Origin: Fimbriimonadales bacterium | Lineage (GTDB): Bacteria > Armatimonadota > Fimbriimonadia > Fimbriimonadales > GBS-DC | Direction of reading: 5' to 3' | Assembly (NCBI GenBank): GCA_025998675.1 | Contig: AP024673.1 | Span: 2,798,562 to 2,862,561 of the forward strand | DNA: 64,000 nucleotides | Made by a program: the position numbers and the translations under genes | Shown here: one piece after another, positions 1 to 64,000 of the stretch | Position numbering within the stretch: the stretch's first letter is position 1 | How the letters are laid out: every line of letters starts with the position of its first letter | Notes under the pieces: model-generated | What the model saw: only the letters and a program-made list of their open reading frames with translations | What the model was told of the DNA's origin: nothing | Database searches by the model: none

Positions 1-435
1 ACCATCGCCGATGCGCTGGGCGCGCCGCTACGCACGGAACCCGCCCTGCGCGAGCGGCACTGGGGACTGTGGGAAGGCTTGACCAGCGAGGAGGTACAGC
101 AGCGCTTCCCCGAACACCATTTCACCTACCTGTACGACCCGATGATGGGCACGCCGCCCGAAGCCGAGCCGATGCACGCCTTCTGGGAGCGGGTGCGCGC
201 CTTCGGACATCGCCTGATGGAACAGCACGCCAGCGGCGAGATTATCGTCGTGGGACACGGCGGCAGCCTGCGAATCCTGCTCTGCGAGGCGCTGGCAGGC
301 GATATCCAGACCTATCGACGCATCCGACTGGACAATACAAGCATCTCCATCGCCGAACGCACAGGGGAACGATTCTATGTCAGCCTGCTGAACTATACCG
401 ACCATCTGAACGACCCGTCGGTCGATGGCTTCTGA
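1..435 (+). CDS. Histidine phosphatase (phosphoglycerate mutase-like) family protein, 5' partial
   Basis: The reading frame is open from base 1, so the N-terminus, including the RHG motif with the phospho-accepting histidine, lies before the window. The visible 144 residues contain LRERHWGLWEG, typical of the post-RHG segment of the family, and the second catalytic block VVGHGG (nt about 250-268), followed by a short helical C-terminus. Members remove phosphate from small metabolites; broad-specificity phosphatases and CobC-like alpha-ribazole phosphatases share this pattern, so the substrate cannot be assigned. Family assignment is firm, function is not. The gene is followed by a separate promoter for the next gene. 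Confidence 0.85.
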   Translation, partial: TIADALGAPLRTEPALRERHWGLWEGLTSEEVQQRFPEHHFTYLYDPMMGTPPEAEPMHAFWERVRAFGHRLMEQHASGEIIVVGHGGSLRILLCEALAGDIQTYRRIRLDNTSISIAERTGERFYVSLLNYTDHLNDPSVDGF

Positions 436-446
436 CCTGCATAAGG

Positions 447-452
447 TATACT
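447..452 (+). promoter_or_regulatory. -10 box (TATACT) upstream of the 515 gene
   Basis: GG-TATACT lies in the gap between the histidine phosphatase and the oxidoreductase. Downstream, AAGGAGGAG (about 498-506) is a strong Shine-Dalgarno about 8 nt from a TTG start, so this gene has a conventional leader. No convincing -35 hexamer is seen. Confidence 0.45.
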
Positions 453-514
453 ACCCTGCGGTTATAGGATTAGGCGACGCATGTTGCCAGAGCGACTAAG
501 GAGGAGCGACGAAC

Positions 515-1588
515 TTGAGTAAGATAGGCGTTGGCTTTATCGGAGCAGGCGGAATCGCGCAAGGGCAGCACATGCCCAGTTATGCGAAACTCTCAGACCG
601 TGTGGAACTGGTGGCTGTCGCCGATGTAAACGAATCGGGCGCGCGCGCCGCCGCTGAGCGGTTCCATATCCCCCATGTCTACACCGATTACCGCGAGATG
701 GTGCAACGCGACGACATCCAGATTGTGGTCGTGGCGACGCCCAACTTCCTGCACAAAGACGCGACCATCGCCGCGCTGGAGGCGGGCAAGCATGTGCATT
801 GCGAGAAGCCGCTGGCGCGCAACGCGCACGAGGCGCGCGAAATGGTGCAGACCGCGCGGCGCGTGGGCAAACTGCTCCATGTGTCGCTGCAGTGGCGATT
901 TTCAGGCGTGGCGCAGTTCCTGCACAAGTATATCGTGCAGGAGGGCAACCTGGGCGAGGTCTACTATGCGCGCGCGCATGCCCTCCGCCGACGCGGGATT
1001 CCGGGCTGGGGCGTGTTCATCGACAAGGAGAAGCAGGGCGGCGGACCGCTCATCGATATCGGCGTGCATATTCTGGACACCACCCTCTGGCTGATGGGCT
1101 ATCCCAAGCCTGTGGCGGCGTTCGGCGCAACCTATGTGAAGTTCGGCAACCGCCCCGATGTCGTCGGGCTGATGGGGCAGTGGGACCACACGCGGTTCAC
1201 CGTCGAGGATTTCGCTGTGGGGCTGATTCGCCTCGAAAACGGCGCGACCGTGACGCTGGAGTCGAGCTTCTGCGCGAACATCGAGCGCGACGAGTTCAAC
1301 ACGCTGCTGCTGGGCGATAAGGGCGGCGTGTTTGCCGACCCGATGAGCGAGCGTCCCGTGCGCATTGCAACTGAGCAGAACCGCACGCTGTATAATGTGG
1401 AGCCTGCGAACCTGCCGAATGTCAACTCGTATCAGGCGAATGTGGAGGCGTTCGTGGACGCGGTCGCCAATAACAAGCCCGCGCCCATCCCGGGCGAACA
1501 CGGCTACTACCTGAACGCGATTATGGACGCCATCTACGAGTCGTCCGAGACGGGGCGCGAAGTGCGAATCGATGTCGGGTTAGACTGA
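515..1588 (+). CDS. Gfo/Idh/MocA family NAD(P)-dependent oxidoreductase
   Basis: 357 aa. The N-terminal Rossmann fold starts with VGFIGAGGIAQGQH (residues about 6-19), followed by the family signature CEKPLARN (about 95-102), where the lysine of EKP is the usual catalytic residue. The C-terminal half is the alpha/beta dimerisation and substrate domain (GGPLIDIGVHILD is typical). Such enzymes oxidise or reduce a hydroxyl of sugars or inositols in the cytoplasm; the substrate is not predictable. Translation starts at TTG 515, chosen because AAGGAGGAG sits just upstream. The MFS gene begins 8 nt after the stop, suggesting a sugar uptake and oxidation operon (inference). Confidence 0.9.
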   Translation: MSKIGVGFIGAGGIAQGQHMPSYAKLSDRVELVAVADVNESGARAAAERFHIPHVYTDYREMVQRDDIQIVVVATPNFLHKDATIAALEAGKHVHCEKPLARNAHEAREMVQTARRVGKLLHVSLQWRFSGVAQFLHKYIVQEGNLGEVYYARAHALRRRGIPGWGVFIDKEKQGGGPLIDIGVHILDTTLWLMGYPKPVAAFGATYVKFGNRPDVVGLMGQWDHTRFTVEDFAVGLIRLENGATVTLESSFCANIERDEFNTLLLGDKGGVFADPMSERPVRIATEQNRTLYNVEPANLPNVNSYQANVEAFVDAVANNKPAPIPGEHGYYLNAIMDAIYESSETGREVRIDVGLD

Positions 1589-1596
1589 GGCGGCGT

Positions 1597-2841
1597 GTGC
1601 GCCCTGTGAGCATTGTGAAATCGCTCTCGGCGTTCTGGGCGCTGGTGGTGATGGCGGGCTTCGCCGAGCTGGGCTATGTGACGCTCAACATCTCGGCGAT
1701 GCCCGTCTATTTGCGGGAAGTGGTCGGGCTGGGCGAGTCGACCATCACAGCGGTCGGCTCGGTGTTCCTGCTCACAGAGGCGATTTTCCGCGCGCCGATG
1801 GGCATGCTGAGCGACCATTTCGGCAGGCGTCGCCTGATTGTGCTGGGACCGCTGCTGACCGTGTTCACCTCGCTGGCGACGCTTGCCGCCACTCATCCGC
1901 TGCACTTTATCGCGCTGCGTGCGCTGGACGGGCTGGGCGCGGCGATGCTCTGGCCGTCGGTCTACGCCGCAATCGGCGACTCGGTACCCGCGCACAAGCG
2001 CGCGTGGGCGATGAGCTTTCTGAACATGACCTACATGTCGGGCGTGGCGCTGGGACCGCTGGCAGGCGGGCTGGCGAACGATCTCTCGGGCGCGAAGCAA
2101 GCCTCGTTCTACCTCACCGCGTGCCTGTTCACGGCGGCGACGCTGATTGCCTGGCGGTTCTACCCGCGCGACGGGCGTGTCCCCAGCCGTGCAGACGGCG
2201 CATCGGGCGAGCAACTCTCGCTGCGCGCGTTCCTGAACGCGCTTCGGATTGCGCCGGGACATATGCTGCTCGCGTTCGTGGTCTTTTTCGGCATGGGGCT
2301 GATTATGCTGCTGGTGAAGCTCTATGCGATGGACGAGTTCGGCGTGAGCGAGACGCTGTTTGGGGTGGGGCTGGTCGCGCCCGCGCTGGCGATTGCCGCG
2401 CTGAGCCTGCCGCTGGGACGCCTCGCGGATCGACTGGGACGCACGCGCAGTATCCGTGTGGGGCTGACGCTCGCGGCGGGCGTCTTGTGGAGCGTCGTCG
2501 CGCCGTCCAAGCCGCCCATCGTGTGGGTGCTGGTCGCCGCTGCGCTGGGCGCCGTCAGTTTCGTGCTGACCTTCGCCGCGTGGATGGCAGAGCTGAGCGA
2601 GATTGACCCGGAGCGGCGCGGGGTGATGCTCGGCGCGGCGGGCACGGCGCAGGGCGTCGGGAGTATTCTGGGCGCGCTGCTGGGCGGCTTTCTGTACGAG
2701 CATGTGCCCCTCACGCTGGGCGCGATGACCATCCCCGCGCACCGCACACCGTTCATCGGCTGCGCGCTGATGCTCACCCTCGGCGCCGCGCTGAGCTGGT
2801 TCGTCCTGAAACACGACAGCGTGTCTCATAAGAGCAGGTAG
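1597..2841 (+). CDS. MFS transporter
   Basis: 414 aa integral membrane protein with about 12 hydrophobic segments. The cytoplasmic loop after TM2 reads GMLSDHFGRRRLI, matching MFS motif A (G-x-x-x-D-x-x-G-R-R), and a second copy, GRLADRLGRTRSI, follows in the C-terminal half, as expected for the duplicated six-helix architecture. It begins with GTG 8 nt after the oxidoreductase stop and is probably cotranscribed. Substrate unknown; the neighbour suggests a sugar or polyol, but drug-efflux relatives look alike. Confidence 0.85.
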   Translation: MRPVSIVKSLSAFWALVVMAGFAELGYVTLNISAMPVYLREVVGLGESTITAVGSVFLLTEAIFRAPMGMLSDHFGRRRLIVLGPLLTVFTSLATLAATHPLHFIALRALDGLGAAMLWPSVYAAIGDSVPAHKRAWAMSFLNMTYMSGVALGPLAGGLANDLSGAKQASFYLTACLFTAATLIAWRFYPRDGRVPSRADGASGEQLSLRAFLNALRIAPGHMLLAFVVFFGMGLIMLLVKLYAMDEFGVSETLFGVGLVAPALAIAALSLPLGRLADRLGRTRSIRVGLTLAAGVLWSVVAPSKPPIVWVLVAAALGAVSFVLTFAAWMAELSEIDPERRGVMLGAAGTAQGVGSILGALLGGFLYEHVPLTLGAMTIPAHRTPFIGCALMLTLGAALSWFVLKHDSVSHKSR

Positions 2842-2873
2842 ACCTGCTCTGTCGCAAAGATTGGAAGAGCTGG

Positions 2874-2900
2874 GTACGGACGCGGGAACCGCGTCCGTAC
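2874..2900. repeat. Perfect 12-bp stem hairpin with 3-nt loop
   Basis: GTACGGACGCGG at 2874-2885 is exactly complementary to 2889-2900, with loop GAA. It begins 33 nt after the MFS stop codon. No T-run follows, so a canonical Rho-independent terminator is not supported, but it could end or stabilise the MFS transcript. It belongs to the family A repeat. Confidence 0.7.
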
Positions 2901-2907
2901 AAACATG

Positions 2908-3048
2908 ATACCAATCGGCGCGTCAGCGTTCGTTAATTGAGGCTGAGTCGCACAGATGACCCGAACATCCTCCTCAAGCTTCCCCCTCGCTTGCGGGGGG
3001 AACCTTAAGGAGGGGGGTATTAACGAACTCTGACAGCGCAGTTGGTAT
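2908..3048. mobile_element. Nested MITE-like element (family B) with 30-bp terminal inverted repeats
   Basis: The ends 2908-2937 and 3019-3048 (reverse complement) match at about 23 of 30 positions, both starting ATACCAA and ending TTCGTTAAT. Inside, 2970-2990 and 2994-3016 form a second inverted pair around TTGC, so the 141-bp element is nearly one long hairpin. It lies inside family A; ATA on both sides of the junction fits a short AT-rich target duplication. There is no ORF, so it would need a transposase in trans. Confidence 0.6.
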
Positions 3049-3262
3049 AGGCGGTCGCCGCGCCCTGTGGGGCGAAGTGGGCTGTGCCGAAGGCGTAACA
3101 AGTATCCTTACAGCAGAGCAGTTTCACCAGTCGTTATTATGCCTATCTGGGAGGAGCTGGTGGGAACCTGTTGCTGCGCGGATTGAATAGTTTGTTTATG
3201 ATGCTTAGTACTATTAGCATTTACTTCGCGCGTGGCTTCCGTGTGGTCGCCCATCGTACACT

Positions 3263-4360
3263 CTAACGGCTTAATAGAAGCTTTAGATATTGGTCTGTGA
3301 CACGCTCGGCGTCAAATTGCTGAAGCCACTCAGGTGGTACCGTTTTGCGCTCTCCGCGTAGCACGCGCATAATCGCTTGCGCCATCGCCTCCGCATCGCC
3401 CACTGGAACCAGCTCGCCGTACTTGCCGCCGTCCAGAATATCCTCAGGTCCGCTGCGGCAGTTCGTGCTGACCACGGGGCATCCGCACGCCATCGCCTGT
3501 ATCAGCACATTCGGCAGCCCCTCGTACCGCGAGGAAAGCACGAACACATCGGCGCGCGCCATATACCGGAATGGGTTCGGATCAAAGCCGGGCAGATCAA
3601 AGTCGTCCTGAATCCCCAGCTCGGCAGCCAGCTGATCGAGCTGAGAGCGCAGTTCCCCCTCGCCGAGAATCACCAGTCGGGCGGACATCTGGCGACGGAT
3701 GCAATCAAACGCTTGAAGGAGTGTGGAGAAGTCTTTCTGCGGTGAAAGCCGTCCAACTCCTAATACGATAGGGACATGCTTGTCGATAAACCACGGATGT
3801 GCCACCGATATCTGGCGCAACTGGTACAAATCTGGCGTGATTACCGGGTTGTAGATGACGCGGATTTTTGCGCGTGCGTGCGGCGCCAGCCGTGCCAGGT
3901 CATGCTGCACGCCTGTGGACACTGCCACAACCGTGTCTGCCAGGGGATACATCAGGGGAATGAGTCGCCCAGTGAGGCGCTTTTTCCGCGATTCACTTTT
4001 CAAAAAAGCGGTTGTAGGGGTATTCGCTTCGCGTATCACCAGCCGTATGGGGCGACGCGCGAGGCGTCGGGCAATCACGGCGACAATATTGGCCTCTCCC
4101 AGTGTGGACAGAAGCGCCATGGGCGGATTGCGTCGTAGATAACGCGCCAGAGGCACTATCGTGCGCCACATCGCGCCCGATTGGAGGCGCACGATTGGGA
4201 TATCCTGATGGAGCAGGTGCGCATGCTCGCCTTCGATGGTCTTCGCCGTGATAACGCAGGTCTCGATGCCCCGCTGGTGGAAGGCGTTCGCCAGCGTGAG
4301 CATCACCCGCTCGGCGCCGCCCCCCTCAAAGCTGGGCACAAACAGCGCAATCTGAGCCAT
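3263..4360 (-). CDS. Glycosyltransferase family 4
   Basis: 365 aa, GT-B fold. The N-terminus FVPSFEGGGAERVM is the glycine-rich acceptor-side loop; the C-terminal half has the donor-site sequence YEGLPNVLIQAMACG, where the usual E-x7-E motif has Gln at the second position. Start ATG 4360 was chosen because it overlaps the upstream stop as TAATG, implying translational coupling; a longer frame to 4426 lies inside the upstream gene. It is a clear paralogue of the 365-aa enzyme at 13685-14782 (shared LPGFDPNPFRYMARA). Expected role: sugar transfer onto a membrane-linked glycan in the surface-polysaccharide pathway; donor and acceptor unknown. Confidence 0.9.
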   Translation of the reverse strand: MAQIALFVPSFEGGGAERVMLTLANAFHQRGIETCVITAKTIEGEHAHLLHQDIPIVRLQSGAMWRTIVPLARYLRRNPPMALLSTLGEANIVAVIARRLARRPIRLVIREANTPTTAFLKSESRKKRLTGRLIPLMYPLADTVVAVSTGVQHDLARLAPHARAKIRVIYNPVITPDLYQLRQISVAHPWFIDKHVPIVLGVGRLSPQKDFSTLLQAFDCIRRQMSARLVILGEGELRSQLDQLAAELGIQDDFDLPGFDPNPFRYMARADVFVLSSRYEGLPNVLIQAMACGCPVVSTNCRSGPEDILDGGKYGELVPVGDAEAMAQAIMRVLRGERKTVPPEWLQQFDAERVTDQYLKLLLSR

Positions 4361-5493
4361 TACTGTACGCGCACGGTGAATTGCAGAGTTCCCGTAACCC
4401 CCACAGGGATGTTCGACACGACCCACACCACCTGCCCGTTTTCTACGCGCGCGGTGGGATTGGAGCCGATGAGAGTCATCCCGTCTGGCAGCGGCACGGC
4501 AATGCGCACATTCGTGCCCGGCGCAGTGCCCGTGTTGCGGTAAGTCACCGTGAACTGCACCGTTTCACCGGGGATCGCCTGAGCGGTTTCCGGAGAGAGG
4601 GAGACGCTAATCTCTGGCGCCGACCACAGTACTAATCCCGTGCGTGGCTCAATCGTAAGCCGCGTGCCCGCACGGATGAGGTTACGATCCCAGTCGTAGA
4701 GGTCGCGCGGCACGGTAAAAGTATAGCTACGGTCATGGCGCGGATTGACTACCACAATCCCGTTCTGGTAGTCGCGAATGAAGAGCCCGCCTACAATGAT
4801 GTCGCCATCCTGAATCCGAAAGTTCCCTGTGGGATTGCCCAGTGGGATAAACAACTCAGGTGGGAAGTACCCTGTGGGGTAATCGGTTTGCTGATGGCGT
4901 GGGTCTAAGTGAATGTAAGTGTTTTCGTGCTGCACAATCAGGCACAGTGCAATCGCGTAGCGCACATTTTTCTGGCTGTCGGGGAAGCCTAACCAAAAGG
5001 TGGGCATCAGGACTGCAATCTTATCCGGGTTTTCGGTCACCAAGCGAATCGAGTCGCGGAGCAGGCGTCGGTTCCAGGACTGTGGTCCGTTGGAGCCGCT
5101 GGCATCGCCGTAAATCTGAATCGAATGCTGCCCTGGAGTTGTCGTTGCCCGCATCGTGAAGTGTTCCAGTAGGAAACCACCTGTGTAAGGAAGAGTAGCG
5201 ACGCCTGGCGCGTCCTGAGAGACTCCCGAAATGCCACGCACCCAGAATCCCGGCGCCCATGCGACATTCGGCACAAAAGTTGTCCCAAACTCCTGACGAG
5301 CGCGGCTACCCACATACTCGAACCAGCCGACTACAGCGTTTATCCATGCTTCGTTGGTTGGGTAGTTTGGTGGATTGAAACGACTGGGACCCACCATCAT
5401 GTCCAGGTTGTCCAGAAAAACATAGCGCGGGCGTCCACAGCGATTCAAAAAATCACGCAGACTCTGCCACGCCCGCGTCGCAACCTCCGACAC
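4360..5493 (-). pseudogene. 5'-truncated glycosidase-like protein with C-terminal DUF11-like domain
   Basis: 377 aa from GTG 5493, with no signal peptide. Its sequence aligns along its length with about the last 370 residues of the 687-aa secreted protein at 8778-10841: the FLDNLD/FLDGF block, FIPLGNP/WIPLGEP, a beta-rich Ig-like part, then a DUF11-like tail (VPLPDGMTL). The first roughly 310 residues of that relative, including its signal peptide, are missing, and an in-frame TGA at 5509-5511 blocks extension. The break coincides with the start of an AT-rich segment carrying the FkbM gene. Most likely a remnant; a cytoplasmic protein cannot be excluded. The downstream glycosyltransferase overlaps its stop by 1 nt. 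Confidence 0.6.
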
Positions 5494-5526
5494 GCTTATC
5501 TTGGAAATTCAACAACACCAAGCGCG

Positions 5527-6264
5527 ATGAGGTATATTTCATTTATGAGACTGAGACGGCTATTAGCAAACACGAGGCGCTTGGTAAAGTCCATAACACG
5601 GCGATTTATTATCTACATGCCGGCCGGACCTCTTCGCGGAATGCGCATCGCTGCTGTTGCAGGTCCGAAATTTCTCTTGGGTAAATATGAACAAGAATTT
5701 TTCAAAGCTTTCAAGCAATCAATCAAACGAGGTATGGTTGTCTATGATGTTGGCGCACACTGGGGCTTTTATAGTCTGATTGCTGCACGCCTTACAGGTG
5801 TCAGTGGACAAGTGATTGCTTTTGAACCGCTCCCAAACAACATTCAAATACTCCGCAAGAACCTCATCGCGAATAAAATAAGGAATGTTTCGTTGATAGA
5901 AGCGGCGGTTGCCGAACAGGACGGATTGGCTCGTTTTGACCCCGGCGATGATACGGGGTTGGGACATCTGAGCAGTGAGGGTTCGCTTGAGGTCAGAGTC
6001 GTCAGTTTGGACTCCCTATGGGAAAAGAAAGAGATTCCTCCCCCAGCCGTTATCAAGATAGATGTGGAAGGTGCAGAAGAGCTGGTTCTCAAAGGAGCCC
6101 AGCAGTTGCTCACGAGATTCCATCCTACGCTATTGATTGAAATTCACGGCAAGGATCAGTTTCACAGATGCTACGAGTTGCTTACCAGCATGGACTATGT
6201 ACTAACAAAACTCCAAGATGACAAGCGTGTTATGTACCATGTAGAGCAAAATCTCAGGAGATAG
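5527..6264 (+). CDS. FkbM family SAM-dependent methyltransferase
   Basis: 245 aa. The SAM-binding motif VVYDVGAHWGFYSL (residues about 72-85) with acidic VIAFEPLP downstream and VIKIDVEGAEELVL (about 177-190) are the conserved blocks of the FkbM family, which O-methylates sugars or polyketides. Within a glycan cluster it probably methylates a sugar residue. ATG 5527 or ATG 5545 could be the start; a GAGG lies near 5529-5532, favouring 5545 weakly. Base composition is clearly more AT-rich than the neighbours, suggesting horizontal acquisition. It is divergent from the truncated gene at 4360-5493. Confidence 0.85.
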   Translation: MRYISFMRLRRLLANTRRLVKSITRRFIIYMPAGPLRGMRIAAVAGPKFLLGKYEQEFFKAFKQSIKRGMVVYDVGAHWGFYSLIAARLTGVSGQVIAFEPLPNNIQILRKNLIANKIRNVSLIEAAVAEQDGLARFDPGDDTGLGHLSSEGSLEVRVVSLDSLWEKKEIPPPAVIKIDVEGAEELVLKGAQQLLTRFHPTLLIEIHGKDQFHRCYELLTSMDYVLTKLQDDKRVMYHVEQNLRR

Positions 6265-6320
6265 TTCTCTTTCTGTGCTTGTCGACTTCTTTAGTCGGAA
6301 AGTTTCGGCGGAGGATATGG

Positions 6321-6326
6321 TACAAT
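6321..6326 (+). promoter_or_regulatory. -10 box TACAAT, 7 nt before ATG 6334
   Basis: GG-TACAAT is followed by only 7 nt before the start codon, leaving no Shine-Dalgarno; fits a leaderless transcript. Confidence 0.5.
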
Positions 6327-6333
6327 CTCCCTG

Positions 6334-7593
6334 ATGCGTGAGCTGTTGAAACACGAGGCGCCTGCGCTCAGGAGCCTCATGCTGGTGGCGACCAACCCGT
6401 ACCCGCCCGTTTCTGGAGGGCAGCGGCGCACGCTCAGCGAGCTGGAAACCTACAGCCATTTTATGGCGATTGACCTGATGGCGTTTCACGACATCACCCA
6501 GCCGCAGGTACCCCAGCAGATGAAAACACACCTGGCGCGCTGGTGCAAAACGGTCGACTCGGTACCCATTTCCCTGCTCTACACGCGTCATCGGGGGCGA
6601 TTGGCGTTGACCCTGGTCGCCTCGCAGTTTTCGCGCTACCCATACAGGGTTAAGAAATTCATAAACCCAGAGATGACCCAAAAGATAAAAAGCAAACTCC
6701 AGCACACCCAGTACGATATCATTCACTTCAATCACCTCTCCTCAGCAGCGTATCTACCCCTGTTCGCGCGGTACGATGCGCTGCGCCTCTGTACCGAAGC
6801 GAATGTGGAGTGGGAGATTTTCTCACGCTACGCCGACACGCTGCGCAATCCACTCAAGCGGTTGCTGGCGCGGCGTGAGGCGCAACGCCTGCGCGCCTAC
6901 GAAATCCGCACGCTCAATCAGATGGACGGCGTGATTGCCCTCTCGGAGCGCGACAGGGAACTGCTCCAGCGCGACGGCGTTTCCGTACCGATTCACATCT
7001 TCCGACGCCCGCTGTCGGTCAGTCAGCCGCCGGTGGTCTGCTGGGAGACCAGCGAGCCGATGGTCATCAGTTTAGGCAGGCTGGAGGAGACGCGCACGCA
7101 CGGCACGCTCTGGTGCGCGCGAGAGGTGTGGCATCGCGTGCGCCAGCAGGTTCCCGACGCACGCTGGCACATTATCGGTTTGGACCCGCCCCCCAGCGTG
7201 CAGGCGCTGCACGGACAGGACGGTATCCATGTGGAGGGCTTTGTGGAAGACCTGACCCCCTTCCTGCAGCGGGCGCGGGCGTGTATCATCCCCCTGTTTA
7301 TCGGCGGCGGAATACGCATCAAGATTCTGGATATGCTGAGCGCGGGCGTGCCGTGCGTGTCGACCACCGTCGGCGCGCAGGGGCTGGAGAACGACGGCGT
7401 CTGGATTGCGGACGATGCGGAAGGGTTCGCGCGTGGGATTGTGGAGACGCTGACGAACCGCGCTCGTTGGGAAGCGATGCAACGCGCGGGTCAGGCGTTC
7501 ATTCAGGCAAACTACGGCGCGGAGTCGGTCATCGCGGAAACGCAGGCGTTCATTCTGAACCTACTGGAGCGCAAACGATGTCCATATCCGTAA
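6334..7593 (+). CDS. Glycosyltransferase family 4 (GT-B)
   Basis: 419 aa. The N-terminal domain starts MLVATNPYPPVSGGQRRTL, a loop typical of GT4 enzymes, and has FNHLSSAAYLPLF. The donor-binding C-terminal domain shows IIPLFIGGGIRIKILDML and SAGVPCVST, the arrangement found in the GT4 subgroup with I-K-I-L-D/E in the nucleotide-sugar site. Presumed to add a sugar to an undecaprenyl-linked glycan at the inner membrane face. It overlaps the next glycosyltransferase by 16 nt, so the two are cotranscribed. Sugar specificity unknown. Confidence 0.9.
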   Translation: MRELLKHEAPALRSLMLVATNPYPPVSGGQRRTLSELETYSHFMAIDLMAFHDITQPQVPQQMKTHLARWCKTVDSVPISLLYTRHRGRLALTLVASQFSRYPYRVKKFINPEMTQKIKSKLQHTQYDIIHFNHLSSAAYLPLFARYDALRLCTEANVEWEIFSRYADTLRNPLKRLLARREAQRLRAYEIRTLNQMDGVIALSERDRELLQRDGVSVPIHIFRRPLSVSQPPVVCWETSEPMVISLGRLEETRTHGTLWCAREVWHRVRQQVPDARWHIIGLDPPPSVQALHGQDGIHVEGFVEDLTPFLQRARACIIPLFIGGGIRIKILDMLSAGVPCVSTTVGAQGLENDGVWIADDAEGFARGIVETLTNRARWEAMQRAGQAFIQANYGAESVIAETQAFILNLLERKRCPYP

Positions 7594-8711
7594 ACAAACC
7601 GATTCGCGTCTGGTTCATGCGCACGGCGCTGGATAACATCGGCGGCGCAGAGCGCGTCATCTCGCAGGTGATGCGGGGACTGCCTCGCCCCGAGTTTGAG
7701 CCTGTGGGCGTGTGGCTGTATGGGGCGGGCGCGTATGGCGAAGCGCTGGAGAAAGAGGGCGTCCGCACCTATCGGGGGCTGGGGCAATCGCGCTGGGATG
7801 TGCGCCTGGGGGTCCGTCTGTTTCGGCTGGCGCGTCAGCATCCGCCCGATGTGCTGTTAACCACAGAGAACGCGCTGGCGTGTTTCTGGGCGGGCGTGCT
7901 CAAGCGCCTGCGACTGGCGCGTTCCCTTGCCATCGCGTTCCATGTCACGCGGATGGAGCGTCGCAGCTACCGAATTGCGGTGCGGTTCTCTGCGCCCGTT
8001 GCGGATCGCCTGATTGCGCTTACCCCTGCCCATCGAGACTACTGGCAGGCGTTTACACATGCGCCTGTGGAACGGTTTGTCATAATTCCCAACGGCGTCG
8101 ATACCGACCACTTCGCGCCCCCAGCGGATAAGCAATCCCTGCGCATCCAGCTGGGCTTGCCGCCTGAAGCACGCATCGTGGGACTAGTCGCCTACTTCAA
8201 GCCTGTGAAAAATCTCCCGCTGTTTGTGGAGGTCGCCTCGCGACTGCTGCAAACCCGCTCGAATCTTCATTTCGTGCTGGTGGGCGACGGTCCAGAGCGT
8301 GAGAGTATCCTGCAGTCAATCAGGGCGCGTCAACTAACAAAACACTTCACCCTACCAGGCGCGTGCGCCGATCCGCGCGAGTGGCATCAGGCGTTCGATA
8401 TCTTGCTGCTTACCTCGCGCTCTGAAGCGCTTCCGGTGACGATTCTGGAAGCCAACAGCTGCGGCGTGCCTGCGGTGGCGACGCGCGTGGGCGGCGTGCC
8501 CGATGTCGTGCAGCATGGAGAAACAGGCTTCATTGCGCCCCCAGACGACCCAGATGCACTGACGCACTTTGTCGCGCTCCTGTTGCAGGACGAGGCTCGA
8601 CGACGCGCGATGGGAATCGCCGTGCGCCAGCGGGTTGTGCAGGAGTTCTCGATGCACGCAATGGTGAACCGCTACGCGCGCCTGTTCCGGGAGCTTTGCA
8701 CGCGCGAATAG
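7578..8711 (+). CDS. Glycosyltransferase family 4 (GT-B)
   Basis: 377 aa. Start ATG 7578 is chosen over the longer open frame because GGAG (7566-7569) precedes it at normal distance and the protein then begins with the expected N-terminal strand; it overlaps the previous gene by 16 nt. N-terminal loop TALDNIGGAERVI, hinge IPNGVDTDHFAP, and SRSEALPVTILEANSCG with an intact E-x7-E motif are textbook GT4 features. The C-terminal phrase PDVVQHGETGFIAPPDDPDAL is also typical. Likely transfers a hexose in polysaccharide assembly; donor unknown. Confidence 0.92.
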   Translation: MSISVNKPIRVWFMRTALDNIGGAERVISQVMRGLPRPEFEPVGVWLYGAGAYGEALEKEGVRTYRGLGQSRWDVRLGVRLFRLARQHPPDVLLTTENALACFWAGVLKRLRLARSLAIAFHVTRMERRSYRIAVRFSAPVADRLIALTPAHRDYWQAFTHAPVERFVIIPNGVDTDHFAPPADKQSLRIQLGLPPEARIVGLVAYFKPVKNLPLFVEVASRLLQTRSNLHFVLVGDGPERESILQSIRARQLTKHFTLPGACADPREWHQAFDILLLTSRSEALPVTILEANSCGVPAVATRVGGVPDVVQHGETGFIAPPDDPDALTHFVALLLQDEARRRAMGIAVRQRVVQEFSMHAMVNRYARLFRELCTRE

Positions 8712-8777
8712 CCGCTCTGGTAAAATTGGAAGGAACGGTATTATGGTTCGGTGGAATAAGGCAACAGGAGGGATAAT

Positions 8778-10841
8778 ATGCGCGGCTTGAAACCAATCCT
8801 GATAATAGCCATTCTCGTTCAGACCTGCAGCCTGTGGTCACAGGCGTTCATTGACCTGAACCTGGCATTGCCTGCAGGCGCATGTGAGATAGACTGGGAT
8901 CGCAATGGTATTGTAGACGGTACTTCCGTCTCCACTTCGTGGGACAGCGGTTGGCGCGCCGCGCTGGGGGCGGAGGCTTTGCTGGACGCCAGTCGCAAAT
9001 TCGGAGGCGGCTTCAGTCAGCACATTCGTTTCAATCGCGCCAGCGGCGAGGAGGGCAGCCTGACCCTGATCTTCCCTCTGATTTCAAATAACCTCGCTGT
9101 GAACCTATCCGCTGGGCAGCCTGTGCTGGTGCGCGCGCGCTACTTCGCGGAGGGCTTCCAGAACGCCGACTACGAGATTTCCATGCGCAGCGGCGATACT
9201 TACCCCGTACTGCTCCCACGCACCTCCGCCGACTCGGGCGGCTGGCAGACGGTTTCCACGATAGCCGTGCTACAAGCTGATTCGGTGGGACAACTGATAC
9301 TCAATCTCTACTTGCGGATACGGGCAGGCGCAGGCGCCGCCGCTGGGCGCGTCTGGATCGACGAGGTCGAGTGTATTCTGCCTCAGTACCCAACGCATCC
9401 CGAACGCACGCCCACGCCCATTCAGTTCTCCGTGTTCAACTTCACCCCGTCTCACTGGACAGACTACCTCTCTGCGCCGTTGCCATCTATCACTGTGCAA
9501 GGCACTCAATATGGGTTCCCGCTCAAGAGACTCTTCGGTAGTCGCATCCAGCACTATCTCTATATCCATTCGGTCAATTACCCTGTACAAGCTCCCCCGC
9601 AGAACTGCAGACTGCTCTACGGGTGCGAGCATTTTCTAAACACCAACCCTGACTGGGTGTTACGCGACCAGAATGGCAACCCAATTATTTATGAGCGATA
9701 CAACTCATACTATCTGGACATCGGCTTGCCGCAGGTGCAGCAGCGCGCGATTGAAGGGTTTACCACACTGGGCAATGCCCTGCCAAGCATCGACGGCTTC
9801 TTTCTCGACGGATTCGCCGACTGGCCGGGGGCGGTAATCCCCAGCGGCAGCGGGTTGACCTGCCCGCGCTATCCGACCTACGACTCGATATTCCCCGCGT
9901 GGGACGGCTGGGTACGCACGGTGTTGCCCGTCGTGCGACAGACTTTGAACAAGAAAGTGCTCGTGAACCTCGGTGCTCGTCCGGGACTCCTTCTGAACGG
10001 TCAACGCCCTGTCTCCCAGTGGTTGTCCTACATAGACGGGATTCTTCTGGAGGGCCCGATTGTGGGCGTCAATTACAGCCAGCAGACCTACACGCCGCGC
10101 GTCTACGCAGGCTCTACCACAAGCTACTATGCTGGCTCGTGGAGAAATACGCTACGCTGCGTGCAGGAGTATCCGAATACCAACTGGCACCTGATTCTGT
10201 ACTGGGACCAGCGGGAACAGTCGCGCGCGTTGCTGCGCTACTCGCTGGCGACCTACTGGCTGATTTATCGACCGAACATCTACCTGTGCCTGGAAGATCG
10301 ACTGGACTCCTCCTACACCCATCTCAAAACGCTTGCCCAGCCAGAAGTCTGGATTCCGCTGGGCGAGCCAGTCGCCCCCTATGAGATTATTCAGGGGAAC
10401 TGGAACAACGGCGGCTTGTTCCAGCGCCGATTCCAGTACGGTCTCGTGCTGGTCAACCCAACGGATAGCACAACCTACACCTTTACCACCTCCCAGGCGT
10501 ACAAAAACTGGGACGGGCAGGTTCTCCCCGCAAATACCACGCTGCAAATCCCGCCCAAAACGGGCGTGGCGCTCTATGCGGCTCCCGAAGTGCGCGTGTC
10601 GATTACAGCACAGCCAGAAACCGCGCTTCCGGGCGAGCTGGTGACGATTGTGGTGGAGTGTCGCAACGCGGGACTGGTGGACGCGCGGGATGTGCAGGTG
10701 GAGGCGCCCATCCCGCAGGGGTTGAGTGTTGTTTCTGTAAGCAATGGTGGCGTGATGTCCAACGGCGCGGTGCAGTGGACAATCCCTGCACTGGCGCCGG
10801 GCGGCAGCCGTCAGTTCCAGATTCAGGCGCGCGTGGAGTAG
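8778..10841 (+). CDS. Secreted glycosidase-like (GHL15-type) protein with DUF11-like C-terminus
   Basis: 687 aa with a Sec signal peptide (about residues 1-22, LIIAILVQTCSLW, cleavage after WSQA). Residues about 25-200 are a beta-rich, carbohydrate-binding-like region; about 300-530 resemble putative glycosidase TIM-barrel families, with YYLDIGLPQVQQRAIEGF, GFFLDGFADW and DGILLEG, where acidic residues end beta strands. The last 90 residues are a DUF11-like Ig domain. ATG 8778 has AGGAGGG just upstream. A shortened paralogue sits at 4360-5493. Its place between glycosyltransferases suggests it trims or binds the polysaccharide outside the cell; activity is inferred, not shown. Confidence 0.65.
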   Translation: MRGLKPILIIAILVQTCSLWSQAFIDLNLALPAGACEIDWDRNGIVDGTSVSTSWDSGWRAALGAEALLDASRKFGGGFSQHIRFNRASGEEGSLTLIFPLISNNLAVNLSAGQPVLVRARYFAEGFQNADYEISMRSGDTYPVLLPRTSADSGGWQTVSTIAVLQADSVGQLILNLYLRIRAGAGAAAGRVWIDEVECILPQYPTHPERTPTPIQFSVFNFTPSHWTDYLSAPLPSITVQGTQYGFPLKRLFGSRIQHYLYIHSVNYPVQAPPQNCRLLYGCEHFLNTNPDWVLRDQNGNPIIYERYNSYYLDIGLPQVQQRAIEGFTTLGNALPSIDGFFLDGFADWPGAVIPSGSGLTCPRYPTYDSIFPAWDGWVRTVLPVVRQTLNKKVLVNLGARPGLLLNGQRPVSQWLSYIDGILLEGPIVGVNYSQQTYTPRVYAGSTTSYYAGSWRNTLRCVQEYPNTNWHLILYWDQREQSRALLRYSLATYWLIYRPNIYLCLEDRLDSSYTHLKTLAQPEVWIPLGEPVAPYEIIQGNWNNGGLFQRRFQYGLVLVNPTDSTTYTFTTSQAYKNWDGQVLPANTTLQIPPKTGVALYAAPEVRVSITAQPETALPGELVTIVVECRNAGLVDARDVQVEAPIPQGLSVVSVSNGGVMSNGAVQWTIPALAPGGSRQFQIQARVE

Positions 10842-10871
10842 CGCATTATCCAGAAGACGTCACATATGTGC

Positions 10872-10877
10872 TATAAT
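10872..10877 (+). promoter_or_regulatory. Extended -10 promoter (TGC-TATAAT)
   Basis: A TGC extension directly precedes consensus TATAAT, upstream of the GT2 gene at 10990; a symmetrical CACATATGTG (10861-10870) overlaps it and could bind a regulator. No good -35 is visible. Confidence 0.5.
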
Positions 10878-10989
10878 TAACCTTGATGGGAATTCGACTG
10901 AGGCGCGAGTCGCTGAGAGCAATTGTGCGAAGTGTCTGGGCATGCGGGCACAGGTTCACGCTTTGCGCTCGAAACCGGAGGGAGTTAGG

Positions 10990-11946
10990 ATGACCAACGG
11001 CGGAGACGCTCGCCCCACCTTCACTGTGTTTGTGCCGACCTACAACCGAGCGCACCTGCTGCCGCGCCTGATGGAAAGCGTGGAAGCGCAAACCTTTCAG
11101 GATTTCGAACTGCTGATCGTGGACGACGGCAGCACGGACGAAACCCAGGACTACCTGCAGTCCTACCAACCGAAGGGCGCGTACACCCTGCGCGTATTTC
11201 GTCAGGAGAATCAGGGCAGGCATATTGCGTTCAATGCGGCTTTTGAGCAGGCGTGCGGCCTCCTGTTTACCACCATCAACTCAGACGACACGATGCCGCC
11301 GAATGCACTGGAACGGTTCTGGTACTGGTGGAACTATGCGCAGGAGCATTACCCCAACGAACGGATAGTGGGCGTAGAAGCGTTGTGCGCGGATATGGAT
11401 ACCCATGCAGTGATTGGCGACCGCTTTCCGCGAAGCCCGATGGTTTCTGATAGAATCGAGATGCATTTTGTACATCGTTGTCGCGGAGACAAAGTACGCG
11501 CTGTTCGTACGGATGTGATTAGTCAGTATCGTTTTCCACAATTCCATAAAGAAAAATACATCAATCCTTCGTATCTCTGGCACCAACTCGGATTTTACAG
11601 ACATCTTCTATTGTTTGTTAATGAAGCACTGTGTTATAAAGAGTACCGTGAAGACGGCGTAACCAAGAATCGATTTAGAACGCTCTCTAGGAGTCCGCGG
11701 GGCATGGCATGCTATTATGAGTTTTTCGTCCAGCAGTCTATGCAGGACGGTCGGATACCCTTGAACGAGATTCTGCTGAGCTTTGCGGATTGGGTTCGGT
11801 TTGCTTTGTACACACAGTCTTTCAGTGCAGTTCTGCGCGCTTCACGCAAGTTTGGATTACCTGAGGGTACTTGGTTCAAAGGTGTACTTATCGGCTCACG
11901 CCGCAGACTGCGCGACCTGTGGCGGCTGCGTAAGAGGGATTGCTAG
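10990..11946 (+). CDS. Glycosyltransferase family 2
   Basis: 318 aa. GT-A fold: TVFVPTYNRAHLLPRLMES at the N-terminus, LLIVDDGSTDET (about 45-56) and the metal-binding INSDD (DXD-like) near residue 97. ATG 10990 is preferred over the in-frame ATG at 10942 because GGAGGGAG (10977-10984) lies 5 nt upstream. The second half (about nt 11440-11900) is noticeably AT-richer than the first, suggesting a mosaic origin. Expected to transfer a sugar in the surface-glycan pathway; donor and acceptor unknown. Confidence 0.88.
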   Translation: MTNGGDARPTFTVFVPTYNRAHLLPRLMESVEAQTFQDFELLIVDDGSTDETQDYLQSYQPKGAYTLRVFRQENQGRHIAFNAAFEQACGLLFTTINSDDTMPPNALERFWYWWNYAQEHYPNERIVGVEALCADMDTHAVIGDRFPRSPMVSDRIEMHFVHRCRGDKVRAVRTDVISQYRFPQFHKEKYINPSYLWHQLGFYRHLLLFVNEALCYKEYREDGVTKNRFRTLSRSPRGMACYYEFFVQQSMQDGRIPLNEILLSFADWVRFALYTQSFSAVLRASRKFGLPEGTWFKGVLIGSRRRLRDLWRLRKRDC

Positions 11947-11966
11947 ATCAGGCGCACGATTTGTGC

Positions 11967-11972
11967 CATAAT
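11967..11972 (+). promoter_or_regulatory. Extended -10 (TGC-CATAAT) for the O-antigen-ligase-like gene
   Basis: TGC-CATAAT ends 12 nt before ATG 11985; with a start point about 7 nt downstream the leader would be only a few nt long. Confidence 0.45.
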
Positions 11973-11984
11973 AGAGGGTACACG

Positions 11985-13652
11985 ATGGCAATACGACGAC
12001 TGGAGACGGATCGGGGCGCCTCACGCTTCTGGATGGCGCCAATCGAGTGGGTGCACGGCAGGTCGCTGCGCCTGTTGGAGTGGTTCAATCAGGAACGCTG
12101 GACGCTTGTGTTGACCCTGCTAGCGTTGCTGGCAGCTAATCTCGTACTCCTCTACTTCTTCCTGCAGGGGCAGGATAATCGCGCGATTGCGTTTGTGATT
12201 CTGCTGCTGCTGGCGCCGCTGATGTGGTTCATACCCGAGTTGAGTATTGCCGTGTTTATTATCGCGGGTAGCCGCCTGATAGTGAACGCGATGTACTTTG
12301 CGGTTGGTCCGGGGGGCGGTACAGGAGAACGCACGCTGACGGTTCTGTTCCTCCTGATTGTGTCGGCGCGTGCGGTGTATGAGTATCTGCGAACCCCCGC
12401 GCACGAGCGCCCGCGCCTGTTCACCTGGCTCACTGCTGCTGTGTTTCTGTTCTGGCTCTACTACATGGGGCACGTCGCCTATATCTACCTGTTCCGCTAC
12501 CACGAGGTACCTCCTGACTCTCCAATGGCGGCTCTGGGCTTCTATCGTCCGGGAATTTTTCGCTATTTTGACTCACACATGCTATGGATAGGTATTCTCC
12601 CCCTGATGGTGCTGATGCGCAATCTGGAGCGTGCGAAGCGTGCGCTGCTAATTGTGGGCGTTGTGACGGCGCTGGGGATAGCGACGCTGGTCTGGGAGTA
12701 TTTCGCGCCGTTGCCAGAGGCGTGGAAGATTGTGTTCCAGATTCGCGCGGCGGGCGAGACCACCGAGGGCTACCGCGTGCGCGACCCCGCCGTGATGTAT
12801 CTCATGGTCGCGCTGCTCTTCACCGCGATTTACAGTCTGGGGTATCTGAGGGGCTGGCGCACTGCGCTGGTGGTTCTCTACATTCTGGCAGCCCTCTACG
12901 GTGTATTAATTACCAAGAATCGCGCGCTCTGGGCGACGCTGATGCCCATCCTGCCCCTTGCGCTGCTCTGGAAACCACCCGCAATACTGGCGCGTCAGAC
13001 AGTGACGCTTGCCGTCGTCAGCGGACTGTTCCTTGCAGGCATGTTGAACCCGCAGTTTTACGCGATTGTCCAGCAAAAAATCACGGAAACTGCAGAGCGC
13101 TGGCAGCGCAACTATGCCTATGGAGGCGACCCTCGAAACGACCCCTCTTTTCAATGGCGCCTGCGAGAAAAAGAGGCGTGGGATGTCAAAATGAGTCGGC
13201 TCTCGCCAACGGAACGTTTGATTGGACGAGGTTTGGAGGAGCCTTACGGATTTTACATTACTCTCTCTCAAGCAGGCTACGGACCGCAGTACAGTCGGGT
13301 ATACATAGAAAAGACCCAGATGCACTTTCCCTGGCTGCGCCGACAGCTGGCGATTGGTTTGATTGGCACGGCGTTGTTAGCGCTGACTCTGGTGGTCGCG
13401 TTGCTGCGGATTGCCTGGGCGTTTCTGAAGGTTAGCCACCCGTTCACACGCTCGCTACTGATGGGCGTAGGTACTGGTACGGTTGCAGCCATCGGTTACG
13501 ATGCCATTCACTCGGGACCATTGGATTCGCCTCCTGTGCTACCGATTATCCTGCTCTGGTCGCTGGCGGAGTTGACCTTCCACTGGCAGCGCACGGGGCA
13601 GTTGCAACCGCAAGAGTCGCGCACAGCATCCCAGTTGCCCGCCGAGTCGTGA
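11985..13652 (+). CDS. O-antigen ligase/polymerase-like membrane protein
   Basis: 555 aa. About 10-12 hydrophobic segments between residues 35 and 540, with a large hydrophilic loop around residues 370-440 (nt about 13090-13310) containing GRGLEEPYGF, the position and character expected of the periplasmic loop of WaaL/Wzy-type enzymes. ATG 11985 is chosen because it directly follows the CATAAT box. It lies between a GT2 and the flippase region. Probable job: polymerising repeat units or ligating glycan to a carrier. Sequence motifs in this family are weak, so the assignment rests on topology and context. Confidence 0.7.
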   Translation: MAIRRLETDRGASRFWMAPIEWVHGRSLRLLEWFNQERWTLVLTLLALLAANLVLLYFFLQGQDNRAIAFVILLLLAPLMWFIPELSIAVFIIAGSRLIVNAMYFAVGPGGGTGERTLTVLFLLIVSARAVYEYLRTPAHERPRLFTWLTAAVFLFWLYYMGHVAYIYLFRYHEVPPDSPMAALGFYRPGIFRYFDSHMLWIGILPLMVLMRNLERAKRALLIVGVVTALGIATLVWEYFAPLPEAWKIVFQIRAAGETTEGYRVRDPAVMYLMVALLFTAIYSLGYLRGWRTALVVLYILAALYGVLITKNRALWATLMPILPLALLWKPPAILARQTVTLAVVSGLFLAGMLNPQFYAIVQQKITETAERWQRNYAYGGDPRNDPSFQWRLREKEAWDVKMSRLSPTERLIGRGLEEPYGFYITLSQAGYGPQYSRVYIEKTQMHFPWLRRQLAIGLIGTALLALTLVVALLRIAWAFLKVSHPFTRSLLMGVGTGTVAAIGYDAIHSGPLDSPPVLPIILLWSLAELTFHWQRTGQLQPQESRTASQLPAES

Positions 13653-13684
13653 GGTATAGCAAATGGGCGTTGGGCTGAGTGCCT

Positions 13685-14782
13685 CTATTCCAGTAGCACC
13701 TGCCGATACTGGCGGAACACATGCGCTTCCCGAAACTGGTCGAGCCACGATTCGGGCACATGAGGCGGCGCGTCGGCGAGCGCGTCGAGAATTGCCTGAC
13801 TCATTGCCTTCACATCCCCAACGGGTACCAGTCGCCCGTAGCGTCCATCTTCCAGTACCTCGCGTGGACCGCTGGGGCAATCGGTGCTGACCACCCGACA
13901 CCCGCAGGCAAGCGCTTGGATAAGCGCGTTGGGCATCCCCTCGTAGTGCGACGATAGCACGAACACACGCGCGCGCGCCATGTACCGGAACGGATTAGGA
14001 TCAAAGCCCGGCAGCGCGACATGCACGTGAATACCCAGTTCTTGCGCCAGCGCCTCCAGCCGTGCCCGCTCCTCACCCTCGCCGAGAATCATCAGGCGTA
14101 CAGGCATGTGCTGACTTACCCGCGCAACAGCGCGAATGAGCGCATCAAATCCTTTCAGAGCGACCAGTCGCCCGACTGCCAGCACGACAGGAATCGTATC
14201 GTCTGCGAACCAGGGATGGTTCACAGGCTCGTTGCGCAGCATCTCCATCTGACGCGTGATTGCTGGGTTGTAAATCAGGTGAATATGCGTCTCTGGAAGC
14301 CCTGTGAGATGAATCAGCGAATTGCGAACCCCCCGAGAGGGAGCAACCACTGCATCGGCATACGGATACGATTGACGAATAAATAGTCGTGAGCGTATCT
14401 GATCTTTGAGCCTGCGGTGTGTTTTGAGGACCTCTGTGGGTGTGCTCGCCTCGCGCAGCACGACGCGCACAGGTACACGCGCCAGACGCTTCGCCTGCAC
14501 CGCCCAGAAGTTGGTTCCGCTTGCGGTACTCATGAGCACCGTCGGTCGCTCCCTGCGCAGCAGGCGCGCCAGTCGCAGCCCGCCGATGGCATAACGCTTG
14601 GTGCCGAGATTAATCAGGCGCACGCGCGAATCCAGCTCTTTGGCATAAGTAAACGGGGGCGACATCGCCGCCATAACGACCTCTACGCCCTCCTGCGCAA
14701 AGTTGTTGGCAAGGGTGACCAGCACGCGCTCCGCGCCGCCCCCTCCCAGACTCCGCTGATAAAAGAGGATTTTGGGCTGCAC
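13685..14782 (-). CDS. Glycosyltransferase family 4, paralogue of the 3263-4360 gene
   Basis: 365 aa, the same length as its paralogue at 3263-4360. N-terminal loop YQRSLGGGGAERVL; donor site HYEGMPNALIQALACG, again E-x7-Q rather than E-x7-E; shared block LPGFDPNPFRYMARA. Start GTG 14782 is chosen because TACAAT lies exactly 6 nt upstream; the longer open frame runs into the flippase gene on the other strand. Presumed inner-membrane-associated sugar transfer in the glycan pathway. It is convergent with the ligase-like gene and divergent from the flippase gene. Confidence 0.9.
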   Translation of the reverse strand: MQPKILFYQRSLGGGGAERVLVTLANNFAQEGVEVVMAAMSPPFTYAKELDSRVRLINLGTKRYAIGGLRLARLLRRERPTVLMSTASGTNFWAVQAKRLARVPVRVVLREASTPTEVLKTHRRLKDQIRSRLFIRQSYPYADAVVAPSRGVRNSLIHLTGLPETHIHLIYNPAITRQMEMLRNEPVNHPWFADDTIPVVLAVGRLVALKGFDALIRAVARVSQHMPVRLMILGEGEERARLEALAQELGIHVHVALPGFDPNPFRYMARARVFVLSSHYEGMPNALIQALACGCRVVSTDCPSGPREVLEDGRYGRLVPVGDVKAMSQAILDALADAPPHVPESWLDQFREAHVFRQYRQVLLE

Positions 14783-14788
14783 ATAGGG

Positions 14789-14794
14789 ATTGTA
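14789..14794 (-). promoter_or_regulatory. -10 box TACAAT, 6 nt before GTG 14782
   Basis: GG-TACAAT on the minus strand with a 6-nt gap to the start; leaderless pattern. Forms a divergent promoter pair with 14845-14850. Confidence 0.55.
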
Positions 14795-14844
14795 CCATGC
14801 GACCTGCGCTATCGTGCGAGCGCATAAACGCCATCGATATCTGC

Positions 14845-14850
14845 CATAAT
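14845..14850 (+). promoter_or_regulatory. Extended -10 (TGC-CATAAT), 10 nt before ATG 14861
   Basis: TGC-CATAAT followed by 10 nt and the start codon of the flippase gene; no Shine-Dalgarno in the gap. Confidence 0.5.
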
Positions 14851-14860
14851 TGAATCTGGT

Positions 14861-16294
14861 ATGTCGCGTCAATCGGACGGAGATTCCCTGCGCGCCCGCG
14901 CGCTCAAGGGCGGTGTGTACCTCACTGTGCGGCACGGCGCGATGGTTTTGCTGGGGCTTGTGGGCGCGCTGTTCCTGACGCGCATTCTCGGTCCCGCAAA
15001 CTACGGCTTGTATAACTCCGTCGCAGCGATTTTCACCTACATGGTCACGATTGGCAAAATGGGGGTGAATGTTTACCTTGTTCGTGAGCGACGCGACGCG
15101 CCGCTGGAGCTGTTTCATCTGGCGTTCTGGTGGCTGCTGGGGTATGGGCTACTGCTGACGATTGTTATCGGCGGCGTGATGCTCGTGCTGGGGCACTACT
15201 GGGTGCGCACGGAGGGGTTCATTCCTGTGCTGCTTACTTTGTTGGGAGGGCTGCCGCTGGCGCTGGTGAGCGCGGTGCCGCTGGCGCTGCTGGAGCGCGA
15301 GCTGGACTATCGTAAAACGGCTCTTGTGGAGATAGGCGCGCAGGTCGCCTTCTACTGCGCGGCGATACCGATGGCTTTGACGGGTTTCGGCGTGTGGGCG
15401 ATGGTAGCGGGATTCTGGGCGAGCCAGCTGATCACAGTCTCAGGTTTTTTCGTTGCCTCGCGCTACCGCCCGCGTCGCTTCTGGAACCGCGCCGAGCTGC
15501 GCCCAATGCTGCGGTACGGCTTCTCAGTGGCGCTGTCGGACTGGATATACCAGTCGCAGAATCTCGCGCCATCAATGCTCTTGCTGCCGCTTGCGGGCAG
15601 TGAAGCGATGGGGTATGTCGCGTTGGCGCGCCGCTTCCAGAGCATGCTGACCTTCGTCAAGGGCGCCACTTCGCGACTATCGGTTCCTGCTTTCGCACGG
15701 ATTCAGGACGATACAGCACGCCTCATTCGCGCCATTCAGGAGGTGATGCAACTGCAGACGCTGGCGCTGGGCATCTTATTCGCTGCATTTGCGGCGGCGG
15801 GGACTTTCGTACTGCCGTATGTGCTGGGACAGCGCTGGGATATTCCTTCGCTGCTGATGGTTTTCACGCTTATGGGCACGCGCACCCTGCTCGGCGCGCT
15901 GTTTTCCATCCAGACCTCAGCGCTTCTGGTGAAGAAACAAACGACGCTGGTTATGAAGGCAAACACCATTTATATTGTATTATTATTCTCGCTGACATAT
16001 TTTGGACTGATTCTATCGCCTCCAGAATATCGCCTTCTGGTATTCAATTGTGCCGATTTGGTTGCTATCGTGCCAGGCTACTGGATGCGTCACCTGGGGG
16101 TACGCCGTCACATTGGGCGCATCCAGTATGGGGTGACGCTTTTATGGACAGGAGGAATGATTGCCGCGCTTCTGGCGCCCTGGCTGGGCTGGTGGTTGTA
16201 CCTGGTTGCTGCAGGATTGCTGGGGCAACCCGCCAGCCTCCGACAGATGCGCGAGATTCTGGGGATGCTGGCGCAGGCGCGACGGGGTGGGTAG
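14861..16294 (+). CDS. Wzx-type polysaccharide flippase (MOP superfamily)
   Basis: 477 aa with 12 or more hydrophobic segments. The start region LKGGVYLTVRHGAMVLLGL and the following FLTRILGPANYGLYNSVAAI match the N-terminus of Polysacc_synt/MviN-like flippases (family phrase R-x-L-G-P-x-x-Y-G). It would move undecaprenyl-linked glycan units from the cytoplasmic to the outer face of the inner membrane, feeding the ligase/polymerase-like protein at 11985. A short stretch near nt 15940-16050 is AT-richer. The gene ends 5 nt before a family A repeat. Confidence 0.88.
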   Translation: MSRQSDGDSLRARALKGGVYLTVRHGAMVLLGLVGALFLTRILGPANYGLYNSVAAIFTYMVTIGKMGVNVYLVRERRDAPLELFHLAFWWLLGYGLLLTIVIGGVMLVLGHYWVRTEGFIPVLLTLLGGLPLALVSAVPLALLERELDYRKTALVEIGAQVAFYCAAIPMALTGFGVWAMVAGFWASQLITVSGFFVASRYRPRRFWNRAELRPMLRYGFSVALSDWIYQSQNLAPSMLLLPLAGSEAMGYVALARRFQSMLTFVKGATSRLSVPAFARIQDDTARLIRAIQEVMQLQTLALGILFAAFAAAGTFVLPYVLGQRWDIPSLLMVFTLMGTRTLLGALFSIQTSALLVKKQTTLVMKANTIYIVLLFSLTYFGLILSPPEYRLLVFNCADLVAIVPGYWMRHLGVRRHIGRIQYGVTLLWTGGMIAALLAPWLGWWLYLVAAGLLGQPASLRQMREILGMLAQARRGG

Positions 16295-16298
16295 GAAT

Positions 16299-16460
16299 GG
16301 CTTGAGCTGCTCTGTTGCAAAGAATGGGGAGCTGGGCAACAGGACGCGGGAACTGTATCCGTACAGGTATGGATAGGAGCGCGGCGACCGCGCCCCAAGT
16401 GGCGAAAAGGGCTGTATTCGAAGGCGGAACGAGCATCCTTGCAACAGAGCAGCTTGAGCC
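16299..16460. repeat. Dispersed palindromic repeat (family A), intact copy
   Basis: 162 bp bounded by inverted arms 16299-16320 and 16439-16460, matching at 20 of 22 positions (core AGCTGCTCTGTTGCAA). The interior holds a GCGCGG/CCGCGC hairpin near 16379 and aligns with the outer parts of 2838-3128 but lacks the nested element. It lies between converging genes. The length and terminal inversion resemble a MITE; a bidirectional terminator or RNA hairpin role is also possible. No ORF. Confidence 0.7.
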
Positions 16461-16511
16461 ATCTTTTCTGCAGGCAGGGTGCGAAAAAACCCACCCCTGT
16501 CCACGAGCAGA

Positions 16512-16561
16512 GGGAACCTTACGGAGGGGGTAATGAACGAACTATGACCAGCAGTTGGTAT
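16512..16561. repeat. Half copy of the family B repeat
   Basis: The segment from GGGAACCTTACGGAGGGGG to CAGTTGGTAT aligns closely with the right half of the nested element (2998-3048). The matching left half is not found upstream, so this is a solo arm or decayed copy beside the family A copy. Confidence 0.6.
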
Positions 16562-16571
16562 TACTCTCCCA

Positions 16572-16599
16572 GCCCCTCTCCCGCCGAGGGGAGAGGGGC
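16572..16599. terminator. Hairpin between converging genes
   Basis: 11-bp perfect stem (GCCCCTCTCCC, 16572-16582, with 16589-16599) and 6-nt loop, between the flippase gene and the convergent aminopropyltransferase gene. There is no strong T-run on either side, so it is a possible factor-aided bidirectional terminator. Confidence 0.4.
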
Positions 16600-16608
16600 G
16601 CTTCCTGT

Positions 16609-17535
16609 TTACGCTTCCCACAGGAACGGCTGCTCGTCAGTGAGCACGCGCGCTTTGCTGATGACCTCGCGCAGGTAGGGCGGGATGCCGAACATCCCAT
16701 AGTGCGTGAAGGGGTCGTAGTAGCGCAGTCCCTGCACGCCGCGCTCTTCGATGCGCCGCGCAATCTCCTCACGCGGAATCTCCAGCGGGTCGTGCTTCTT
16801 GGACGCCAGAATGAAGCCCCACGGCAACATGAACGACGCCACGAAGCACCAGTAGGGACGCACGATCGGGAACACCTCCTGCAGCGTGCGCGCGATGCAG
16901 CCGTACAGGTAGGGATAGAGCGGGTCGCCCGCGCCCGACTGCACGGTCAGCACGCCGTCGTCCGTCAGCGCGTCGTGAATCATCTGATAAAACTCGCGCG
17001 TGAACAGGTACTGCGACGGACCTGCCTCCAGCGGGTCGGTCAGGTCGGACACGATTACATCGAAGTGGTTGCGGTACTGCGGGATGATTTTGCGGGCGTC
17101 GTCGAAGATGAGCGTCGTGCGCGGGTCGGTCAGCGCGCCCTGGTGCCACTCGGGCAGCCACTGCTCGCAGGTGCGCACCAGCTCCTCGTCGATGTCCACC
17201 ATCACGGCTTCCTGCACGGTGTTGTGGCGCAGGGCTTCGCGCAGGGTCGCCCCCTCGCCGCCGCCCGCCACCAGCACGCGCTTCGGGTTCGGGTGGGTGA
17301 ACATCCCCGGCTGCACCATCGGCTCATGGAACATGTATTCGTCCAGCAACGCCGACTGTATCTTCTTGTCTAAAAATAACGCCTTGCCATACCCTTCCAG
17401 CTCCACAACCCACGCATCCTGAAACTTCGTGCGGGTCATGTGCATCACATGCTTGACGCGATAGGTATACATCACCGCGTCGGTGTGCGTCTCCGAGAGT
17501 ATCAGACCGCCGCATACATGGTGTGCTGCTGCCAT
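16609..17535 (-). CDS. speE: Spermidine synthase-family aminopropyltransferase
   Basis: 308 aa. Contains MFHEPMVQPGMF, the SAM-type binding loop VAGGGEGATLREAL (about 88-101), acidic VDIDEEL (about 113-119), DDARKI and the catalytic SDLTDP (about 164-169) of polyamine synthases. It transfers an aminopropyl group from decarboxylated SAM to putrescine or a related amine; in thermophiles relatives act on agmatine or longer amines, so the exact acceptor is open. AGGAGG precedes ATG 17535 at normal distance. No adenosylmethionine decarboxylase gene is nearby. Confidence 0.9.
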   Translation of the reverse strand: MAAAHHVCGGLILSETHTDAVMYTYRVKHVMHMTRTKFQDAWVVELEGYGKALFLDKKIQSALLDEYMFHEPMVQPGMFTHPNPKRVLVAGGGEGATLREALRHNTVQEAVMVDIDEELVRTCEQWLPEWHQGALTDPRTTLIFDDARKIIPQYRNHFDVIVSDLTDPLEAGPSQYLFTREFYQMIHDALTDDGVLTVQSGAGDPLYPYLYGCIARTLQEVFPIVRPYWCFVASFMLPWGFILASKKHDPLEIPREEIARRIEERGVQGLRYYDPFTHYGMFGIPPYLREVISKARVLTDEQPFLWEA

Positions 17536-17614
17536 TTAGGAACCTCCTCTGTATTTTTTGGGGGACGGCGCACGCGCCTCCCCAGAGCGCGGTAAGTATA
17601 CCCCCCTGAGCGGG

Positions 17615-17620
17615 TAGAAT
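17615..17620 (+). promoter_or_regulatory. -10 box TAGAAT, 8 nt before ATG 17629
   Basis: GG-TAGAAT with an 8-nt gap to the macro-domain start; leaderless pattern. Confidence 0.5.
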
Positions 17621-17628
17621 CACAGCCG

Positions 17629-18165
17629 ATGACGGCGATTACCTATAACGGCGTGCGCATCGAGGCGCTGGAGGCGGACATCACCGAGCAGGCGGTGGAC
17701 GCGATTGTGAACGCGGCGAACAACGATTTGATGCTGGGCAGCGGGGTGGCGGGCGCGATTGCCCGCAAAGGGGGTCCCACGATTCAGCAGGAATGCGACC
17801 GCCACGGACCGATTCAGGTTGGCGAGGCGGCGATTACGGGCGCTGGGAACCTGCCCGCGCGCTATGTGATTCACGCCGCCAGCATGCGTCTGGGCGGCAA
17901 AGCCACCGCCGAGTCGATTCGCAGCAGCGTGGCGCACAGCCTGCAGCTGGCACAGACGCACGGGGTGCGCACCATCGCCCTGCCCGCCATCGGCATGGGG
18001 ATTGCGGGCTTCCCGCTGCAGGAGGGCGCGCGGGTGATGATGGAGACGCTGAAGGCGCACATCGACGGCGGTACGCATCTGGAGCTGGCGCGGTTCTGCC
18101 TGTTCGGCGCGGAGGCGGTGCAGGCGTTCGAAACCGCCCTGCGGGAGGTGTTCGGTGGCGGATAA
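17629..18165 (+). CDS. Macro domain protein (ADP-ribose-binding or hydrolase)
   Basis: 178 aa, a stand-alone macro domain. EADITEQAVDAIVNAANNDL (residues about 15-34) is the canonical ADP-ribose pocket, with SGVAGAIARKGG (about 38-49) and the later glycine-rich ALPAIGMGIAGFP (about 118-130). Members bind or hydrolyse O-acetyl-ADP-ribose or mono-ADP-ribosylated targets in the cytoplasm. The downstream glycosyltransferase starts 11 nt before its stop, so they are cotranscribed, although a functional link is not obvious. Confidence 0.92.
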   Translation: MTAITYNGVRIEALEADITEQAVDAIVNAANNDLMLGSGVAGAIARKGGPTIQQECDRHGPIQVGEAAITGAGNLPARYVIHAASMRLGGKATAESIRSSVAHSLQLAQTHGVRTIALPAIGMGIAGFPLQEGARVMMETLKAHIDGGTHLELARFCLFGAEAVQAFETALREVFGGG

Positions 18166-18916
18166 CCCCCCGCGCCTGTCGGTCGTCATCCCCGCCTACA
18201 ACGAGGCAGGGCGCATCGAGCGCACGCTCCAGCGCATCGTGGAGTACCTGAACGCGCGGGGCGAGCCTTACGAGATTCTGGTGGTCAGCGACGGCAGCAA
18301 CGACGACACCGAGGCGATTGTGGCGCGTTTTGCCGAGAGCGTCCCACAGGTGCGCCTGCTGGCGTATCAACCGAATCGGGGCAAGGGCTACGCCGTGCGC
18401 TACGGGATGCTGCGTGCGCGAGGCGAGCACGTGCTGTTCAGCGACGCCGACCTCGCCACGCCCATCGAGGAGCTGGAGAAGCTGGAGCCGTACCTGCAGC
18501 AGGGCTACGCGATTGCCATCGGCTCGCGTCCGTTGCGCGAGTCGCAGCTGGTGGTGCGTCAGCCGCTCTACCGCGAGCTGGCGGGGCGCGCCTTCAACAA
18601 AGTAGTGCAGATACTGGCGGTGCGCGGCATTCACGACACGCAGTGCGGCTTCAAGCTCTTCACGCGCGAGGCGGCGCAGGCGGTCTTCTCGCGCTGTCGG
18701 CTGGACGGGTTCAGCTTCGACTTCGAGGCGCTCTTTTACGCGCGGCAGCTGGGCTACACTATCGCCGAAGTGCCCATCCGCTGGATGCATCAGGAAGGCT
18801 CGAAGGTGCGCGTTCTGCGCGATGGGCTGCGGATGCTGCGCGATTTGGTCTGGCTGCGCGCGCGGGCATGGCGCGGCGCGCCAGAGCCGCATTCCCAACC
18901 AAGGACGCCTCACTGA
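18155..18916 (+). CDS. Dolichyl/polyprenyl-phosphate glycosyltransferase, GT2 family
   Basis: 253 aa, a single GT-A domain without membrane segments. SVVIPAYNEAGRIERTL (residues about 9-25), VVSDGSNDDT (about 47-56), the metal-binding FSDADLATP (about 93-101) and QCGFKLFTREAA (about 163-174) are the signature blocks of Alg5/DPM1-like enzymes, which load glucose or mannose onto a polyprenyl phosphate. Start is GTG 18155, overlapping the macro gene by 11 nt. It could supply lipid-linked sugar donors to the GT-C-like proteins at 32622 and 38835 (inference). Confidence 0.87.
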   Translation: MADNPPRLSVVIPAYNEAGRIERTLQRIVEYLNARGEPYEILVVSDGSNDDTEAIVARFAESVPQVRLLAYQPNRGKGYAVRYGMLRARGEHVLFSDADLATPIEELEKLEPYLQQGYAIAIGSRPLRESQLVVRQPLYRELAGRAFNKVVQILAVRGIHDTQCGFKLFTREAAQAVFSRCRLDGFSFDFEALFYARQLGYTIAEVPIRWMHQEGSKVRVLRDGLRMLRDLVWLRARAWRGAPEPHSQPRTPH

Positions 18917-18934
18917 ACTGCTAATACTGAACTG

Positions 18935-19597
18935 CTAATCCAGGCATCGCCGTTGGAGACTGTCCACCCACTGGCGAAAATGTGGGCACTGCTGGAGCAT
19001 TGTCTCTATACCAATCCGCTGTGCGATTAGGATTCCGTGTAAGACCTTCTGGTATCCTGCGAAGACGCTCTGGATGCGTTTGGACGGAGGGCGTTCGCTG
19101 TCAATATCTTCTGGCGGGGACGCCACTGCTTTGAGCGTGTCCACCTCCCCCTTGCGCACGCCTTGCTGCTTCAGGAAACTGACAAGTTGTTCCCTATCAG
19201 AAAAGAGTAGCGCTTCGAACTCATGGAGAGATAGGTAGGGAATAAACCGCGCATCACCAATATCCTGCTTAAACTCACTCTCTAAGAACTCCACCTTCTG
19301 GAGAGAGCTCCACTGAGGTTGGATGCGTTGCAGACCTGGAAAATCTTTGGGGAGTCCGTAAAAGTCGTACATCGTGCTAACCACCACCGCACTCGTATCA
19401 TGGCAGAGGCGTCGGACATCTTCTCGGATGCGCGAGTAAGTGCTGACGCCTCCCTTGTGTGCTTGTCCATGAGGGCTTCTACTTGTCTTCAGGACGACAG
19501 GCTGTAGGTAGCATTCTGGTTCGAAATGCGGTCTCAAGACCCCCAAAACAAACTCCTCTTCTGTCTGTCCTTCGACCGAGAGGAGTATTTTCTTCAT
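18935..19597 (-). CDS. DUF4276 family TOPRIM-like protein, partner of the AAA ATPase
   Basis: 220 aa. N-terminal LLSVEGQTEEEFV (E9) and TMYDFYGLPKDFPG (about 75-88, D78), with IPYLSLHEFEALLFSD (about 119-134), are the conserved blocks of DUF4276. The glutamate-then-aspartate layout resembles a TOPRIM metal site, so a nuclease role is plausible but unproven. Its ATG overlaps the upstream ATPase stop by 4 nt (ATGA), a strict two-gene operon. In OLD-like and PARIS-type defence systems an ABC-type ATPase is paired with a TOPRIM effector; this pair has the same plan. Confidence 0.8.
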   Translation of the reverse strand: MKKILLSVEGQTEEEFVLGVLRPHFEPECYLQPVVLKTSRSPHGQAHKGGVSTYSRIREDVRRLCHDTSAVVVSTMYDFYGLPKDFPGLQRIQPQWSSLQKVEFLESEFKQDIGDARFIPYLSLHEFEALLFSDREQLVSFLKQQGVRKGEVDTLKAVASPPEDIDSERPPSKRIQSVFAGYQKVLHGILIAQRIGIETMLQQCPHFRQWVDSLQRRCLD

Positions 19598-20724
19598 CGT
19601 GTGGGGCGTCCCCCGATAAGGTTCTTTTCCCAGATTTCGCCCAAACTGTAGGCGTCAAGCCACACCTCAAGCGACTGCCGTTCCAAGCGCCGAAACACGG
19701 TCGCGCCATCGATGCGCTCAGCGACAATCACATCTTCAGGTTCGAAATTGCTTACGAGCAGAGGCGACTGTGTTGAAATGAGGAATTGCGTGCGCTGAGC
19801 CGCGCTGCGTATCGCGCTTGCCAATAAGTTGATTGCGTAGGGGTGCAGCCCCAGCTCAGGTTCGTCTATAATCACGGTCGCAGGACGCCACTCGTCAGGT
19901 AGGCTGAGTAATGTCGCCAGCGCAATGAAGCGCAAAGTACCATCTGACAAGGCGTGTGGCGAGAAAACCGTGTCCCAACCACGCTCCCGCCAGCGGAGTA
20001 ACACATACTCGCCGCGGATAGGCTCCAGCACGAACTCGCCCAAAAACGGCGCTGCCAAGCGTATCAGGTCGATCAGATTGTCATATCGAGGACGATGTTC
20101 TTCGCGCAGGCGTAGCAGCACTGCCGCCAGATTACCCGCGTCCGCATGCAACGACTGATTATCGTAAATGTAGCATCGTTGCATAATACGTGCAGACTCA
20201 GAGGTGTCGTGAAAATGGTACACGCGATAGGCGCGAATGCAATCCCGCACATGGGACGCCAACCCCAAATCACGGTCTTTAGCAAACCACTCTGTCGGAC
20301 GAGCCAGTACCGAATGCGCATGAGGGTAGGTCACAGACATTGTGTATGGATTCGAATGTTTCTTTCTATCTTGAAACTCAAGATGCTCCTCGGCGATTTT
20401 TAGCGAATCGTCTGCTGTTGGTATAAGACGACAGTAATAAGTGTTTTGTCGCTGCTGACTGCGCTCGAACTGCAAGGAAATGGCTATTTCATCGGTTTGC
20501 TTGCGTCCATAGTGGAGCAAAGCGTTTGCCCCCCCCGCGCGCGCCACATACTCCTGCAGCGCATCGTCGGTCAGTGACTGCAAGAGTTGGAACAGACGCA
20601 GTAAGTTAGATTTGCCCGCCCCATTCGCCCCCAAAAGAAGGTTAATACGGCGGAATTCAATCACTGCGTCCCGAATAGACAGGAAACCCTTGACCTGTAA
20701 TTGGTGTATCGAGCTGTGTGGCAT
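19594..20724 (-). CDS. AAA/ABC-type ATPase (AAA_21/OLD-like) of a two-gene module
   Basis: 376 aa. Walker A LGANGAGKSN (about 31-40), ABC-type signature LSDGTLRF (about 269-276), Walker B TVIIDEPELGLHP (about 292-304) and a switch-like STQSPLLVS (about 325-333). These define the RecF/SMC-like ATPase group that includes OLD and AriA proteins, without a long coiled coil. The fused TOPRIM domain of OLD nucleases is absent; the following DUF4276 gene probably supplies it. A TATAAT on the minus strand (20739-20744) lies 14 nt upstream. Likely a phage-defence sensor ATPase; DNA repair is an alternative. Confidence 0.82.
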   Translation of the reverse strand: MPHSSIHQLQVKGFLSIRDAVIEFRRINLLLGANGAGKSNLLRLFQLLQSLTDDALQEYVARAGGANALLHYGRKQTDEIAISLQFERSQQRQNTYYCRLIPTADDSLKIAEEHLEFQDRKKHSNPYTMSVTYPHAHSVLARPTEWFAKDRDLGLASHVRDCIRAYRVYHFHDTSESARIMQRCYIYDNQSLHADAGNLAAVLLRLREEHRPRYDNLIDLIRLAAPFLGEFVLEPIRGEYVLLRWRERGWDTVFSPHALSDGTLRFIALATLLSLPDEWRPATVIIDEPELGLHPYAINLLASAIRSAAQRTQFLISTQSPLLVSNFEPEDVIVAERIDGATVFRRLERQSLEVWLDAYSLGEIWEKNLIGGRPTR

Positions 20725-20755
20725 CGGTCATCAGGTGAATTATACCTGTGAGCCG

Positions 20756-21565
20756 CTACCGCCGCTCAGGGTTATACTGGTTAATCAGGTTCACCGCCTC
20801 GGTCTCCACCGCGCGCAGCCAGTTCACATCCCCAAAGGTGGGCGAGGCTTCCACCAGCACCGACCACCACTGGTTGTCCTCCACCTGTCCTGTCTGGCGC
20901 GTGCGCAGCGTCTGCCAGATTTTGATCCACCGCGCGTGGTGATCGGCGTAGATGACATTCATCCCGCCGTTGTGTCGCCACAGGTCTGCCCCATACAGGG
21001 ACCACCAGCCCAGATCGGGACATGTCCACCATGTCTCGAAGTAGGTAATCGTCTGGGCGGGGCGTGGGATTTGCGCCAGATCGCGTCCGTTCCACCAACG
21101 GTCGGGGCTAATGACCAGCGCGACATTCACTGCGTAGCCCGCCGCGCCGCGCGGGTCGCCGCTGGGGTAATACTCGTTGCGCAGCACATTCGGGTCGCCG
21201 TATGAGCGGCGCGGGTTGGATGGGCACACCAGCACATCGGTATTGCGCATATAGGGCTGGAACACATCGTACCAGTGGAAAAAGGCGGGCGCGTTCGCAG
21301 GCTGTCCCCATGTGTTGTTGTAGCATGCCCATCGTGCGCCTGTAATCTGGCGGCTCGCGAGAGGGATACGGTTCTGGGGCGTGCGCTCGTCGAAATCCTG
21401 GCAATACATCTGGAACGCCAGCCCGATTTGCTTGGTGTTGTTCAGGCACTGGGTCTGACGCGCCTTTTCACGCGCCTGCGCGAACACAGGGAACAATATC
21501 GCCGCCAGGATTGCGATAATCGCTATCACCACCAGCAGTTCAATCAGTGTGAAGCCTCTTCTCAT
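20756..21565 (-). CDS. Type IV prepilin-like protein (DUF1559-like) with N-methylation motif
   Basis: 269 aa. The N-terminus [19 protein letters not shown] is a class III prepilin signal: cleavage after G4, methylated F5, E9, then a hydrophobic helix. [20 protein letters not shown] follows directly, typical of DUF1559-like pseudopilins numerous in Armatimonadota and Planctomycetota. The C-terminal part includes YADHHARW and many Trp residues. It would be processed by a PilD-type peptidase and either assemble in a pilus or secretion pseudopilus or stay in the inner membrane. Monocistronic as far as can be seen. Exact role unknown. Confidence 0.87.
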
Positions 21566-21674
21566 TGCAGAACCCTCGCGTTTTAATTATGCTTCTGGGG
21601 CGCGGGAGTCCTGCCTGAGGGGTGAGGGCAGGCGCATAGAGATTTTCCACCCCTACGCGCCCGACTGCTTTCGG

Positions 21675-22892
21675 TTAGCAACCACTCCCGAAGTTGAACA
21701 GCACCTGCAGCAGGTCGGCGTCGTCGACGGTCTCATCGCAGTTGACATCGACGCGCCCCAGATTCGAGCCGCTACTGCCAAACGCGAACAACACCGCGAG
21801 CAGGTCGGCGTCGTCCACACAGCCGTTCGCATCGACATCGCCGTTGTGCCCTGTGCAGGCGGTGTCCAGCAGGAACGCTTCTGTGCGTCCTGTGGCGCCA
21901 TTGAAGCCCATCCCTGCGATGTAGCGCCCGTCCGCTGAGATGGCGCGCGCCTCAATCAGGACAGAGTTATTCGTCAGTAGGTAGGCATAGGTTGTGTTGA
22001 GGTTCTCCATACCGCCTGAGGTCCATCGGAAGGCGTTCCCAGCATCATTGGTATCGTAGGAAAAACCAACGATTATGCTCCCATCATCAGAAATATCATA
22101 GGCTATCGCTATCGCGCCGCCCAGCGTGCCGATGTCCTGCACACCATCGGTGGTCGTCCAACGAAAGGCAACTCTGCGCCCATCATCTGTCTCCGCGTTG
22201 CCGATGATGACGCCTCCATCAGAAGACGCCCGTACCGCGACACTGGATGCCCAGTTCGAAGGTGTGGCGATGGGTTGAATGCCAGTTCCATTCCAGTAGA
22301 CTGCCGTTGGGTTGTATCCAGAACCCGAAGACTCGCCAACGACAACCGCGCCATCCCCTGAGACGCCATAGGCAGCGCTCGAATCGCGTCCCGACAGTGT
22401 TCCCAGATCGGCGATTCCATCGGCATCCCAGCGAACGGCGCGCACTGCTCCTGTGTCCGTGGTCGCAACGCCAACGATGATTCCGCCATCTGAAGAGATG
22501 TCAAATGCCATGGAATAGTCTCCATCCGCTGGTAAAGTCTGCTCTGAACCGCTACTCCAATACAGTGCGCGCGCAACCGCATCAGGAAACGCCACACCGC
22601 CTACTATCGTATCCACATTTGAGGCGATGCTGTGCGCATAGGTGGGTCCGTCGGAACGCTCGAACGACTGCAATCCATCTGCCTGTGTCCAGCGGAAGGC
22701 TACATAAAGGTTGCTGTCGGGCAAGTAGGACATTCCTGAGACGATGGCGCCGTCGGCTGATACGCCTGTCGCGAAGCTAAAGCTGCCCGAAGGATGCATG
22801 CCCAGCCATGTGAGGCTTTGTGCGTGGGTGCTCGCGACGACAATCAGCGACATACCGAAAATCCAACCAAGCACTCTCCGTTCGTATCGCAT
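21675..22892 (-). CDS. Secreted HAF-repeat protein with C-terminal dockerin-like repeats
   Basis: 405 aa with a Sec signal peptide (about 1-24, SLIVVASTHAQ). Residues about 35-340 hold repeated blocks of the kind AFRWT-x-x-DGVQDIGTLGG and ISDDGSIIVG, the extracellular HAF repeat with a beta-propeller-like period of about 45 residues. The C-terminus carries two dockerin-like calcium-loop repeats (GDVDANGCVDDADLL and VDVNCDETVDDADLLQVLF). The same tail occurs in the 26556 protein. The function of HAF proteins is unknown. GGAGGC precedes ATG 22892. Confidence 0.85.
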   Translation of the reverse strand: MRYERRVLGWIFGMSLIVVASTHAQSLTWLGMHPSGSFSFATGVSADGAIVSGMSYLPDSNLYVAFRWTQADGLQSFERSDGPTYAHSIASNVDTIVGGVAFPDAVARALYWSSGSEQTLPADGDYSMAFDISSDGGIIVGVATTDTGAVRAVRWDADGIADLGTLSGRDSSAAYGVSGDGAVVVGESSGSGYNPTAVYWNGTGIQPIATPSNWASSVAVRASSDGGVIIGNAETDDGRRVAFRWTTTDGVQDIGTLGGAIAIAYDISDDGSIIVGFSYDTNDAGNAFRWTSGGMENLNTTYAYLLTNNSVLIEARAISADGRYIAGMGFNGATGRTEAFLLDTACTGHNGDVDANGCVDDADLLAVLFAFGSSGSNLGRVDVNCDETVDDADLLQVLFNFGSGC

Positions 22893-22982
22893 GGATGTTG
22901 CCTCCGTGCAATTAATACACGTATCTGTGCGAATGTACCTTCCCTCTGCTTGGGCTGAGGCAATATTGCCACCCTGCGCCGC

Positions 22983-23711
22983 TCAAATCCCCACCGCCTC
23001 GTTCGGCAGGAGTATCTGGAGTTGAATATTGTGGCCGCCGAGCAGCTGTTCGTGCTGGCGAGGCTTCTGGCGCACACGCGCAACGACCACCTGCCCGCGG
23101 TGGGCGGTGAGTTTGCCCTTGTGCGCCAGCGCCCAGGCGTCCTCGTCGACGCCAATCCCCACAAGGCTGGGATGCTCCAGCAGGGCGCACAGCAGGCGCG
23201 GCAGACGCTGCCGCTTGAGGAAGTGCTGGTCCACCAGCGCGTTCGGCAGCGCGCCGATTGCGGGCGCGGTGGGGCTTGCGCCAACTTTGAGGGCGCCGTC
23301 AGGCGCGTGGTCGCCTGTGGGCATGCGCGCGCCCATCAGCGACGCGCCCGCGCTGGTTCCCCCTACCACGCCGCCGCGCGCCACGACGCCCCGAATCGCC
23401 TCCAGCAGCGCCGCCGAGCCGCCCAGCCGCTCCATAAAGCGGTTCTGGTCGCCGCCGGGGATCCAGACGCCCCGCGCCGCCTGCACCAGCGCAATAAGCT
23501 CGCCCGCGTCCAGCGTGTCCGGGGCGATCAGGTTCTGTGCGCCGTTCTCGGCGAAAAAGGCGGCGGAGCGCTGCGCCCCGCGCGCGATATCCTGCTGCAC
23601 ATGCGCCAGAATCACCACCCGCGCATTTGCGCCGTCCGCCAGTCGCAGGAGGGTGTGCGGGATTTCGGGCGGGGTCTCGCCGCCGCCTGCAAGGATGACC
23701 GCGCCGTTCAT
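22983..23711 (-). CDS. Peptidase S51/cyanophycinase-like protein
   Basis: 242 aa. AVILAGGGETPPEIPHTLL at the N-terminus, WIPGGDQNRFME (about 86-97) and the nucleophile block VVGGTSAGASLMGARMP (about 117-133), where the Ser in GTSAGA is the expected catalytic residue, identify the S51 family (cyanophycinase and dipeptidase E relatives). ATG 23711 overlaps the HAD gene stop (ATGA). It may cleave an aspartyl-rich peptide or storage polymer; no cyanophycin synthetase is seen here, so the substrate is open. Confidence 0.85.
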   Translation of the reverse strand: MNGAVILAGGGETPPEIPHTLLRLADGANARVVILAHVQQDIARGAQRSAAFFAENGAQNLIAPDTLDAGELIALVQAARGVWIPGGDQNRFMERLGGSAALLEAIRGVVARGGVVGGTSAGASLMGARMPTGDHAPDGALKVGASPTAPAIGALPNALVDQHFLKRQRLPRLLCALLEHPSLVGIGVDEDAWALAHKGKLTAHRGQVVVARVRQKPRQHEQLLGGHNIQLQILLPNEAVGI

Positions 23712-24439
23712 AACCACTCCAGCAGGGGTCTGAGGTCGCGCAGTTCTGGCACGCCGCTCTGGGGGTCGGGATGCGGCTCGCCCTCGCGGTTCACCCACGC
23801 CGCATGCCAGCCTGCGCTGCGCGCGCCCTCGACATCGTGCGCCCACGAGTTGCCCACGAACACAATCTGCTCTGATGGGAGCGCGAGCTGGCGCTGCACC
23901 CACTCGAAAATCGGTTTGTGCGGCTTGCCGACGCCCACCTCGCCCTCAATCGCCACGAGGTCAAATAGCCCCTCCAGCCCCAGTACCTGCAACTCGCGCC
24001 GCTGCTCAAGGGCGGGACCGTTGGTAATCACGAACAACGGGTAGCGTGCGCGCAGGGCGTGCAGCACCTCCAGCGTCTCTTCGTGCAGATGGAGCATCTG
24101 CTCGCGCAGGGCGGCGTACTCCGTGCTGATGCGTTCTGCCAGCCCGTCGGTGTCCATGTTCAGGCTCGCGAGGAAGCGGCGGAAGGTCTCCGTGCGCGTC
24201 GCGTGCCCCGCCTGCAGATAGAGCGGATACCATTGCTCGGAGTGAATCTCGGCGAGCATGCTCTGGAAGGCGCGTCGGTAGTGCTGATCCAGCGTCTCGA
24301 GGGGCAGCCCTGTCTGGGGCACGAGGTAGCGTTTCATTATCTCGCGCCGCGCCTGTACCGCCACAGGCATATAGACGCACAGCGTATCGTCCAGATCGAA
24401 CCCGACCGCCCGCACCTGACCGAAAGGCGTCTCTCTCAT
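23708..24439 (-). CDS. HAD superfamily hydrolase (phosphatase)
   Basis: 243 aa. HAD motif I is GFDLDDTLCVY (about 13-23) with the nucleophile and acid aspartates, motif II is VITNGP (about 114-119), motif III is the lysine in GVGKPHKPIFEW (about 155-166) and motif IV is VFVGNSWAHDVEGARSAG (about 178-195). An alpha-helical cap lies between motifs I and II (subclass C1). ATG 24439 overlaps the Psd stop by ATGA, so psd, this gene and the S51 gene form a coupled operon. It removes phosphate from an unknown small metabolite. Confidence 0.9.
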   Translation of the reverse strand: MRETPFGQVRAVGFDLDDTLCVYMPVAVQARREIMKRYLVPQTGLPLETLDQHYRRAFQSMLAEIHSEQWYPLYLQAGHATRTETFRRFLASLNMDTDGLAERISTEYAALREQMLHLHEETLEVLHALRARYPLFVITNGPALEQRRELQVLGLEGLFDLVAIEGEVGVGKPHKPIFEWVQRQLALPSEQIVFVGNSWAHDVEGARSAGWHAAWVNREGEPHPDPQSGVPELRDLRPLLEWL

Positions 24440-25152
24440 GACGGTAGCACCCGCGCCAGAGGCGTTTGCCCCCCATAAACCTGCGCGCCCGTGTGCGTGA
24501 GTATCTCCACTGCGCGCGAGAAAATCAACAGATCCACCTGACTGCCGCGTTCGATGAACGAGAGCTTCTGCGCAGGCTGGACGCACTGCCCCTCCTGCAC
24601 ATAGGTCGTGATTTTATTGACGAACTTGTCGGCGATTTCGACCAGCGCAACGCGCACGCGCTCGTTCTCAAGGAAGATGGTCTGCCGCTCGTTCTGCAGA
24701 TGGTACTTTTTGCCGAGCAAGTCCACCGCGCGGCGCAGCCACGCCATGCTCACATACTCCCACAGATCCACCATCGGCAGGTTGGCGCGGGCGGGCGTGT
24801 AGACGATTCGGCGCACCGCGCCTGCAATCGGCGCGTAGTTGTAATGCACATCGAGCGGACTCATGTAGACTCCAATCAGCCAGCCTTCGGATGGCGCGCC
24901 CTCCCAGTCGGCGCGGGTAATTTCGCGAATCGGGATGGGGCGTCCCAGCTTCTCGGCGAAGACAGTCCCGTCCGCGCTCACAGGGCGGATATAGACCACT
25001 TTGCCGTCGCACGGCGCGAGAATCAGGTTCGGGTCAGGCGGCGGAATGCGCAACGGGTCGCGATAGAACCACACCTTGCGCAGAAACCAGTTCGCGCCAG
25101 CGACTGCCGCGCCGACGCCCGCTGCGACCTTGAGCCATGCTGGAATACGCAC
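24436..25152 (-). CDS. psd: Phosphatidylserine decarboxylase
   Basis: 238 aa. WFYRDPLRIPPPDPNLILAP near the N-terminus, GVYMSPLDVHYNYAPIAG (about 92-109) and the processing site FIERGSQVDLLIF (about 200-212), where Ser after Gly would become the pyruvoyl cofactor of the alpha chain, match the short PSD-A subgroup. One N-terminal hydrophobic stretch anchors it in the inner membrane. It makes phosphatidylethanolamine from phosphatidylserine. Start GTG 25152 is chosen because TACACT lies 7 nt upstream. No phosphatidylserine synthase gene is next to it. Confidence 0.9.
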   Translation of the reverse strand: MRIPAWLKVAAGVGAAVAGANWFLRKVWFYRDPLRIPPPDPNLILAPCDGKVVYIRPVSADGTVFAEKLGRPIPIREITRADWEGAPSEGWLIGVYMSPLDVHYNYAPIAGAVRRIVYTPARANLPMVDLWEYVSMAWLRRAVDLLGKKYHLQNERQTIFLENERVRVALVEIADKFVNKITTYVQEGQCVQPAQKLSFIERGSQVDLLIFSRAVEILTHTGAQVYGGQTPLARVLPS

Positions 25153-25159
25153 GGCGCAT

Positions 25160-25165
25160 AGTGTA
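25160..25165 (-). promoter_or_regulatory. -10 box TACACT, 7 nt before GTG 25152
   Basis: GG-TACACT on the minus strand with a 7-nt gap to the psd start; leaderless pattern. Confidence 0.5.
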
Positions 25166-25214
25166 CCCGCTCGGTGAACAGGAACCCCGCCGCGCGCGTC
25201 GAACCCCGTTGGTG

Positions 25215-26486
25215 ATGAGACGAACGCTTGTTATATCCATCGTTGGGCTGTTGACGGCTGCCCTGGCGTGTGCGCAGGAGTCGCTGACGCTGGAGGACGC
25301 GCTGCGGCTCGCGTTGCAGAACAACGGGCTGGCGCGCGCCGCGCTTGCCGACGCCGACGCCGCCGACGCCCGCCTGAACGCCGCCCGCGCGAACCTGTAC
25401 CCCAGCATCGACATCAGCAGCAGCACGACCCGCACGCGCATCGAGGGCGGCGGCGTGAACACCGAGACCACCCAGCGCCAGAACGGCTTCGGGCTGGAAT
25501 GGCTGCTGCTGGATAACGGGCAGCGCGAGCTGCGCATTCGCCAGAGTTCGCGCAGCGCGGAGGCGACCCGCCAGAACACGCGCGAGACGCTCCGCCGCGT
25601 GCTGTTCCAGACCGCGCGCGCCTACTACGAAGCCCTGCGCCGCAAAGAGCTGCTGCAGGTTGCGGACACCGCCGTGCGCCGTGCGGAGACGCTGCTGGAG
25701 GTCGCCCGTGCGCAGGCGGAGGTCGGCGCCGCCCCGCAGAAAGATGTGCTGCAGGCGGAAGCGGACCTCGCCAACGCCCGCGTGCAGCAGATTCAGGCGC
25801 GCAACGCCCTGCGCCTCGCCGAGACCGACCTGAAGCGACTCATCGGCTGGGACGCCCTGCAGCCGCTGCCTGCGCTGGATGCGCCCGACGCCGCGCCCGC
25901 GCCCGACCCTTCCATAAGTCTGGAACAGCTCTGGCAACGCGCGCGTCTGCAACGCCCCGATTTGCGCAATGCCGAACTCAGTCTGCAGATTAGCCGACTG
26001 GGGCTGGATTCCGCGCGGCTGAACAGCCTGATACGCCTGCAAATCAGTGCGCGCGGCTTTCGCGAGTACGAGCCGAACAGCCGCACGCAGGGGAGCATCA
26101 GTGTGATTGCCTCTTACCCGCTCTTCGATGGGGGGCTGACCCGTGCGAACTTGCGCGAGGCGCAGGCGAGCCTGCAGAGCGCGCAGTTCCGCCTGCAACA
26201 GGCAGAACGCGACGCCTACGCCGAAGTCGAGAGCGCGTTGCTGAGCGTGCGCGAGTCTGCTGAACGGCTGGAGGCGTCCCGCCTCGCCGTCGCCGCCGCG
26301 CGACGCAACTTCGACGCCGCGCAGGAATCGCTGCGTGAGGGCGTCGGCACGATTGTGGAGGTGCTGACCGCGCAGCTCGCGCTGATTACCGCCGAGACGA
26401 ACCTCGTGCAGGCGACCTACGACGCCGCCGTCGCCGACCTGCAACTGCGCCTCGCCGTCGGCGACAAGCTGCCCGTGGAGCCATAG
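25215..26486 (+). CDS. TolC family outer membrane efflux protein
   Basis: 423 aa from ATG 25215 (an adjacent GTG at 25212 is possible). The signal peptide ISIVGLLTAALACAQ ends near residue 20. It shows the internal duplication of TolC-like proteins: SLTLEDALRLALQNN at the start of repeat one and SLEQLWQRARLQRPDLRNAE in repeat two, with long Ala/Gln/Arg-rich helices and YPSIDISSSTTRT beta segments. It would form a trimeric channel through the outer membrane for type I secretion or RND efflux. No partner pump genes are adjacent. Together with LpxD it supports a diderm envelope. Confidence 0.87.
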   Translation: MRRTLVISIVGLLTAALACAQESLTLEDALRLALQNNGLARAALADADAADARLNAARANLYPSIDISSSTTRTRIEGGGVNTETTQRQNGFGLEWLLLDNGQRELRIRQSSRSAEATRQNTRETLRRVLFQTARAYYEALRRKELLQVADTAVRRAETLLEVARAQAEVGAAPQKDVLQAEADLANARVQQIQARNALRLAETDLKRLIGWDALQPLPALDAPDAAPAPDPSISLEQLWQRARLQRPDLRNAELSLQISRLGLDSARLNSLIRLQISARGFREYEPNSRTQGSISVIASYPLFDGGLTRANLREAQASLQSAQFRLQQAERDAYAEVESALLSVRESAERLEASRLAVAAARRNFDAAQESLREGVGTIVEVLTAQLALITAETNLVQATYDAAVADLQLRLAVGDKLPVEP

Positions 26487-26528
26487 GCAGGAACTTTTGG
26501 CGCGCAACAGGCTGTCCAAAAACTGGTG

Positions 26529-26534
26529 TATAAT
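26529..26534 (+). promoter_or_regulatory. -10 box TATAAT upstream of the 26556 gene
   Basis: Consensus TATAAT 21 nt before ATG 26556, followed by Shine-Dalgarno GAAGGAGG; a conventional short leader. Confidence 0.55.
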
Positions 26535-26555
26535 ACCAGTGAAGGAGGCGCACTC

Positions 26556-27785
26556 ATGGTTCGACACCTACTGATGGCAGGCGCGCTCACCGCGCTCGCA
26601 GGTCAGCTCATCGCGCAAGACAACGCGTGGAAACCGCTCGGCGGCTGGCAGCTGATTGAACGACTGGACGATGTGCAGATTGTGAAGGTGTTGCGTCCGG
26701 GCGACCTTGCGCCCGCAGTATTCCCGCCCAAGCCCAGCTGGCAACCCGACAGCGGCGACTTTTTCCCCGCGGATGTGACGCTCTATAGCCGATTCGCCAC
26801 CTCGGGACAATACTACGCCTACGCCAGCGACTCCATCATTCTGGACGACATCAATATCAACCCACAACGCGACCCTTCAGGCGTGGGCGAGTTCCGGGTG
26901 AGTCGGGTGGAGATTATGGTTTACTTTCCCGCTGTGGGCGTGTACGAGATTCAGGGGCGCTGGGTGGAAGCGGATGGGGATCTGCCTCCCTATCCCACAG
27001 ACGCGCCGCCGTACACCTTCCTGCGCGTCAATCAGGGACCGCACTTTCTCTTTGTGCCGCAGGCGGGCGTCTGGCGGCTGGCGACCGAGCCCGATCCGAA
27101 CAACGAGGTCTTTACAGTTCAGACCAGCGTCACCGATGAGGGGAACACCTGCCCGGGAAGATACAACTTCTATCTGGGACTCTCTCTGAATAATGGGGCG
27201 GCATGGGTGTGCGGCGCGCTGCCCGGCTCCGATTGCAACATGGACTACTTCATCCAGTACGAGCCGGGCAATCCGGAGGGCGACTACGCCGCTTACATCT
27301 TGGGGGGCGCCACGCCCGCCATCTTCGGCGTCCAGGTCATCGGCGCCCCCACGAACCCCGTCACGGTCATCGGCGGCAGAATCACCATCGACGGCTACAC
27401 AGGCAGCTACAGCGGGCGCACCGCGACCATCCGCGTCAAGCGGGGCACTCGAATCGACACCTACACCACGAACCTGTTCCCCAACGGAACCTATGCGGTT
27501 TCTGTTGCGGGTCAGGGACCTGCGGAAGTGCTGGTGGAGTTGCCGCCGGGCTTGCGGAAAAAGCAGAGCGTGACTCTCACGGGCACTTCGCAGACGCTGA
27601 ACTTCACCCTCACCAACGGCGATGTGAACGGCGATAATGTGGTGGACGACGCCGACCTGCTGCAGGTGCTGTTCAACTTCGGCGGCAGCGACTCCGCCAG
27701 CGATGTGACCGGCAACGGCGTGGTGGACGACGCCGACCTGCTTGTCGTGCTGTTCAACTTTGGCGCTGCCGGGGATGGATTCTAA
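26556..27785 (+). CDS. Secreted protein with C-terminal dockerin-like repeats, unknown function
   Basis: 409 aa. ATG 26556 is chosen over an in-frame GTG at 26526 because the TATAAT box (26529-26534) lies between them and GAAGGAGG stands just before the ATG. Signal peptide about 1-20 (GALTALAGQLIAQ). The middle, about 40-330, is beta-rich with no recognised catalytic motif. The C-terminus carries two calcium-loop-like repeats (GDVNGDNVVDDADLLQVLF and GNGVVDDADLLVVLFNFG) like those of the 21675 protein. It overlaps the following alkyltransferase-like gene by 11 nt. Confidence 0.75.
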   Translation: MVRHLLMAGALTALAGQLIAQDNAWKPLGGWQLIERLDDVQIVKVLRPGDLAPAVFPPKPSWQPDSGDFFPADVTLYSRFATSGQYYAYASDSIILDDININPQRDPSGVGEFRVSRVEIMVYFPAVGVYEIQGRWVEADGDLPPYPTDAPPYTFLRVNQGPHFLFVPQAGVWRLATEPDPNNEVFTVQTSVTDEGNTCPGRYNFYLGLSLNNGAAWVCGALPGSDCNMDYFIQYEPGNPEGDYAAYILGGATPAIFGVQVIGAPTNPVTVIGGRITIDGYTGSYSGRTATIRVKRGTRIDTYTTNLFPNGTYAVSVAGQGPAEVLVELPPGLRKKQSVTLTGTSQTLNFTLTNGDVNGDNVVDDADLLQVLFNFGGSDSASDVTGNGVVDDADLLVVLFNFGAAGDGF

Positions 27786-28107
27786 CGCGCGGCGGGTGTA
27801 CGCGCTGGTGCGGCGCATCCCGCGCGGCAAGGTCATCAGCTACGGGCAGGCGGCGCGCGCCTGCCCGCCCCTGACCGCCCGACAGGTCGGACGCCTGATG
27901 GCGCACGCGCTGGACGACGACCTCCCCTGGTGGCGCGTGGTCGGCAGCGACGGCAGCCTGCGCATCCATAAGCGCGACCCGATGCTCGCCCAGCTTCAAA
28001 AGGCGCATCTGCTCGCCGAGGGGGTGCAGTTCACCCCCGACGGGCGCGTGCAGATGACCCCCGAACAGGTCGCCGAGCCTGCAACCTTCGAGGTACAATT
28101 GCAGTAG
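27775..28107 (+). CDS. Alkyltransferase-like protein (ATL, MGMT family without active-site Cys)
   Basis: 110 aa. The start ATG 27775 gives VYALVRRIPRGKVISYGQAA, the standard DNA-binding beginning of the MGMT C-terminal domain. The motif that is PCHRV in true O6-alkylguanine transferases reads LPWWRVVGSDGSL here, so the alkyl-accepting cysteine is Trp, as in ATL proteins. ATLs bind O6-alkylguanine, flip it out and recruit nucleotide-excision repair. It overlaps the preceding secreted-protein gene by 11 nt. Family certain; a repair role follows from the family. Confidence 0.88.
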   Translation: MDSNARRVYALVRRIPRGKVISYGQAARACPPLTARQVGRLMAHALDDDLPWWRVVGSDGSLRIHKRDPMLAQLQKAHLLAEGVQFTPDGRVQMTPEQVAEPATFEVQLQ

Positions 28108-28133
28108 TATCATGGTGAGGAGGTCTTATCCGA

Positions 28134-29816
28134 ATGGCACGGCGTTATGACGACGAGTTTGAATTGCCTGAGACGCAAATCCGCGCGCTGGCAATTCTCG
28201 AAGAGATTATGCGAATCGCGCCCCGCGACGACCTGCGCCTGCGCCAGATGCTCCGCCTGCTCCAGCACCAGTTGGAAGTCGACGAACAGCAAATGCAGGA
28301 GGCGATTCTGGCGATTCAGCAGTACGAGGAGGCGTATCAGAAACTGACCAGCCCTGCGAACCGTATCGGCGTCTTTCTGGGGCAGCCCGACGAGGGCGTC
28401 GCGATGGTCGCGCTGGGCGACAGCGAATATTATGCGAATATCGACCCTAAGTTAGAGAACCCCGACTTCAAAGTGGGCACACGCGTGAAGGTCAACGAAG
28501 CGTTTGCCGTCATCGGCGACCTGGGCTATCACCCTGCAGGACCGATTGTCAAAGTGCAGGAGGTGCTGGAGGGAGATCGCCTGCGCGTCGGGGCAGACCC
28601 GCAAGGAATGACCTCGCGCATCGTGTTCCGCTCGACGGATCTGTCGGAGGCGCTTATTAAGCCCGGCGACGAAGTGCGCCTCGAACCGAACTACAAGGTT
28701 GCCATCGAACACATCCCCCATCAGGAAGTGCGCGACTACTACTTCGAGGAAGTGCCCCCGCTGGAGTGGAGCCAGATTGGCGGGCAGGAGGACGCGATAC
28801 GGCTGATTCGCGAGACCATCGAGCTGCCGTTGCTCCATCCCGAAGTGTTCCAGCGGTTTGAGAAGCAGCCGCTGAAGGGCATCCTGCTCTACGGACCGCC
28901 CGGCTGCGGCAAGACGCTGATTGGCAAGGCGACCGCCTACAACCTCACGCGCCAGTATTCCGAGCGGCTGGGCAAGCCGGTGAAGGAATACTTCATGTAT
29001 ATCAGCGGTCCCAAGATTCTGAACATGTGGCTGGGCGAGACGGAGCGGATGGTGCGCGAAATCTTCTCCATCGCCCGCGAGAAGGCGCGCGAGGGCTATC
29101 TGGTGTTCATTTTCATCGACGAGGCGGAGTCGATCCTGCGCACGCGCAGTTCGGGCAGGTGGCTCAACATCTCCAACACGGTCGTGCCGCAGTTCTGCGC
29201 CGAGATGGACGGACTGGTGAGCCTCGAGAATGTGGTGGTGATGCTGACCTCCAACCGCCCGGACTACATCGACCCCGCAATCCTGCGTCCGGGGCGCATC
29301 GACCGCAAGGTGAAGGTGCGCCGCCCCGATCGGGACGCCACGCGCGAGATTTTCGGGATTTACCTCACGCCGACGCTGCCGCTGGATCCCGATTTCGTGC
29401 GCGAGTACGACACGCCCGCCGAAGCGCGCGAGTGCCTGATTGAGCAGGCGGTACAGTACCTCTGGCGCAAGGCGCCTGACACCGAGTTCCTGCAGGTGTA
29501 CCTGCGCAACGGCGGCGTCGAGACGCTGCACTGGCGCGATATGGTCAGCGGCGCGCTCATCAAATCGGTCGTCGACCGCGCGAAGGAGCTTGCCATCCGC
29601 CGCGCCCTTGAGGAGCCGAGCGTCGAACACGGCGTCCGCCCCGACGACCTCAAACGCGCCATCGAGATGGAGTACCGCGAGAACGAAATCTTCCCCAAGT
29701 CGGATGTGATGGAAGACTGGCTCAAGCTCATCGACTACGAACCAGAGTATGTCGCGAGCGTGAAGCCCATCCGTCCGGGCGCGACGGGCGAAGATTTGCG
29801 GCGCACCGTTATCTGA
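28134..29816 (+). CDS. Proteasome-associated AAA ATPase (Mpa/ARC-like)
   Basis: 560 aa. A helical N-terminal part (about 10-75), OB-fold repeats (about 80-190), then one AAA module: LLYGPPGCGKTLIGKA (Walker A, about 253-268), FIFIDEAESILRTRSSG (Walker B, about 320-336), sensor TSNRPDYIDPAILRPGRIDRK. The order and the C-terminal YRENEIFP block match Mpa/ARC ring ATPases that unfold pupylated proteins for the 20S proteasome. The C-terminus ends RRTVI and lacks the penultimate Tyr used for docking to the core. No prcA, prcB, pup or pafA lies in the window. GAGGAGG precedes ATG 28134. Confidence 0.87.
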   Translation: MARRYDDEFELPETQIRALAILEEIMRIAPRDDLRLRQMLRLLQHQLEVDEQQMQEAILAIQQYEEAYQKLTSPANRIGVFLGQPDEGVAMVALGDSEYYANIDPKLENPDFKVGTRVKVNEAFAVIGDLGYHPAGPIVKVQEVLEGDRLRVGADPQGMTSRIVFRSTDLSEALIKPGDEVRLEPNYKVAIEHIPHQEVRDYYFEEVPPLEWSQIGGQEDAIRLIRETIELPLLHPEVFQRFEKQPLKGILLYGPPGCGKTLIGKATAYNLTRQYSERLGKPVKEYFMYISGPKILNMWLGETERMVREIFSIAREKAREGYLVFIFIDEAESILRTRSSGRWLNISNTVVPQFCAEMDGLVSLENVVVMLTSNRPDYIDPAILRPGRIDRKVKVRRPDRDATREIFGIYLTPTLPLDPDFVREYDTPAEARECLIEQAVQYLWRKAPDTEFLQVYLRNGGVETLHWRDMVSGALIKSVVDRAKELAIRRALEEPSVEHGVRPDDLKRAIEMEYRENEIFPKSDVMEDWLKLIDYEPEYVASVKPIRPGATGEDLRRTVI

Positions 29817-29856
29817 GGCGGGGCATGGTATACTCTCCCGCGACGGAGAGAACGCC

Positions 29857-31725
29857 ATGGCTGGACACACCCCTGAGTTCATCGCGGCGCTACAGGCGAA
29901 AGCGAACCTTCTGCGCATCCATTCCATTCGCACAACGACCCGCGCGGGGTCGGGACACCCGACGACCTGTATGTCGGCGGCGGACATGGTGGCGGGACTG
30001 TTTTTCCATGCGCTGCGCGCGGATGTGTCGAACCCGCGCCATCCGCTGAACGACCGCGTGATTTTCTCCAAGGGGCACGCCGCGCCGCTCTTGTATGCGG
30101 CGTGGGCGGAGGCGGGCGCGTTCCCGATTGACCATCTGGACACCCTGCGTGAGTTCACCAGCGATCTGGAGGGGCATCCGACGCCACGCTTTCAGTGGTA
30201 CGGCGCGGCGACGGGGTCGCTGGGGCAGGGGCTGTCTATCGCGGCGGGGATGGCGCTTGCGCTCAAGCGCGACGGGCTGCCGTCGCGCGTCTACTGTCTG
30301 CTGGGCGACGGCGAGACCGCCGAGGGCGCCGTGTGGGAAGCCGCCGCCTTCGCCAGCTACTACGGGCTGAACAACCTCATCGCGCTGGTGGACATCAACC
30401 GTCAGGGGCAGAGCCAGCCGACCATGCTCCAGCACGACCTGCACACCTATCAGACCCGCTTCGAGGCGTTCGGCTGGCAAACGGCGGTCATTGACGGGCA
30501 CGACATGGGGGCGATACTGCACGCGCTCGACGCCGCGCAAACCGCCGAGCGACCGTTCGCGATACTGGCGCGCACGCTCAAGGGCAAGGGCGCGTCCGCA
30601 GTGGAGGACAAGGAGGGCTGGCACGGCAAGCCGCTGCCGCCCGACCTTGCGGAGCAGGCAATCGCCGAGTTGACCCCGCCCGAGGCGCTGCAGGCGTCGG
30701 CGGCGCAGTTGCGCGTGCTGCCCCCGCACGAAGCTTACCTGCCCGAACCGCGCGCGCCCCAGCCGCCCAGCCTACCGACCTACACGCTGGGGCAGGAAGT
30801 CGCCACGCGCGAGGCGTATGGCGACGCGCTCGTCGCGCTGGGCAACGCCGACCCCCGAATCTACGCCTTCGACGGCGATGTGAAAAACTCGACTTTTTCC
30901 GAGAAGTTCCTCAAAGCGCATTCCGACCGCTTTGTGGAGTGCTTTATCGCCGAGCAGCACATGGCAGGCGCGGCGGTCGGCGCGGCGGAGTGCGGCAAAA
31001 TCCCCTTCGCCTCCAGCTTCGCCTGCTTTCTGACGCGGGCGTATGATTTTATTCGCATGGCGGCGATTGGTAGGGCGAATGTGAAGTTCTGTGGCTCGCA
31101 CGCGGGCGTCTCCATCGGCGAGGACGGTCCCTCGCAGATGGGGCTGGAAGACCTCGCGATGTTCCGCGCCGTTCCCGACTCGGTCGTGCTGTACCCCAGC
31201 GACGCCGTTTCAACGGTGAAACTGGTTGCCGAGGCGGCGCGCCATCAGGGGATTGTCTATATCCGCACGACGCGCCCCAAGACGCCCGTGCTGTACGGCA
31301 ACGACGAGGCGTTCCCCATCGGCGGGTGCAAAATCGTGCGCCAGTCGCCGCATGATGTGGTCACGGTGGTCGGCGCGGGGATTACCCTGCACGAGGCGCT
31401 CAAGGCGCACCAGCATCTGATGCAGGAAGGCCTCGCCATTCGCGTGATTGACCTCTACAGTGTGAAGCCGCTGGACGCCGAAACGCTCATCCGCTGCGCC
31501 CACGAGACGAACGGGGTGATTATCACCGTTGAAGACCATTACCCTGAGGGCGGGATTGGCGAGGCGGTTGCGGCGGCGGTGAATGGGCATGGTATTCGCG
31601 TGCATCGGCTCGCGGTGCGCGAGATCCCGCGCTCGGGCAAGCCCGACACGCTACTGGAGGCGTATGGGATCAACGCCCGCGCGATTGCCGAGGCGGTGCG
31701 CGCCGTCGCGCAGGGCGCGGCGTAA
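29857..31725 (+). CDS. tkt: Transketolase
   Basis: 622 aa. N-terminal TPP domain with GSGHPTTCMSAADMVAGLFF, IFSKGHAAPLLYA and the TPP motif LLGDGETAEGAVWEAA (about 146-161) ending in DIN; central pyrimidine domain with FIAEQHMAGAAVGAAECGK (the catalytic Glu region) and GVSIGEDGPSQMGLEDLAM; C-terminal domain with VITVEDHYPEGGIGEAV. It shuttles two-carbon units between sugar phosphates in the pentose-phosphate pathway. Both halves are fused in one chain, as in mammalian-type transketolases. TATACT at about 29828-29833 and GGAGAG before the ATG support the start. Confidence 0.93.
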   Translation: MAGHTPEFIAALQAKANLLRIHSIRTTTRAGSGHPTTCMSAADMVAGLFFHALRADVSNPRHPLNDRVIFSKGHAAPLLYAAWAEAGAFPIDHLDTLREFTSDLEGHPTPRFQWYGAATGSLGQGLSIAAGMALALKRDGLPSRVYCLLGDGETAEGAVWEAAAFASYYGLNNLIALVDINRQGQSQPTMLQHDLHTYQTRFEAFGWQTAVIDGHDMGAILHALDAAQTAERPFAILARTLKGKGASAVEDKEGWHGKPLPPDLAEQAIAELTPPEALQASAAQLRVLPPHEAYLPEPRAPQPPSLPTYTLGQEVATREAYGDALVALGNADPRIYAFDGDVKNSTFSEKFLKAHSDRFVECFIAEQHMAGAAVGAAECGKIPFASSFACFLTRAYDFIRMAAIGRANVKFCGSHAGVSIGEDGPSQMGLEDLAMFRAVPDSVVLYPSDAVSTVKLVAEAARHQGIVYIRTTRPKTPVLYGNDEAFPIGGCKIVRQSPHDVVTVVGAGITLHEALKAHQHLMQEGLAIRVIDLYSVKPLDAETLIRCAHETNGVIITVEDHYPEGGIGEAVAAAVNGHGIRVHRLAVREIPRSGKPDTLLEAYGINARAIAEAVRAVAQGAA

Positions 31726-31777
31726 TCTCTAGAACCCGTGCACGGTGGTAGCTCTCATGCTGCGCAGCGGTGAGCTA

Positions 31778-32284
31778 CTACTCCAAAAGCGTCGACAGGT
31801 CAGTGAGGGGGGCACGGTAGCCCCGTTGCACCATCTCTGCAAGAAGTGCGTTGCCCTCCTCAAGGGTTATCACGCGGCTGCGAACCAGCTGCGCCAGAAT
31901 GCCCAGTGTCCCGGAGACGGGGATTCCCGCACGCTGAGCATAGCGTCGGGCGTCTGAATCATCTGTCGCGACGCGCAGCCCCCGATGATGCGCCACAGCA
32001 AAGCACGAGGCTTCTCCCGCCCCAAGACGGATTCGAAGGCGATGGAAGGTTACCCGCTCCTCTGGCGAAAGCGTCAACACAGGTAGCCAATCCAGAGAGG
32101 CTGGCGCGAAATACCCCAAGACAACGCCTTCGTTGAATTCATCAATGACCACTTCGGTAGTCGCTGCCTGTCCGCGCGCTGCAGACTGCAACAAATCGAG
32201 GCGGTTGACCACCGCAAAGTTCGACAACACCGTGCAGTTAAGCAGGATGGTTATCGGCTGTCCTCTCGCGTCCAAGTCGCCCAT
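31778..32284 (-). CDS. PIN-domain (DUF3368-like) toxin, first catalytic Asp replaced
   Basis: 168 aa. A PIN-like layout: LLNCTVLSNFAVVNRLDLL near the N-terminus, VVIDEFNEG (about 46-54), LGAGEASCFAVAHHRGL and TDDSDARRYAQRAG (about 106-119). In active VapC-like enzymes the first block reads D-T/S-x-L; here N16 occupies the Asp position while the later acidic residues remain. The start at ATG 32284 overlaps the UPF0175 gene by 34 nt, typical of a toxin-antitoxin pair. If active it would be a Mg-dependent RNase; the N16 substitution makes this doubtful. Confidence 0.75.
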   Translation of the reverse strand: MGDLDARGQPITILLNCTVLSNFAVVNRLDLLQSAARGQAATTEVVIDEFNEGVVLGYFAPASLDWLPVLTLSPEERVTFHRLRIRLGAGEASCFAVAHHRGLRVATDDSDARRYAQRAGIPVSGTLGILAQLVRSRVITLEEGNALLAEMVQRGYRAPLTDLSTLLE

Positions 32285-32568
32285 GCCTCTGCCTCTGCGC
32301 GGGCTTCCTCGAGGGTCTGCGCTCCCAGGCGTACGGGAATGCCCCGCTCCAGAAAGAGCTGCTGGAGCTGCGCACGGTGCATACCCAGCAGTTCCGCCGC
32401 TTTGCCCAGGTTAATCTGTTCGTCCAGATACGCGCCAACGACCATCGCCCATCGGAAGTCTGCGTCCTCCTCAAGTGCCCGCTGGAGAACGGCCTCGACC
32501 ATATCGGGTCTTGTCTGCGACAGCCGCTCGAACTGCTGGCGAAGCCACGAGTCTGCAATCTGCGCCAT
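32251..32568 (-). CDS. UPF0175 family antitoxin-like protein
   Basis: 105 aa from ATG 32568. AVLQRALEEDADFRWAMVVG and YLDEQINLGKAAELLGMHRA, with IPVRLGAQTLEEARAE at the C-terminus, match UPF0175, a small helix-turn-helix-like family found immediately upstream of DUF3368 PIN toxins. It should bind the toxin and autoregulate the promoter. The longer open frame to 32871 runs under another gene and is not used. Confidence 0.8.
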   Translation of the reverse strand: MAQIADSWLRQQFERLSQTRPDMVEAVLQRALEEDADFRWAMVVGAYLDEQINLGKAAELLGMHRAQLQQLFLERGIPVRLGAQTLEEARAEAEAWATWTREDSR

Positions 32569-32621
32569 ACGAGTCGCCTCGTCAGTGCATAGTGTACCTC
32601 GCGGACGCCTCTGTCTATGTT

Positions 32622-35656
<3,035 letters not shown>

Positions 35657-36019
35657 TCAGTAGCTCATATGCCCCGGTGTGGCGCAGCGCGCCTGCCCCG
35701 TGGCGGGGTCGTACTGGTACGGCTGCTGCGAGACGGGACAGGCGAGCATACTGGCGGGCAGCCCCAGCTCGTTCAGGCTGGCGGGGTAGGTCTCCTCGGT
35801 CGTGACGCGCATCTGGATGGCGGCGCGAATCTGGCTGAGGTTGTTGCGGCACTCGACGCTCTCCGCCGCCTGACGCACCTCGCCGACGCGACTGGCAGGC
35901 GGGGGCGCCGCGGGGTTCGACGCCCCGTTGCCCGACGCGCCGCCTGTGCCGTAAAACAGCCAGACCGCCATCAACACGCCCAGGATTGCGATAGAGACCA
36001 GAATCCCGACAAGCCGCAT
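35657..36019 (-). CDS. Small pseudopilin-like anchored protein
   Basis: 120 aa. One N-terminal membrane helix (VGILVSIAILGVLMAVWLF) without a clear G-F-T-L-x-E prepilin site, a Pro/Ala-rich linker, VECRNNLSQIRAAIQM (about 55-70), and a C-terminal ACPVSQQPYQYDPATGQARC. The C-N-N-L-x-Q-I and C-P-x-Y-x-Y-D-P phrases recall pseudopilin globular domains (ComGC/GspG and DUF1559 types). It is likely held in the inner membrane. TACAAT 9 nt before ATG 36019 supports the start. Its stop abuts the rhomboid stop, tail to tail. Function unknown. Confidence 0.6.
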   Translation of the reverse strand: MRLVGILVSIAILGVLMAVWLFYGTGGASGNGASNPAAPPPASRVGEVRQAAESVECRNNLSQIRAAIQMRVTTEETYPASLNELGLPASMLACPVSQQPYQYDPATGQARCATPGHMSY

Positions 36020-36028
36020 AGCGGGCGA

Positions 36029-36034
36029 ATTGTA
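36029..36034 (-). promoter_or_regulatory. -10 box TACAAT, 9 nt before ATG 36019
   Basis: GG-TACAAT on the minus strand with a 9-nt gap to the start; leaderless pattern. Confidence 0.5.
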
Positions 36035-36052
36035 CCTGAGCGGGCGGGATTT

Positions 36053-37903
36053 CTACCCCATCTCAATCTGCTGGGGCGTGCGCGCATAGACGGCGGGGTC
36101 GCCCTGGTACCAAGCAATCTCGCCCTGCACGCGCACGCGCTGTCCGATACGGTAGCGTCTGTCGGGCGCGCCGCCGAACGACGCCCAGTGCGCCTTCGGT
36201 ATCAGCACCTTGAAGTGCCCCTGATGCGGGCTGTGGAACCCCAGCAGCACTTGCTTGCCGTTGTTCACGATGTGGCGCAGTTCGCCTTCCACGCGCGCGG
36301 CGCAGCCCGCGTAGTCGCGCGCCTGCGTGTGCAGGATGACAGGCGGCGGCGTGGGGCGCGCGGGCTCAGGCGCGTGCGCCACTTCGGGACGCCAGCGCAC
36401 GGCGGCGGTCGGCTCGCCCGAAGCGAGCGCCATAACCGCCCCGTCGCAACTGCGAAAATAGAGAGCGCCGCCGCTCACCACATGGCAGGCATACTCGCTC
36501 CAGTAGCGGTCGTACACCGCGCCCTGATTGTAGTAGATGTAGAAGCCGCGGTCGTAGGGGCGCGTGTTCTCGAGGTTGCTGGCGCAGTAATGCGAGGGGC
36601 TGAACGGGCACGCCGTGTTGTCCTGCGAGGCAGCAATCGTGGGCAGCCGCTCGGAGGTGATTTTGTTCGTGAAGCTGCCCCGCGCGCTGGAGCGATCCAC
36701 AATCCGCAGCGCCAGCCCCGCCTCCCAGTGTCCGCCAAACAGGTAATCGCCCGCCATCGACACATACGGCTGCTCGTCGGTCAGCAGGAACGGGTCGCTG
36801 CTGCCCGGCGGATGATCGTAGGCGATAAAACGGATGTCGCCGCCCTGCAGTCCGGGAATCGTGCTGTCGTCGAGCATCATCTCGCCGAAGTGCGAGTCCC
36901 AGCGGGCGTCGTAAGCGTGTCGGGCGCGCACGATGGTGTAGACCACCTGCTTGCCGTTGGGGAAGGTTTTGACGACGGGCTGGGGTCCCATCGGCAGGTA
37001 GTCGCTGTCGCCGTAGCCGCCGTGCCCCACATTCGCGATGTAGGGGATAGCGCCGTCGTCGAGGCGCAGCACATAGAGCGCCTGGTGCTGCGGATTCTGC
37101 GTCAGAAACTGTCGGATAGCGGCGTTGGTCTGCGGCCAGTCCACCCAGAGGGTCTCCCACGGCAGGCGGAGCTTGATGAGCGCGACGCCCGCGCGGTCGG
37201 CAATCACGGGCCAGCCGTTGCGCAGCTGCACGGCGGGGTCGCCTGGGAAGTAGTTCGGGAGGACCGTGCGCCAGCGCCGCGCGCCCGTGCTGGCGTCCAC
37301 CCCATGCACCGACAGGTCGTCACAGGCGGCGACCACAAGGTTGCGCGTCATCGAGAAGGCGGGCGGCGTCGCGGCGGGGCTGCCCAGACTGTAGCGCCAC
37401 GCCTGACGCATGCTGAACTTGTTGACGCAAAAGAGCGAATCGCCCATAGCGAACCAGATGCGGCTGCCGAACACCGCGGGCGGCAGAGGGAGCGTGCTGG
37501 TGCGGTAGCTGCGGAACACCCCACGTATGATGCCCGACTTCGCATCGATGCGGTACAGGTTGCCGTTGGCGGCGAGCGCGTACACCGATTGCGTGTCGGC
37601 GTCGTAGGCGACGGTGGAGCGCACCTCGCCGATGCCGCCTCGGCGCCACAGGGTGCGTCCGTTCAGGGCGTTCAGCGCGTACACGCCGTCAACGCCCGCG
37701 GCGATGTAGACGCGCCCCCCGCCCGTCACGGGCTGCACATTGCGCGGCAGGCTGCCCCCTGTGGTGACCTTCGCGACGCGCCCCTGACTGTCGACGCCGT
37801 TCCAGATCCAGCGCAGACGCCACGGGGGCGGTACGACCTCAGGCGTGTAGCCCGTGTGTTGCGCGTCGTGCGCATGCTGACTCCACTCCTGCGATGGCTT
37901 CAT
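36053..37903 (-). CDS. PQQ-like beta-propeller protein with C-terminal OB-fold-like domain
   Basis: 616 aa. It opens with WSQHAHDAQHTGYTPEVV, the usual start of PQQ-like propellers, and contains blade repeats such as GGRVYIAAGVDGVYALNALN, TLWRRGG and ANGNLYRIDAKSG. The last 80 residues (VEGELRHIVNNGKQVLLGF to YRIGQRVRVQGEIAWYQGD) look like an OB fold of the nucleic-acid-binding kind. No signal peptide or quinone-ligand set is evident, so it may be a scaffold rather than an enzyme. TATAAT lies 6 nt before ATG 37903. Function unknown. Confidence 0.75.
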   Translation of the reverse strand: MKPSQEWSQHAHDAQHTGYTPEVVPPPWRLRWIWNGVDSQGRVAKVTTGGSLPRNVQPVTGGGRVYIAAGVDGVYALNALNGRTLWRRGGIGEVRSTVAYDADTQSVYALAANGNLYRIDAKSGIIRGVFRSYRTSTLPLPPAVFGSRIWFAMGDSLFCVNKFSMRQAWRYSLGSPAATPPAFSMTRNLVVAACDDLSVHGVDASTGARRWRTVLPNYFPGDPAVQLRNGWPVIADRAGVALIKLRLPWETLWVDWPQTNAAIRQFLTQNPQHQALYVLRLDDGAIPYIANVGHGGYGDSDYLPMGPQPVVKTFPNGKQVVYTIVRARHAYDARWDSHFGEMMLDDSTIPGLQGGDIRFIAYDHPPGSSDPFLLTDEQPYVSMAGDYLFGGHWEAGLALRIVDRSSARGSFTNKITSERLPTIAASQDNTACPFSPSHYCASNLENTRPYDRGFYIYYNQGAVYDRYWSEYACHVVSGGALYFRSCDGAVMALASGEPTAAVRWRPEVAHAPEPARPTPPPVILHTQARDYAGCAARVEGELRHIVNNGKQVLLGFHSPHQGHFKVLIPKAHWASFGGAPDRRYRIGQRVRVQGEIAWYQGDPAVYARTPQQIEMG

Positions 37904-37909
37904 GCCCCT

Positions 37910-37915
37910 ATTATA
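37910..37915 (-). promoter_or_regulatory. -10 box TATAAT, 6 nt before ATG 37903
   Basis: Consensus TATAAT on the minus strand with exactly 6 nt to the start codon; one of the clearest leaderless promoters in the window. Confidence 0.6.
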
Positions 37916-37931
37916 GCCCAGTCGCAGCGGC

Positions 37932-38816
37932 TCAGGGGATGACCTTGTTCAGCGGATATTCCACCAGCCCCTCCGCGCCCGCTTTGCGCAGGCGGGGGAT
38001 AATCTCGCGCACCTGACTCTCGTCGAGGATGGTCTCGATGGCGTACCAGCCCTTGTCGCTGAGAGGGGCGAGCGTCGGCTTGCGCAGCGCGGGCAACTCA
38101 CTCAGCACGGCGTCCAGGCACGACTCGTGCACATTCATCTTCAAGCCCACCAGCCGCCCCGCGTTCAGCGCGCCCTGCAGCATCAGCGCGAGGCTCTCAA
38201 TCTTGTCGCGCTTGAACGAATCCTGCCATGCCTGATGATTGGCAATCAGGCGCGTGGTGGAGTGCAGAATGACCTCCAGAATGCGCAAATTATGCGCCCG
38301 CAGCGAGCTGCCCGTCTCGGTATTGACCACAATCGCGTCCACGAGACTGGGCACTTTCACCTCGCACGCGCCCCACGAGAACTCCACATGCGCCTGCACG
38401 CCGTGCTGGTGCAGGTAGCGCTCGGTCAGGCGCACATACTCCGTCGCGATGCGTTTGCCCTGCAGGTCGCGCACGCTCTGGTACGGCGCATCGTTGTGGA
38501 CGGCAATCACCACGCGGATCGGGTTGCGCGTGTTTTTGGAGTATTGCAACTCCAGCACTTCATGCACATCGGCGTTGCAGTCCTGCACCCAGTCGTAGCC
38601 CGTGACGCCCGCGTCGAGGATGCCGTCCTGCACATAGAGCGGGATTTCCTGCGGGCGCAGCAGAATCGCCTCCAGCGCGGCGTCGTCCGAAATCGGTTCA
38701 TAGGAGCGTCCCGACGGGATGCGAAAGTCCCAGCCTGCCTTGCGAAACAGGGCGAAGGTCGCCTCCTGCAGGCTTCCTTTGGGCAGTCCCAGTCGCAATG
38801 TGCGCGTCTCGCTCAT
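37932..38816 (-). CDS. hisG: ATP phosphoribosyltransferase, long form
   Basis: 294 aa. LRLGLPKGSLQEATFALF at the N-terminus, DAGVTGYDWVQD (about 67-78), and the PRPP-loop region DAIVVNTETGSSLRAHNL (about 160-177) are conserved in HisG. The length and the final 75 residues (LVGLKMNVHESCLDAVL to EGLVEYPLNKVI) show the C-terminal ACT-like regulatory domain of the hexameric long form, which is feedback-inhibited by histidine and does not need HisZ. It catalyses the first step of histidine synthesis. No other his genes are adjacent. Confidence 0.94.
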   Translation of the reverse strand: MSETRTLRLGLPKGSLQEATFALFRKAGWDFRIPSGRSYEPISDDAALEAILLRPQEIPLYVQDGILDAGVTGYDWVQDCNADVHEVLELQYSKNTRNPIRVVIAVHNDAPYQSVRDLQGKRIATEYVRLTERYLHQHGVQAHVEFSWGACEVKVPSLVDAIVVNTETGSSLRAHNLRILEVILHSTTRLIANHQAWQDSFKRDKIESLALMLQGALNAGRLVGLKMNVHESCLDAVLSELPALRKPTLAPLSDKGWYAIETILDESQVREIIPRLRKAGAEGLVEYPLNKVIP

Positions 38817-38824
38817 CAGAGGAG

Positions 38825-38830
38825 AGTATA
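38825..38830 (-). promoter_or_regulatory. -10 box TATACT, 8 nt before ATG 38816
   Basis: GG-TATACT on the minus strand with an 8-nt gap to the hisG start; leaderless pattern. Confidence 0.55.
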
Positions 38831-38834
38831 CCCG

Positions 38835-40445
38835 CTACGGCTCGCGCAGCCGATACACCCACACCTTCGGGCAGATATAGAGCAAATCGTGCGGCATATG
38901 CTCGCGGCGTCCGAGCAGGGGCGGCTCGTTTTCGAACACGCGCAACAGCGTGTAGCGTTCGTTCACGAGCTGCATGAACGCCTTATAGTCGGCGCGCTCG
39001 ATGCGGGCGACATCGCGCGATTCGAACTCGCTGATAATCAGGTACTCAGGCATGGTCGCCCGTAGCGCGTCGGCGTTCCATTCGGGCGGGGCAAGCGGGA
39101 TGAGCTGAAAGCGCGTCGCCCCCTGCGCCGCCTGCAACCGCTCCTGCCAGCTGAGCGCGCCAATCTCAGGGAACAGGGGCGGCGTGTAGAACCACGGCAC
39201 GGTCGGAAAGCCAATCCGCGCGCCCTGCGGGAGGGTCGCCTGCGCCCACTGCGCCGCCTGATCGCGCGCGTCGGGATGCAACATGCAGCGCGTGAGCGAG
39301 AGCGCGCTCACCGCCTGCCAGCCCAGCGCCAGCGTCGCCAGCGCGCGCGTTGGAAGGGCATAGGCAGGCGGTTTCTGACCTGCCCAGAGCAGCCCCACCC
39401 CCATCGCCAGCATCGGGAACAGCGGGAAAGTATAGCGCAGAAACCGCACCTCCGCCGCGCCAATCAGCAAATAATACGCCAGCGACGCCAGCAGCACGCC
39501 CCACAGCGCACGACTCCGCCCATGCCACGCCCAGCCGATGGCGCTGGCAATCAGCCCAAGCGCGCCAAACCCCGTGCTGAGGTTCGGCGTAAGATGATAC
39601 AGCCAGCCCAGCCCCGTGTCGGTGAAAATCTCGCCGTGCCCCTGCCCCACATGGCGCACCTCGTACCAGAAGTGCGCCCAGAATCGCGCCGAGTCCGCCC
39701 ACACGCCCGGGCACACAATTAGAAAAGTCAATCCCGCAACGCCAGCCGCCGCCGCGCTGCTCGCCAGTCGCTTCGCAGGGGGGAGATTGGGCAGCAGCCA
39801 CAGCCCCACCAGCGGCGCGATCAGAGCAAGCCCCGCGTTATACTTGCTGCCCGCCGCGCACCCCGCCCAGAACGCGCCCCACAACAGCGTGCGCATCGGA
39901 CGCGACGAACTGTGCAGCGCGACCGCCTGATGGAACGCCAGCGCGACAAAGAGCATCGTCGGTACATCGACGGTCATAAAACGGCTATGCACCACCAGTG
40001 CAGGCGCGAACGCCATCGCCAGCGCGGCAATCACGCCCGCGCGGACGCCCGCGACCATCGCCGCGGTACGCCCCACTGCCACCGCTGCGCCCGCGCCCAT
40101 CAGCGCGACCAGCACACGCGCCCACAGATACAACTGCGCCCGCAGCTCGGCGACCTGCGCAGGCGTCGCGTTCTCCGGCAGGCGGTCTATCACGCCCACC
40201 GCGCTCAGCCAGTGCAGCCACACGCTCCACAGGTACATCGGCAGTGTGCCGTAGTTGTAGAAACCGGGCAGAAACTCGCCCGCGTAGGGGTTAATCACAA
40301 AGTAGCTCGCCAGCAGGATGAGCCACTCGTCGGGGTGATAGGAGTAATGGCGCGCCGCGTTCGGCAGGCTCCACGCCACGCCCACCAGCCGCACGCCCAG
40401 CGCAAATAACCCAATCCATAACCAGAGCGATTTTCCGTGTCGCAA
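38835..40445 (-). CDS. GT-C (ArnT/PMT-like) membrane glycosyltransferase
   Basis: About 536 aa with 10 or more membrane segments. The first periplasmic loop contains HYSYHPDEWLILLASYFV, with the Asp-Glu pair of GT-C enzymes, then SRFMTVDVPTMLFVALAF and AAGSKYNAGLALIAPLVG, as in dolichyl-phosphate-mannose protein mannosyltransferase relatives. A C-terminal globular part (about 420-536) is soluble. TTG 40445 is a tentative start that lies after the TATACT box; the open frame continues upstream into the divergent oxidoreductase. It probably transfers a polyprenyl-linked sugar to a lipid or protein outside the membrane. Confidence 0.78.
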   Translation of the reverse strand: MRHGKSLWLWIGLFALGVRLVGVAWSLPNAARHYSYHPDEWLILLASYFVINPYAGEFLPGFYNYGTLPMYLWSVWLHWLSAVGVIDRLPENATPAQVAELRAQLYLWARVLVALMGAGAAVAVGRTAAMVAGVRAGVIAALAMAFAPALVVHSRFMTVDVPTMLFVALAFHQAVALHSSSRPMRTLLWGAFWAGCAAGSKYNAGLALIAPLVGLWLLPNLPPAKRLASSAAAAGVAGLTFLIVCPGVWADSARFWAHFWYEVRHVGQGHGEIFTDTGLGWLYHLTPNLSTGFGALGLIASAIGWAWHGRSRALWGVLLASLAYYLLIGAAEVRFLRYTFPLFPMLAMGVGLLWAGQKPPAYALPTRALATLALGWQAVSALSLTRCMLHPDARDQAAQWAQATLPQGARIGFPTVPWFYTPPLFPEIGALSWQERLQAAQGATRFQLIPLAPPEWNADALRATMPEYLIISEFESRDVARIERADYKAFMQLVNERYTLLRVFENEPPLLGRREHMPHDLLYICPKVWVYRLREP

Positions 40446-40459
40446 CGCTTCAAGTGCAG

Positions 40460-40466
40460 AGTATAC
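40460..40466. promoter_or_regulatory. Divergent promoter centred on a palindromic GTATAC
   Basis: AGTATAC reads TATACT on the minus strand for the GT-C gene. The palindromic GTATAC core could also serve as a weak TATACC box for the plus-strand oxidoreductase at 40508. Confidence 0.4.
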
Positions 40467-40507
40467 CTGCAGGAGTTGTTTCGGGCACGGCGAACTATGC
40501 CAGCGCC

Positions 40508-41806
40508 ATGGCACACAAAACAACACGGCGGGAGTTTTTGAAGCAGAGCCTGAGCGCAGGCGCGGGCTTACTGCTGGTCAGGAGCTGGGGCAAAGGGCAA
40601 GCGCCCAGCGACAAGCTGAATATCGCGGCAATCGGCGTCGGCGGGCGCGGCTGGGACAACCTGCGCGGCGTCGCGGGCGAGAACATCGTCGCCCTGTGCG
40701 ATGTCGACCTGAACCATCTGGCGAACGCCGCGAAAGTGTTCCCCAACGCGCGCCTGTGGACGGACTATCGGCGCATGCTGGAGCGACAGAAGGACATCGA
40801 CGCGGTCGTGATTAGCACGCCCGACCACACGCATGCGCTGCCGATGATGCTGGCGTTGCAGATGGGCAAGCATGTCTACTGCGAGAAGCCGCTGGTGCAT
40901 ACCCCGTGGGAGGCGCGGCAGGTGCGCGAGGCGGCGCGTAAGGCGAAAGTCGCTACGCAGATGGGCAACCAGGCGCACTCCAGCGAACCGCTGCGGATAG
41001 CGGTGGAGGTGTTGCGGTCAGGCGTGATTGGCGCGGTGCGCGAGGTGCATGCGTGGAGCGACCGCCCCATCTGGCCGCAGGGCATCGAGCGACCTGCAGG
41101 CTCCAAACCCGTGCCGCCGTACCTGTTCTGGGAGTTCTGGCTGGGACCCGCGCCCGAACGCCCCTACCACGACGGCTACCATCCCTTCGCATGGCGCGGG
41201 TGGTGGGACTTCGGCACGGGCGCGCTGGGCGATATGGGCTGCCACATCATCGACACGGCGTACTGGGCGCTGGAGCTGGGGCTGCCGACCAGTGTGGAGA
41301 TGGAAGGCTCCCCGCGCACGCCCGAAACAGGTCCGAAAGCGAGCCGCGCGATTTACGAGTTCCCCGCGCGGGGCAACCAGCCGCCCGTGAAGCTGTTCTG
41401 GTACGACGGCGGTCTCAAGCCTGACCCTGCGCTGGTGGGCGAGCAGAGCCTCGCGCCGAACGGGGTCATCTGCGTCGGCGAGAAGGGCGCGTTCTACTTC
41501 ATCCACGCCCGCGAGTACCGCCTGCACCCCAAAGAGCGTTTCGAGGGCTTCCAGCTGACCAACCGCACGCTGCCCGTGTCGCCGGGGCACTACGAAGAGT
41601 GGATTCAGGCGTGCAAGACGGGCAGCCCGACCTACAGCAACTTCGAGTACGCGACAACGCTCACGGAGGCGGTGCTGCTGGGCAACGCGGCGTACCGCGC
41701 GGGCGAGAAGCTCTACTGGGACGGCGCAACGGGGCGCGTGACCAACACGCGCAAGGCGGACGAGTTCATCCGCATGCCCTATCGCAAGGGCTGGGAGTGG
41801 TGGTAG
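40508..41806 (+). CDS. Tat-exported Gfo/Idh/MocA family oxidoreductase
   Basis: 432 aa. The N-terminus TTRREFLKQSLSAGAGLLLV is a twin-arginine signal (R7, R8) of the kind used by secreted members of this family. The Rossmann fold follows (NIAAIGVGGRGWDNL), then HVYCEKPLVHTPWEA with the EKP motif (about 122-136) and GTGALGDMGCHIIDTAYWAL. Tat export implies that it folds with its NAD(P) cofactor bound before crossing the membrane. Such enzymes often modify cell-wall or dietary sugars. A longer frame from 40454 exists, but ATG 40508 places the Tat signal correctly. Confidence 0.88.
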   Translation: MAHKTTRREFLKQSLSAGAGLLLVRSWGKGQAPSDKLNIAAIGVGGRGWDNLRGVAGENIVALCDVDLNHLANAAKVFPNARLWTDYRRMLERQKDIDAVVISTPDHTHALPMMLALQMGKHVYCEKPLVHTPWEARQVREAARKAKVATQMGNQAHSSEPLRIAVEVLRSGVIGAVREVHAWSDRPIWPQGIERPAGSKPVPPYLFWEFWLGPAPERPYHDGYHPFAWRGWWDFGTGALGDMGCHIIDTAYWALELGLPTSVEMEGSPRTPETGPKASRAIYEFPARGNQPPVKLFWYDGGLKPDPALVGEQSLAPNGVICVGEKGAFYFIHAREYRLHPKERFEGFQLTNRTLPVSPGHYEEWIQACKTGSPTYSNFEYATTLTEAVLLGNAAYRAGEKLYWDGATGRVTNTRKADEFIRMPYRKGWEWW

Positions 41807-41810
41807 TATG

Positions 41811-42836
41811 CTACCGCTCGCGCAGGCGCTTCTCTAATTCCTCCACGCGCCGCGCGAGCTCAGGTAGCTTATACAGGTGCGCCAGCACCTGGAGCCACTC
41901 GCGGTGTGGGACGGCGGGCGTGCCCCAGTAGACGCCGTTGGGGGGCAGACTCTTGGACACGCCCCCCTGCGCCCCCACCACCACATGATCGCCCAGATGC
42001 ACATGGTCCTTCACGCCCACCTGACCCGCCAGAATCACATGACGCCCCAGCGTCGAGCTGCCCGCAATCCCCACCTGCGACACCAGCAGGCAGTGCTCGC
42101 CAATCTGCACATTGTGCGCCACCTGCACGAGGTTGTCGATCTTCGTGCCTGCGCCGATGCGCGTCTCGCCCGTTGTGGCGCGATCGATGGTGGTGTTGCA
42201 ACCGATTTCCACATCGTCTTCAATCACCACGCGCCCAATCTGGGGGATTTTGTGATGAACGCCTTCGTAGGTCACATAGCCGTAGCCGTCGCCGCCAATC
42301 ACCGCGCCCGGATGGATAATCACGCGTTTGCCGACCTGCACGCGCGGCATCAGCGTGACATGCGGATACAGCACGGTATCGTCGCCCAGTTCGCACCCGT
42401 CGCCGATGTAGCAGAAGGGGTAGACGCGCACGCGATGCCCGATTTTGACGCCTGACCCCAGCACGACATACGGCATCAGGCACACCTCATCGCCGAGTTC
42501 GCACCCCTCGCCCATCGCCACCGTCGGGTGAACGCCCGGCGCAGGCGACTGGAACGGGCTGTAGAGCGCGAGGATTTTCGCCCACGCGAGGCGCGGATGC
42601 GGGTGCAGCAGGAACGCCTTGCCTGCGCTGGGGGGCAACTCCAGCGTCGGTTTAGTCAAAATTGCGGCGGCGGGCGTCTGGAGCGCGTCCTGCAGACGGC
42701 GCGCATCCTCCGCGAAGGTCAACCCCCCGGGCGGCGCGTCGTCAATCCCGCCGACCGCCGTAATCATCAGCTCCGAATCGCCGCGCGCCACGCCCTGCAC
42801 CAGCTCCGCCAGCTGCGAAAGTCGATACCCGCTCAT
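41811..42836 (-). CDS. lpxD: UDP-3-O-acylglucosamine N-acyltransferase
   Basis: 341 aa. The N-terminal uridine-binding domain ([19 protein letters not shown]) is followed by a left-handed beta-helix of hexapeptide repeats (about 100-300), with [10 protein letters not shown] and the catalytic-His region [14 protein letters not shown] (about 243-256), then a C-terminal helix [20 protein letters not shown]. It adds the second acyl chain in lipid A synthesis in the cytoplasm. ATG 42836 is chosen because TATCCT lies 8 nt upstream. Presence of lpxD implies lipopolysaccharide or a lipid-A-like molecule in this organism. Confidence 0.92.
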
Positions 42837-42844
42837 CAATGGAT

Positions 42845-42850
42845 AGGATA
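42845..42850 (-). promoter_or_regulatory. -10-like box TATCCT, 8 nt before ATG 42836
   Basis: GG-TATCCT on the minus strand with an 8-nt gap to the lpxD start; a weaker member of the leaderless pattern. Confidence 0.4.
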
Positions 42851-42907
42851 CCTGCTCTTGAAAAAAAAGCTCTCTCGCCGATAATTTGCCCCGATGGAGG
42901 TTACACG

Positions 42908-45022
42908 ATGAACAATCAGAACAATCGGCTCCGAAAAGCGAGCTACTGGCTCTATGGCGGTCTGGCGCTGTTCGCGATGTTCGCAATCGTCGCGTGGACC
43001 ACGCTCAACACGGTCAAGGTGAACGGTCCTCTGTACCAACACATCATCAGCGACGAAGAACTGATATCAGACATCTCTCCGCCTCCAACATATATCATTG
43101 AGGCGCGCGCGGATATCTATCGGGCGATGTACCTCGCACAGCAGAAGCGCGACACGCGGCAGGTTGCCTGGCTGACGCAACAGCTGGAAGAGCACGAGAA
43201 CGTATTTGAGGAGCGCCACGCGCACTGGCGCAAGGCGCTGTCCAACGATGGAAAATGGCGGGTCTTTCTGGAGGACTCGTACAAACCCGCGAAAGCCTAC
43301 TTCGCGCTGATGCGTCAGGAACTGATCCCCGCGCTACAGCGCAACGATATCCAGGAGGCATACCGCGTTTTGGACAAAGGCGCGCTGCTGTTTCAGCAGC
43401 ACAGAGAGGCTGTCAATAAAACTGTACAAATTGCGACACAGGAGATACAACAAACCGAGCAGGCGGCGGCTCGAACGATTGTCCTGCGCACGATTCTGCT
43501 GTTGGTGGTCGGCTTGCTGGCGTTCACTGCGCTTGCCTATCTGATGCGCAACCTGCTGGGCACGCTCTTCAAGTTTCAGGACTCGGTGCAGCATCTGGCG
43601 CAGGGTAATTTGTGCGTGCAGGTCGCGACGCGCTCACGCGACATTCTGCACGGGCTGGCAGAGCAGTTTAACCAGGCAGTTGGCTCTCTGCGCACACTCC
43701 TGCTGGAAGCGCAGGGGATTGCCGCCCGCGTGAACCAGCAGGTGTCGCAGGCGGTTCACGATATGTCCGCTATCGCCGTCGGCAGTCAGGAGACAGGCAA
43801 AGCCGTCGACGAGTCGGCGCGCGGGGTGAGCCGCATCGCCAGCGAAGCGCAACACGCGAGCCTGACCCTGCAACAGCTTCAGCAGGCGGCGCAGGAGGTC
43901 GCGCGCGGCGCGCAGCAGACCGCCCACGCCTCCGAAAACGGCGTGCGCCAGATGAACGAGGTCGCCCGCGTGGTGCGCGAGGTCGCGCAGGGCGCCGAAC
44001 AGACCGCACAAGCCGCCAGCGCGGGCGTAGAGAAAATGCACGCCATCACCCAGAGCGTGCGCGCCACCTTCGAACAGCTCCAGCACGCGCAACAATCCGC
44101 CAGCGAAGCGACCGCCGTCGCCGAGCAGGGACGCGCCGCGCTGGAACGCTCCCAAACCGTGATGCACAGCATCGACCAGCAGACCCGACAGGTCGCGAAC
44201 GAGCTTCAGGAACTCGCGCAGATGTCGGCGTCGATAGGCGGGATATTGCAGACGATTGAGGAGATTGCGCGTCAGACGAACCTGCTTGCGCTGAACGCGG
44301 CGATTGAGGCGGCGCGCGCAGGCGAGGCGGGTAGGGGCTTCGCCGTCGTCGCGGAAGAGGTGCGTCGCCTCGCCGAGCGCAGCGCGACCGCCACGCGCGA
44401 AATCCAATCCATCATCCAGCAGGTGCTGAGCAAGACCGAGCAGACCGTGCAGGCGATGGAGCAGAGCCTCAACGCCGTGCAGCAGGGCGCACAGGTCTCC
44501 AGCGAAGTCGCGCAGGGGCTGGGCGCGATTATCGAATCGGTAGAGTCGATTGCCCAGCAGGTAGCGCGTTCGGCGGAGTCGATGCGTCAGGTGCAGGCGA
44601 CGACCGACTCGACGCTACAGGAGATCGAGCAGATAGCGGCGATTGCGCAGCAGTCCAGCGCGGCGTCGGAGGAGATGCTGGCAAGCACGGAGATGACCTC
44701 CACGGCGCTGCAGCAGATTGCGGCGATAGCGCAGCAGTCGAGTGCAAGTACGCAGGAGGTCTCAGCGTCGGTAGACAGCCTGTCTGGGGTGTTGTCGCAG
44801 ACGGTGTCCGTGTCGCAGCAGGTTGCGTCGGGTTCGCAGCAGGTGAGCGCGACGGTGCAGCAGCAGGTGCAGGATATTCAGCGGCTCAGCGCGGCGCTGG
44901 CGCAGGCGGGCGAGTCGGTCGCAGGCTTGACGGCGCAAATTGGGCGGTTCAAGCTCGTGGAGAACGGCGCGCCGCCCGCACAGGCGTTCAGTGAAGCAAC
45001 CGAACTGCCTCGCGTGGCGTAG
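42908..45022 (+). CDS. Methyl-accepting chemotaxis protein
   Basis: 704 aa. TM1 about 14-35, a helical four-helix-bundle-like sensor (about 40-185), TM2 about 190-213 ([19 protein letters not shown]), a HAMP-like linker, then a long Gln/Ala/Ser-rich coiled coil. The hairpin tip [20 protein letters not shown] with [19 protein letters not shown] (about 452-490) is the CheA/CheW-binding core. No C-terminal CheR-tethering pentapeptide is seen. TGGAGG precedes ATG 42908; an in-frame ATG at 42839 would add an unlikely leader. No other che genes are nearby. Ligand unknown. Confidence 0.92.
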
Positions 45023-45053
45023 CGTGCGCTCCTCTGATAAAAACACATCACTG

Positions 45054-45089
45054 GGGGAAGGCACAGCCCATTTTGGGAATGCCTTCCCC
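45054..45089. terminator. Hairpin after the chemoreceptor gene
   Basis: GGGGAAGGCA (45054-45063) pairs perfectly with 45080-45089 around a 16-nt loop that can itself pair CCCA with TGGG. It lies 32 nt after the stop codon. There is no T-run, so intrinsic termination is only possible, not shown. Confidence 0.45.
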
Positions 45090-45127
45090 AATCATCAGCA
45101 AATGTTTAGTTTAAGCCCCTTGAGGGG

Positions 45128-45133
45128 TATACT
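45128..45133 (+). promoter_or_regulatory. -10 box TATACT, 6 nt before ATG 45140
   Basis: GG-TATACT with 6 nt to ATG 45140. A GTG directly abutting the box (45134) is open in frame but would precede any transcription start, so it is rejected as a start. Confidence 0.55.
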
Positions 45134-45139
45134 GTGCGC

Positions 45140-46099
45140 ATGGTTGTGAATGGGGTGCTGGGATTTCACCATGCGACGGCATTTGCCAGCGACGCGCAAC
45201 GGAATGTGGATTTCTACGCGGGCGTGCTGGGGTTGCGCCTGGTGAAGCGGTCGGTCAATCAGGACGCCCCGGAGGTGTATCACCTGTTTTACGCGGATGC
45301 GGTCGGTTCGCCGGGCACGGACATCACCTTTTTCCCTTGGCGCAACATCGCCGCGCCGCAGGAAGGGGCAGGGCTGGTGCGTGAGACGGCGCTGGCAGTA
45401 CCGCCCTCCAGCCTTGCCTACTGGCGCGAGCGGCTTCAGGCGGCAGGAGCGGCGCTGGAGGCGTCCGATGCACATACAGTGCGGTTTCGCGACCCTGACG
45501 GCTTGCGCCTGGCGCTGGTCGGTGAGGCGAACAATCGCCCGTTTGTTGCGTGGGACGACAGCCCCGTGCCCCCAGAGCATCAGATTCGCGGTCTCTGCGG
45601 CGCGCAGATGACCGTGCATACGCTGGGCGCGACCGAGCGTGTGCTGACCGAGATTCTGGGATTCGTGCGGGAGGAGTCGGCGACGGACGGCGTGGCGCGC
45701 TACCGTGTGGGGCAGCCGAGCGAACTGGGACACGGCTTTCTGGAGGTGGTTGTCGCGCCCGATGCGCCGCGGGGACGCTGGGGACGCGGCTGCATGCACC
45801 ATCTGGCGTGGCGCACGCGCGACGAGCAACACCTCGCCGAATTGCGCGCGCGCGTGGCACAGGCGGGACTGCAACCGACTTCCATCATCGACCGATTCTG
45901 GTTCAAGTCGGTCTACTTCCGCGAGCCGGGCGGCGTGATTTTCGAGATGGCGACCGACGGACCGGGCTTCGGGGTGGACGAGTCCATGAACGCGCTCGGC
46001 GAGCAACTGGTGCTGCCGCCGTGGCTGGAGTCGCGCCGCGCCGAAATCGAGGCGAACCTGCCGCCGATTACCTACCCGCCGACAAAAATCGTCCCCTGA
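45140..46099 (+). CDS. Ring-cleaving dioxygenase-like VOC (glyoxalase) family protein
   Basis: 319 aa, two VOC halves. VLGFHHATAFASDAQRNVDFY (metal-binding His) and LGLRLVKRSVNQD start the N-terminal half; GCMHHLAWRTRDEQHLAEL and the terminal VIFEMATDGPGF (metal-binding Glu) belong to the C-terminal half. This pattern fits the hydroquinone or catechol extradiol dioxygenase-like subgroup (PcpA/MhqO-type), which uses Fe(II). The physiological substrate is unknown and no aromatic-degradation genes are near. Start ATG 45140 is set by the TATACT box 6 nt upstream. Confidence 0.82.
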   Translation: MVVNGVLGFHHATAFASDAQRNVDFYAGVLGLRLVKRSVNQDAPEVYHLFYADAVGSPGTDITFFPWRNIAAPQEGAGLVRETALAVPPSSLAYWRERLQAAGAALEASDAHTVRFRDPDGLRLALVGEANNRPFVAWDDSPVPPEHQIRGLCGAQMTVHTLGATERVLTEILGFVREESATDGVARYRVGQPSELGHGFLEVVVAPDAPRGRWGRGCMHHLAWRTRDEQHLAELRARVAQAGLQPTSIIDRFWFKSVYFREPGGVIFEMATDGPGFGVDESMNALGEQLVLPPWLESRRAEIEANLPPITYPPTKIVP

Positions 46100-46105
46100 A
46101 ATGGA

Positions 46106-46219
46106 ATGCTGTTGGGGACGCTGAGCGCGTGCCGCCAGTATCCGGGCGACCCCGACTACAGCGACGCGCCGCCGCGCGAAGCGCGCCCCCAGACGCCCGA
46201 ACGTGGCGAGGGACGCTAA
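46106..46219 (+). CDS. Possible small lipoprotein-like ORF (37 aa), uncertain
   Basis: ATG 46106 to TAA 46217-46219, too short for standard ORF calling. The sequence begins MLLGTLSACRQYPG, with LSAC resembling a lipobox, and continues Pro/Arg/Glu-rich (YSDAPPREARPQTPERGEGR). Codon third positions are mostly G or C, as in the real genes here. The stretch before the Cys is too short for a complete signal peptide, so it may be a decayed or mis-started lipoprotein, or not translated. Confidence 0.25.
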   Translation: MLLGTLSACRQYPGDPDYSDAPPREARPQTPERGEGR

Positions 46220-46270
46220 TCAGCGCAGGGCGTGGGCGCGCTGCCCGCACCCTGCACGCCACGCACAGGG

Positions 46271-46276
46271 TACACT
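46271..46276 (+). promoter_or_regulatory. -10 box TACACT, 9 nt before GTG 46286
   Basis: GG-TACACT with a 9-nt gap to the start of the nuclease gene; leaderless pattern. Confidence 0.5.
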
Positions 46277-46285
46277 TAACCTACT

Positions 46286-47035
46286 GTGTTGACGCGCACC
46301 TACATTCACATCCCGGGCATCACCGAGTCGGTGGAGCGCGAACTCTGGCTGCAGGGCGCAGAAGACTGGTACCTGCTGGTCGAGAACCCCAGCCGATGGC
46401 GCGTGAGCGAGCCGTACCTGAGCGCGGCAATTCAGGGCGCGGCAACCTCCATCGACGCGCTGGAGGAGGGCGACCACGCCTACTTCGCGGGCAGGCTGCC
46501 CGTCAGGGAACACTGGCGCGCCTATGAGGAGTTCCGCCCCCATACCGCCTACCTCGACATCGAGACCGACGGCACGACGCAAATCACCATCATCGGCGTC
46601 TACGACGGCGAAGAGGTCTACCAGTTCGTGCTGGGCGAAAACCTCGAGGAGTTCCCCGACTTCATCGCGGAGTTCTCGATGCTGGTGACCTTCAACGGGC
46701 TGCACTTCGATGTGCCCATCCTGTATCGCAATTTCCCGAAGCTGGCGCTGGATCAGCTGCATCTGGATTTGTGCCCGACACTGCGGCGGGTGGGGTTGCG
46801 CGGGGGACTCAAGCGCATCGAGCAGCAGCTGGGACTGCTGCGCGACCCCGATCTGGACGGGCTGAGCGGGCGCGAGGCGATACAACTCTGGCAAGCGTAC
46901 CGACTGGGACACGACAGTGCGCTGGAAACGCTGCTGCGCTACAACCGCGAGGACATCGTGAACCTCAAACCGCTGGCGGGCTTAGCCTACAAACGCCTGC
47001 GCGAGAAGACCCTCGCCCTGCGTCCTATTCGCTGA
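46286..47035 (+). CDS. RNase H-like (YprB-type) exonuclease-domain protein
   Basis: 249 aa. TAYLDIETDGTTQITIIGVY (about 88-107) is the first exonuclease motif with D-x-E; TFNGLHFDVPILYRNF (about 134-149) is the second with Asp; the final conserved part is LETLLRYNREDIVNLKPLAG (about 215-234) with Tyr and Asp. This is the DEDDy-like RNase_H_2 family often called ribonuclease-H-like domain protein. It probably trims DNA or RNA 3' ends in the cytoplasm; the precise substrate is unknown. GTG 46286 follows the TACACT box. Confidence 0.82.
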   Translation: MLTRTYIHIPGITESVERELWLQGAEDWYLLVENPSRWRVSEPYLSAAIQGAATSIDALEEGDHAYFAGRLPVREHWRAYEEFRPHTAYLDIETDGTTQITIIGVYDGEEVYQFVLGENLEEFPDFIAEFSMLVTFNGLHFDVPILYRNFPKLALDQLHLDLCPTLRRVGLRGGLKRIEQQLGLLRDPDLDGLSGREAIQLWQAYRLGHDSALETLLRYNREDIVNLKPLAGLAYKRLREKTLALRPIR

Positions 47036-47375
47036 GAGGGAACCGCATGCGCCCTCGATTCGTAGTATAATTGTATCGACGGGCAGCCGCCTGTCGCAGC
47101 GGGCAGCACTCTTTTAGAACTGGCGTTTCGGGAGCGTCGCCTCTACCGCATTTGCTGAATCACGCGAGGTTTACACGGCGCGTATGGAATACTTCCCTCA
47201 CGGGTCAGAAACCCCTGCGATTTCAATCGCGTCTAACCGATAATAGACCAGTGGCGTCGTAGGAGCGACCCTGTATCCTTTGAGCATGGGGTGACTACAC
47301 ATGAGGCAAACCGAACGCCTGTCGCGGGAACACGCGACCCGACTGCCCGTGGAGCGCACAAGGGGGTCTACGAGT
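47036..47375. other. Intergenic region before prkA: one -10 box, otherwise nothing recognised
   Basis: A TATAAT at 47066-47071 is a good -10 candidate for prkA. It implies a leader of about 300 nt, unusual for this window. No repeat, tRNA or riboswitch fold was recognised by eye. An in-frame ATG at 47301 would extend PrkA by 25 residues but lacks a Shine-Dalgarno. Confidence 0.35.
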
Positions 47376-49307
47376 ATGAGCGCATCCGATTTCTTGCGCC
47401 AGATTGAGGAACAGCGACGGCTGGAAAAACAGGTCATTTGGGAAGGCACGTTTCGGGACTATCTGGAGATTGTGCAGCAGAACCCGAAGGTGGCGAACCT
47501 TGCGCACGCGCGCGTCTACGATATGATTATCAGCGCAGGCGTGGAGGAACACGGCGACGGTCAGCCGCGCGAATACAAATTCTTCACCTCCGAGCTGTTT
47601 GGCATGGAGCGCACGCTGCAGCAGTTGGTGGAGGAATACTTCGCGCCCGCCGCCAAACGCCTCGATGTCCGCAAGCGCATCCTGCTGCTGGTCGGGCCTG
47701 TGGGCGGCGGGAAATCGACGCTGGTGACGATGCTCAAACGCGGGCTGGAGCGCTACTCGCGCACGGACGAGGGCGCGGTCTACGCCATCAAGGACTGCCC
47801 CATGCACGAAGAGCCGCTGCACCTTGTGCCCGAAGAGCTGCGCGCCGACTTCAAACGCCAGTTCGGCGTGCATATCGAGGGCGACCTGTGCCCCGTGTGC
47901 CAGTGGAAGCTCCGCCACGAGTGGGGCGACAACATTCAGGATGTGCCCGTCGTGCGCATCAAGTTCTCCGAACGCGAGCGCACGGGCATCGGCACCTTCA
48001 AGCCCTCCGACCCGAAATCGCAGGATGTGTCCGAGCTGACGGGCAGCGTCAACCTGAACCTGCTCACTCAGATAGGCGTCGAGTCCGACCCGCGCGTCTA
48101 CAACTTCGACGGCGAGCTGAACAAGGCGAACCGCGGCGTGATGGAGTTCATAGAGATGCTCAAGGCGGATAAACGCTTCCTCTACGAGCTGAACACCGTC
48201 GCGGGCGAGCAGATGATTAAAATCGGGCGGTTCGCGCTTATCTACACTGATGTGGTCGTGATTGCGCACACCAACGAGTACGAATACAACGCCTACTTCT
48301 CCAACAAGGAGAACGAGGCGATGATTGACCGCATGTTCGTGGTCAAAGTGCCCTACAACCTGAAGGTCTCGCAGGAGGTGCGCATCTACGAGAAACTGAT
48401 TCAACAGTCCCAGTGGAGCGACGAGACGCAGGATCTGTCGAAGGTGCATATCGCGCCGCACTCGCTGCGCGTGGCGGCGATGTTCGCCGTGTTGAGCCGC
48501 CTCAAGCCGCCCAAAAAGAGCGGCATGTCGCTGATGACCAAGATGAAGCTCTACGACGGCGAGCGACAGGTCGGCGACTGGGACCAGCGCCATGTCAAGG
48601 AGTTGCACGAGGAGTACCCCGACGAGGGTCTGAACGGCGTCTCGCCGCGATTCATCCTGAACCGCCTCTCGGCGGCGATGGTGCGCGGCGACAAGCGCTA
48701 CATCACGCCGATTGATGTGCTGCGTTCCATTCGCGACGGTCTCACCGAATACACCAGCAACGAGGAAGAGCGCAAGAAGCTGCTGACCCTGCTGGACGAT
48801 GTGCGCAAGGAGTACGACGAGCAAATCAAGAAGGAGGTGCAGCGCTTCTTCGTCTACAGCTACGAGGAAGCCGCGCACACCCTGCTGGAGAACTACCTCG
48901 ATAATGTGGACGCCTTCTGCAACAAGACCAAAGTGCGCGACCCCATCACGGGCGAGGAAGTCGACCCCGACGAGAAGCTGATGCGCAGCATCGAAGAGCA
49001 GATTGGCGTCTCCGAGAACGCCAAGCGAGAGTTCCGTGAGGGGATTATGCGCTCGGTGGCGTCGCTGGCGCGGCGCGGCGTGCGCTTCGAGATTGGCAGC
49101 GACGAACGCCTGCGCGAGGCGATTGAGCGCAAGCTGTTCGCTGACCTCAAAGATGTGGTCAAAATCACCACCTCCGCGCGCACGCCTGACCCCGAGCAGC
49201 TGCGCAAAATCAACGATGTGGTCGATCGAATGGTCGCGCAGGGCGGCTACACGCCCGAAAGCGCGAACGAAATCCTGCGCTATGTCGGCGCACTGCTGAA
49301 CCGATAA
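47376..49307 (+). CDS. prkA: PrkA family serine protein kinase / AAA protein
   Basis: 643 aa. The N-terminal AAA part has LLVGPVGGGKSTLVTML (Walker A, about 106-122), CPMHEEPLHLVPEEL, DLCPVCQWKL, and FDGELNKANRGVMEFIEMLK. The C-terminal PrkA kinase-like part contains YKFFTSELFGMERTL-type contacts earlier and LTEYTSNEEERKKLLTLLD late. ATG 47376 is chosen because AGGGGG lies about 10 nt upstream. In many bacteria prkA is followed by yeaH and spoVR; here neither is present. It is associated with starvation and stress adaptation; targets are unknown. Confidence 0.92.
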   Translation: MSASDFLRQIEEQRRLEKQVIWEGTFRDYLEIVQQNPKVANLAHARVYDMIISAGVEEHGDGQPREYKFFTSELFGMERTLQQLVEEYFAPAAKRLDVRKRILLLVGPVGGGKSTLVTMLKRGLERYSRTDEGAVYAIKDCPMHEEPLHLVPEELRADFKRQFGVHIEGDLCPVCQWKLRHEWGDNIQDVPVVRIKFSERERTGIGTFKPSDPKSQDVSELTGSVNLNLLTQIGVESDPRVYNFDGELNKANRGVMEFIEMLKADKRFLYELNTVAGEQMIKIGRFALIYTDVVVIAHTNEYEYNAYFSNKENEAMIDRMFVVKVPYNLKVSQEVRIYEKLIQQSQWSDETQDLSKVHIAPHSLRVAAMFAVLSRLKPPKKSGMSLMTKMKLYDGERQVGDWDQRHVKELHEEYPDEGLNGVSPRFILNRLSAAMVRGDKRYITPIDVLRSIRDGLTEYTSNEEERKKLLTLLDDVRKEYDEQIKKEVQRFFVYSYEEAAHTLLENYLDNVDAFCNKTKVRDPITGEEVDPDEKLMRSIEEQIGVSENAKREFREGIMRSVASLARRGVRFEIGSDERLREAIERKLFADLKDVVKITTSARTPDPEQLRKINDVVDRMVAQGGYTPESANEILRYVGALLNR

Positions 49308-49316
49308 ACACCATCA

Positions 49317-49341
49317 GAGGCGGCAGTCAACCTGCCGCCTC
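49317..49341. terminator. Hairpin terminator candidate after prkA
   Basis: A perfect 10-bp stem (GAGGCGGCAG with CTGCCGCCTC) and 5-nt loop lies 10 nt after the prkA stop. It is followed by a short pyrimidine run (CTTTCCT), a weak intrinsic terminator for prkA and possibly for the convergent gene. Confidence 0.6.
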
Positions 49342-49401
49342 ACTGCTTTCCTGAGTGAGGTATACGCACCATCCTGAAGAACTACCCCAGACAAGTCAGC
49401 C

Positions 49402-50382
49402 TTACGGCGCCAACCCCATCAATTCCTCAAGGGAAATCATGACTTCCCGCGTTCCCGTGCCTGCAGAGTCCTTTTGAATCACCGTAATCCAGACTCGCCA
49501 TTCGCGATAGATGAGTTGTTCAGGGGTTTTATCGGACAAAGGGATAATTCGTCCAACCCCATCAAGAATATTCGCAATCTCGCTAAGGGAGTAGACGCCT
49601 GCTGGCTGGAGAGAAATCTCGTTCGGGTGCAGTATTGCTTGTGCGCGCTGCTTAGTTGCCTCCCAATGGCTCCGCAGTTGTTGGTGCAAAGCCAGAACCC
49701 ACTCCAGATACGCCTTTAAATGCTCTACCCGACGCGCCAGCGACAGTGGATGGGAAAAGACAAACTGCCATCGCTCGAGGGTGGTCGTTTCAGTAGAGGT
49801 ACTCGTCAGTTGTCCAAGCGGGAATGTCTCCAGAATTTTCGTGGGATTGCGCTGCAGACGCTTCAAATCCACAAAGACTCGCCCCGATTCAGTCGCGTCT
49901 TCTGCAGAGACGCCATCGAAAAGCCAGCCTGCGCTCAGTCCCAGTGCGATTGCGCCCGAACGCAGATTTTTCTCAGCCGTCTCAGCGGAAGACACACCCA
50001 TCAATAACCGATTGGGGAGACGCGCCGTGAGAGCAAGCGCCACCGGCTGCATCGGTTTGGGCAGCGTATCCAGAACGACAGCGCTTAGCTGAAGTTGAGC
50101 CACATGGTCTATAAATGGAATGAGCGAGTATTCTACAAAGTCTGGGGTATAATAAATCGGAATCAGGTAGACAACATTCTCGCTCCCCACCGCCACAAAC
50201 CCATTTTCGCGGCAAAGCGCCTCCCATGTGGTGCGATTCCAGTTCTTCTCGCGCGTCTTTTCTATCAACTGTTCAGCAAGCTTCACTTGCGACTGTAGTT
50301 CACACCCCGCAATTACCAGCGACTGAGGGTAGAGGCTCCGCACCATTACAGAGAACAACCCAAGAAGAAACCATCTCATCAT
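49402..50382 (-). CDS. Secreted protein of unknown function
   Basis: 326 aa from ATG 50382, chosen because it gives a signal peptide (MMRWFLLGLFSVMVRSLYPQ). No known domain was recognised. The mature part is mixed alpha/beta with FIDHVAQLQLSAVVLDTLPK, RVFVDLKRLQRNPTKILETF and a C-terminal YSLSEIANILDGVGRIIPLSDK that resembles a short STN-like or secretin-like fold only weakly. It starts 11 nt after the stop of the Cys-rich gene, so the two form an operon. Composition is AT-richer than the surroundings. Confidence 0.7.
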   Translation of the reverse strand: MMRWFLLGLFSVMVRSLYPQSLVIAGCELQSQVKLAEQLIEKTREKNWNRTTWEALCRENGFVAVGSENVVYLIPIYYTPDFVEYSLIPFIDHVAQLQLSAVVLDTLPKPMQPVALALTARLPNRLLMGVSSAETAEKNLRSGAIALGLSAGWLFDGVSAEDATESGRVFVDLKRLQRNPTKILETFPLGQLTSTSTETTTLERWQFVFSHPLSLARRVEHLKAYLEWVLALHQQLRSHWEATKQRAQAILHPNEISLQPAGVYSLSEIANILDGVGRIIPLSDKTPEQLIYREWRVWITVIQKDSAGTGTREVMISLEELMGLAP

Positions 50383-50393
50383 GATAGATTCAC

Positions 50394-50966
50394 CTACGGT
50401 ACCGATTCTGTGGGAAGTACAGGAATCCAAGATGGGCAACATCCACTTTCGGGCTGACTTAGGATACGAACTGTGTGTGATACAGGACACACCTCGATGA
50501 TATCCGTAATTATGCGTTCAGCAGGCGGTTGCGAGCAGTTGATCCTGTACTCTTGAACTACAGCCCTTTTGTTCAGAGTGATAAATATATAAACTCTTGT
50601 ACATGGAGGAACAAACACGGCGACATCGACTGGATAGACACCTAATCCACTTTCTCCACATGGTCTCCAACGCTGTATGGCACCACATAGGCATTCGCGA
50701 TCGCCCATAAGGTTAGTAACTTTGACTTTGACTGGAAATGCCTTTGAATACATACAATATTCAAAAAGTGAACACTGTAAGTTTTGGCATGACACGAGAT
50801 CGCTGTTGCATTCCTGATCTTCAAGTTCGTAGAAGTCGGCTCTAGTGGAGGTACAGCCCTCGCACGGGTCGTCAGTCTGAGTTCCAGCAAGGGCGGCTGG
50901 GAGTGCTGCAAAGTTCAGTGTCAGCCATATCGCTGTTGCGAAGCCCAACATGTCGTACTGTCTCAT
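50394..50966 (-). CDS. Cysteine-rich secreted protein of unknown function
   Basis: 190 aa with a Sec signal peptide (IWLTLNFAALPAALA, cleavage near residue 28). The mature part has 14 cysteines, including DDPCEGCTS, CQNLQCSLFEYCM, RECLCGA and ESGCCPSW, suggesting a disulfide-stabilised extracellular domain. No family was recognised. A beta-rich middle (VDVAVFVPPCTRVYIFITL) is visible. It lies upstream of, and is cotranscribed with, the 49402 gene. AT-rich compared with core genes; probably accessory. Confidence 0.65.
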   Translation of the reverse strand: MRQYDMLGFATAIWLTLNFAALPAALAGTQTDDPCEGCTSTRADFYELEDQECNSDLVSCQNLQCSLFEYCMYSKAFPVKVKVTNLMGDRECLCGAIQRWRPCGESGLGVYPVDVAVFVPPCTRVYIFITLNKRAVVQEYRINCSQPPAERIITDIIEVCPVSHTVRILSQPESGCCPSWIPVLPTESVP

Positions 50967-51023
50967 TCTCGTGAACCCCCGTCTAAGCTTGCAGTGAAGA
51001 GGCAGCTGTTGTGCACTCTCCGC

Positions 51024-51152
51024 TTAATTAACGCCGCAAACTGCATTATCGTCACATCGCGAAAGGGTTACTTGTGCGTTTTCGGTGAAGTACGCACTGA
51101 AAAGACGCCTGAGTCGCCAGTCCACACACTCATCCAGAAGAAGACGCGTCAT
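51024..51152 (-). pseudogene. Truncated DUF5615 PIN-like toxin fragment
   Basis: A 42-codon frame, too short for routine ORF calling, from ATG 51152 to TAA 51024-51026. It begins MTRLLLDECVDWRLRRLF, the hallmark N-terminus of DUF5615 PIN-like toxins with its first catalytic Asp, then degenerates (SAYFTENAQVTL) and stops; family members are about 110 residues. It overlaps the DUF433 gene by 23 nt in the arrangement typical of intact pairs. Interpreted as a decayed toxin. Confidence 0.6.
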
Positions 51153-51384
51153 TGAGCTTCACTTTCAAGCATTCTGCTGCCCACTGGAGTATCCCAACCG
51201 CCTGTTCACGACGCACCGTAGGGAAACCGCGCAGGAATTCATCGAGCGACTCTCCCGCTTCCAGGTACTCGAACAGCAACGAGATGGGCACGCGCGTGCC
51301 ACGAAAGCACAGCGCCCCACTCAAACGGTCAGGGCTAATCCAGACCAGCTCCTGAAGCGACTGCATGGAAACCATCTTCGTCAT
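51130..51384 (-). CDS. DUF433 family antitoxin
   Basis: 84 aa. WISPDRLSGALCFRGTRVPI followed by SLLFEYLEAGESLDEFLRGF and PTVRREQAVGILQWAAE is a full DUF433 domain, a small winged-helix-like antitoxin normally paired with a DUF5615 toxin. The partner directly downstream is truncated (51024-51152), leaving an orphan antitoxin that may still protect against related toxins elsewhere. Confidence 0.88.
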   Translation of the reverse strand: MTKMVSMQSLQELVWISPDRLSGALCFRGTRVPISLLFEYLEAGESLDEFLRGFPTVRREQAVGILQWAAECLKVKLNDASSSG

Positions 51385-51416
51385 CTCGTAAGAATTGTAC
51401 CCATGTTCGTTTTGTT

Positions 51417-53213
51417 TTACTCCCGCCCGTTCGGAACGACCAGCATATAGACCCGCTGGCGATTGTCCGCCACGAAGTAGAGCTGCCAGCCGCGCGCAGA
51501 ATCGGCGGATTTCGAAGGCTCTTGCGAGGACAGAGTGGACGGATCGGTCAGCGATCCTGCCACTCGCTGCACGGCGCGCCCAATCCGAAAGCTGGGCAGC
51601 GGCGGTTCAGAGGAGGTGATGCGTGTCATCATCGTGCGTACTTCACCCTGCGCGCCGATTTCCAGAGAGACCGCGCCCGGCGCGCTCTCGTAGACAGCAT
51701 ACCGCTGGCGACTCACCCCGTCGGGCAGGGGAGCTTCGAGAGCCAGCGCGAATAGCTCGCGTTGACGGGGCGACAACTGCTGGAACGGCAGCCACTCCTG
51801 ATTCAGGGCGGCGTTGCGCTGCTGGGGCGTGAGCGACATCCAGAAGCGCAGGGCGGGCAGAATCGCAATCAGGTTCTCCAGCGGCGCGAGCGTCTCGTGC
51901 GCGACAGGCATCCCGCCGACGCGGATGTGCTCCTGCGCGCGCGCCGCCTGCAGTGGGGTCAGCCCCACTGCAAGGTTTGCCCACTCGTCGAGCGCGACCT
52001 CCTGACCCGCGCGGATCTTCTGTTCCAGCGGCGCAAGCGCGGATTCGGGAACCTCCGACGGGCGCAGCAGGTAATAGTCGCGATGCCGCGCCAGCAGCGC
52101 GCCCTCCTCCAGCCGCAGCCAGAAGACTCGCTCCCGAAGCGATTCAATCGTCCAGAGCGGCGCGCGGTCGCGTCCCATCTCCCGCGCAGGACGGATCCGA
52201 TAGGCGTCGGCGTACAGCTCCAGCCCATACTCGCGGGCGTAGGCAATCAGCGTGGCGAGCGGGCTGCGCCGTATCGGTTCTGGAATCACCAGCGGCGTGC
52301 GGGCGCGCGCGGGCGTGAGCGCGTTGAAGGCATCCGCCTCGCTGCGCCACTCGCGCCAGACTCGATTCTGGGGGTGCGCCTCCAGCGTGCGCTCCCAATC
52401 GTGCAACTCCCACAGGGCAATATGCATCTGGGTCAGGCTCCGCTCTGCCTCTCTGCCCTGCACCACGCGCTCGCGATAGACCAGCCCGTGCGCCTCGGGC
52501 GACGCCTCGAAGACAATCTCCACCGCCTGAACGGGAAGGGGCGTCTCCTCCCAGCCCGCGAACGCCTTCGCGCGCAGTTCGGGCGGCATCGGGAACGCCC
52601 CACGGCGGGGCGGCGACGAGAAGACGATTGGCTCGCCCTGCGCAAGCTGGTTCAGCGCGGCGTCGGGCAGCGACGCCAGCGCCCTGCCCGCCAGATACAG
52701 CCGTTCGTCCCCTTGCGCCAGCTCCAGATAGCGGCGCACTTCGGGCGTCAGAGTCTCCCGATTCAGCCGCTCCAGCTGGGCGCGGTCGTGGCGGCGGAGC
52801 AGGTGCGCCATTTCAAAGAGCGGCTTGCGGAAGGCGTCGGCGCGGGCGCGTTCATAGGCGCGCAGCAGTTCCCCCTCGCGGGCGCGCTCGGAGGCGGTCT
52901 GCGCCAGCCGATAGCCGTTGCCGTCCGTGCTGAGCTGCCATGTGTAGCGGAGCGTTTCAGCAAGCCGTGTCAGAATCTCGTGCGCGGGTCGCTCGCGCGT
53001 GAGGACGCACACCTTATCGTCGGCGATTGCGCGGTCAGCGTAGAGCGGGACGCCCGTCGCTTCCTGCACCGCCGCAAGCGTCTCGCGCAGCGTCGTAAAC
53101 GGCTTCTCAAGTTTCAAAGTCGCCTGCAGACGCGAATCGTTCTGCAGGCGCGCCTCCTGCGCCCAGAGACCGCCCAGCGCCAGCAGCCCGAAAAACACCG
53201 CAACCAAACGCAT
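51417..53213 (-). CDS. Secreted protein with N-terminal STN-like domain, unknown function
   Basis: 598 aa from ATG 53213, set by TACAAT 6 nt upstream. Signal peptide about 1-18 (VAVFFGLLALGGLWAQ). Residues about 30-110 (FTTLRETLAAVQEATGVPLY to ILTRLAETLRYTWQL) fit the STN/secretin N-terminal fold; a second copy may occur around SPLATLIAYAREYGLELYADA. The rest is helical and Glu/Arg-rich without recognised motifs. Longer upstream frame to 53306 would enter the divergent ABC permease. Possibly a cell-surface assembly or signalling protein; no secretin core domain is visible. Confidence 0.68.
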   Translation of the reverse strand: MRLVAVFFGLLALGGLWAQEARLQNDSRLQATLKLEKPFTTLRETLAAVQEATGVPLYADRAIADDKVCVLTRERPAHEILTRLAETLRYTWQLSTDGNGYRLAQTASERAREGELLRAYERARADAFRKPLFEMAHLLRRHDRAQLERLNRETLTPEVRRYLELAQGDERLYLAGRALASLPDAALNQLAQGEPIVFSSPPRRGAFPMPPELRAKAFAGWEETPLPVQAVEIVFEASPEAHGLVYRERVVQGREAERSLTQMHIALWELHDWERTLEAHPQNRVWREWRSEADAFNALTPARARTPLVIPEPIRRSPLATLIAYAREYGLELYADAYRIRPAREMGRDRAPLWTIESLRERVFWLRLEEGALLARHRDYYLLRPSEVPESALAPLEQKIRAGQEVALDEWANLAVGLTPLQAARAQEHIRVGGMPVAHETLAPLENLIAILPALRFWMSLTPQQRNAALNQEWLPFQQLSPRQRELFALALEAPLPDGVSRQRYAVYESAPGAVSLEIGAQGEVRTMMTRITSSEPPLPSFRIGRAVQRVAGSLTDPSTLSSQEPSKSADSARGWQLYFVADNRQRVYMLVVPNGRE

Positions 53214-53219
53214 ACCGTA

Positions 53220-53225
53220 ATTGTA
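53220..53225 (-). promoter_or_regulatory. -10 box TACAAT, 6 nt before ATG 53213
   Basis: TACAAT on the minus strand with exactly 6 nt to the start; leaderless pattern. Confidence 0.55.
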
Positions 53226-53296
53226 GACGACTCGCCGCGCCCGACGGTTGCACGGGCATACACAGGAAACCGACGCGCCGCGCCGAATCAGACGGC

Positions 53297-54163
53297 GTGC
53301 GCGCACTGGTGCAGGAACTATGGGTCTATCGCGAGCTGCTGCAGACGCTGGTGATTCGCGAGCTGCGCGTGCGCTACAAAAACTCCATGCTGGGCTTCTT
53401 CTGGTCGCTGCTGAACCCGCTGGCGACCGTGCTGGTGATGACCCTCGTGTTCAAGTATGTGATGGGCATGCGCATCGCGAACTACTCGGCGTACATTCTG
53501 GCGGCGTACCTGCCGTGGACCTTTTTCCAGTTCGCGCTGCTCGATTCCAGCCAGACGATACTGGTCTATATGCAGGTGATTCGCAAAATCTACTTTCCGC
53601 GCGTGCTGTTGCCGCTGGCGGCGGTGCTGGCGAACTTTGTTCATTTTCTGCTGGCGATGGGCGTGCTGTTTGTGTACCTGTACGGGTTTGTGGGGACGCC
53701 GTTGCAGTGGGGGCTGTTGTGGCTGCCAATCGCGATGCTGAGCCAGCTGCTGTGGGTGGCGGGGCTGGCGGCGATTATCGCCTGCTGGAATGTGTTCTAC
53801 GAGGATGTGAAGTACCTGGTGAGCGTCGGGCTGCAGCTGCTGTTTTTCCTGACGCCCGTGATTTACTTCTCGGAGCAGTTGCGCTACACGACGCTGGTTC
53901 CTGAAGCGTACCGTGAGGGACTCTTCTGGGTGTACCATGTGCTGAATCCGATGGCGACGCTGGCGATGGCGTACCGCAAGGCGATTCTGCCGCCGATTAC
54001 GATTGTGCAGGAGAACGCCGCGCTGGGGCAGGCGACTCAGTTTCCCGATATGCCGCTGCCTGTGTGGCTGCTGGGGCTGAACCTGCTGCTGGGACTGGGC
54101 GTCGCGCTTGTGGGGCTGCGCTACTTTAGAAAACGCGAGTGGGAGTTTGTGGAGCGACCATGA
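53297..54163 (+). CDS. ABC-2 type transporter permease (polysaccharide export type)
   Basis: 288 aa with six hydrophobic segments. LLQTLVIRELRVRYKNSMLG, FFWSLLNPLATVLVMTLVFK and the later CWNVFYEDVKYLVSVGLQLL and FFLTPVIYF are conserved in Wzm/TagG/KpsM-type permeases that export lipid-linked polysaccharide or teichoic-acid-like glycans. The ATP-binding subunit normally next to it is missing; dprA follows by an ATGA overlap instead. GTG 53297 is the likely start. It may serve the glycan pathway of the window with an ATPase encoded elsewhere (inference). Confidence 0.85.
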   Translation: MRALVQELWVYRELLQTLVIRELRVRYKNSMLGFFWSLLNPLATVLVMTLVFKYVMGMRIANYSAYILAAYLPWTFFQFALLDSSQTILVYMQVIRKIYFPRVLLPLAAVLANFVHFLLAMGVLFVYLYGFVGTPLQWGLLWLPIAMLSQLLWVAGLAAIIACWNVFYEDVKYLVSVGLQLLFFLTPVIYFSEQLRYTTLVPEAYREGLFWVYHVLNPMATLAMAYRKAILPPITIVQENAALGQATQFPDMPLPVWLLGLNLLLGLGVALVGLRYFRKREWEFVERP

Positions 54164-55245
54164 GTCGGGAGGAGCTGTGCGCGTGGCTGCGTCTGTTGCG
54201 TCTGGACTTCTCGCCGAATAAGCTGCGGGGCTTGCTGGAGCAGTTCGGCGATGCGGCGAGCGTCCTGCGCGCGTCTGCGTCGGCGTTGCGCGAGGTGTCG
54301 GGCGTGCGCGAGGCGGATGTGGCGGCGATTGAGCGCGTCGCGCGCGAGCCGATGGACCTCCCCGCGCCTCTGGAGTCGGGCGAGGCGCGGCTGGTGGTGG
54401 AGACGGACGCCGACTTCCCGCGCCCGCTAATAGGCGCGCCCGACATTCCGCCCGCGCTGCTGGTGTGGGGCGAGCTGCAGGAGCGCGATCGGTTCGCGAT
54501 TGGCGTGGTCGGCACGCGCCAGCCGAGCGCGTATGGGCGCATGGTCGCCGAGCGGTTCACGCGCGATTTGTGCGCGGCGGGGCTAACCATCGTCAGCGGC
54601 GGCGCGCTGGGGGTGGACGCCGTCGCACACCGCACCGCGCTGGAGGCAGGCGGACGCACCATCGCCATTCTGGGCAGCGGGCTGGGCAGCCTGTATCCTG
54701 CCGAGAATCGCGCCCTGTTCCGACGCATCGTCGAATCGGGCGGCGCGGTGGTCTCACAGTACGCATGGGACGCCCCGCCCGACCAGTGGCGCTTCCCCGT
54801 GCGCAACCGCCTGATTGCCGCGTGGGGGCTGGGCGTGCTGGTGGTGGAGGCGCCCGAACAGAGCGGCGCGCTGATTACCGCGCGTTTCGCCGCCGCCGAG
54901 TACGGGCGCGAGGTGTTCGCCGTGCCGGGCAGCATCGATAACCCCAAAAGCAGGGGCTGCCACGCGCTGATCAAGGACGGCGCGGCGCTGGCGGAATCGG
55001 CGGAGGATGTTCTGAGCGTGCTGAAAATCGCCGCCGAGCCGCGCGAACGCTCCACAAGCCTGTCCCTGCTGACCGAAGTGCAAGAGCAGTTGCTGAGCGC
55101 GCTGGATCTGGAGCCGCGCCATGTGGACGCGCTCGCGCGGCAACTGGGGCTGGCGGTGCATGTGGCGCAGGCGGAGCTGACGATGCTGGAGATGCAGGGG
55201 CTGGCGCGGCGGATGCCGGGCGGGGCGTTCGTGCGCGTGCTGTAG
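54160..55245 (+). CDS. dprA: DNA-processing protein DprA
   Basis: 361 aa. A helical SAM-like N-terminal part, then the Rossmann-like DprA core: IGVVGTRQPSAYGRMVAERF (about 115-134), GLTIVSGGALGVDAVAHRTAL (about 142-162), AILGSGLGSLYPAENRALF and FPVRNRLIAAWGLGVLVVEA, ending in a C-terminal winged-helix-like domain (LLSALDLEPRHVDALARQLG). DprA loads RecA on incoming single strands during natural transformation. ATG 54160 overlaps the permease stop (ATGA). It converges with the next gene with no spacer. Confidence 0.93.
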   Translation: MSREELCAWLRLLRLDFSPNKLRGLLEQFGDAASVLRASASALREVSGVREADVAAIERVAREPMDLPAPLESGEARLVVETDADFPRPLIGAPDIPPALLVWGELQERDRFAIGVVGTRQPSAYGRMVAERFTRDLCAAGLTIVSGGALGVDAVAHRTALEAGGRTIAILGSGLGSLYPAENRALFRRIVESGGAVVSQYAWDAPPDQWRFPVRNRLIAAWGLGVLVVEAPEQSGALITARFAAAEYGREVFAVPGSIDNPKSRGCHALIKDGAALAESAEDVLSVLKIAAEPRERSTSLSLLTEVQEQLLSALDLEPRHVDALARQLGLAVHVAQAELTMLEMQGLARRMPGGAFVRVL

Positions 55246-55659
55246 CTACCGCCGACTGCCCACCCGCCGCGTCTCGCTGCGGTACACCTCCGCCAGCCCG
55301 TGAAACGGGTTGTTGCGCCACGCCTGCTTGAGCTTGATGAGCGCGAACTTGAGCGTCTTGCCCGCCGCCTGCTTGGTCACGCCCATGCGCTTGCCAATCT
55401 CCTGCAGCGTCCAGCCATTGAGGTACTGCTCGCAGACATAGCGCTGGCGCGGCGTGAGGTTCGCGCGCGCCAGCACGCTCTCCATCTCCACACGCTCCAG
55501 ATAGGCGATTGCCCGCTGCTGCGGGTCTGCAAGGTCGTGCAGTTGCGCCTGCAGTTTGCGATGGCGCCGCAGTTTGCGTTCGAACGAATCCTCGCGCGTG
55601 AACGGATACTCTCCGTTGCGCTCCGACGCAATCCAGAACTCCGTCTCGTGGGTTTGCAT
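55246..55659 (-). CDS. Sigma-70 region 4-like HTH regulator
   Basis: 137 aa. LTPRQRYVCEQYLNGWTLQE followed by IGKRMGVTKQAAGKTLKFAL (about 69-108) is a helix-turn-helix of the sigma region 4/LuxR kind. Residues 28-65 form a basic, Gln/Arg-rich helix (RKLRRHRKLQAQL). Region 2 is missing, so it is not a full sigma factor; a transcriptional regulator is more likely. Its stop directly abuts the dprA stop, tail to tail. The leader contains a small hairpin and a GTATAC inverted repeat, possibly an autoregulatory site. Confidence 0.75.
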   Translation of the reverse strand: MQTHETEFWIASERNGEYPFTREDSFERKLRRHRKLQAQLHDLADPQQRAIAYLERVEMESVLARANLTPRQRYVCEQYLNGWTLQEIGKRMGVTKQAAGKTLKFALIKLKQAWRNNPFHGLAEVYRSETRRVGSRR

Positions 55660-55669
55660 GCCAACGCCT

Positions 55670-55685
55670 CCATCCTGTAGGATGG
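55670..55685. repeat. Short hairpin in the leader of the 55246-55659 gene
   Basis: CCATCCT and AGGATGG (7-bp stem, loop GT) lie 10 nt upstream of ATG 55659 on the minus strand; the hairpin would sequester GGATGGAGG, the likely ribosome-binding region. Confidence 0.4.
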
Positions 55686-55689
55686 CTTT

Positions 55690-55705
55690 GTATACATTTG
55701 TATAC
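55690..55705. promoter_or_regulatory. Inverted repeat GTATAC-ATTT-GTATAC, operator/promoter candidate
   Basis: Two GTATAC hexamers separated by ATTT. On the minus strand they provide TATACA-like -10 boxes for the 55246-55659 regulator, and the dyad suits a dimeric regulator, possibly the product itself. Confidence 0.4.
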
Positions 55706-55851
55706 CATGTGGGATGGGGCGTCTGTCAAGGGGGATGTGGAGGTTCGAAAGTCGCGCCGTCGCCCAGACGGCTAAAGCCGATCCTGCGTCAACTTCCGCA
55801 CTCTATCCATGCGGTCTCTCGAAGGCTGGCGTCATTGCGACGCAGCGGCGT

Positions 55852-57183
55852 TCAGCTCGAGGCGTGTTGAACCGCCTGCGCCGCGCGTTCGCCCGATTCG
55901 AGCGCGCCCTCCATGTAGCCCACGAACAGGCTCAGGTAGTCGCCCGCGAAGTGGACACGCCCTTCGTGCTGGCGCAACAGCGGTAGCGCTTCGGTCAGGT
56001 AGCCCGGCGCGTGGTAGATGTAAGCGTGCTGCGCGAACGGGTCTGCCTGCCAGTCGTGGCTGCGTGCAGCGACAACCTGCGCGCGGCACTCAGGGTACAT
56101 CCCCTCCAGCAGGCGCAGGCACTCGTCGATGCGCGCCTGTTCCGACAGCGACGCCCAGCGACGCGCCGACTCGCCCCCTGTCCAGAACGACAGCACGCCC
56201 GAATCGCCCGCCTGCAGGTCGGTCTCTTCCCAGACCGCGCTGACCTCCGAGCGGCTGGGGTAGGCGCGGGGGTACGGCTCGTCGCGCCAGAAGCGGCGGC
56301 GGAACTGGATGAGCGTGCGGATGACCGCGCCCCTACCCGCGTGCTGTAATGCTTCAACGCGCCAGGACGCCAGCGCGGGACGCCACTCCAGCTGCGTCAG
56401 TACAGGAAACGGAAGCGCAACAATCGCATGCGACGCCTGCACCGTCAGCGGCTTGCCTTCCTGCCGCGCATGCACGCGCACGCCGTCAGGTATCTGCTCA
56501 ATCGCCTCGACGGGCGTGTTCAGGCGCAACTCGCCGCCCTGCGCCACAACAGCGTCCGCCAGCGCGCGGGGCAGCGTGTCCGTGCCGTCCACGAATCGGT
56601 ACACGCCTGCCGCCACGCCCTTGCCGTAGAACGCCTCCTGCGCCGCGACGCTGTAGACCGACAGATTCTCCGGTTCAGTCGCCTCCATATTCTGGGTGTA
56701 GCGGCGGAACAGCGGCTCGCCCGCCTCCCACACGCCCAGCCGCTCGGCATACGCGCGCATCGTCACGCAATCGAGGGGGCGCAGCGGTTCAGGCGCATGC
56801 CACGGCGCATAGCGGTCGGGGATCTGCGCCGCCAGCGCGTCGATGGCGTTCCAGAACTGCCGCCACGCCCGGCGCGCACGGCGTCCCAGCGGCGGCGTCG
56901 GCGAAACGCCCCAGAAATCGGGGCGCGTACTCAGGGTCAGGTTAAAACGCTCGGCTAAACGAATGACTCGAGAGTGATTGGAATCGACAAACTCGGGACC
57001 GAGTTCCGCATGCTGCTGATTCGCGAGCGCGCGCCAGGTACACACGCGCCCCCCAACGCGCTCGCGCGCTTCCAGCACACACACAGAGAAGTTCGATTGG
57101 CGCAGCAGATATGCCGCGTACAGACCTGCCAGCCCAGCCCCAAGCACGACACAGTCGTATCGCTGGTTTTGGCTATCGCTCAT
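55852..57183 (-). CDS. Flavin amine oxidase family protein
   Basis: 443 aa. The FAD dinucleotide fold YDCVVLGAGLAGLYAAYLL (about 9-27) with VCVLEARERVGGRVCTWR (about 34-51) and the C-terminal FAD-contact VHFAGDYLSLFVGYMEGALE (about 414-433) define the amine oxidase/phytoene desaturase-like family. Central ENLSVYSVAAQEAFYGKG and DTLPRALADAVVAQGGELRL are typical. It oxidises an unknown amine or related substrate; carotenoid-desaturase relatives are an alternative. A TATACT on the minus strand (57211-57216) and AGGTGAG support the start. Confidence 0.87.
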   Translation of the reverse strand: MSDSQNQRYDCVVLGAGLAGLYAAYLLRQSNFSVCVLEARERVGGRVCTWRALANQQHAELGPEFVDSNHSRVIRLAERFNLTLSTRPDFWGVSPTPPLGRRARRAWRQFWNAIDALAAQIPDRYAPWHAPEPLRPLDCVTMRAYAERLGVWEAGEPLFRRYTQNMEATEPENLSVYSVAAQEAFYGKGVAAGVYRFVDGTDTLPRALADAVVAQGGELRLNTPVEAIEQIPDGVRVHARQEGKPLTVQASHAIVALPFPVLTQLEWRPALASWRVEALQHAGRGAVIRTLIQFRRRFWRDEPYPRAYPSRSEVSAVWEETDLQAGDSGVLSFWTGGESARRWASLSEQARIDECLRLLEGMYPECRAQVVAARSHDWQADPFAQHAYIYHAPGYLTEALPLLRQHEGRVHFAGDYLSLFVGYMEGALESGERAAQAVQHASS

Positions 57184-57226
57184 GATCTCACCTGTTCGGT
57201 GGTATGCCAGAGTATACCCCATCGGG

Positions 57227-57232
57227 TAGAAT
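57227..57232 (+). promoter_or_regulatory. -10 box TAGAAT upstream of glyA
   Basis: GG-TAGAAT 19 nt before ATG 57252, with GAGGAGAAG as Shine-Dalgarno; it forms a divergent pair with TATACT of the amine oxidase gene (57211-57216, minus strand). Confidence 0.5.
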
Positions 57233-57251
57233 CCTCGCGAGGAGAAGCCCT

Positions 57252-58535
57252 ATGAGCGTCATCGACCACGCAGAACTTGTACGCCGACAGCGCGTCGCTT
57301 CGCTGGCGGAAGTCGACCCCGAAGTGTACGCGCTGATTCAGCAAGAGACCCAGCGACAGGAGCAGAATCTGGAACTGATTGCCTCGGAGAACATCACCAG
57401 CCGCGCCGTGCGCGAGGCGGTCGGCTCGGTCATGACCGACAAGTACGCCGAGGGCTACCCCGGCAAACGCTATTACGGCGGCTGCGAATACTACGACGAG
57501 GTCGAGAACCTCGCCATCGAGCGAGCGAAGCGGCTCTTTGGCGCGGAACACGCGAATGTGCAGCCCCATTCGGGCGCGAATGCGAACATGGCGGTTTACT
57601 TCGCGATTCTCAAGCCCGGCGACACGATGATGGCGCTCGACCTCGCGCAGGGGGGACACCTCACACACGGCAGCCCCGTCAACTTTTCGGGCATGCTCTA
57701 CCATGTCGTGCATTACGGCGTGCGGCGCGATACGGAGCTGATTGACTACGACCAGCTGCGCGACCTCGCCCGCCAGCATCGCCCGCGGCTGATTGTCGGC
57801 GGCGCGACTGTGTACCCGCGCGAGATCGACTGGGCGGCGATGCGCGCGATTGCCGACGAGGTTGGGGCGTACCTGATGGCGGATATCGCGCACTACGCGG
57901 GGCTTGTCGCCGCGGGCGAGTACCCCTCCCCCATGCCTTACGCCGACTTCGTGACCACCACCACCCACAAGACCCTGCGCGGTCCGCGCGGCGGGCTAAT
58001 CCTGTGCAGGGCGGAGTACGCCCAACTCATCGACAAGACCGTCTTCCCCGGCTTGCAGGGCGGTCCGCTGATGCACCAGATTGCGGGCAAGGCGGTCTGC
58101 TTCCACGAGGCGCTGCAGCCAGAGTTTAAGATTTACCAGCAGCAGGTGAAGGCGAACGCGCGCGCGCTCGCGCACGCGCTGCAGGAGCAGGGTTTCCGAC
58201 TGGTCGCGGGCGGCACAGACAGCCACAAAATCCTCATCGACCTCACCCCGCTCGGCATCACGGGCAAACTCGCGCAACAGGTGCTGGACTCCGTCCACAT
58301 CACCACCAACAAAAACATGATTCCCTACGACACGCAGAAGCCGTTTGTGACGAGCGGGCTGCGCGTGGGCACGCCTGCCGTCACCACGCGCGGGATGCGC
58401 GAGGCGGAGATGCCGCTGATTGCCGAACTCATTGGCGACGCCCTCCGAAACCATCAGGATGAGGCGACACTCGCGTCGGTGCGCGCGCGCGTGCGCGAGC
58501 TGACCGCGCGCTTCCCCGTCCACCATCTGGCATGA
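57252..58535 (+). CDS. glyA: Serine hydroxymethyltransferase
   Basis: 427 aa. [20 protein letters not shown] (about 37-56), [20 protein letters not shown] (about 63-82), the PLP-lysine block [17 protein letters not shown] (about 234-250) and [20 protein letters not shown] are all conserved. It converts serine and tetrahydrofolate to glycine and methylene-THF. GAGGAGAAG precedes ATG 57252; the longer frame from 57204 covers the promoter. The Kbl-like gene starts 10 nt downstream, tying glycine formation from both serine and threonine into one operon. Confidence 0.96.
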
Positions 58536-58545
58536 GGAGACGACC

Positions 58546-59754
58546 ATGAACGCAGGCTTCCAGCAGTGGCTTCACGAAAGCATCGAGCAGCTCAAGGCGC
58601 AGAACCTTTACAAGCAGCCGCCGATTCTGGAGACGCCGCAGGGCGGGCGCGTGCGCATCGGTGGGCGCGAGGTGATTAACTTAGCCTCCAACAACTACCT
58701 GGGGCTGGCGAACGACCCGCGCCTCAAGCAAGCCGCGATTGAAGCGATACAGCAGTGGGGCGCAGGCGCGGGCGCGGTGCGCTGGCTCGGCGGCACGAAC
58801 AGCCTCTATGACCAGCTCGAGGAAAAACTCGCCGCCTTCAAAAAGACCGAGGCGGTGCTGGTGTTCCAGTCGGGCTTCAACGCCAACTCAGGGACTATCC
58901 CCTCCTGCTTTGTGGAGGGCGATGTGATTATCTCCGACGAGCTGAACCACGCCAGCATCATCGACGGCGTGCGCCTCAGCAGCGCGCAATACAAAAAGAG
59001 CGAGGGCTATGTCTACGAACATAAAAACATGAACCATCTGGAGGACATCCTCAAGCGCTGCGGGCGCTTCAAAAAACGGCTCATCGTGACCGACGGCGTG
59101 TTCAGCATGGACGGCGATATCGCGCCCTTGCCCGAGATTGTCGAACTCTCCGAGCGGTACGACGCGGTGGTGATGGTGGACGACGCGCATGCGTCGGGCG
59201 TGCTGGGCGAACACGGCAGCGGCACGACCAGCCACTTCGGGCTGTACGGGCGCGTGGACATCCAGCTGGGCACGCTCTCCAAAGCGATTGGTGTGATTGG
59301 CGGCTACATCGCGGGCAGTCGTTTGCTCAAAGAGTGGCTGATTAATCGCGGGCGTCCCTACCTGTTCAGCACCGCGCTGCCCCCCGCCGCCGTCGGCGCG
59401 ATTCTCAAAGCCCTCGAGATTCTGCAGACCGACCCGGAGCCGATGCGCCGCCTGTGGGACAACGCCCGCTACTGGAAGGAGAACCTGCACCGACTGGGCT
59501 TCGACACGATGGGCAGCGAGACGCCCATCACGCCCGTGTTGTGCGGCGACGAGGGCATCACGCAGCAGATGGAGCGCCAGCTCTACGAGGCGGGCGTGTT
59601 CGTGGTCGGGATTGTGTACCCCACCGTGCCGCGCGGCAAGGCGCGCGTGCGCACCATGCCCAACGCCACGCACACCCGCAAAGACCTCGACGACGCGCTC
59701 GAAGCCTTCGAAAAGGTCGGCAAGGCGCTGGGCGTGATTGGCAAGTGGGTGTAG
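58546..59754 (+). CDS. kbl: Glycine C-acetyltransferase (2-amino-3-ketobutyrate CoA ligase)-like enzyme
   Basis: 402 aa. An alpha-oxoamine synthase: [20 protein letters not shown] (about 43-62), the substrate loop [20 protein letters not shown] (about 73-92), [15 protein letters not shown] (about 205-219), the PLP-lysine [17 protein letters not shown] (about 241-257) and [17 protein letters not shown]. It cleaves 2-amino-3-ketobutyrate with CoA to glycine and acetyl-CoA. The location directly behind glyA supports Kbl over BioF or 5-aminolevulinate synthase, though the family is hard to split by sequence. No threonine dehydrogenase gene is adjacent. Confidence 0.85.
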
Positions 59755-59758
59755 CCTC

Positions 59759-59802
59759 ATACCAAATGCGTGGTCATACCAATCTGCGGGTCATAATCCG
59801 TA
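59759..59802. repeat. Partial family B repeat arms
   Basis: Two tandem matches to the family B end (ATACCAAATGCGTGGTCA and ATACCAATCTGCGGGTCATA) sit just after the kbl stop, in the same orientation as 2908-2937. No opposite arm was found; probably decayed. Confidence 0.45.
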
Positions 59803-59836
59803 AATCGACGACGCTTGTTGCCCTCACCCCCTTTGT

Positions 59837-59866
59837 CCCCCTCTCCCAACGGGTTGGGAGAGGGGG
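59837..59866. terminator. Strong hairpin after kbl
   Basis: A perfect 13-bp stem (CCCCCTCTCCCAA with TTGGGAGAGGGGG) and 4-nt loop, 83 nt past the kbl stop. There is no T-run; terminator or RNA-stability role is possible. Confidence 0.45.
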
Positions 59867-59912
59867 ATAGCGTGTCGCGCAAGGCTTGCACGGCTCCCCT
59901 CTCCCGCCGCGC

Positions 59913-59950
59913 GGGAGCAAGGGTATTGAAAAGTCAAGTCCCTTGCTCCC
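59913..59950. repeat. 11-bp perfect inverted repeat beside the IS110 remnant
   Basis: GGGAGCAAGGG at 59913-59923 is complementary to 59940-59950, with a 16-nt spacer. It lies immediately outside the 3' end of the transposase remnant. Confidence 0.45.
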
Positions 59951-60180
59951 CTACACGCGCACATACGCCCTCCCATCACGCACCATTGAGTTCCCCCCCC
60001 AACAACCGACGCGCGACCGCGCACAACGCCACTTTCTTCGGCTTCCCTGACGCCACCATCCGCTCATACACCCCACGCCAGCGCGCATCGTGCGCCACTG
60101 CCACCACTGCCGCCCAACACACCAGTCGCCGCAACCACGCACGCCCCCACTCAGCCGCGCCATCCCCCGCCAACGCCTGT
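59951..60180 (-). pseudogene. IS110-family transposase remnant (C-terminal part, frameshifted)
   Basis: Reading the minus strand from about 60180 gives GRAWLRRLVCWAAVVAVAHD, then ARWRGVYERMVASGKPKKVA and LCAVARRLL, the C-terminal Transposase_20 region of IS110/IS116/IS902 elements. A run of eight C at about 59993-60000 breaks the frame; the conserved SMVRDGRAYV ending continues in another frame to 59951. The N-terminal DEDD domain is absent, so the copy is dead. It abuts the decapitated L,D-transpeptidase fragment. Confidence 0.72.
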
Positions 60181-60183
60181 TCT

Positions 60184-60426
60184 CCCGACGCGCAGGCGGG
60201 CTATCGGGCAGGGCGGATTGACGCGGCGCAACGGACAGCGATTGAGTCGGCGATTCGCGCGGGTCAGTGCCCGCCGTGGGACACGCCGCTCGGCGGGGCG
60301 ATTGGCATTCACGGCGGCTGCGCAGGACGCGACTGGACGCTCGGCTGCATCGCCGTCGACGACGCGCATATTGAACGGCTCTATATGCTCCTGCCCATCG
60401 GCTGCCCCGTGCAGATTGCGCCGTGA
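60184..60426 (+). pseudogene. L,D-transpeptidase (YkuD) C-terminal fragment
   Basis: The frame ending at 60426 encodes QAGYRAGRIDAAQRTAIESA, PPWDTPLGGAIGIHGG and DWTLGCIAVDDAHIERLYML, ending LPIGCPVQIAP. H-G and L-G-C-I are the catalytic His and Cys regions of YkuD L,D-transpeptidases, of the subgroup that has PPWNT-PLGGEI. The N-terminal half of the enzyme is missing and is replaced by the IS110 remnant, and there is no plausible start or signal peptide. A pseudogene produced by insertion or recombination is the best reading. Confidence 0.7.
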
Positions 60427-60452
60427 GCGTGCGACGACTTCAACGGAACAGG

Positions 60453-60458
60453 TATACT
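60453..60458 (+). promoter_or_regulatory. -10 box TATACT upstream of the ECF-like sigma gene
   Basis: GG-TATACT 24 nt before ATG 60483, with a G-rich Shine-Dalgarno (GGGGGGAAG) between; conventional leader. Confidence 0.5.
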
Positions 60459-60482
60459 GCGCGCAGTCAGGGGGGGAAGCAA

Positions 60483-60959
60483 ATGGACGAACGCTCCCGT
60501 GAAAGGATTGCCTGGCGCGCCTATCACAAAGCGTGCGCGCTCTTCCGCGACAACGGCGCGCCCGAAGCCGACTGCGAAGACCTCGCCCACGAGGTGGTCT
60601 ATCGCCTGCTCTGCTGTCTTGAGCAGGGCAACCCCGTGTGCGATCGCTGGATAGAGACCGTCGCCTACCGAGTGCTGAGCGACTATCACCGCAAGCGCAT
60701 GCAGGAGCGCGAGGCGCAGGCGCATCTGGCGCACGAATGCGCGAGCGGGGATGAAGCGGCATGGTACAGCCTGCTTGCGTTGCGCGAGGCGATGGCGCGT
60801 CTGCCCGACGCCCAGCGCGTTCTGCTGACTGCCTACGCCGAGAAAGACACCGATTGTCTCAGGGCGATTGCGACGCAGGAAGGCGTCTCGCTGGGCGCAG
60901 TGTACAAGCGCGCGGAGCGTCTGATTGTTCACTTGAGGCGTCAGCTGCGCGACGAGTGA
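60483..60959 (+). CDS. ECF-like RNA polymerase sigma factor
   Basis: 158 aa. Region 2: ADCEDLAHEVVYRLLCCLEQ (about 29-48) and WIETVAYRVLSDYHRKRMQE; region 4: LPDAQRVLLTAYAEKDTDCL and IATQEGVSLGAVYKRAERLI (about 106-149), with the usual helix-turn-helix. No anti-sigma gene is adjacent. ATG 60483 has GGGGGGAAG upstream; an in-frame start at 60423 would overlap the promoter. It is immediately upstream of the RHS gene and might control it (inference). Confidence 0.8.
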   Translation: MDERSRERIAWRAYHKACALFRDNGAPEADCEDLAHEVVYRLLCCLEQGNPVCDRWIETVAYRVLSDYHRKRMQEREAQAHLAHECASGDEAAWYSLLALREAMARLPDAQRVLLTAYAEKDTDCLRAIATQEGVSLGAVYKRAERLIVHLRRQLRDE

Positions 60960-61059
60960 GCTTCGCTTGCAAATTTGGGGACAGATTCGCCGATGGGATG
61001 TCTAAAAAGGGCAGGCTGGCGCGTTAATTAGTAGCGTCTTTGCTCTGGAAGTACTGACG

Positions 61060-64000
61060 ATGCGAACGCAAGGGAGTTATCGGCGGTTAGGGATGCGCGC
61101 AGTACGCGCACTGTTGGGTTCCCGTGTAGGACGCTGCTTGGCGGTGAGCATGACGCTGTTGCTGTTGCACTTGGACATCGCGCCTGCGGTCGCCAGCGCG
61201 GAAGCGGCGCGCACGCGCGGCGTTGGGATGCCTGCGGTATCGGTAGCGGAGCGTCTTTCGGGGATGTTGTTGACGCTCACTTCGGCAGTTGCCCAGTTCC
61301 AGCATATTGATACGCCGCCCCTTGCGCCTGCGCCTGGGTTGCCGCCTGCGTGGGGCGCAAGTGCAGGCGTTTATGGCGGTGTGGTGAACCTTGGCAACGG
61401 GAACCTCTGTTTACAGGTTCCGCTGGTAGGCTGGGCGAACGGGGTGAGCTTTGTTTTGGTGTTCAACTCGCAAGCCAATCCGAGCCAGTCGTCGCCGATA
61501 GCCCCCAAGTGGACACATAACTGGCATGTGTTTTTGCAGGTGAGCAGCGACGGCAGACAGGCTACGCTGCAGGAAGGGGACGGCTCGCGCTGGGTCTATC
61601 GCGACAACGATTTGGACGGCGTGTTTACAGCGCCGACGGGCGTGTTTGACCGTCTGTTGCGTCAGGCGGATGGGCGGTATGTGCTGGAGCGCAAGGGCAG
61701 TGAGGAGCGTTGGGAGTTTGCCGCAAGCGGTTCGGTGCGTGTGTTGGAGCGTGTGGCGGATCGGTACGGGCGCGCGATTGTGTTGGGCTATGCGAACGGG
61801 CGACTGCAGACGGTGACCGACCGCTACAATCGCGCGTTGACGCTGGTGTATCAGGACTCGCGGCTGTGGAAAGTGGTGGATTTCATGGGGCGCGCGTGGG
61901 AGTTGCAGTACGATGGCAACGGTCGGTTGTGGAAGGTAGTCTTTCCAGTCGTGGACGATGAGAACGGGCAAGCGCGTACTTATCAGCTTGTGTTGGGCTA
62001 CAACGCGCGGGGGAATGTGATTAGTTGGACGGATCGGTTGGGAAATACCTGGCAGTACGGCTATGTGTCGTCCACGAGCGACGCGCTGAAGTGGTTCCAG
62101 GACCCGATGGGGCATCGGTGGACGGTACTGTATTCGCGCGCGGTGGCGGCGATTGGGATTGGCTCAGGCAGCGTGTCCGAGACGGGCAGTGCGCGTTGGG
62201 TGGATCCGACGCAAGTGTGGGTAGAGTACGGTTTTGCAGAGGCTTTGGCGGTGCGTATCGCGCAGGGCGGCAACGCGACTTCGGAGCGGCTGACGACGCG
62301 GCTGTGGTACAACGGGCAGTATCAGGTGGTCAAGCGTCAGGATACGGCGGGTCTGGTGTGGGAATGGAGTTATGACCCTCAGGGCAACCTGCTCTGGAGC
62401 AAGGAGCCGAACGGGGCGATGACGACTTACATTTACTATCAGGGGACAGACCGTGTATGGAAGGTGACGGACGCGCTGGGGCATGTGTGGGAGTATACCT
62501 ACACCAGCGGGTATGGGGATGTGAAGAGTGTGAAAGACCCTGAAGGGGGTGTGGTGCAGTATGTGTATGATTACGAGTTGAATGAGCCTGTGTACGGCTT
62601 GGTGCGCCAGGTGATAGATGCGATGGGGCGTGCGACGGAGTATCAGTATTACGCAGCGGATGAGGCGAATCTGGCGCGCCGGGGTCAGGTGCGGCGGGTG
62701 ATAGTACCTGGCGGATTCTGGCGGGAAATGGATTACAGTGGTCTGGGTTGGCTGGTGTCGCGCACGGTGCAGACAGCCAACGGGAGTGAGACGACGACCT
62801 ATACTCATGATGCGTGGGGTCGGTTGCGGGAGATAGACTACCCGCGCAGTGCCGATGTGCGCATGGGCTGGGACGGTGAGAACCGTCGGGTGTGGGTGCA
62901 GGACGGTGCAGGTCGGCGCGACTACACCTACGATGCGTGGGGGCGTGTTGTTTTGCAGGAGGGCTGTTGTGGCAGCAGTGAAGGAATAGAGGTTGTGGCG
63001 GTTTCGGCGGAGTACGACACGGCGGGCAGGAAGCGGTTTGAGCGGGAGCGTCGGTCGGATGGGAGTGTCGTGCGCACGGTTGAGTACACCTATGATGCGC
63101 TGGGACGGTTGCAAAGTGTGGGCGATGATCGGGGCGCTGTGGGGTACAGTTATGAGCTGGGCACGGGGCGGCTGCAGCGAGAGGATTACCCGAACGGGAG
63201 TTTTGTGGCGTACACCTACTATGGGACAAGCCATCCGTTGCAGGTTGGTCAAGTATGGAAGGTGGAGCACAAGCGCGCCAATAGTGACAGCTTGTTGATC
63301 GGGTATGAGTACACCTACGACCTGCTGGGTCGGGTGGTGCAAAGCGTGGAGCGTCCGAGTGGGGACACAACGGTTTACACCTACACGCCTGCGGGTCGGT
63401 TGGCAAGCGAAGTGCGCACGGGTCAGGTGGCGTATCGTCGGGAGTACGAGTACAATTCCGACGGTAGTCGGCGTTATGTGGAGCGGGCGGACGCGGTGAA
63501 CGGGTTTCATCAAGACGAGTATGTGTATGATGCGGTGTCGGGTCGTTTGGTGAGCGTGATTGATCGGGCGCCTGAGCCTGATGTGGTGTATAGCTTTAGT
63601 TGGAACCCCGAAGGCACGCTGGCGCGGTGGAGCAATAATCAGCCGAACAGTTATGCGCGTGTGTTTGGGTATGACGAGGAGGGTCGTCTGACGCGGATAG
63701 AGCGGGATTACGGTGACAGAGTGGAGGCAGTGTATGAGTATGGGTACAATAGTGATGGTGTGCAGGTATGGAAGCGGGATGGTCTGGCTCAGCAGGAGTA
63801 TCGGTATGTGTGTCGTATTGGCTGTGGGGGTGTGCCGATGCGGGTGTATAGTCGGGCGATAGGGAGCGAGGGCTGGGATACGCTGGAGGAGTATATGGCA
63901 GGGTTGAGCAGTGTGTGGTATGGTACAGGTGCTGAGAGTGCCCAGGACTATGGGTGGTTAGCGGGGCACTGGTTGAGTGGGCTGACACCGCCGCCTGCAG
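61060..64000 (+). CDS. Secreted RHS/YD-repeat protein, 3' partial
   Basis: About 980 residues are visible with no stop before the window end. ATG 61060 gives a long basic N-terminus and hydrophobic stretch (LAVSMTLLLLHLDIAPAVAS), a signal peptide; ATG 61093 is an alternative. GNLCLQVPLVG leads into DUF6531-like and YD-repeat blocks: VLERVADRYGRAIVLGYANG, WEYTYTSGYGDVKSVKDPEG, YTYDAWGR, YTYDALGRL, YEYTYDLLGRVVQS and YDEEGRLTRIE. Repeats build a hollow beta-cocoon. The core motif and toxin tip, if present, lie beyond the window. Possible contact-dependent toxin or cell-surface protein. Confidence 0.88.
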   Translation, partial: MRTQGSYRRLGMRAVRALLGSRVGRCLAVSMTLLLLHLDIAPAVASAEAARTRGVGMPAVSVAERLSGMLLTLTSAVAQFQHIDTPPLAPAPGLPPAWGASAGVYGGVVNLGNGNLCLQVPLVGWANGVSFVLVFNSQANPSQSSPIAPKWTHNWHVFLQVSSDGRQATLQEGDGSRWVYRDNDLDGVFTAPTGVFDRLLRQADGRYVLERKGSEERWEFAASGSVRVLERVADRYGRAIVLGYANGRLQTVTDRYNRALTLVYQDSRLWKVVDFMGRAWELQYDGNGRLWKVVFPVVDDENGQARTYQLVLGYNARGNVISWTDRLGNTWQYGYVSSTSDALKWFQDPMGHRWTVLYSRAVAAIGIGSGSVSETGSARWVDPTQVWVEYGFAEALAVRIAQGGNATSERLTTRLWYNGQYQVVKRQDTAGLVWEWSYDPQGNLLWSKEPNGAMTTYIYYQGTDRVWKVTDALGHVWEYTYTSGYGDVKSVKDPEGGVVQYVYDYELNEPVYGLVRQVIDAMGRATEYQYYAADEANLARRGQVRRVIVPGGFWREMDYSGLGWLVSRTVQTANGSETTTYTHDAWGRLREIDYPRSADVRMGWDGENRRVWVQDGAGRRDYTYDAWGRVVLQEGCCGSSEGIEVVAVSAEYDTAGRKRFERERRSDGSVVRTVEYTYDALGRLQSVGDDRGAVGYSYELGTGRLQREDYPNGSFVAYTYYGTSHPLQVGQVWKVEHKRANSDSLLIGYEYTYDLLGRVVQSVERPSGDTTVYTYTPAGRLASEVRTGQVAYRREYEYNSDGSRRYVERADAVNGFHQDEYVYDAVSGRLVSVIDRAPEPDVVYSFSWNPEGTLARWSNNQPNSYARVFGYDEEGRLTRIERDYGDRVEAVYEYGYNSDGVQVWKRDGLAQQEYRYVCRIGCGGVPMRVYSRAIGSEGWDTLEEYMAGLSSVWYGTGAESAQDYGWLAGHWLSGLTPPPA

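Follow-up and report, generated by a model that had tools for sequence, protein, structure and literature searches.

Why do two unrelated secreted proteins in one bacterial window (the whole stretch of DNA analysed, 64,000 nucleotides) end in the same dockerin-like tail, and what might this tail bind? Dockerins are known from cellulose-digesting bacteria, where they act as plugs for a socket called cohesin, and they were originally defined as cohesin partners. Non-cellulosomal dockerins have reportedly been described by Peer et al. A sequence-only reading of the locus had placed a two-loop tail at the end of both window proteins, and the loops were located in both sequences (Table 1). The HAF-repeat protein terminates in ...FNFGSGC and the second protein, hereafter the 26526 protein, in ...FNFGAAGDGF. 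Translation of the latter more likely begins with ATG at 26556 than with the upstream GTG at 26526. The tail unit reads approximately D-x-[ND]-x-[DN]-x-x-V-D-D-A-D-L-L-x-V-L-F-x-F-G, with T at position 3 in loop 2 of the 26526 protein; the spelling first proposed, D-x-N-x-x-V-D-D-A-D-L-L-x-V-L-F-x-F-G, misses two residues and has no literal match. An orthologue of the 26526 protein, found in one relative, shares 57% identity in the body and 47 of 54 residues in the tail. No match to the 26526 protein was obtained in plasmid records, and none at E ≤ 1 when the whole HAF protein was compared with PDB sequences.

Table 1. Positions of the two tail-bearing proteins and their predicted parts within the window.
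Feature	Positions	Strand	Residues	Basis
HAF-repeat secreted protein with Cys-type dockerin tail, 405 aa	21675..22892	-		ORF; NCBIfam TIGR02913 HAF repeat, E 3.1e-32
Signal-peptide-like start of HAF-repeat protein, cleavage site guessed	22821..22892	-	1-24	heuristic, sequence
HAF dockerin tail (predicted), last residues GC	21678..21842	-	351-405	tail profile E 1.7e-27; AF2 pLDDT 92.1; dockerin fold
HAF putative Ca loop 1 DVDANGCVDDAD, with Cys358 at loop position 7	21804..21839	-	352-363	sequence
HAF putative Ca loop 2 DVNCDETVDDAD	21714..21749	-	382-393	sequence
Secreted protein (26526 protein), terminal X-module and dockerin without Cys pair	26526..27785	+		ORF; signal-peptide-like start
X-module-like Ig/CarboxypepD-reg beta-sandwich of 26526 protein	27360..27614	+	about 279-363	own HMM; AF2 strands; type II XDoc matches
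26526 dockerin tail (predicted)	27618..27782	+	365-419	tail profile E 1.2e-23; AF2 model; type II XDoc matches
26526 putative Ca loop 1 DVNGDNVVDDAD	27621..27656	+	366-377	sequence
26526 putative Ca loop 2 DVTGNGVVDDAD	27702..27737	+	393-404	sequence

According to structure prediction, the tail is a genuine dockerin fold, nearer to type II than to type I. The AF2 model of the HAF tail contains two F-hand-type loop-helix repeats, and its best 34 Foldseek matches are all dockerins or dockerin-bearing chains, the best at E 2.3e-3 and none under 1e-3. The closest structure is the type II dockerin 2y3n_B with Z 8.5 and 1.5 Å over 54 residues, followed by an entry at Z 6.8. At the sequence level, tail profile A2, from which one of 83 tails with a long C-terminal extension was left out, matched 2y3n with E 4.1e-7. 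The Pfam family PF00404 (Dockerin_1, gathering cut-off 22.9) gave 17.5 and 13.9 bits in an hmmscan of the window proteins; in the genome search the HAF tail, at 22.9, is over the cut-off and the 26526 tail, at 15.3, under it. Phe at helix position 20 and Asn or Gly at position 21 are named as marks of type II dockerins in PMC5590126. In the two loops of the tail, Phe20 occurs in 82 and 83 of the 83 copies, and so does Gly21. A mere resemblance to dockerin type I calcium sites, as suggested earlier, is not supported, since the fold is nearest to type II and the 26526 copy forms a full X-module-dockerin dyad.

Searched with a profile of the tail, the 2.99 Mb genome yielded 91 copies (E ≤ 0.01). 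As many as 88 reach E ≤ 1e-11, so the tail is not a product of chance; the 26 sequences behind the profile are counted within the 91. Two loops at the C-terminus, spaced by 27-30 residues and once by 33, are found in 83 copies, and the other eight matches were left out of all two-loop counts. These 83 tails are spread over 43 clusters of unrelated bodies (BLAST E 1e-5; three of the 91 bodies, shorter than 40 aa, left out). Beta-propellers and PPC are the commonest among the 25 of 121 Pfam families listed for 86 bodies, a scan from which two further bodies (in L044 and L098) were left out. In thirteen related Armatimonadota genomes the copy number ranges from 14 to 116. Recent duplication as the source of this uniformity is rejected for most pairs, since codons at identical residues differ almost as under random codon choice (mean 0.333 vs 0.372); a difference under 0.15 is seen in 52 of 3403 pairs.

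Signal-peptide-like starts were recognised by a heuristic rule on 78 of the 91 carriers. Among the 13 failing it, six look secreted by eye and the remaining seven may be cytoplasmic. The uniformity of the tail on unrelated, mostly secreted proteins is thus confirmed. Whether it is always C-terminal and always on secreted proteins can be answered with mostly: 86 copies are C-terminal, but five lie elsewhere in the protein, and the 13 carriers mentioned fail the rule. Not every secreted protein carries it: within the window a crude rule marks 20 ORFs as signal-peptide-like, and 2 of these have the tail.

In the complex of 2y3n, positions 10 and 20 contact the cohesin while 14 touches it without being essential, as given in PMC8063739. 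In the tails Asp10 is present in 83/83, in both loops, and Leu14 in 82 and 81 of 83, whereas positions 15, 19 and 22 vary with entropies of 1.4-2.9 bits. The two repeats are identical at 10, 11, 14, 18 and 20 in 70 of the 83 tails. Among the tails read from two other genomes, all 27 of G161 keep Asp10 with position 11 varying freely, and in all 14 of G105 position 10 is I, V or L and position 17 is R. Near-invariant contact positions beside variable neighbours, together with the differing signature of G105, another tail-rich genome, suggest that the tails would have one shared, lineage-specific partner. Known type II cohesins may be incapable of binding them, because position 10 is Asp and not hydrophobic as in Bacteroides cellulosolvens. 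Part of the conservation is possibly structural, since positions 13, 16, 17 and perhaps also 20 could belong in part to the core, exposure being taken from 2y3n.

Taken together, the tail is probably a calcium-binding, type-II-like dockerin that acts as an extracellular docking plug for a shared surface receptor, perhaps a cohesin-like one. The computed basis consists of the dockerin fold with its two F-hand-type loops and helices, the position at the C-terminus of proteins that mostly have signal-peptide-like starts, and the uniformity over about 90 paralogues; calcium binding and docking through a receptor are predicted. After export, the two helices would show invariant Asp10 and near-invariant Ala11, Leu14, Phe18 and Phe20 to one surface receptor, and the near-identical repeats would permit binding in either orientation. 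Two alternative devices would hold the fold, either an X-module upstream of it or a predicted disulfide between a loop-1 Cys, usually at position 7, and a C-terminal Cys. The receptor would be a cohesin diverged beyond sequence detection or another surface protein.

The first of these two branches, an ordinary non-cellulosomal cohesin-dockerin network whose highly diverged socket is missed by profiles, is a serious possibility at somewhat less than even chance. Cohesin partners have this kind of fold and XDoc dyad. Cohesins do occur in other members of the phylum: of 151 genomes, 24 match at E ≤ 0.01 and 21 exceed the cut-off. Against this, the Pfam cohesin PF00963 gave no match in the own genome, in 19 other same-order genomes sampled or in 21 relatives. 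The Armatimonadota cohesin profile A4, positive in three of three genomes outside its building set that had been chosen because they were already Pfam-positive, likewise gave no match in the own genome, and its best E in the clade was 0.046. Its four weak clade matches (E 0.046-0.195) were judged by eye to be alpha-amylase-like, lipoprotein-like and subtilase-like ORFs and a spurious frame. Inspection by eye of the secreted ORFs in the window and the fetched stretches showed no repeat scaffold that stood out as a receptor. The earlier remark that no cohesin was in sight was borne out in the own genome and the 21 relatives, and of the two observations named beforehand as speaking against the tag, genuine cohesins were not found and cytoplasmic carriers could amount to the seven mentioned above. 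Because no cohesin was detected in the own genome, same-order genomes or relatives, a cellulosome is disfavoured, as the earlier preference for a tag had implied. A cohesin-free network, in which the X-module- or disulfide-held plug fits a new non-cohesin surface socket co-evolving with dozens of plugs per genome, is proposed only tentatively and is rather unlikely.

The 26526 protein carries an Ig-like X-module immediately before its dockerin, with strands at 10-94 of the 150-residue AF2 model and a sub-threshold Pfam CarboxypepD_reg match. In a Foldseek search with this C-terminus, type II XDoc chains took the ten top places (E 1.5e-7 to 2.0e-6), and comparison with XDoc chains gave VIA Z 10.5-11.3 over 132-145 residues at an rmsd of 3.9-5.4 Å. 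Among the 83 tails our own HMM recognised the X-module in the 26526 protein and ten others, with no match at E ≤ 10 in the HAF protein or the remaining carriers. A loop-1 Cys is present in 65 of the 83 tails, mostly together with a C-terminal Cys; it occurs in none of the 11 X-module tails vs 65 of the 72 others, a contrast to be read with the fact that the HMM seeds were chosen by eye and 9 of 11 drawn from the Cys-less list. No tail combines loop-1 Cys and X-module, seven have neither, and two of the 11 X-module tails still possess the terminal Cys. Pairing of loop-1 and C-terminal Cys (both in 62 tails, neither in 14, one alone in 7; p 7e-10) persists with one tail per body cluster, the worst of 500 draws giving p 3e-4. 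The four Cys of the HAF-repeat protein (346, 358, 385 and 405) all lie inside or adjoin the tail. An association of an upstream or linker Cys with a loop-2 Cys reached p 3e-6 over all tails; its median p of 0.096 with one tail per cluster is not robust, and a second disulfide is therefore not claimed. The X-module/disulfide alternative offers a simple account of dockerin stability and may serve robust protein coupling.

Since Cys pair and X-module resemble stabilisers and a receptor was not found, the tail could also be a partnerless cap, stabilised by calcium and disulfide, that protects C-termini or self-associates; a hot habitat, deduced solely from isolate names such as HOT.MAX, would fit. 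Such a cap is improbable, as it would have no need to keep the cohesin-contacting positions 10, 14 and 20 near-invariant across 43 body clusters (exposure inferred from 2y3n), and no need for a different uniform signature in G105. That the tail is instead a secretion or sorting signal for an export machine is very doubtful: the C-terminal place of 86 copies, the many different bodies and the exact GC terminus of 53 of the 83 two-loop tails (30 end otherwise) fit a signal, but the tail is a folded dockerin, five copies are not C-terminal, sortase PF04203 was not found in 11 genomes (control matches in 3 of 14), and the T9SS sortase family C25 (PF01364) is absent from the own genome with one match in G161 (control matched in 0 of 14), which disfavours covalent sorting by sortase or T9SS routes. 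From the proposed cell-surface sorting or attachment tag, attachment through a receptor is thus retained as the best reading, while sorting by the sortase or C25 routes is not. A lineage with 14-116 dockerins per genome in which no cohesin was detected would have either a strongly diverged cohesin or another receptor, and its uniform tail could readily serve to fish for it.

No paper with the term 'GC-type dockerin' was found. Literature on dockerins in Armatimonadetes or Armatimonadota, judged by title and abstract start, and the papers listed on cohesin-less, disulfide or sorting-related dockerins contained none on such tails. The NCBIfam family NF041540 (GC-type dockerin domain-anchored protein) likewise has a C-terminal dockerin and, judging by that name and by the HAF tail, a final Gly-Cys. 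It matches 62 places in the genome at E ≤ 0.1, among them six that attain its cut-off of 29, including two with neighbours; the window proteins stay below it, with 14.4 or 19.0 for the 26526 protein and the HAF protein not among the matches listed. The proposed Planctosome of freshwater Planctomycetes, as described in PMC6461901, also has non-cellulosomal dockerins on secreted proteins; it comprises cohesins and peptidases, whereas cohesin was not found here. The type II XDoc dyads of C. thermocellum and A. cellulolyticus scaffoldins (2b59, 5m0y, 4u3s) have, like the 26526 protein, an Ig-like module right before the dockerin, at about 15-20% sequence identity; unlike them, the 26526 dyad is carried by a secreted protein that gave no cohesin match. 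The Bacteroides cellulosolvens Cel48 type II dockerin 2y3n has Met in place of Asp at recognition position 10, and it differs from the tail in the Cys pair of the latter, the cohesin partner not found by profiles and bodies not shown as cellulases; common to both are the fold, the loop ligands at positions 1, 3, 5, 9 and 12, Phe20, Gly21 and two similar repeats.

The tail, a C-terminal segment resembling a dockerin, is common to two unrelated proteins of the window (see table), both of which carry it at the C-terminus. Each tail holds two 12-residue loops with a very hydrophobic helix after each, the unit being roughly D-x-[ND]-x-[DN]-x-x-V-D-D-A-D-L-L-x-V-L-F-x-F-G. The sequence-only reading had sighted this motif correctly, but its typed pattern is two residues too short.

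Tail proteins and other open reading frames of the window
Feature	Position	Strand	Remarks
HAF-repeat protein	21675-22892	-	C-terminal tail
Second tail protein (26526 protein)	26526-27785	+	C-terminal tail
Small ORF	27742-28107	+	other frame, overlaps 3' end of 26526 gene; resembles alkyltransferase-like protein by eye; real start probably further inside
AAA ATPase, proteasomal (ARC/Mpa-type; Pfam)	28134-29816	+	downstream of 26526 protein
Long ORF	61060-63999	+	signal-peptide-like start; reaches window end

With profile A1, built from 26 tails, 91 copies were found in the own genome (GCA_025998675.1) at E <= 0.01; for PF00404 the number was 95 at E <= 1. The tail ends at most 26 residues from the stop in 86 of the 91 copies and at most 8 residues in 85. 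Two loops (pattern-based) and C-terminal position combine in 83; left out were three copies with two loops but away from the C-terminus, three with a single loop at the C-terminus and two with a single loop in an internal position. One non-C-terminal copy, 508025, sits immediately after a signal-peptide-like start. A simple, crude signal-peptide rule is passed by 78 of the 91 carriers versus 105 of 341 other ORFs nearby; among the 13 failing carriers six are signal-peptide-like by eye and seven gave no clear call. An invariably C-terminal tail on secreted proteins, as the sequence-only reading had considered, agrees with most copies but not with the five placed elsewhere. Large proteins with a dockerin near the N-terminus were seen at L044:1117-5229 (RHS-like by eye), L093:6914-8665 and L098, the first two beginning signal-peptide-like. 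Four similar cassettes (L040, L041, L048, L054) pair a small tail protein (GGGYDLSWWTIDGGG) with a larger secreted protein that has FTYQG close to the N-terminus (in one, the part displayed reads FTY), and three of them hold a third protein ending in IGAP.

The bodies, i.e. the carriers without their tails, are diverse. BLAST at 1e-5 groups 88 of them into 47 clusters, with the 83 two-loop tails spread over 43, and beta-propellers and PPC are the commonest Pfam families (86 bodies, best 25 of 121 families). Recent copying as origin of most tails is rejected on the basis of near-random codons at identical residues, which differ at a mean of 0.333 of sites versus 0.372 when codons are drawn at random from tail usage; of the 3403 tail pairs, 52 fall below 0.15. 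In the window, 20 of 54 ORFs pass the signal-peptide rule and only two of these bear the tail, which therefore marks a subset of secreted proteins. The proposed general surface tag is favoured by its occurrence on unrelated, mostly signal-peptide-like proteins but has to be narrowed to such a subset.

Among 21 relatives, the 13 closest contain 14–116 tails per genome (801 in all), TGS_ARM4 has 37, HR16 one, and six have none. Of the 151 genomes in the phylum sample, 17 contain tail matches at E <= 1e-4, in most cases between one and five of them and weak, and the own genome and G105 (36 tails) stand out; G105 and TGS_ARM4 are probably the same genome, their tail counts being nearly equal. In the best-scoring loci, with positions counted from loop start, TGS_ARM5 keeps D10 and an almost identical helix in 27 tails (30 loci) while position 11 varies, and the 14 tails read in G105 (22 loci, 20 places) carry I/V/L at 10 and R at 17 and lack Cys. 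TGS_ARM5, the tail-richest relative, also shows a strong Peptidase_C25 match (L319, E 6.1e-49), which is absent from the own genome. The 26526 body was matched at only one of 36 loci searched and the HAF body at none, many of these loci having short flanks. The one match, in MAG HOT.MAX.079 (L105), is an orthologue adjoining the ATPase gene, with 57% body identity and 47 of 54 tail residues identical.

Structure prediction indicates that the tail almost certainly adopts a dockerin fold. The AlphaFold2 model of 82 tails has a pLDDT of 92.1, and its 34 best Foldseek matches in the PDB are dockerins or dockerin-bearing chains, led by 2y3n_B, the type II dockerin of Bacteroides cellulosolvens; for this very small domain the best E is just 2.3e-3. 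VIA alignment gave Z 8.5 (1.5 Å over 54 residues; next row 6.8), and tail profile A2 recognises the 2y3n chain (E 4.1e-7).

According to a passage in PMC5141474, type II dockerins are stabilised by an X-module, likened to the Ig-like domain of carboxypeptidase D, which contacts one or both calcium loops. For the 26526 protein, a model of the 150 C-terminal residues reached a pLDDT of 85.4. Type II X-module-dockerin chains make up its ten best Foldseek matches (E 1.5e-7 to 2.0e-6) and top eight VIA entries (Z 10.5–11.3, 132–145 residues, rmsd 3.9–5.4 Å), with 2y3n (9.9) next and unrelated entries at 9.1 or lower. The Pfam family CarboxypepD_reg matched below threshold in three of four scanned dyads. 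An X-module HMM built on 11 segments that precede tails, chosen by eye and nine of them from the Cys-less list, matches its 11 seed proteins and none of the remaining carriers among the 91 at E <= 10. A loop-1 Cys occurs in none of the 11 X-module tails versus 65 of the 72 others; seven tails lack both, and two X-module tails still have the terminal Cys. In 60 of the 83 tails the loop-1 Cys occupies position 7. A loop-1 Cys tends to occur together with a terminal Cys (both in 62 tails, neither in 14, one of the two in 7; p 7e-10), also with one tail per body cluster (p 3e-4 in the least favourable of 500 draws). The only Cys of the HAF protein are the four at 346, 358, 385 and 405. From these patterns we infer a putative disulfide clasp from loop 1 to the C-terminus that would replace the X-module.

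The tail likely docks to a putative receptor. In the 2y3n dockerin, as described in parts of PMC8063739, positions 10 and 20 matter most for cohesin binding, 10 and 11 are termed specificity positions, and 14 touches the cohesin, yet its loss is tolerated. Positions 10, 14 and 20 are near-invariant in the 83 tails and 11 is Ala in 75; 15, 19 and 22 are variable. In 70 of the 83 tails the two repeats are identical at 10, 11, 14, 18 and 20, as expected if binding is two-way. The signature is uniform within a genome and different between genomes, which fits co-evolution with one partner in each lineage. This receptor may be a cohesin diverged beyond sequence searches; neither PF00963 nor A4, a profile of 11 Armatimonadota cohesins, matches the own genome. 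PF00963 is likewise absent from 19 other same-order genomes sampled and from the 21 relatives (reached through named contigs), and is found in 24 of the 151 sampled genomes of the phylum. A4 recovers cohesins in G023, G083 and G101, outside its build set though already Pfam-positive; its weak matches in four clade genomes (E 0.046–0.195) were rejected as unrelated on inspection. The earlier impression that no cohesin is in sight is borne out by these searches of the own genome and its 21 relatives, and the docking partner may be something other than a cohesin. Elsewhere in the Armatimonadota, a scaffoldin-like ORF of ~2197 aa has eight consecutive cohesin matches (L215; G055, contig C218).

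According to a passage in PMC5590126, position 20 of B. cellulosolvens type II dockerins is preferentially Phe and position 21 Asn/Gly. Similar to these, the tails have F20 in 82 and 83 of 83 and G21 in 82 and 83 of 83. In contrast to plain type II dockerins, Asp is found at position 10 in all 83 tails.
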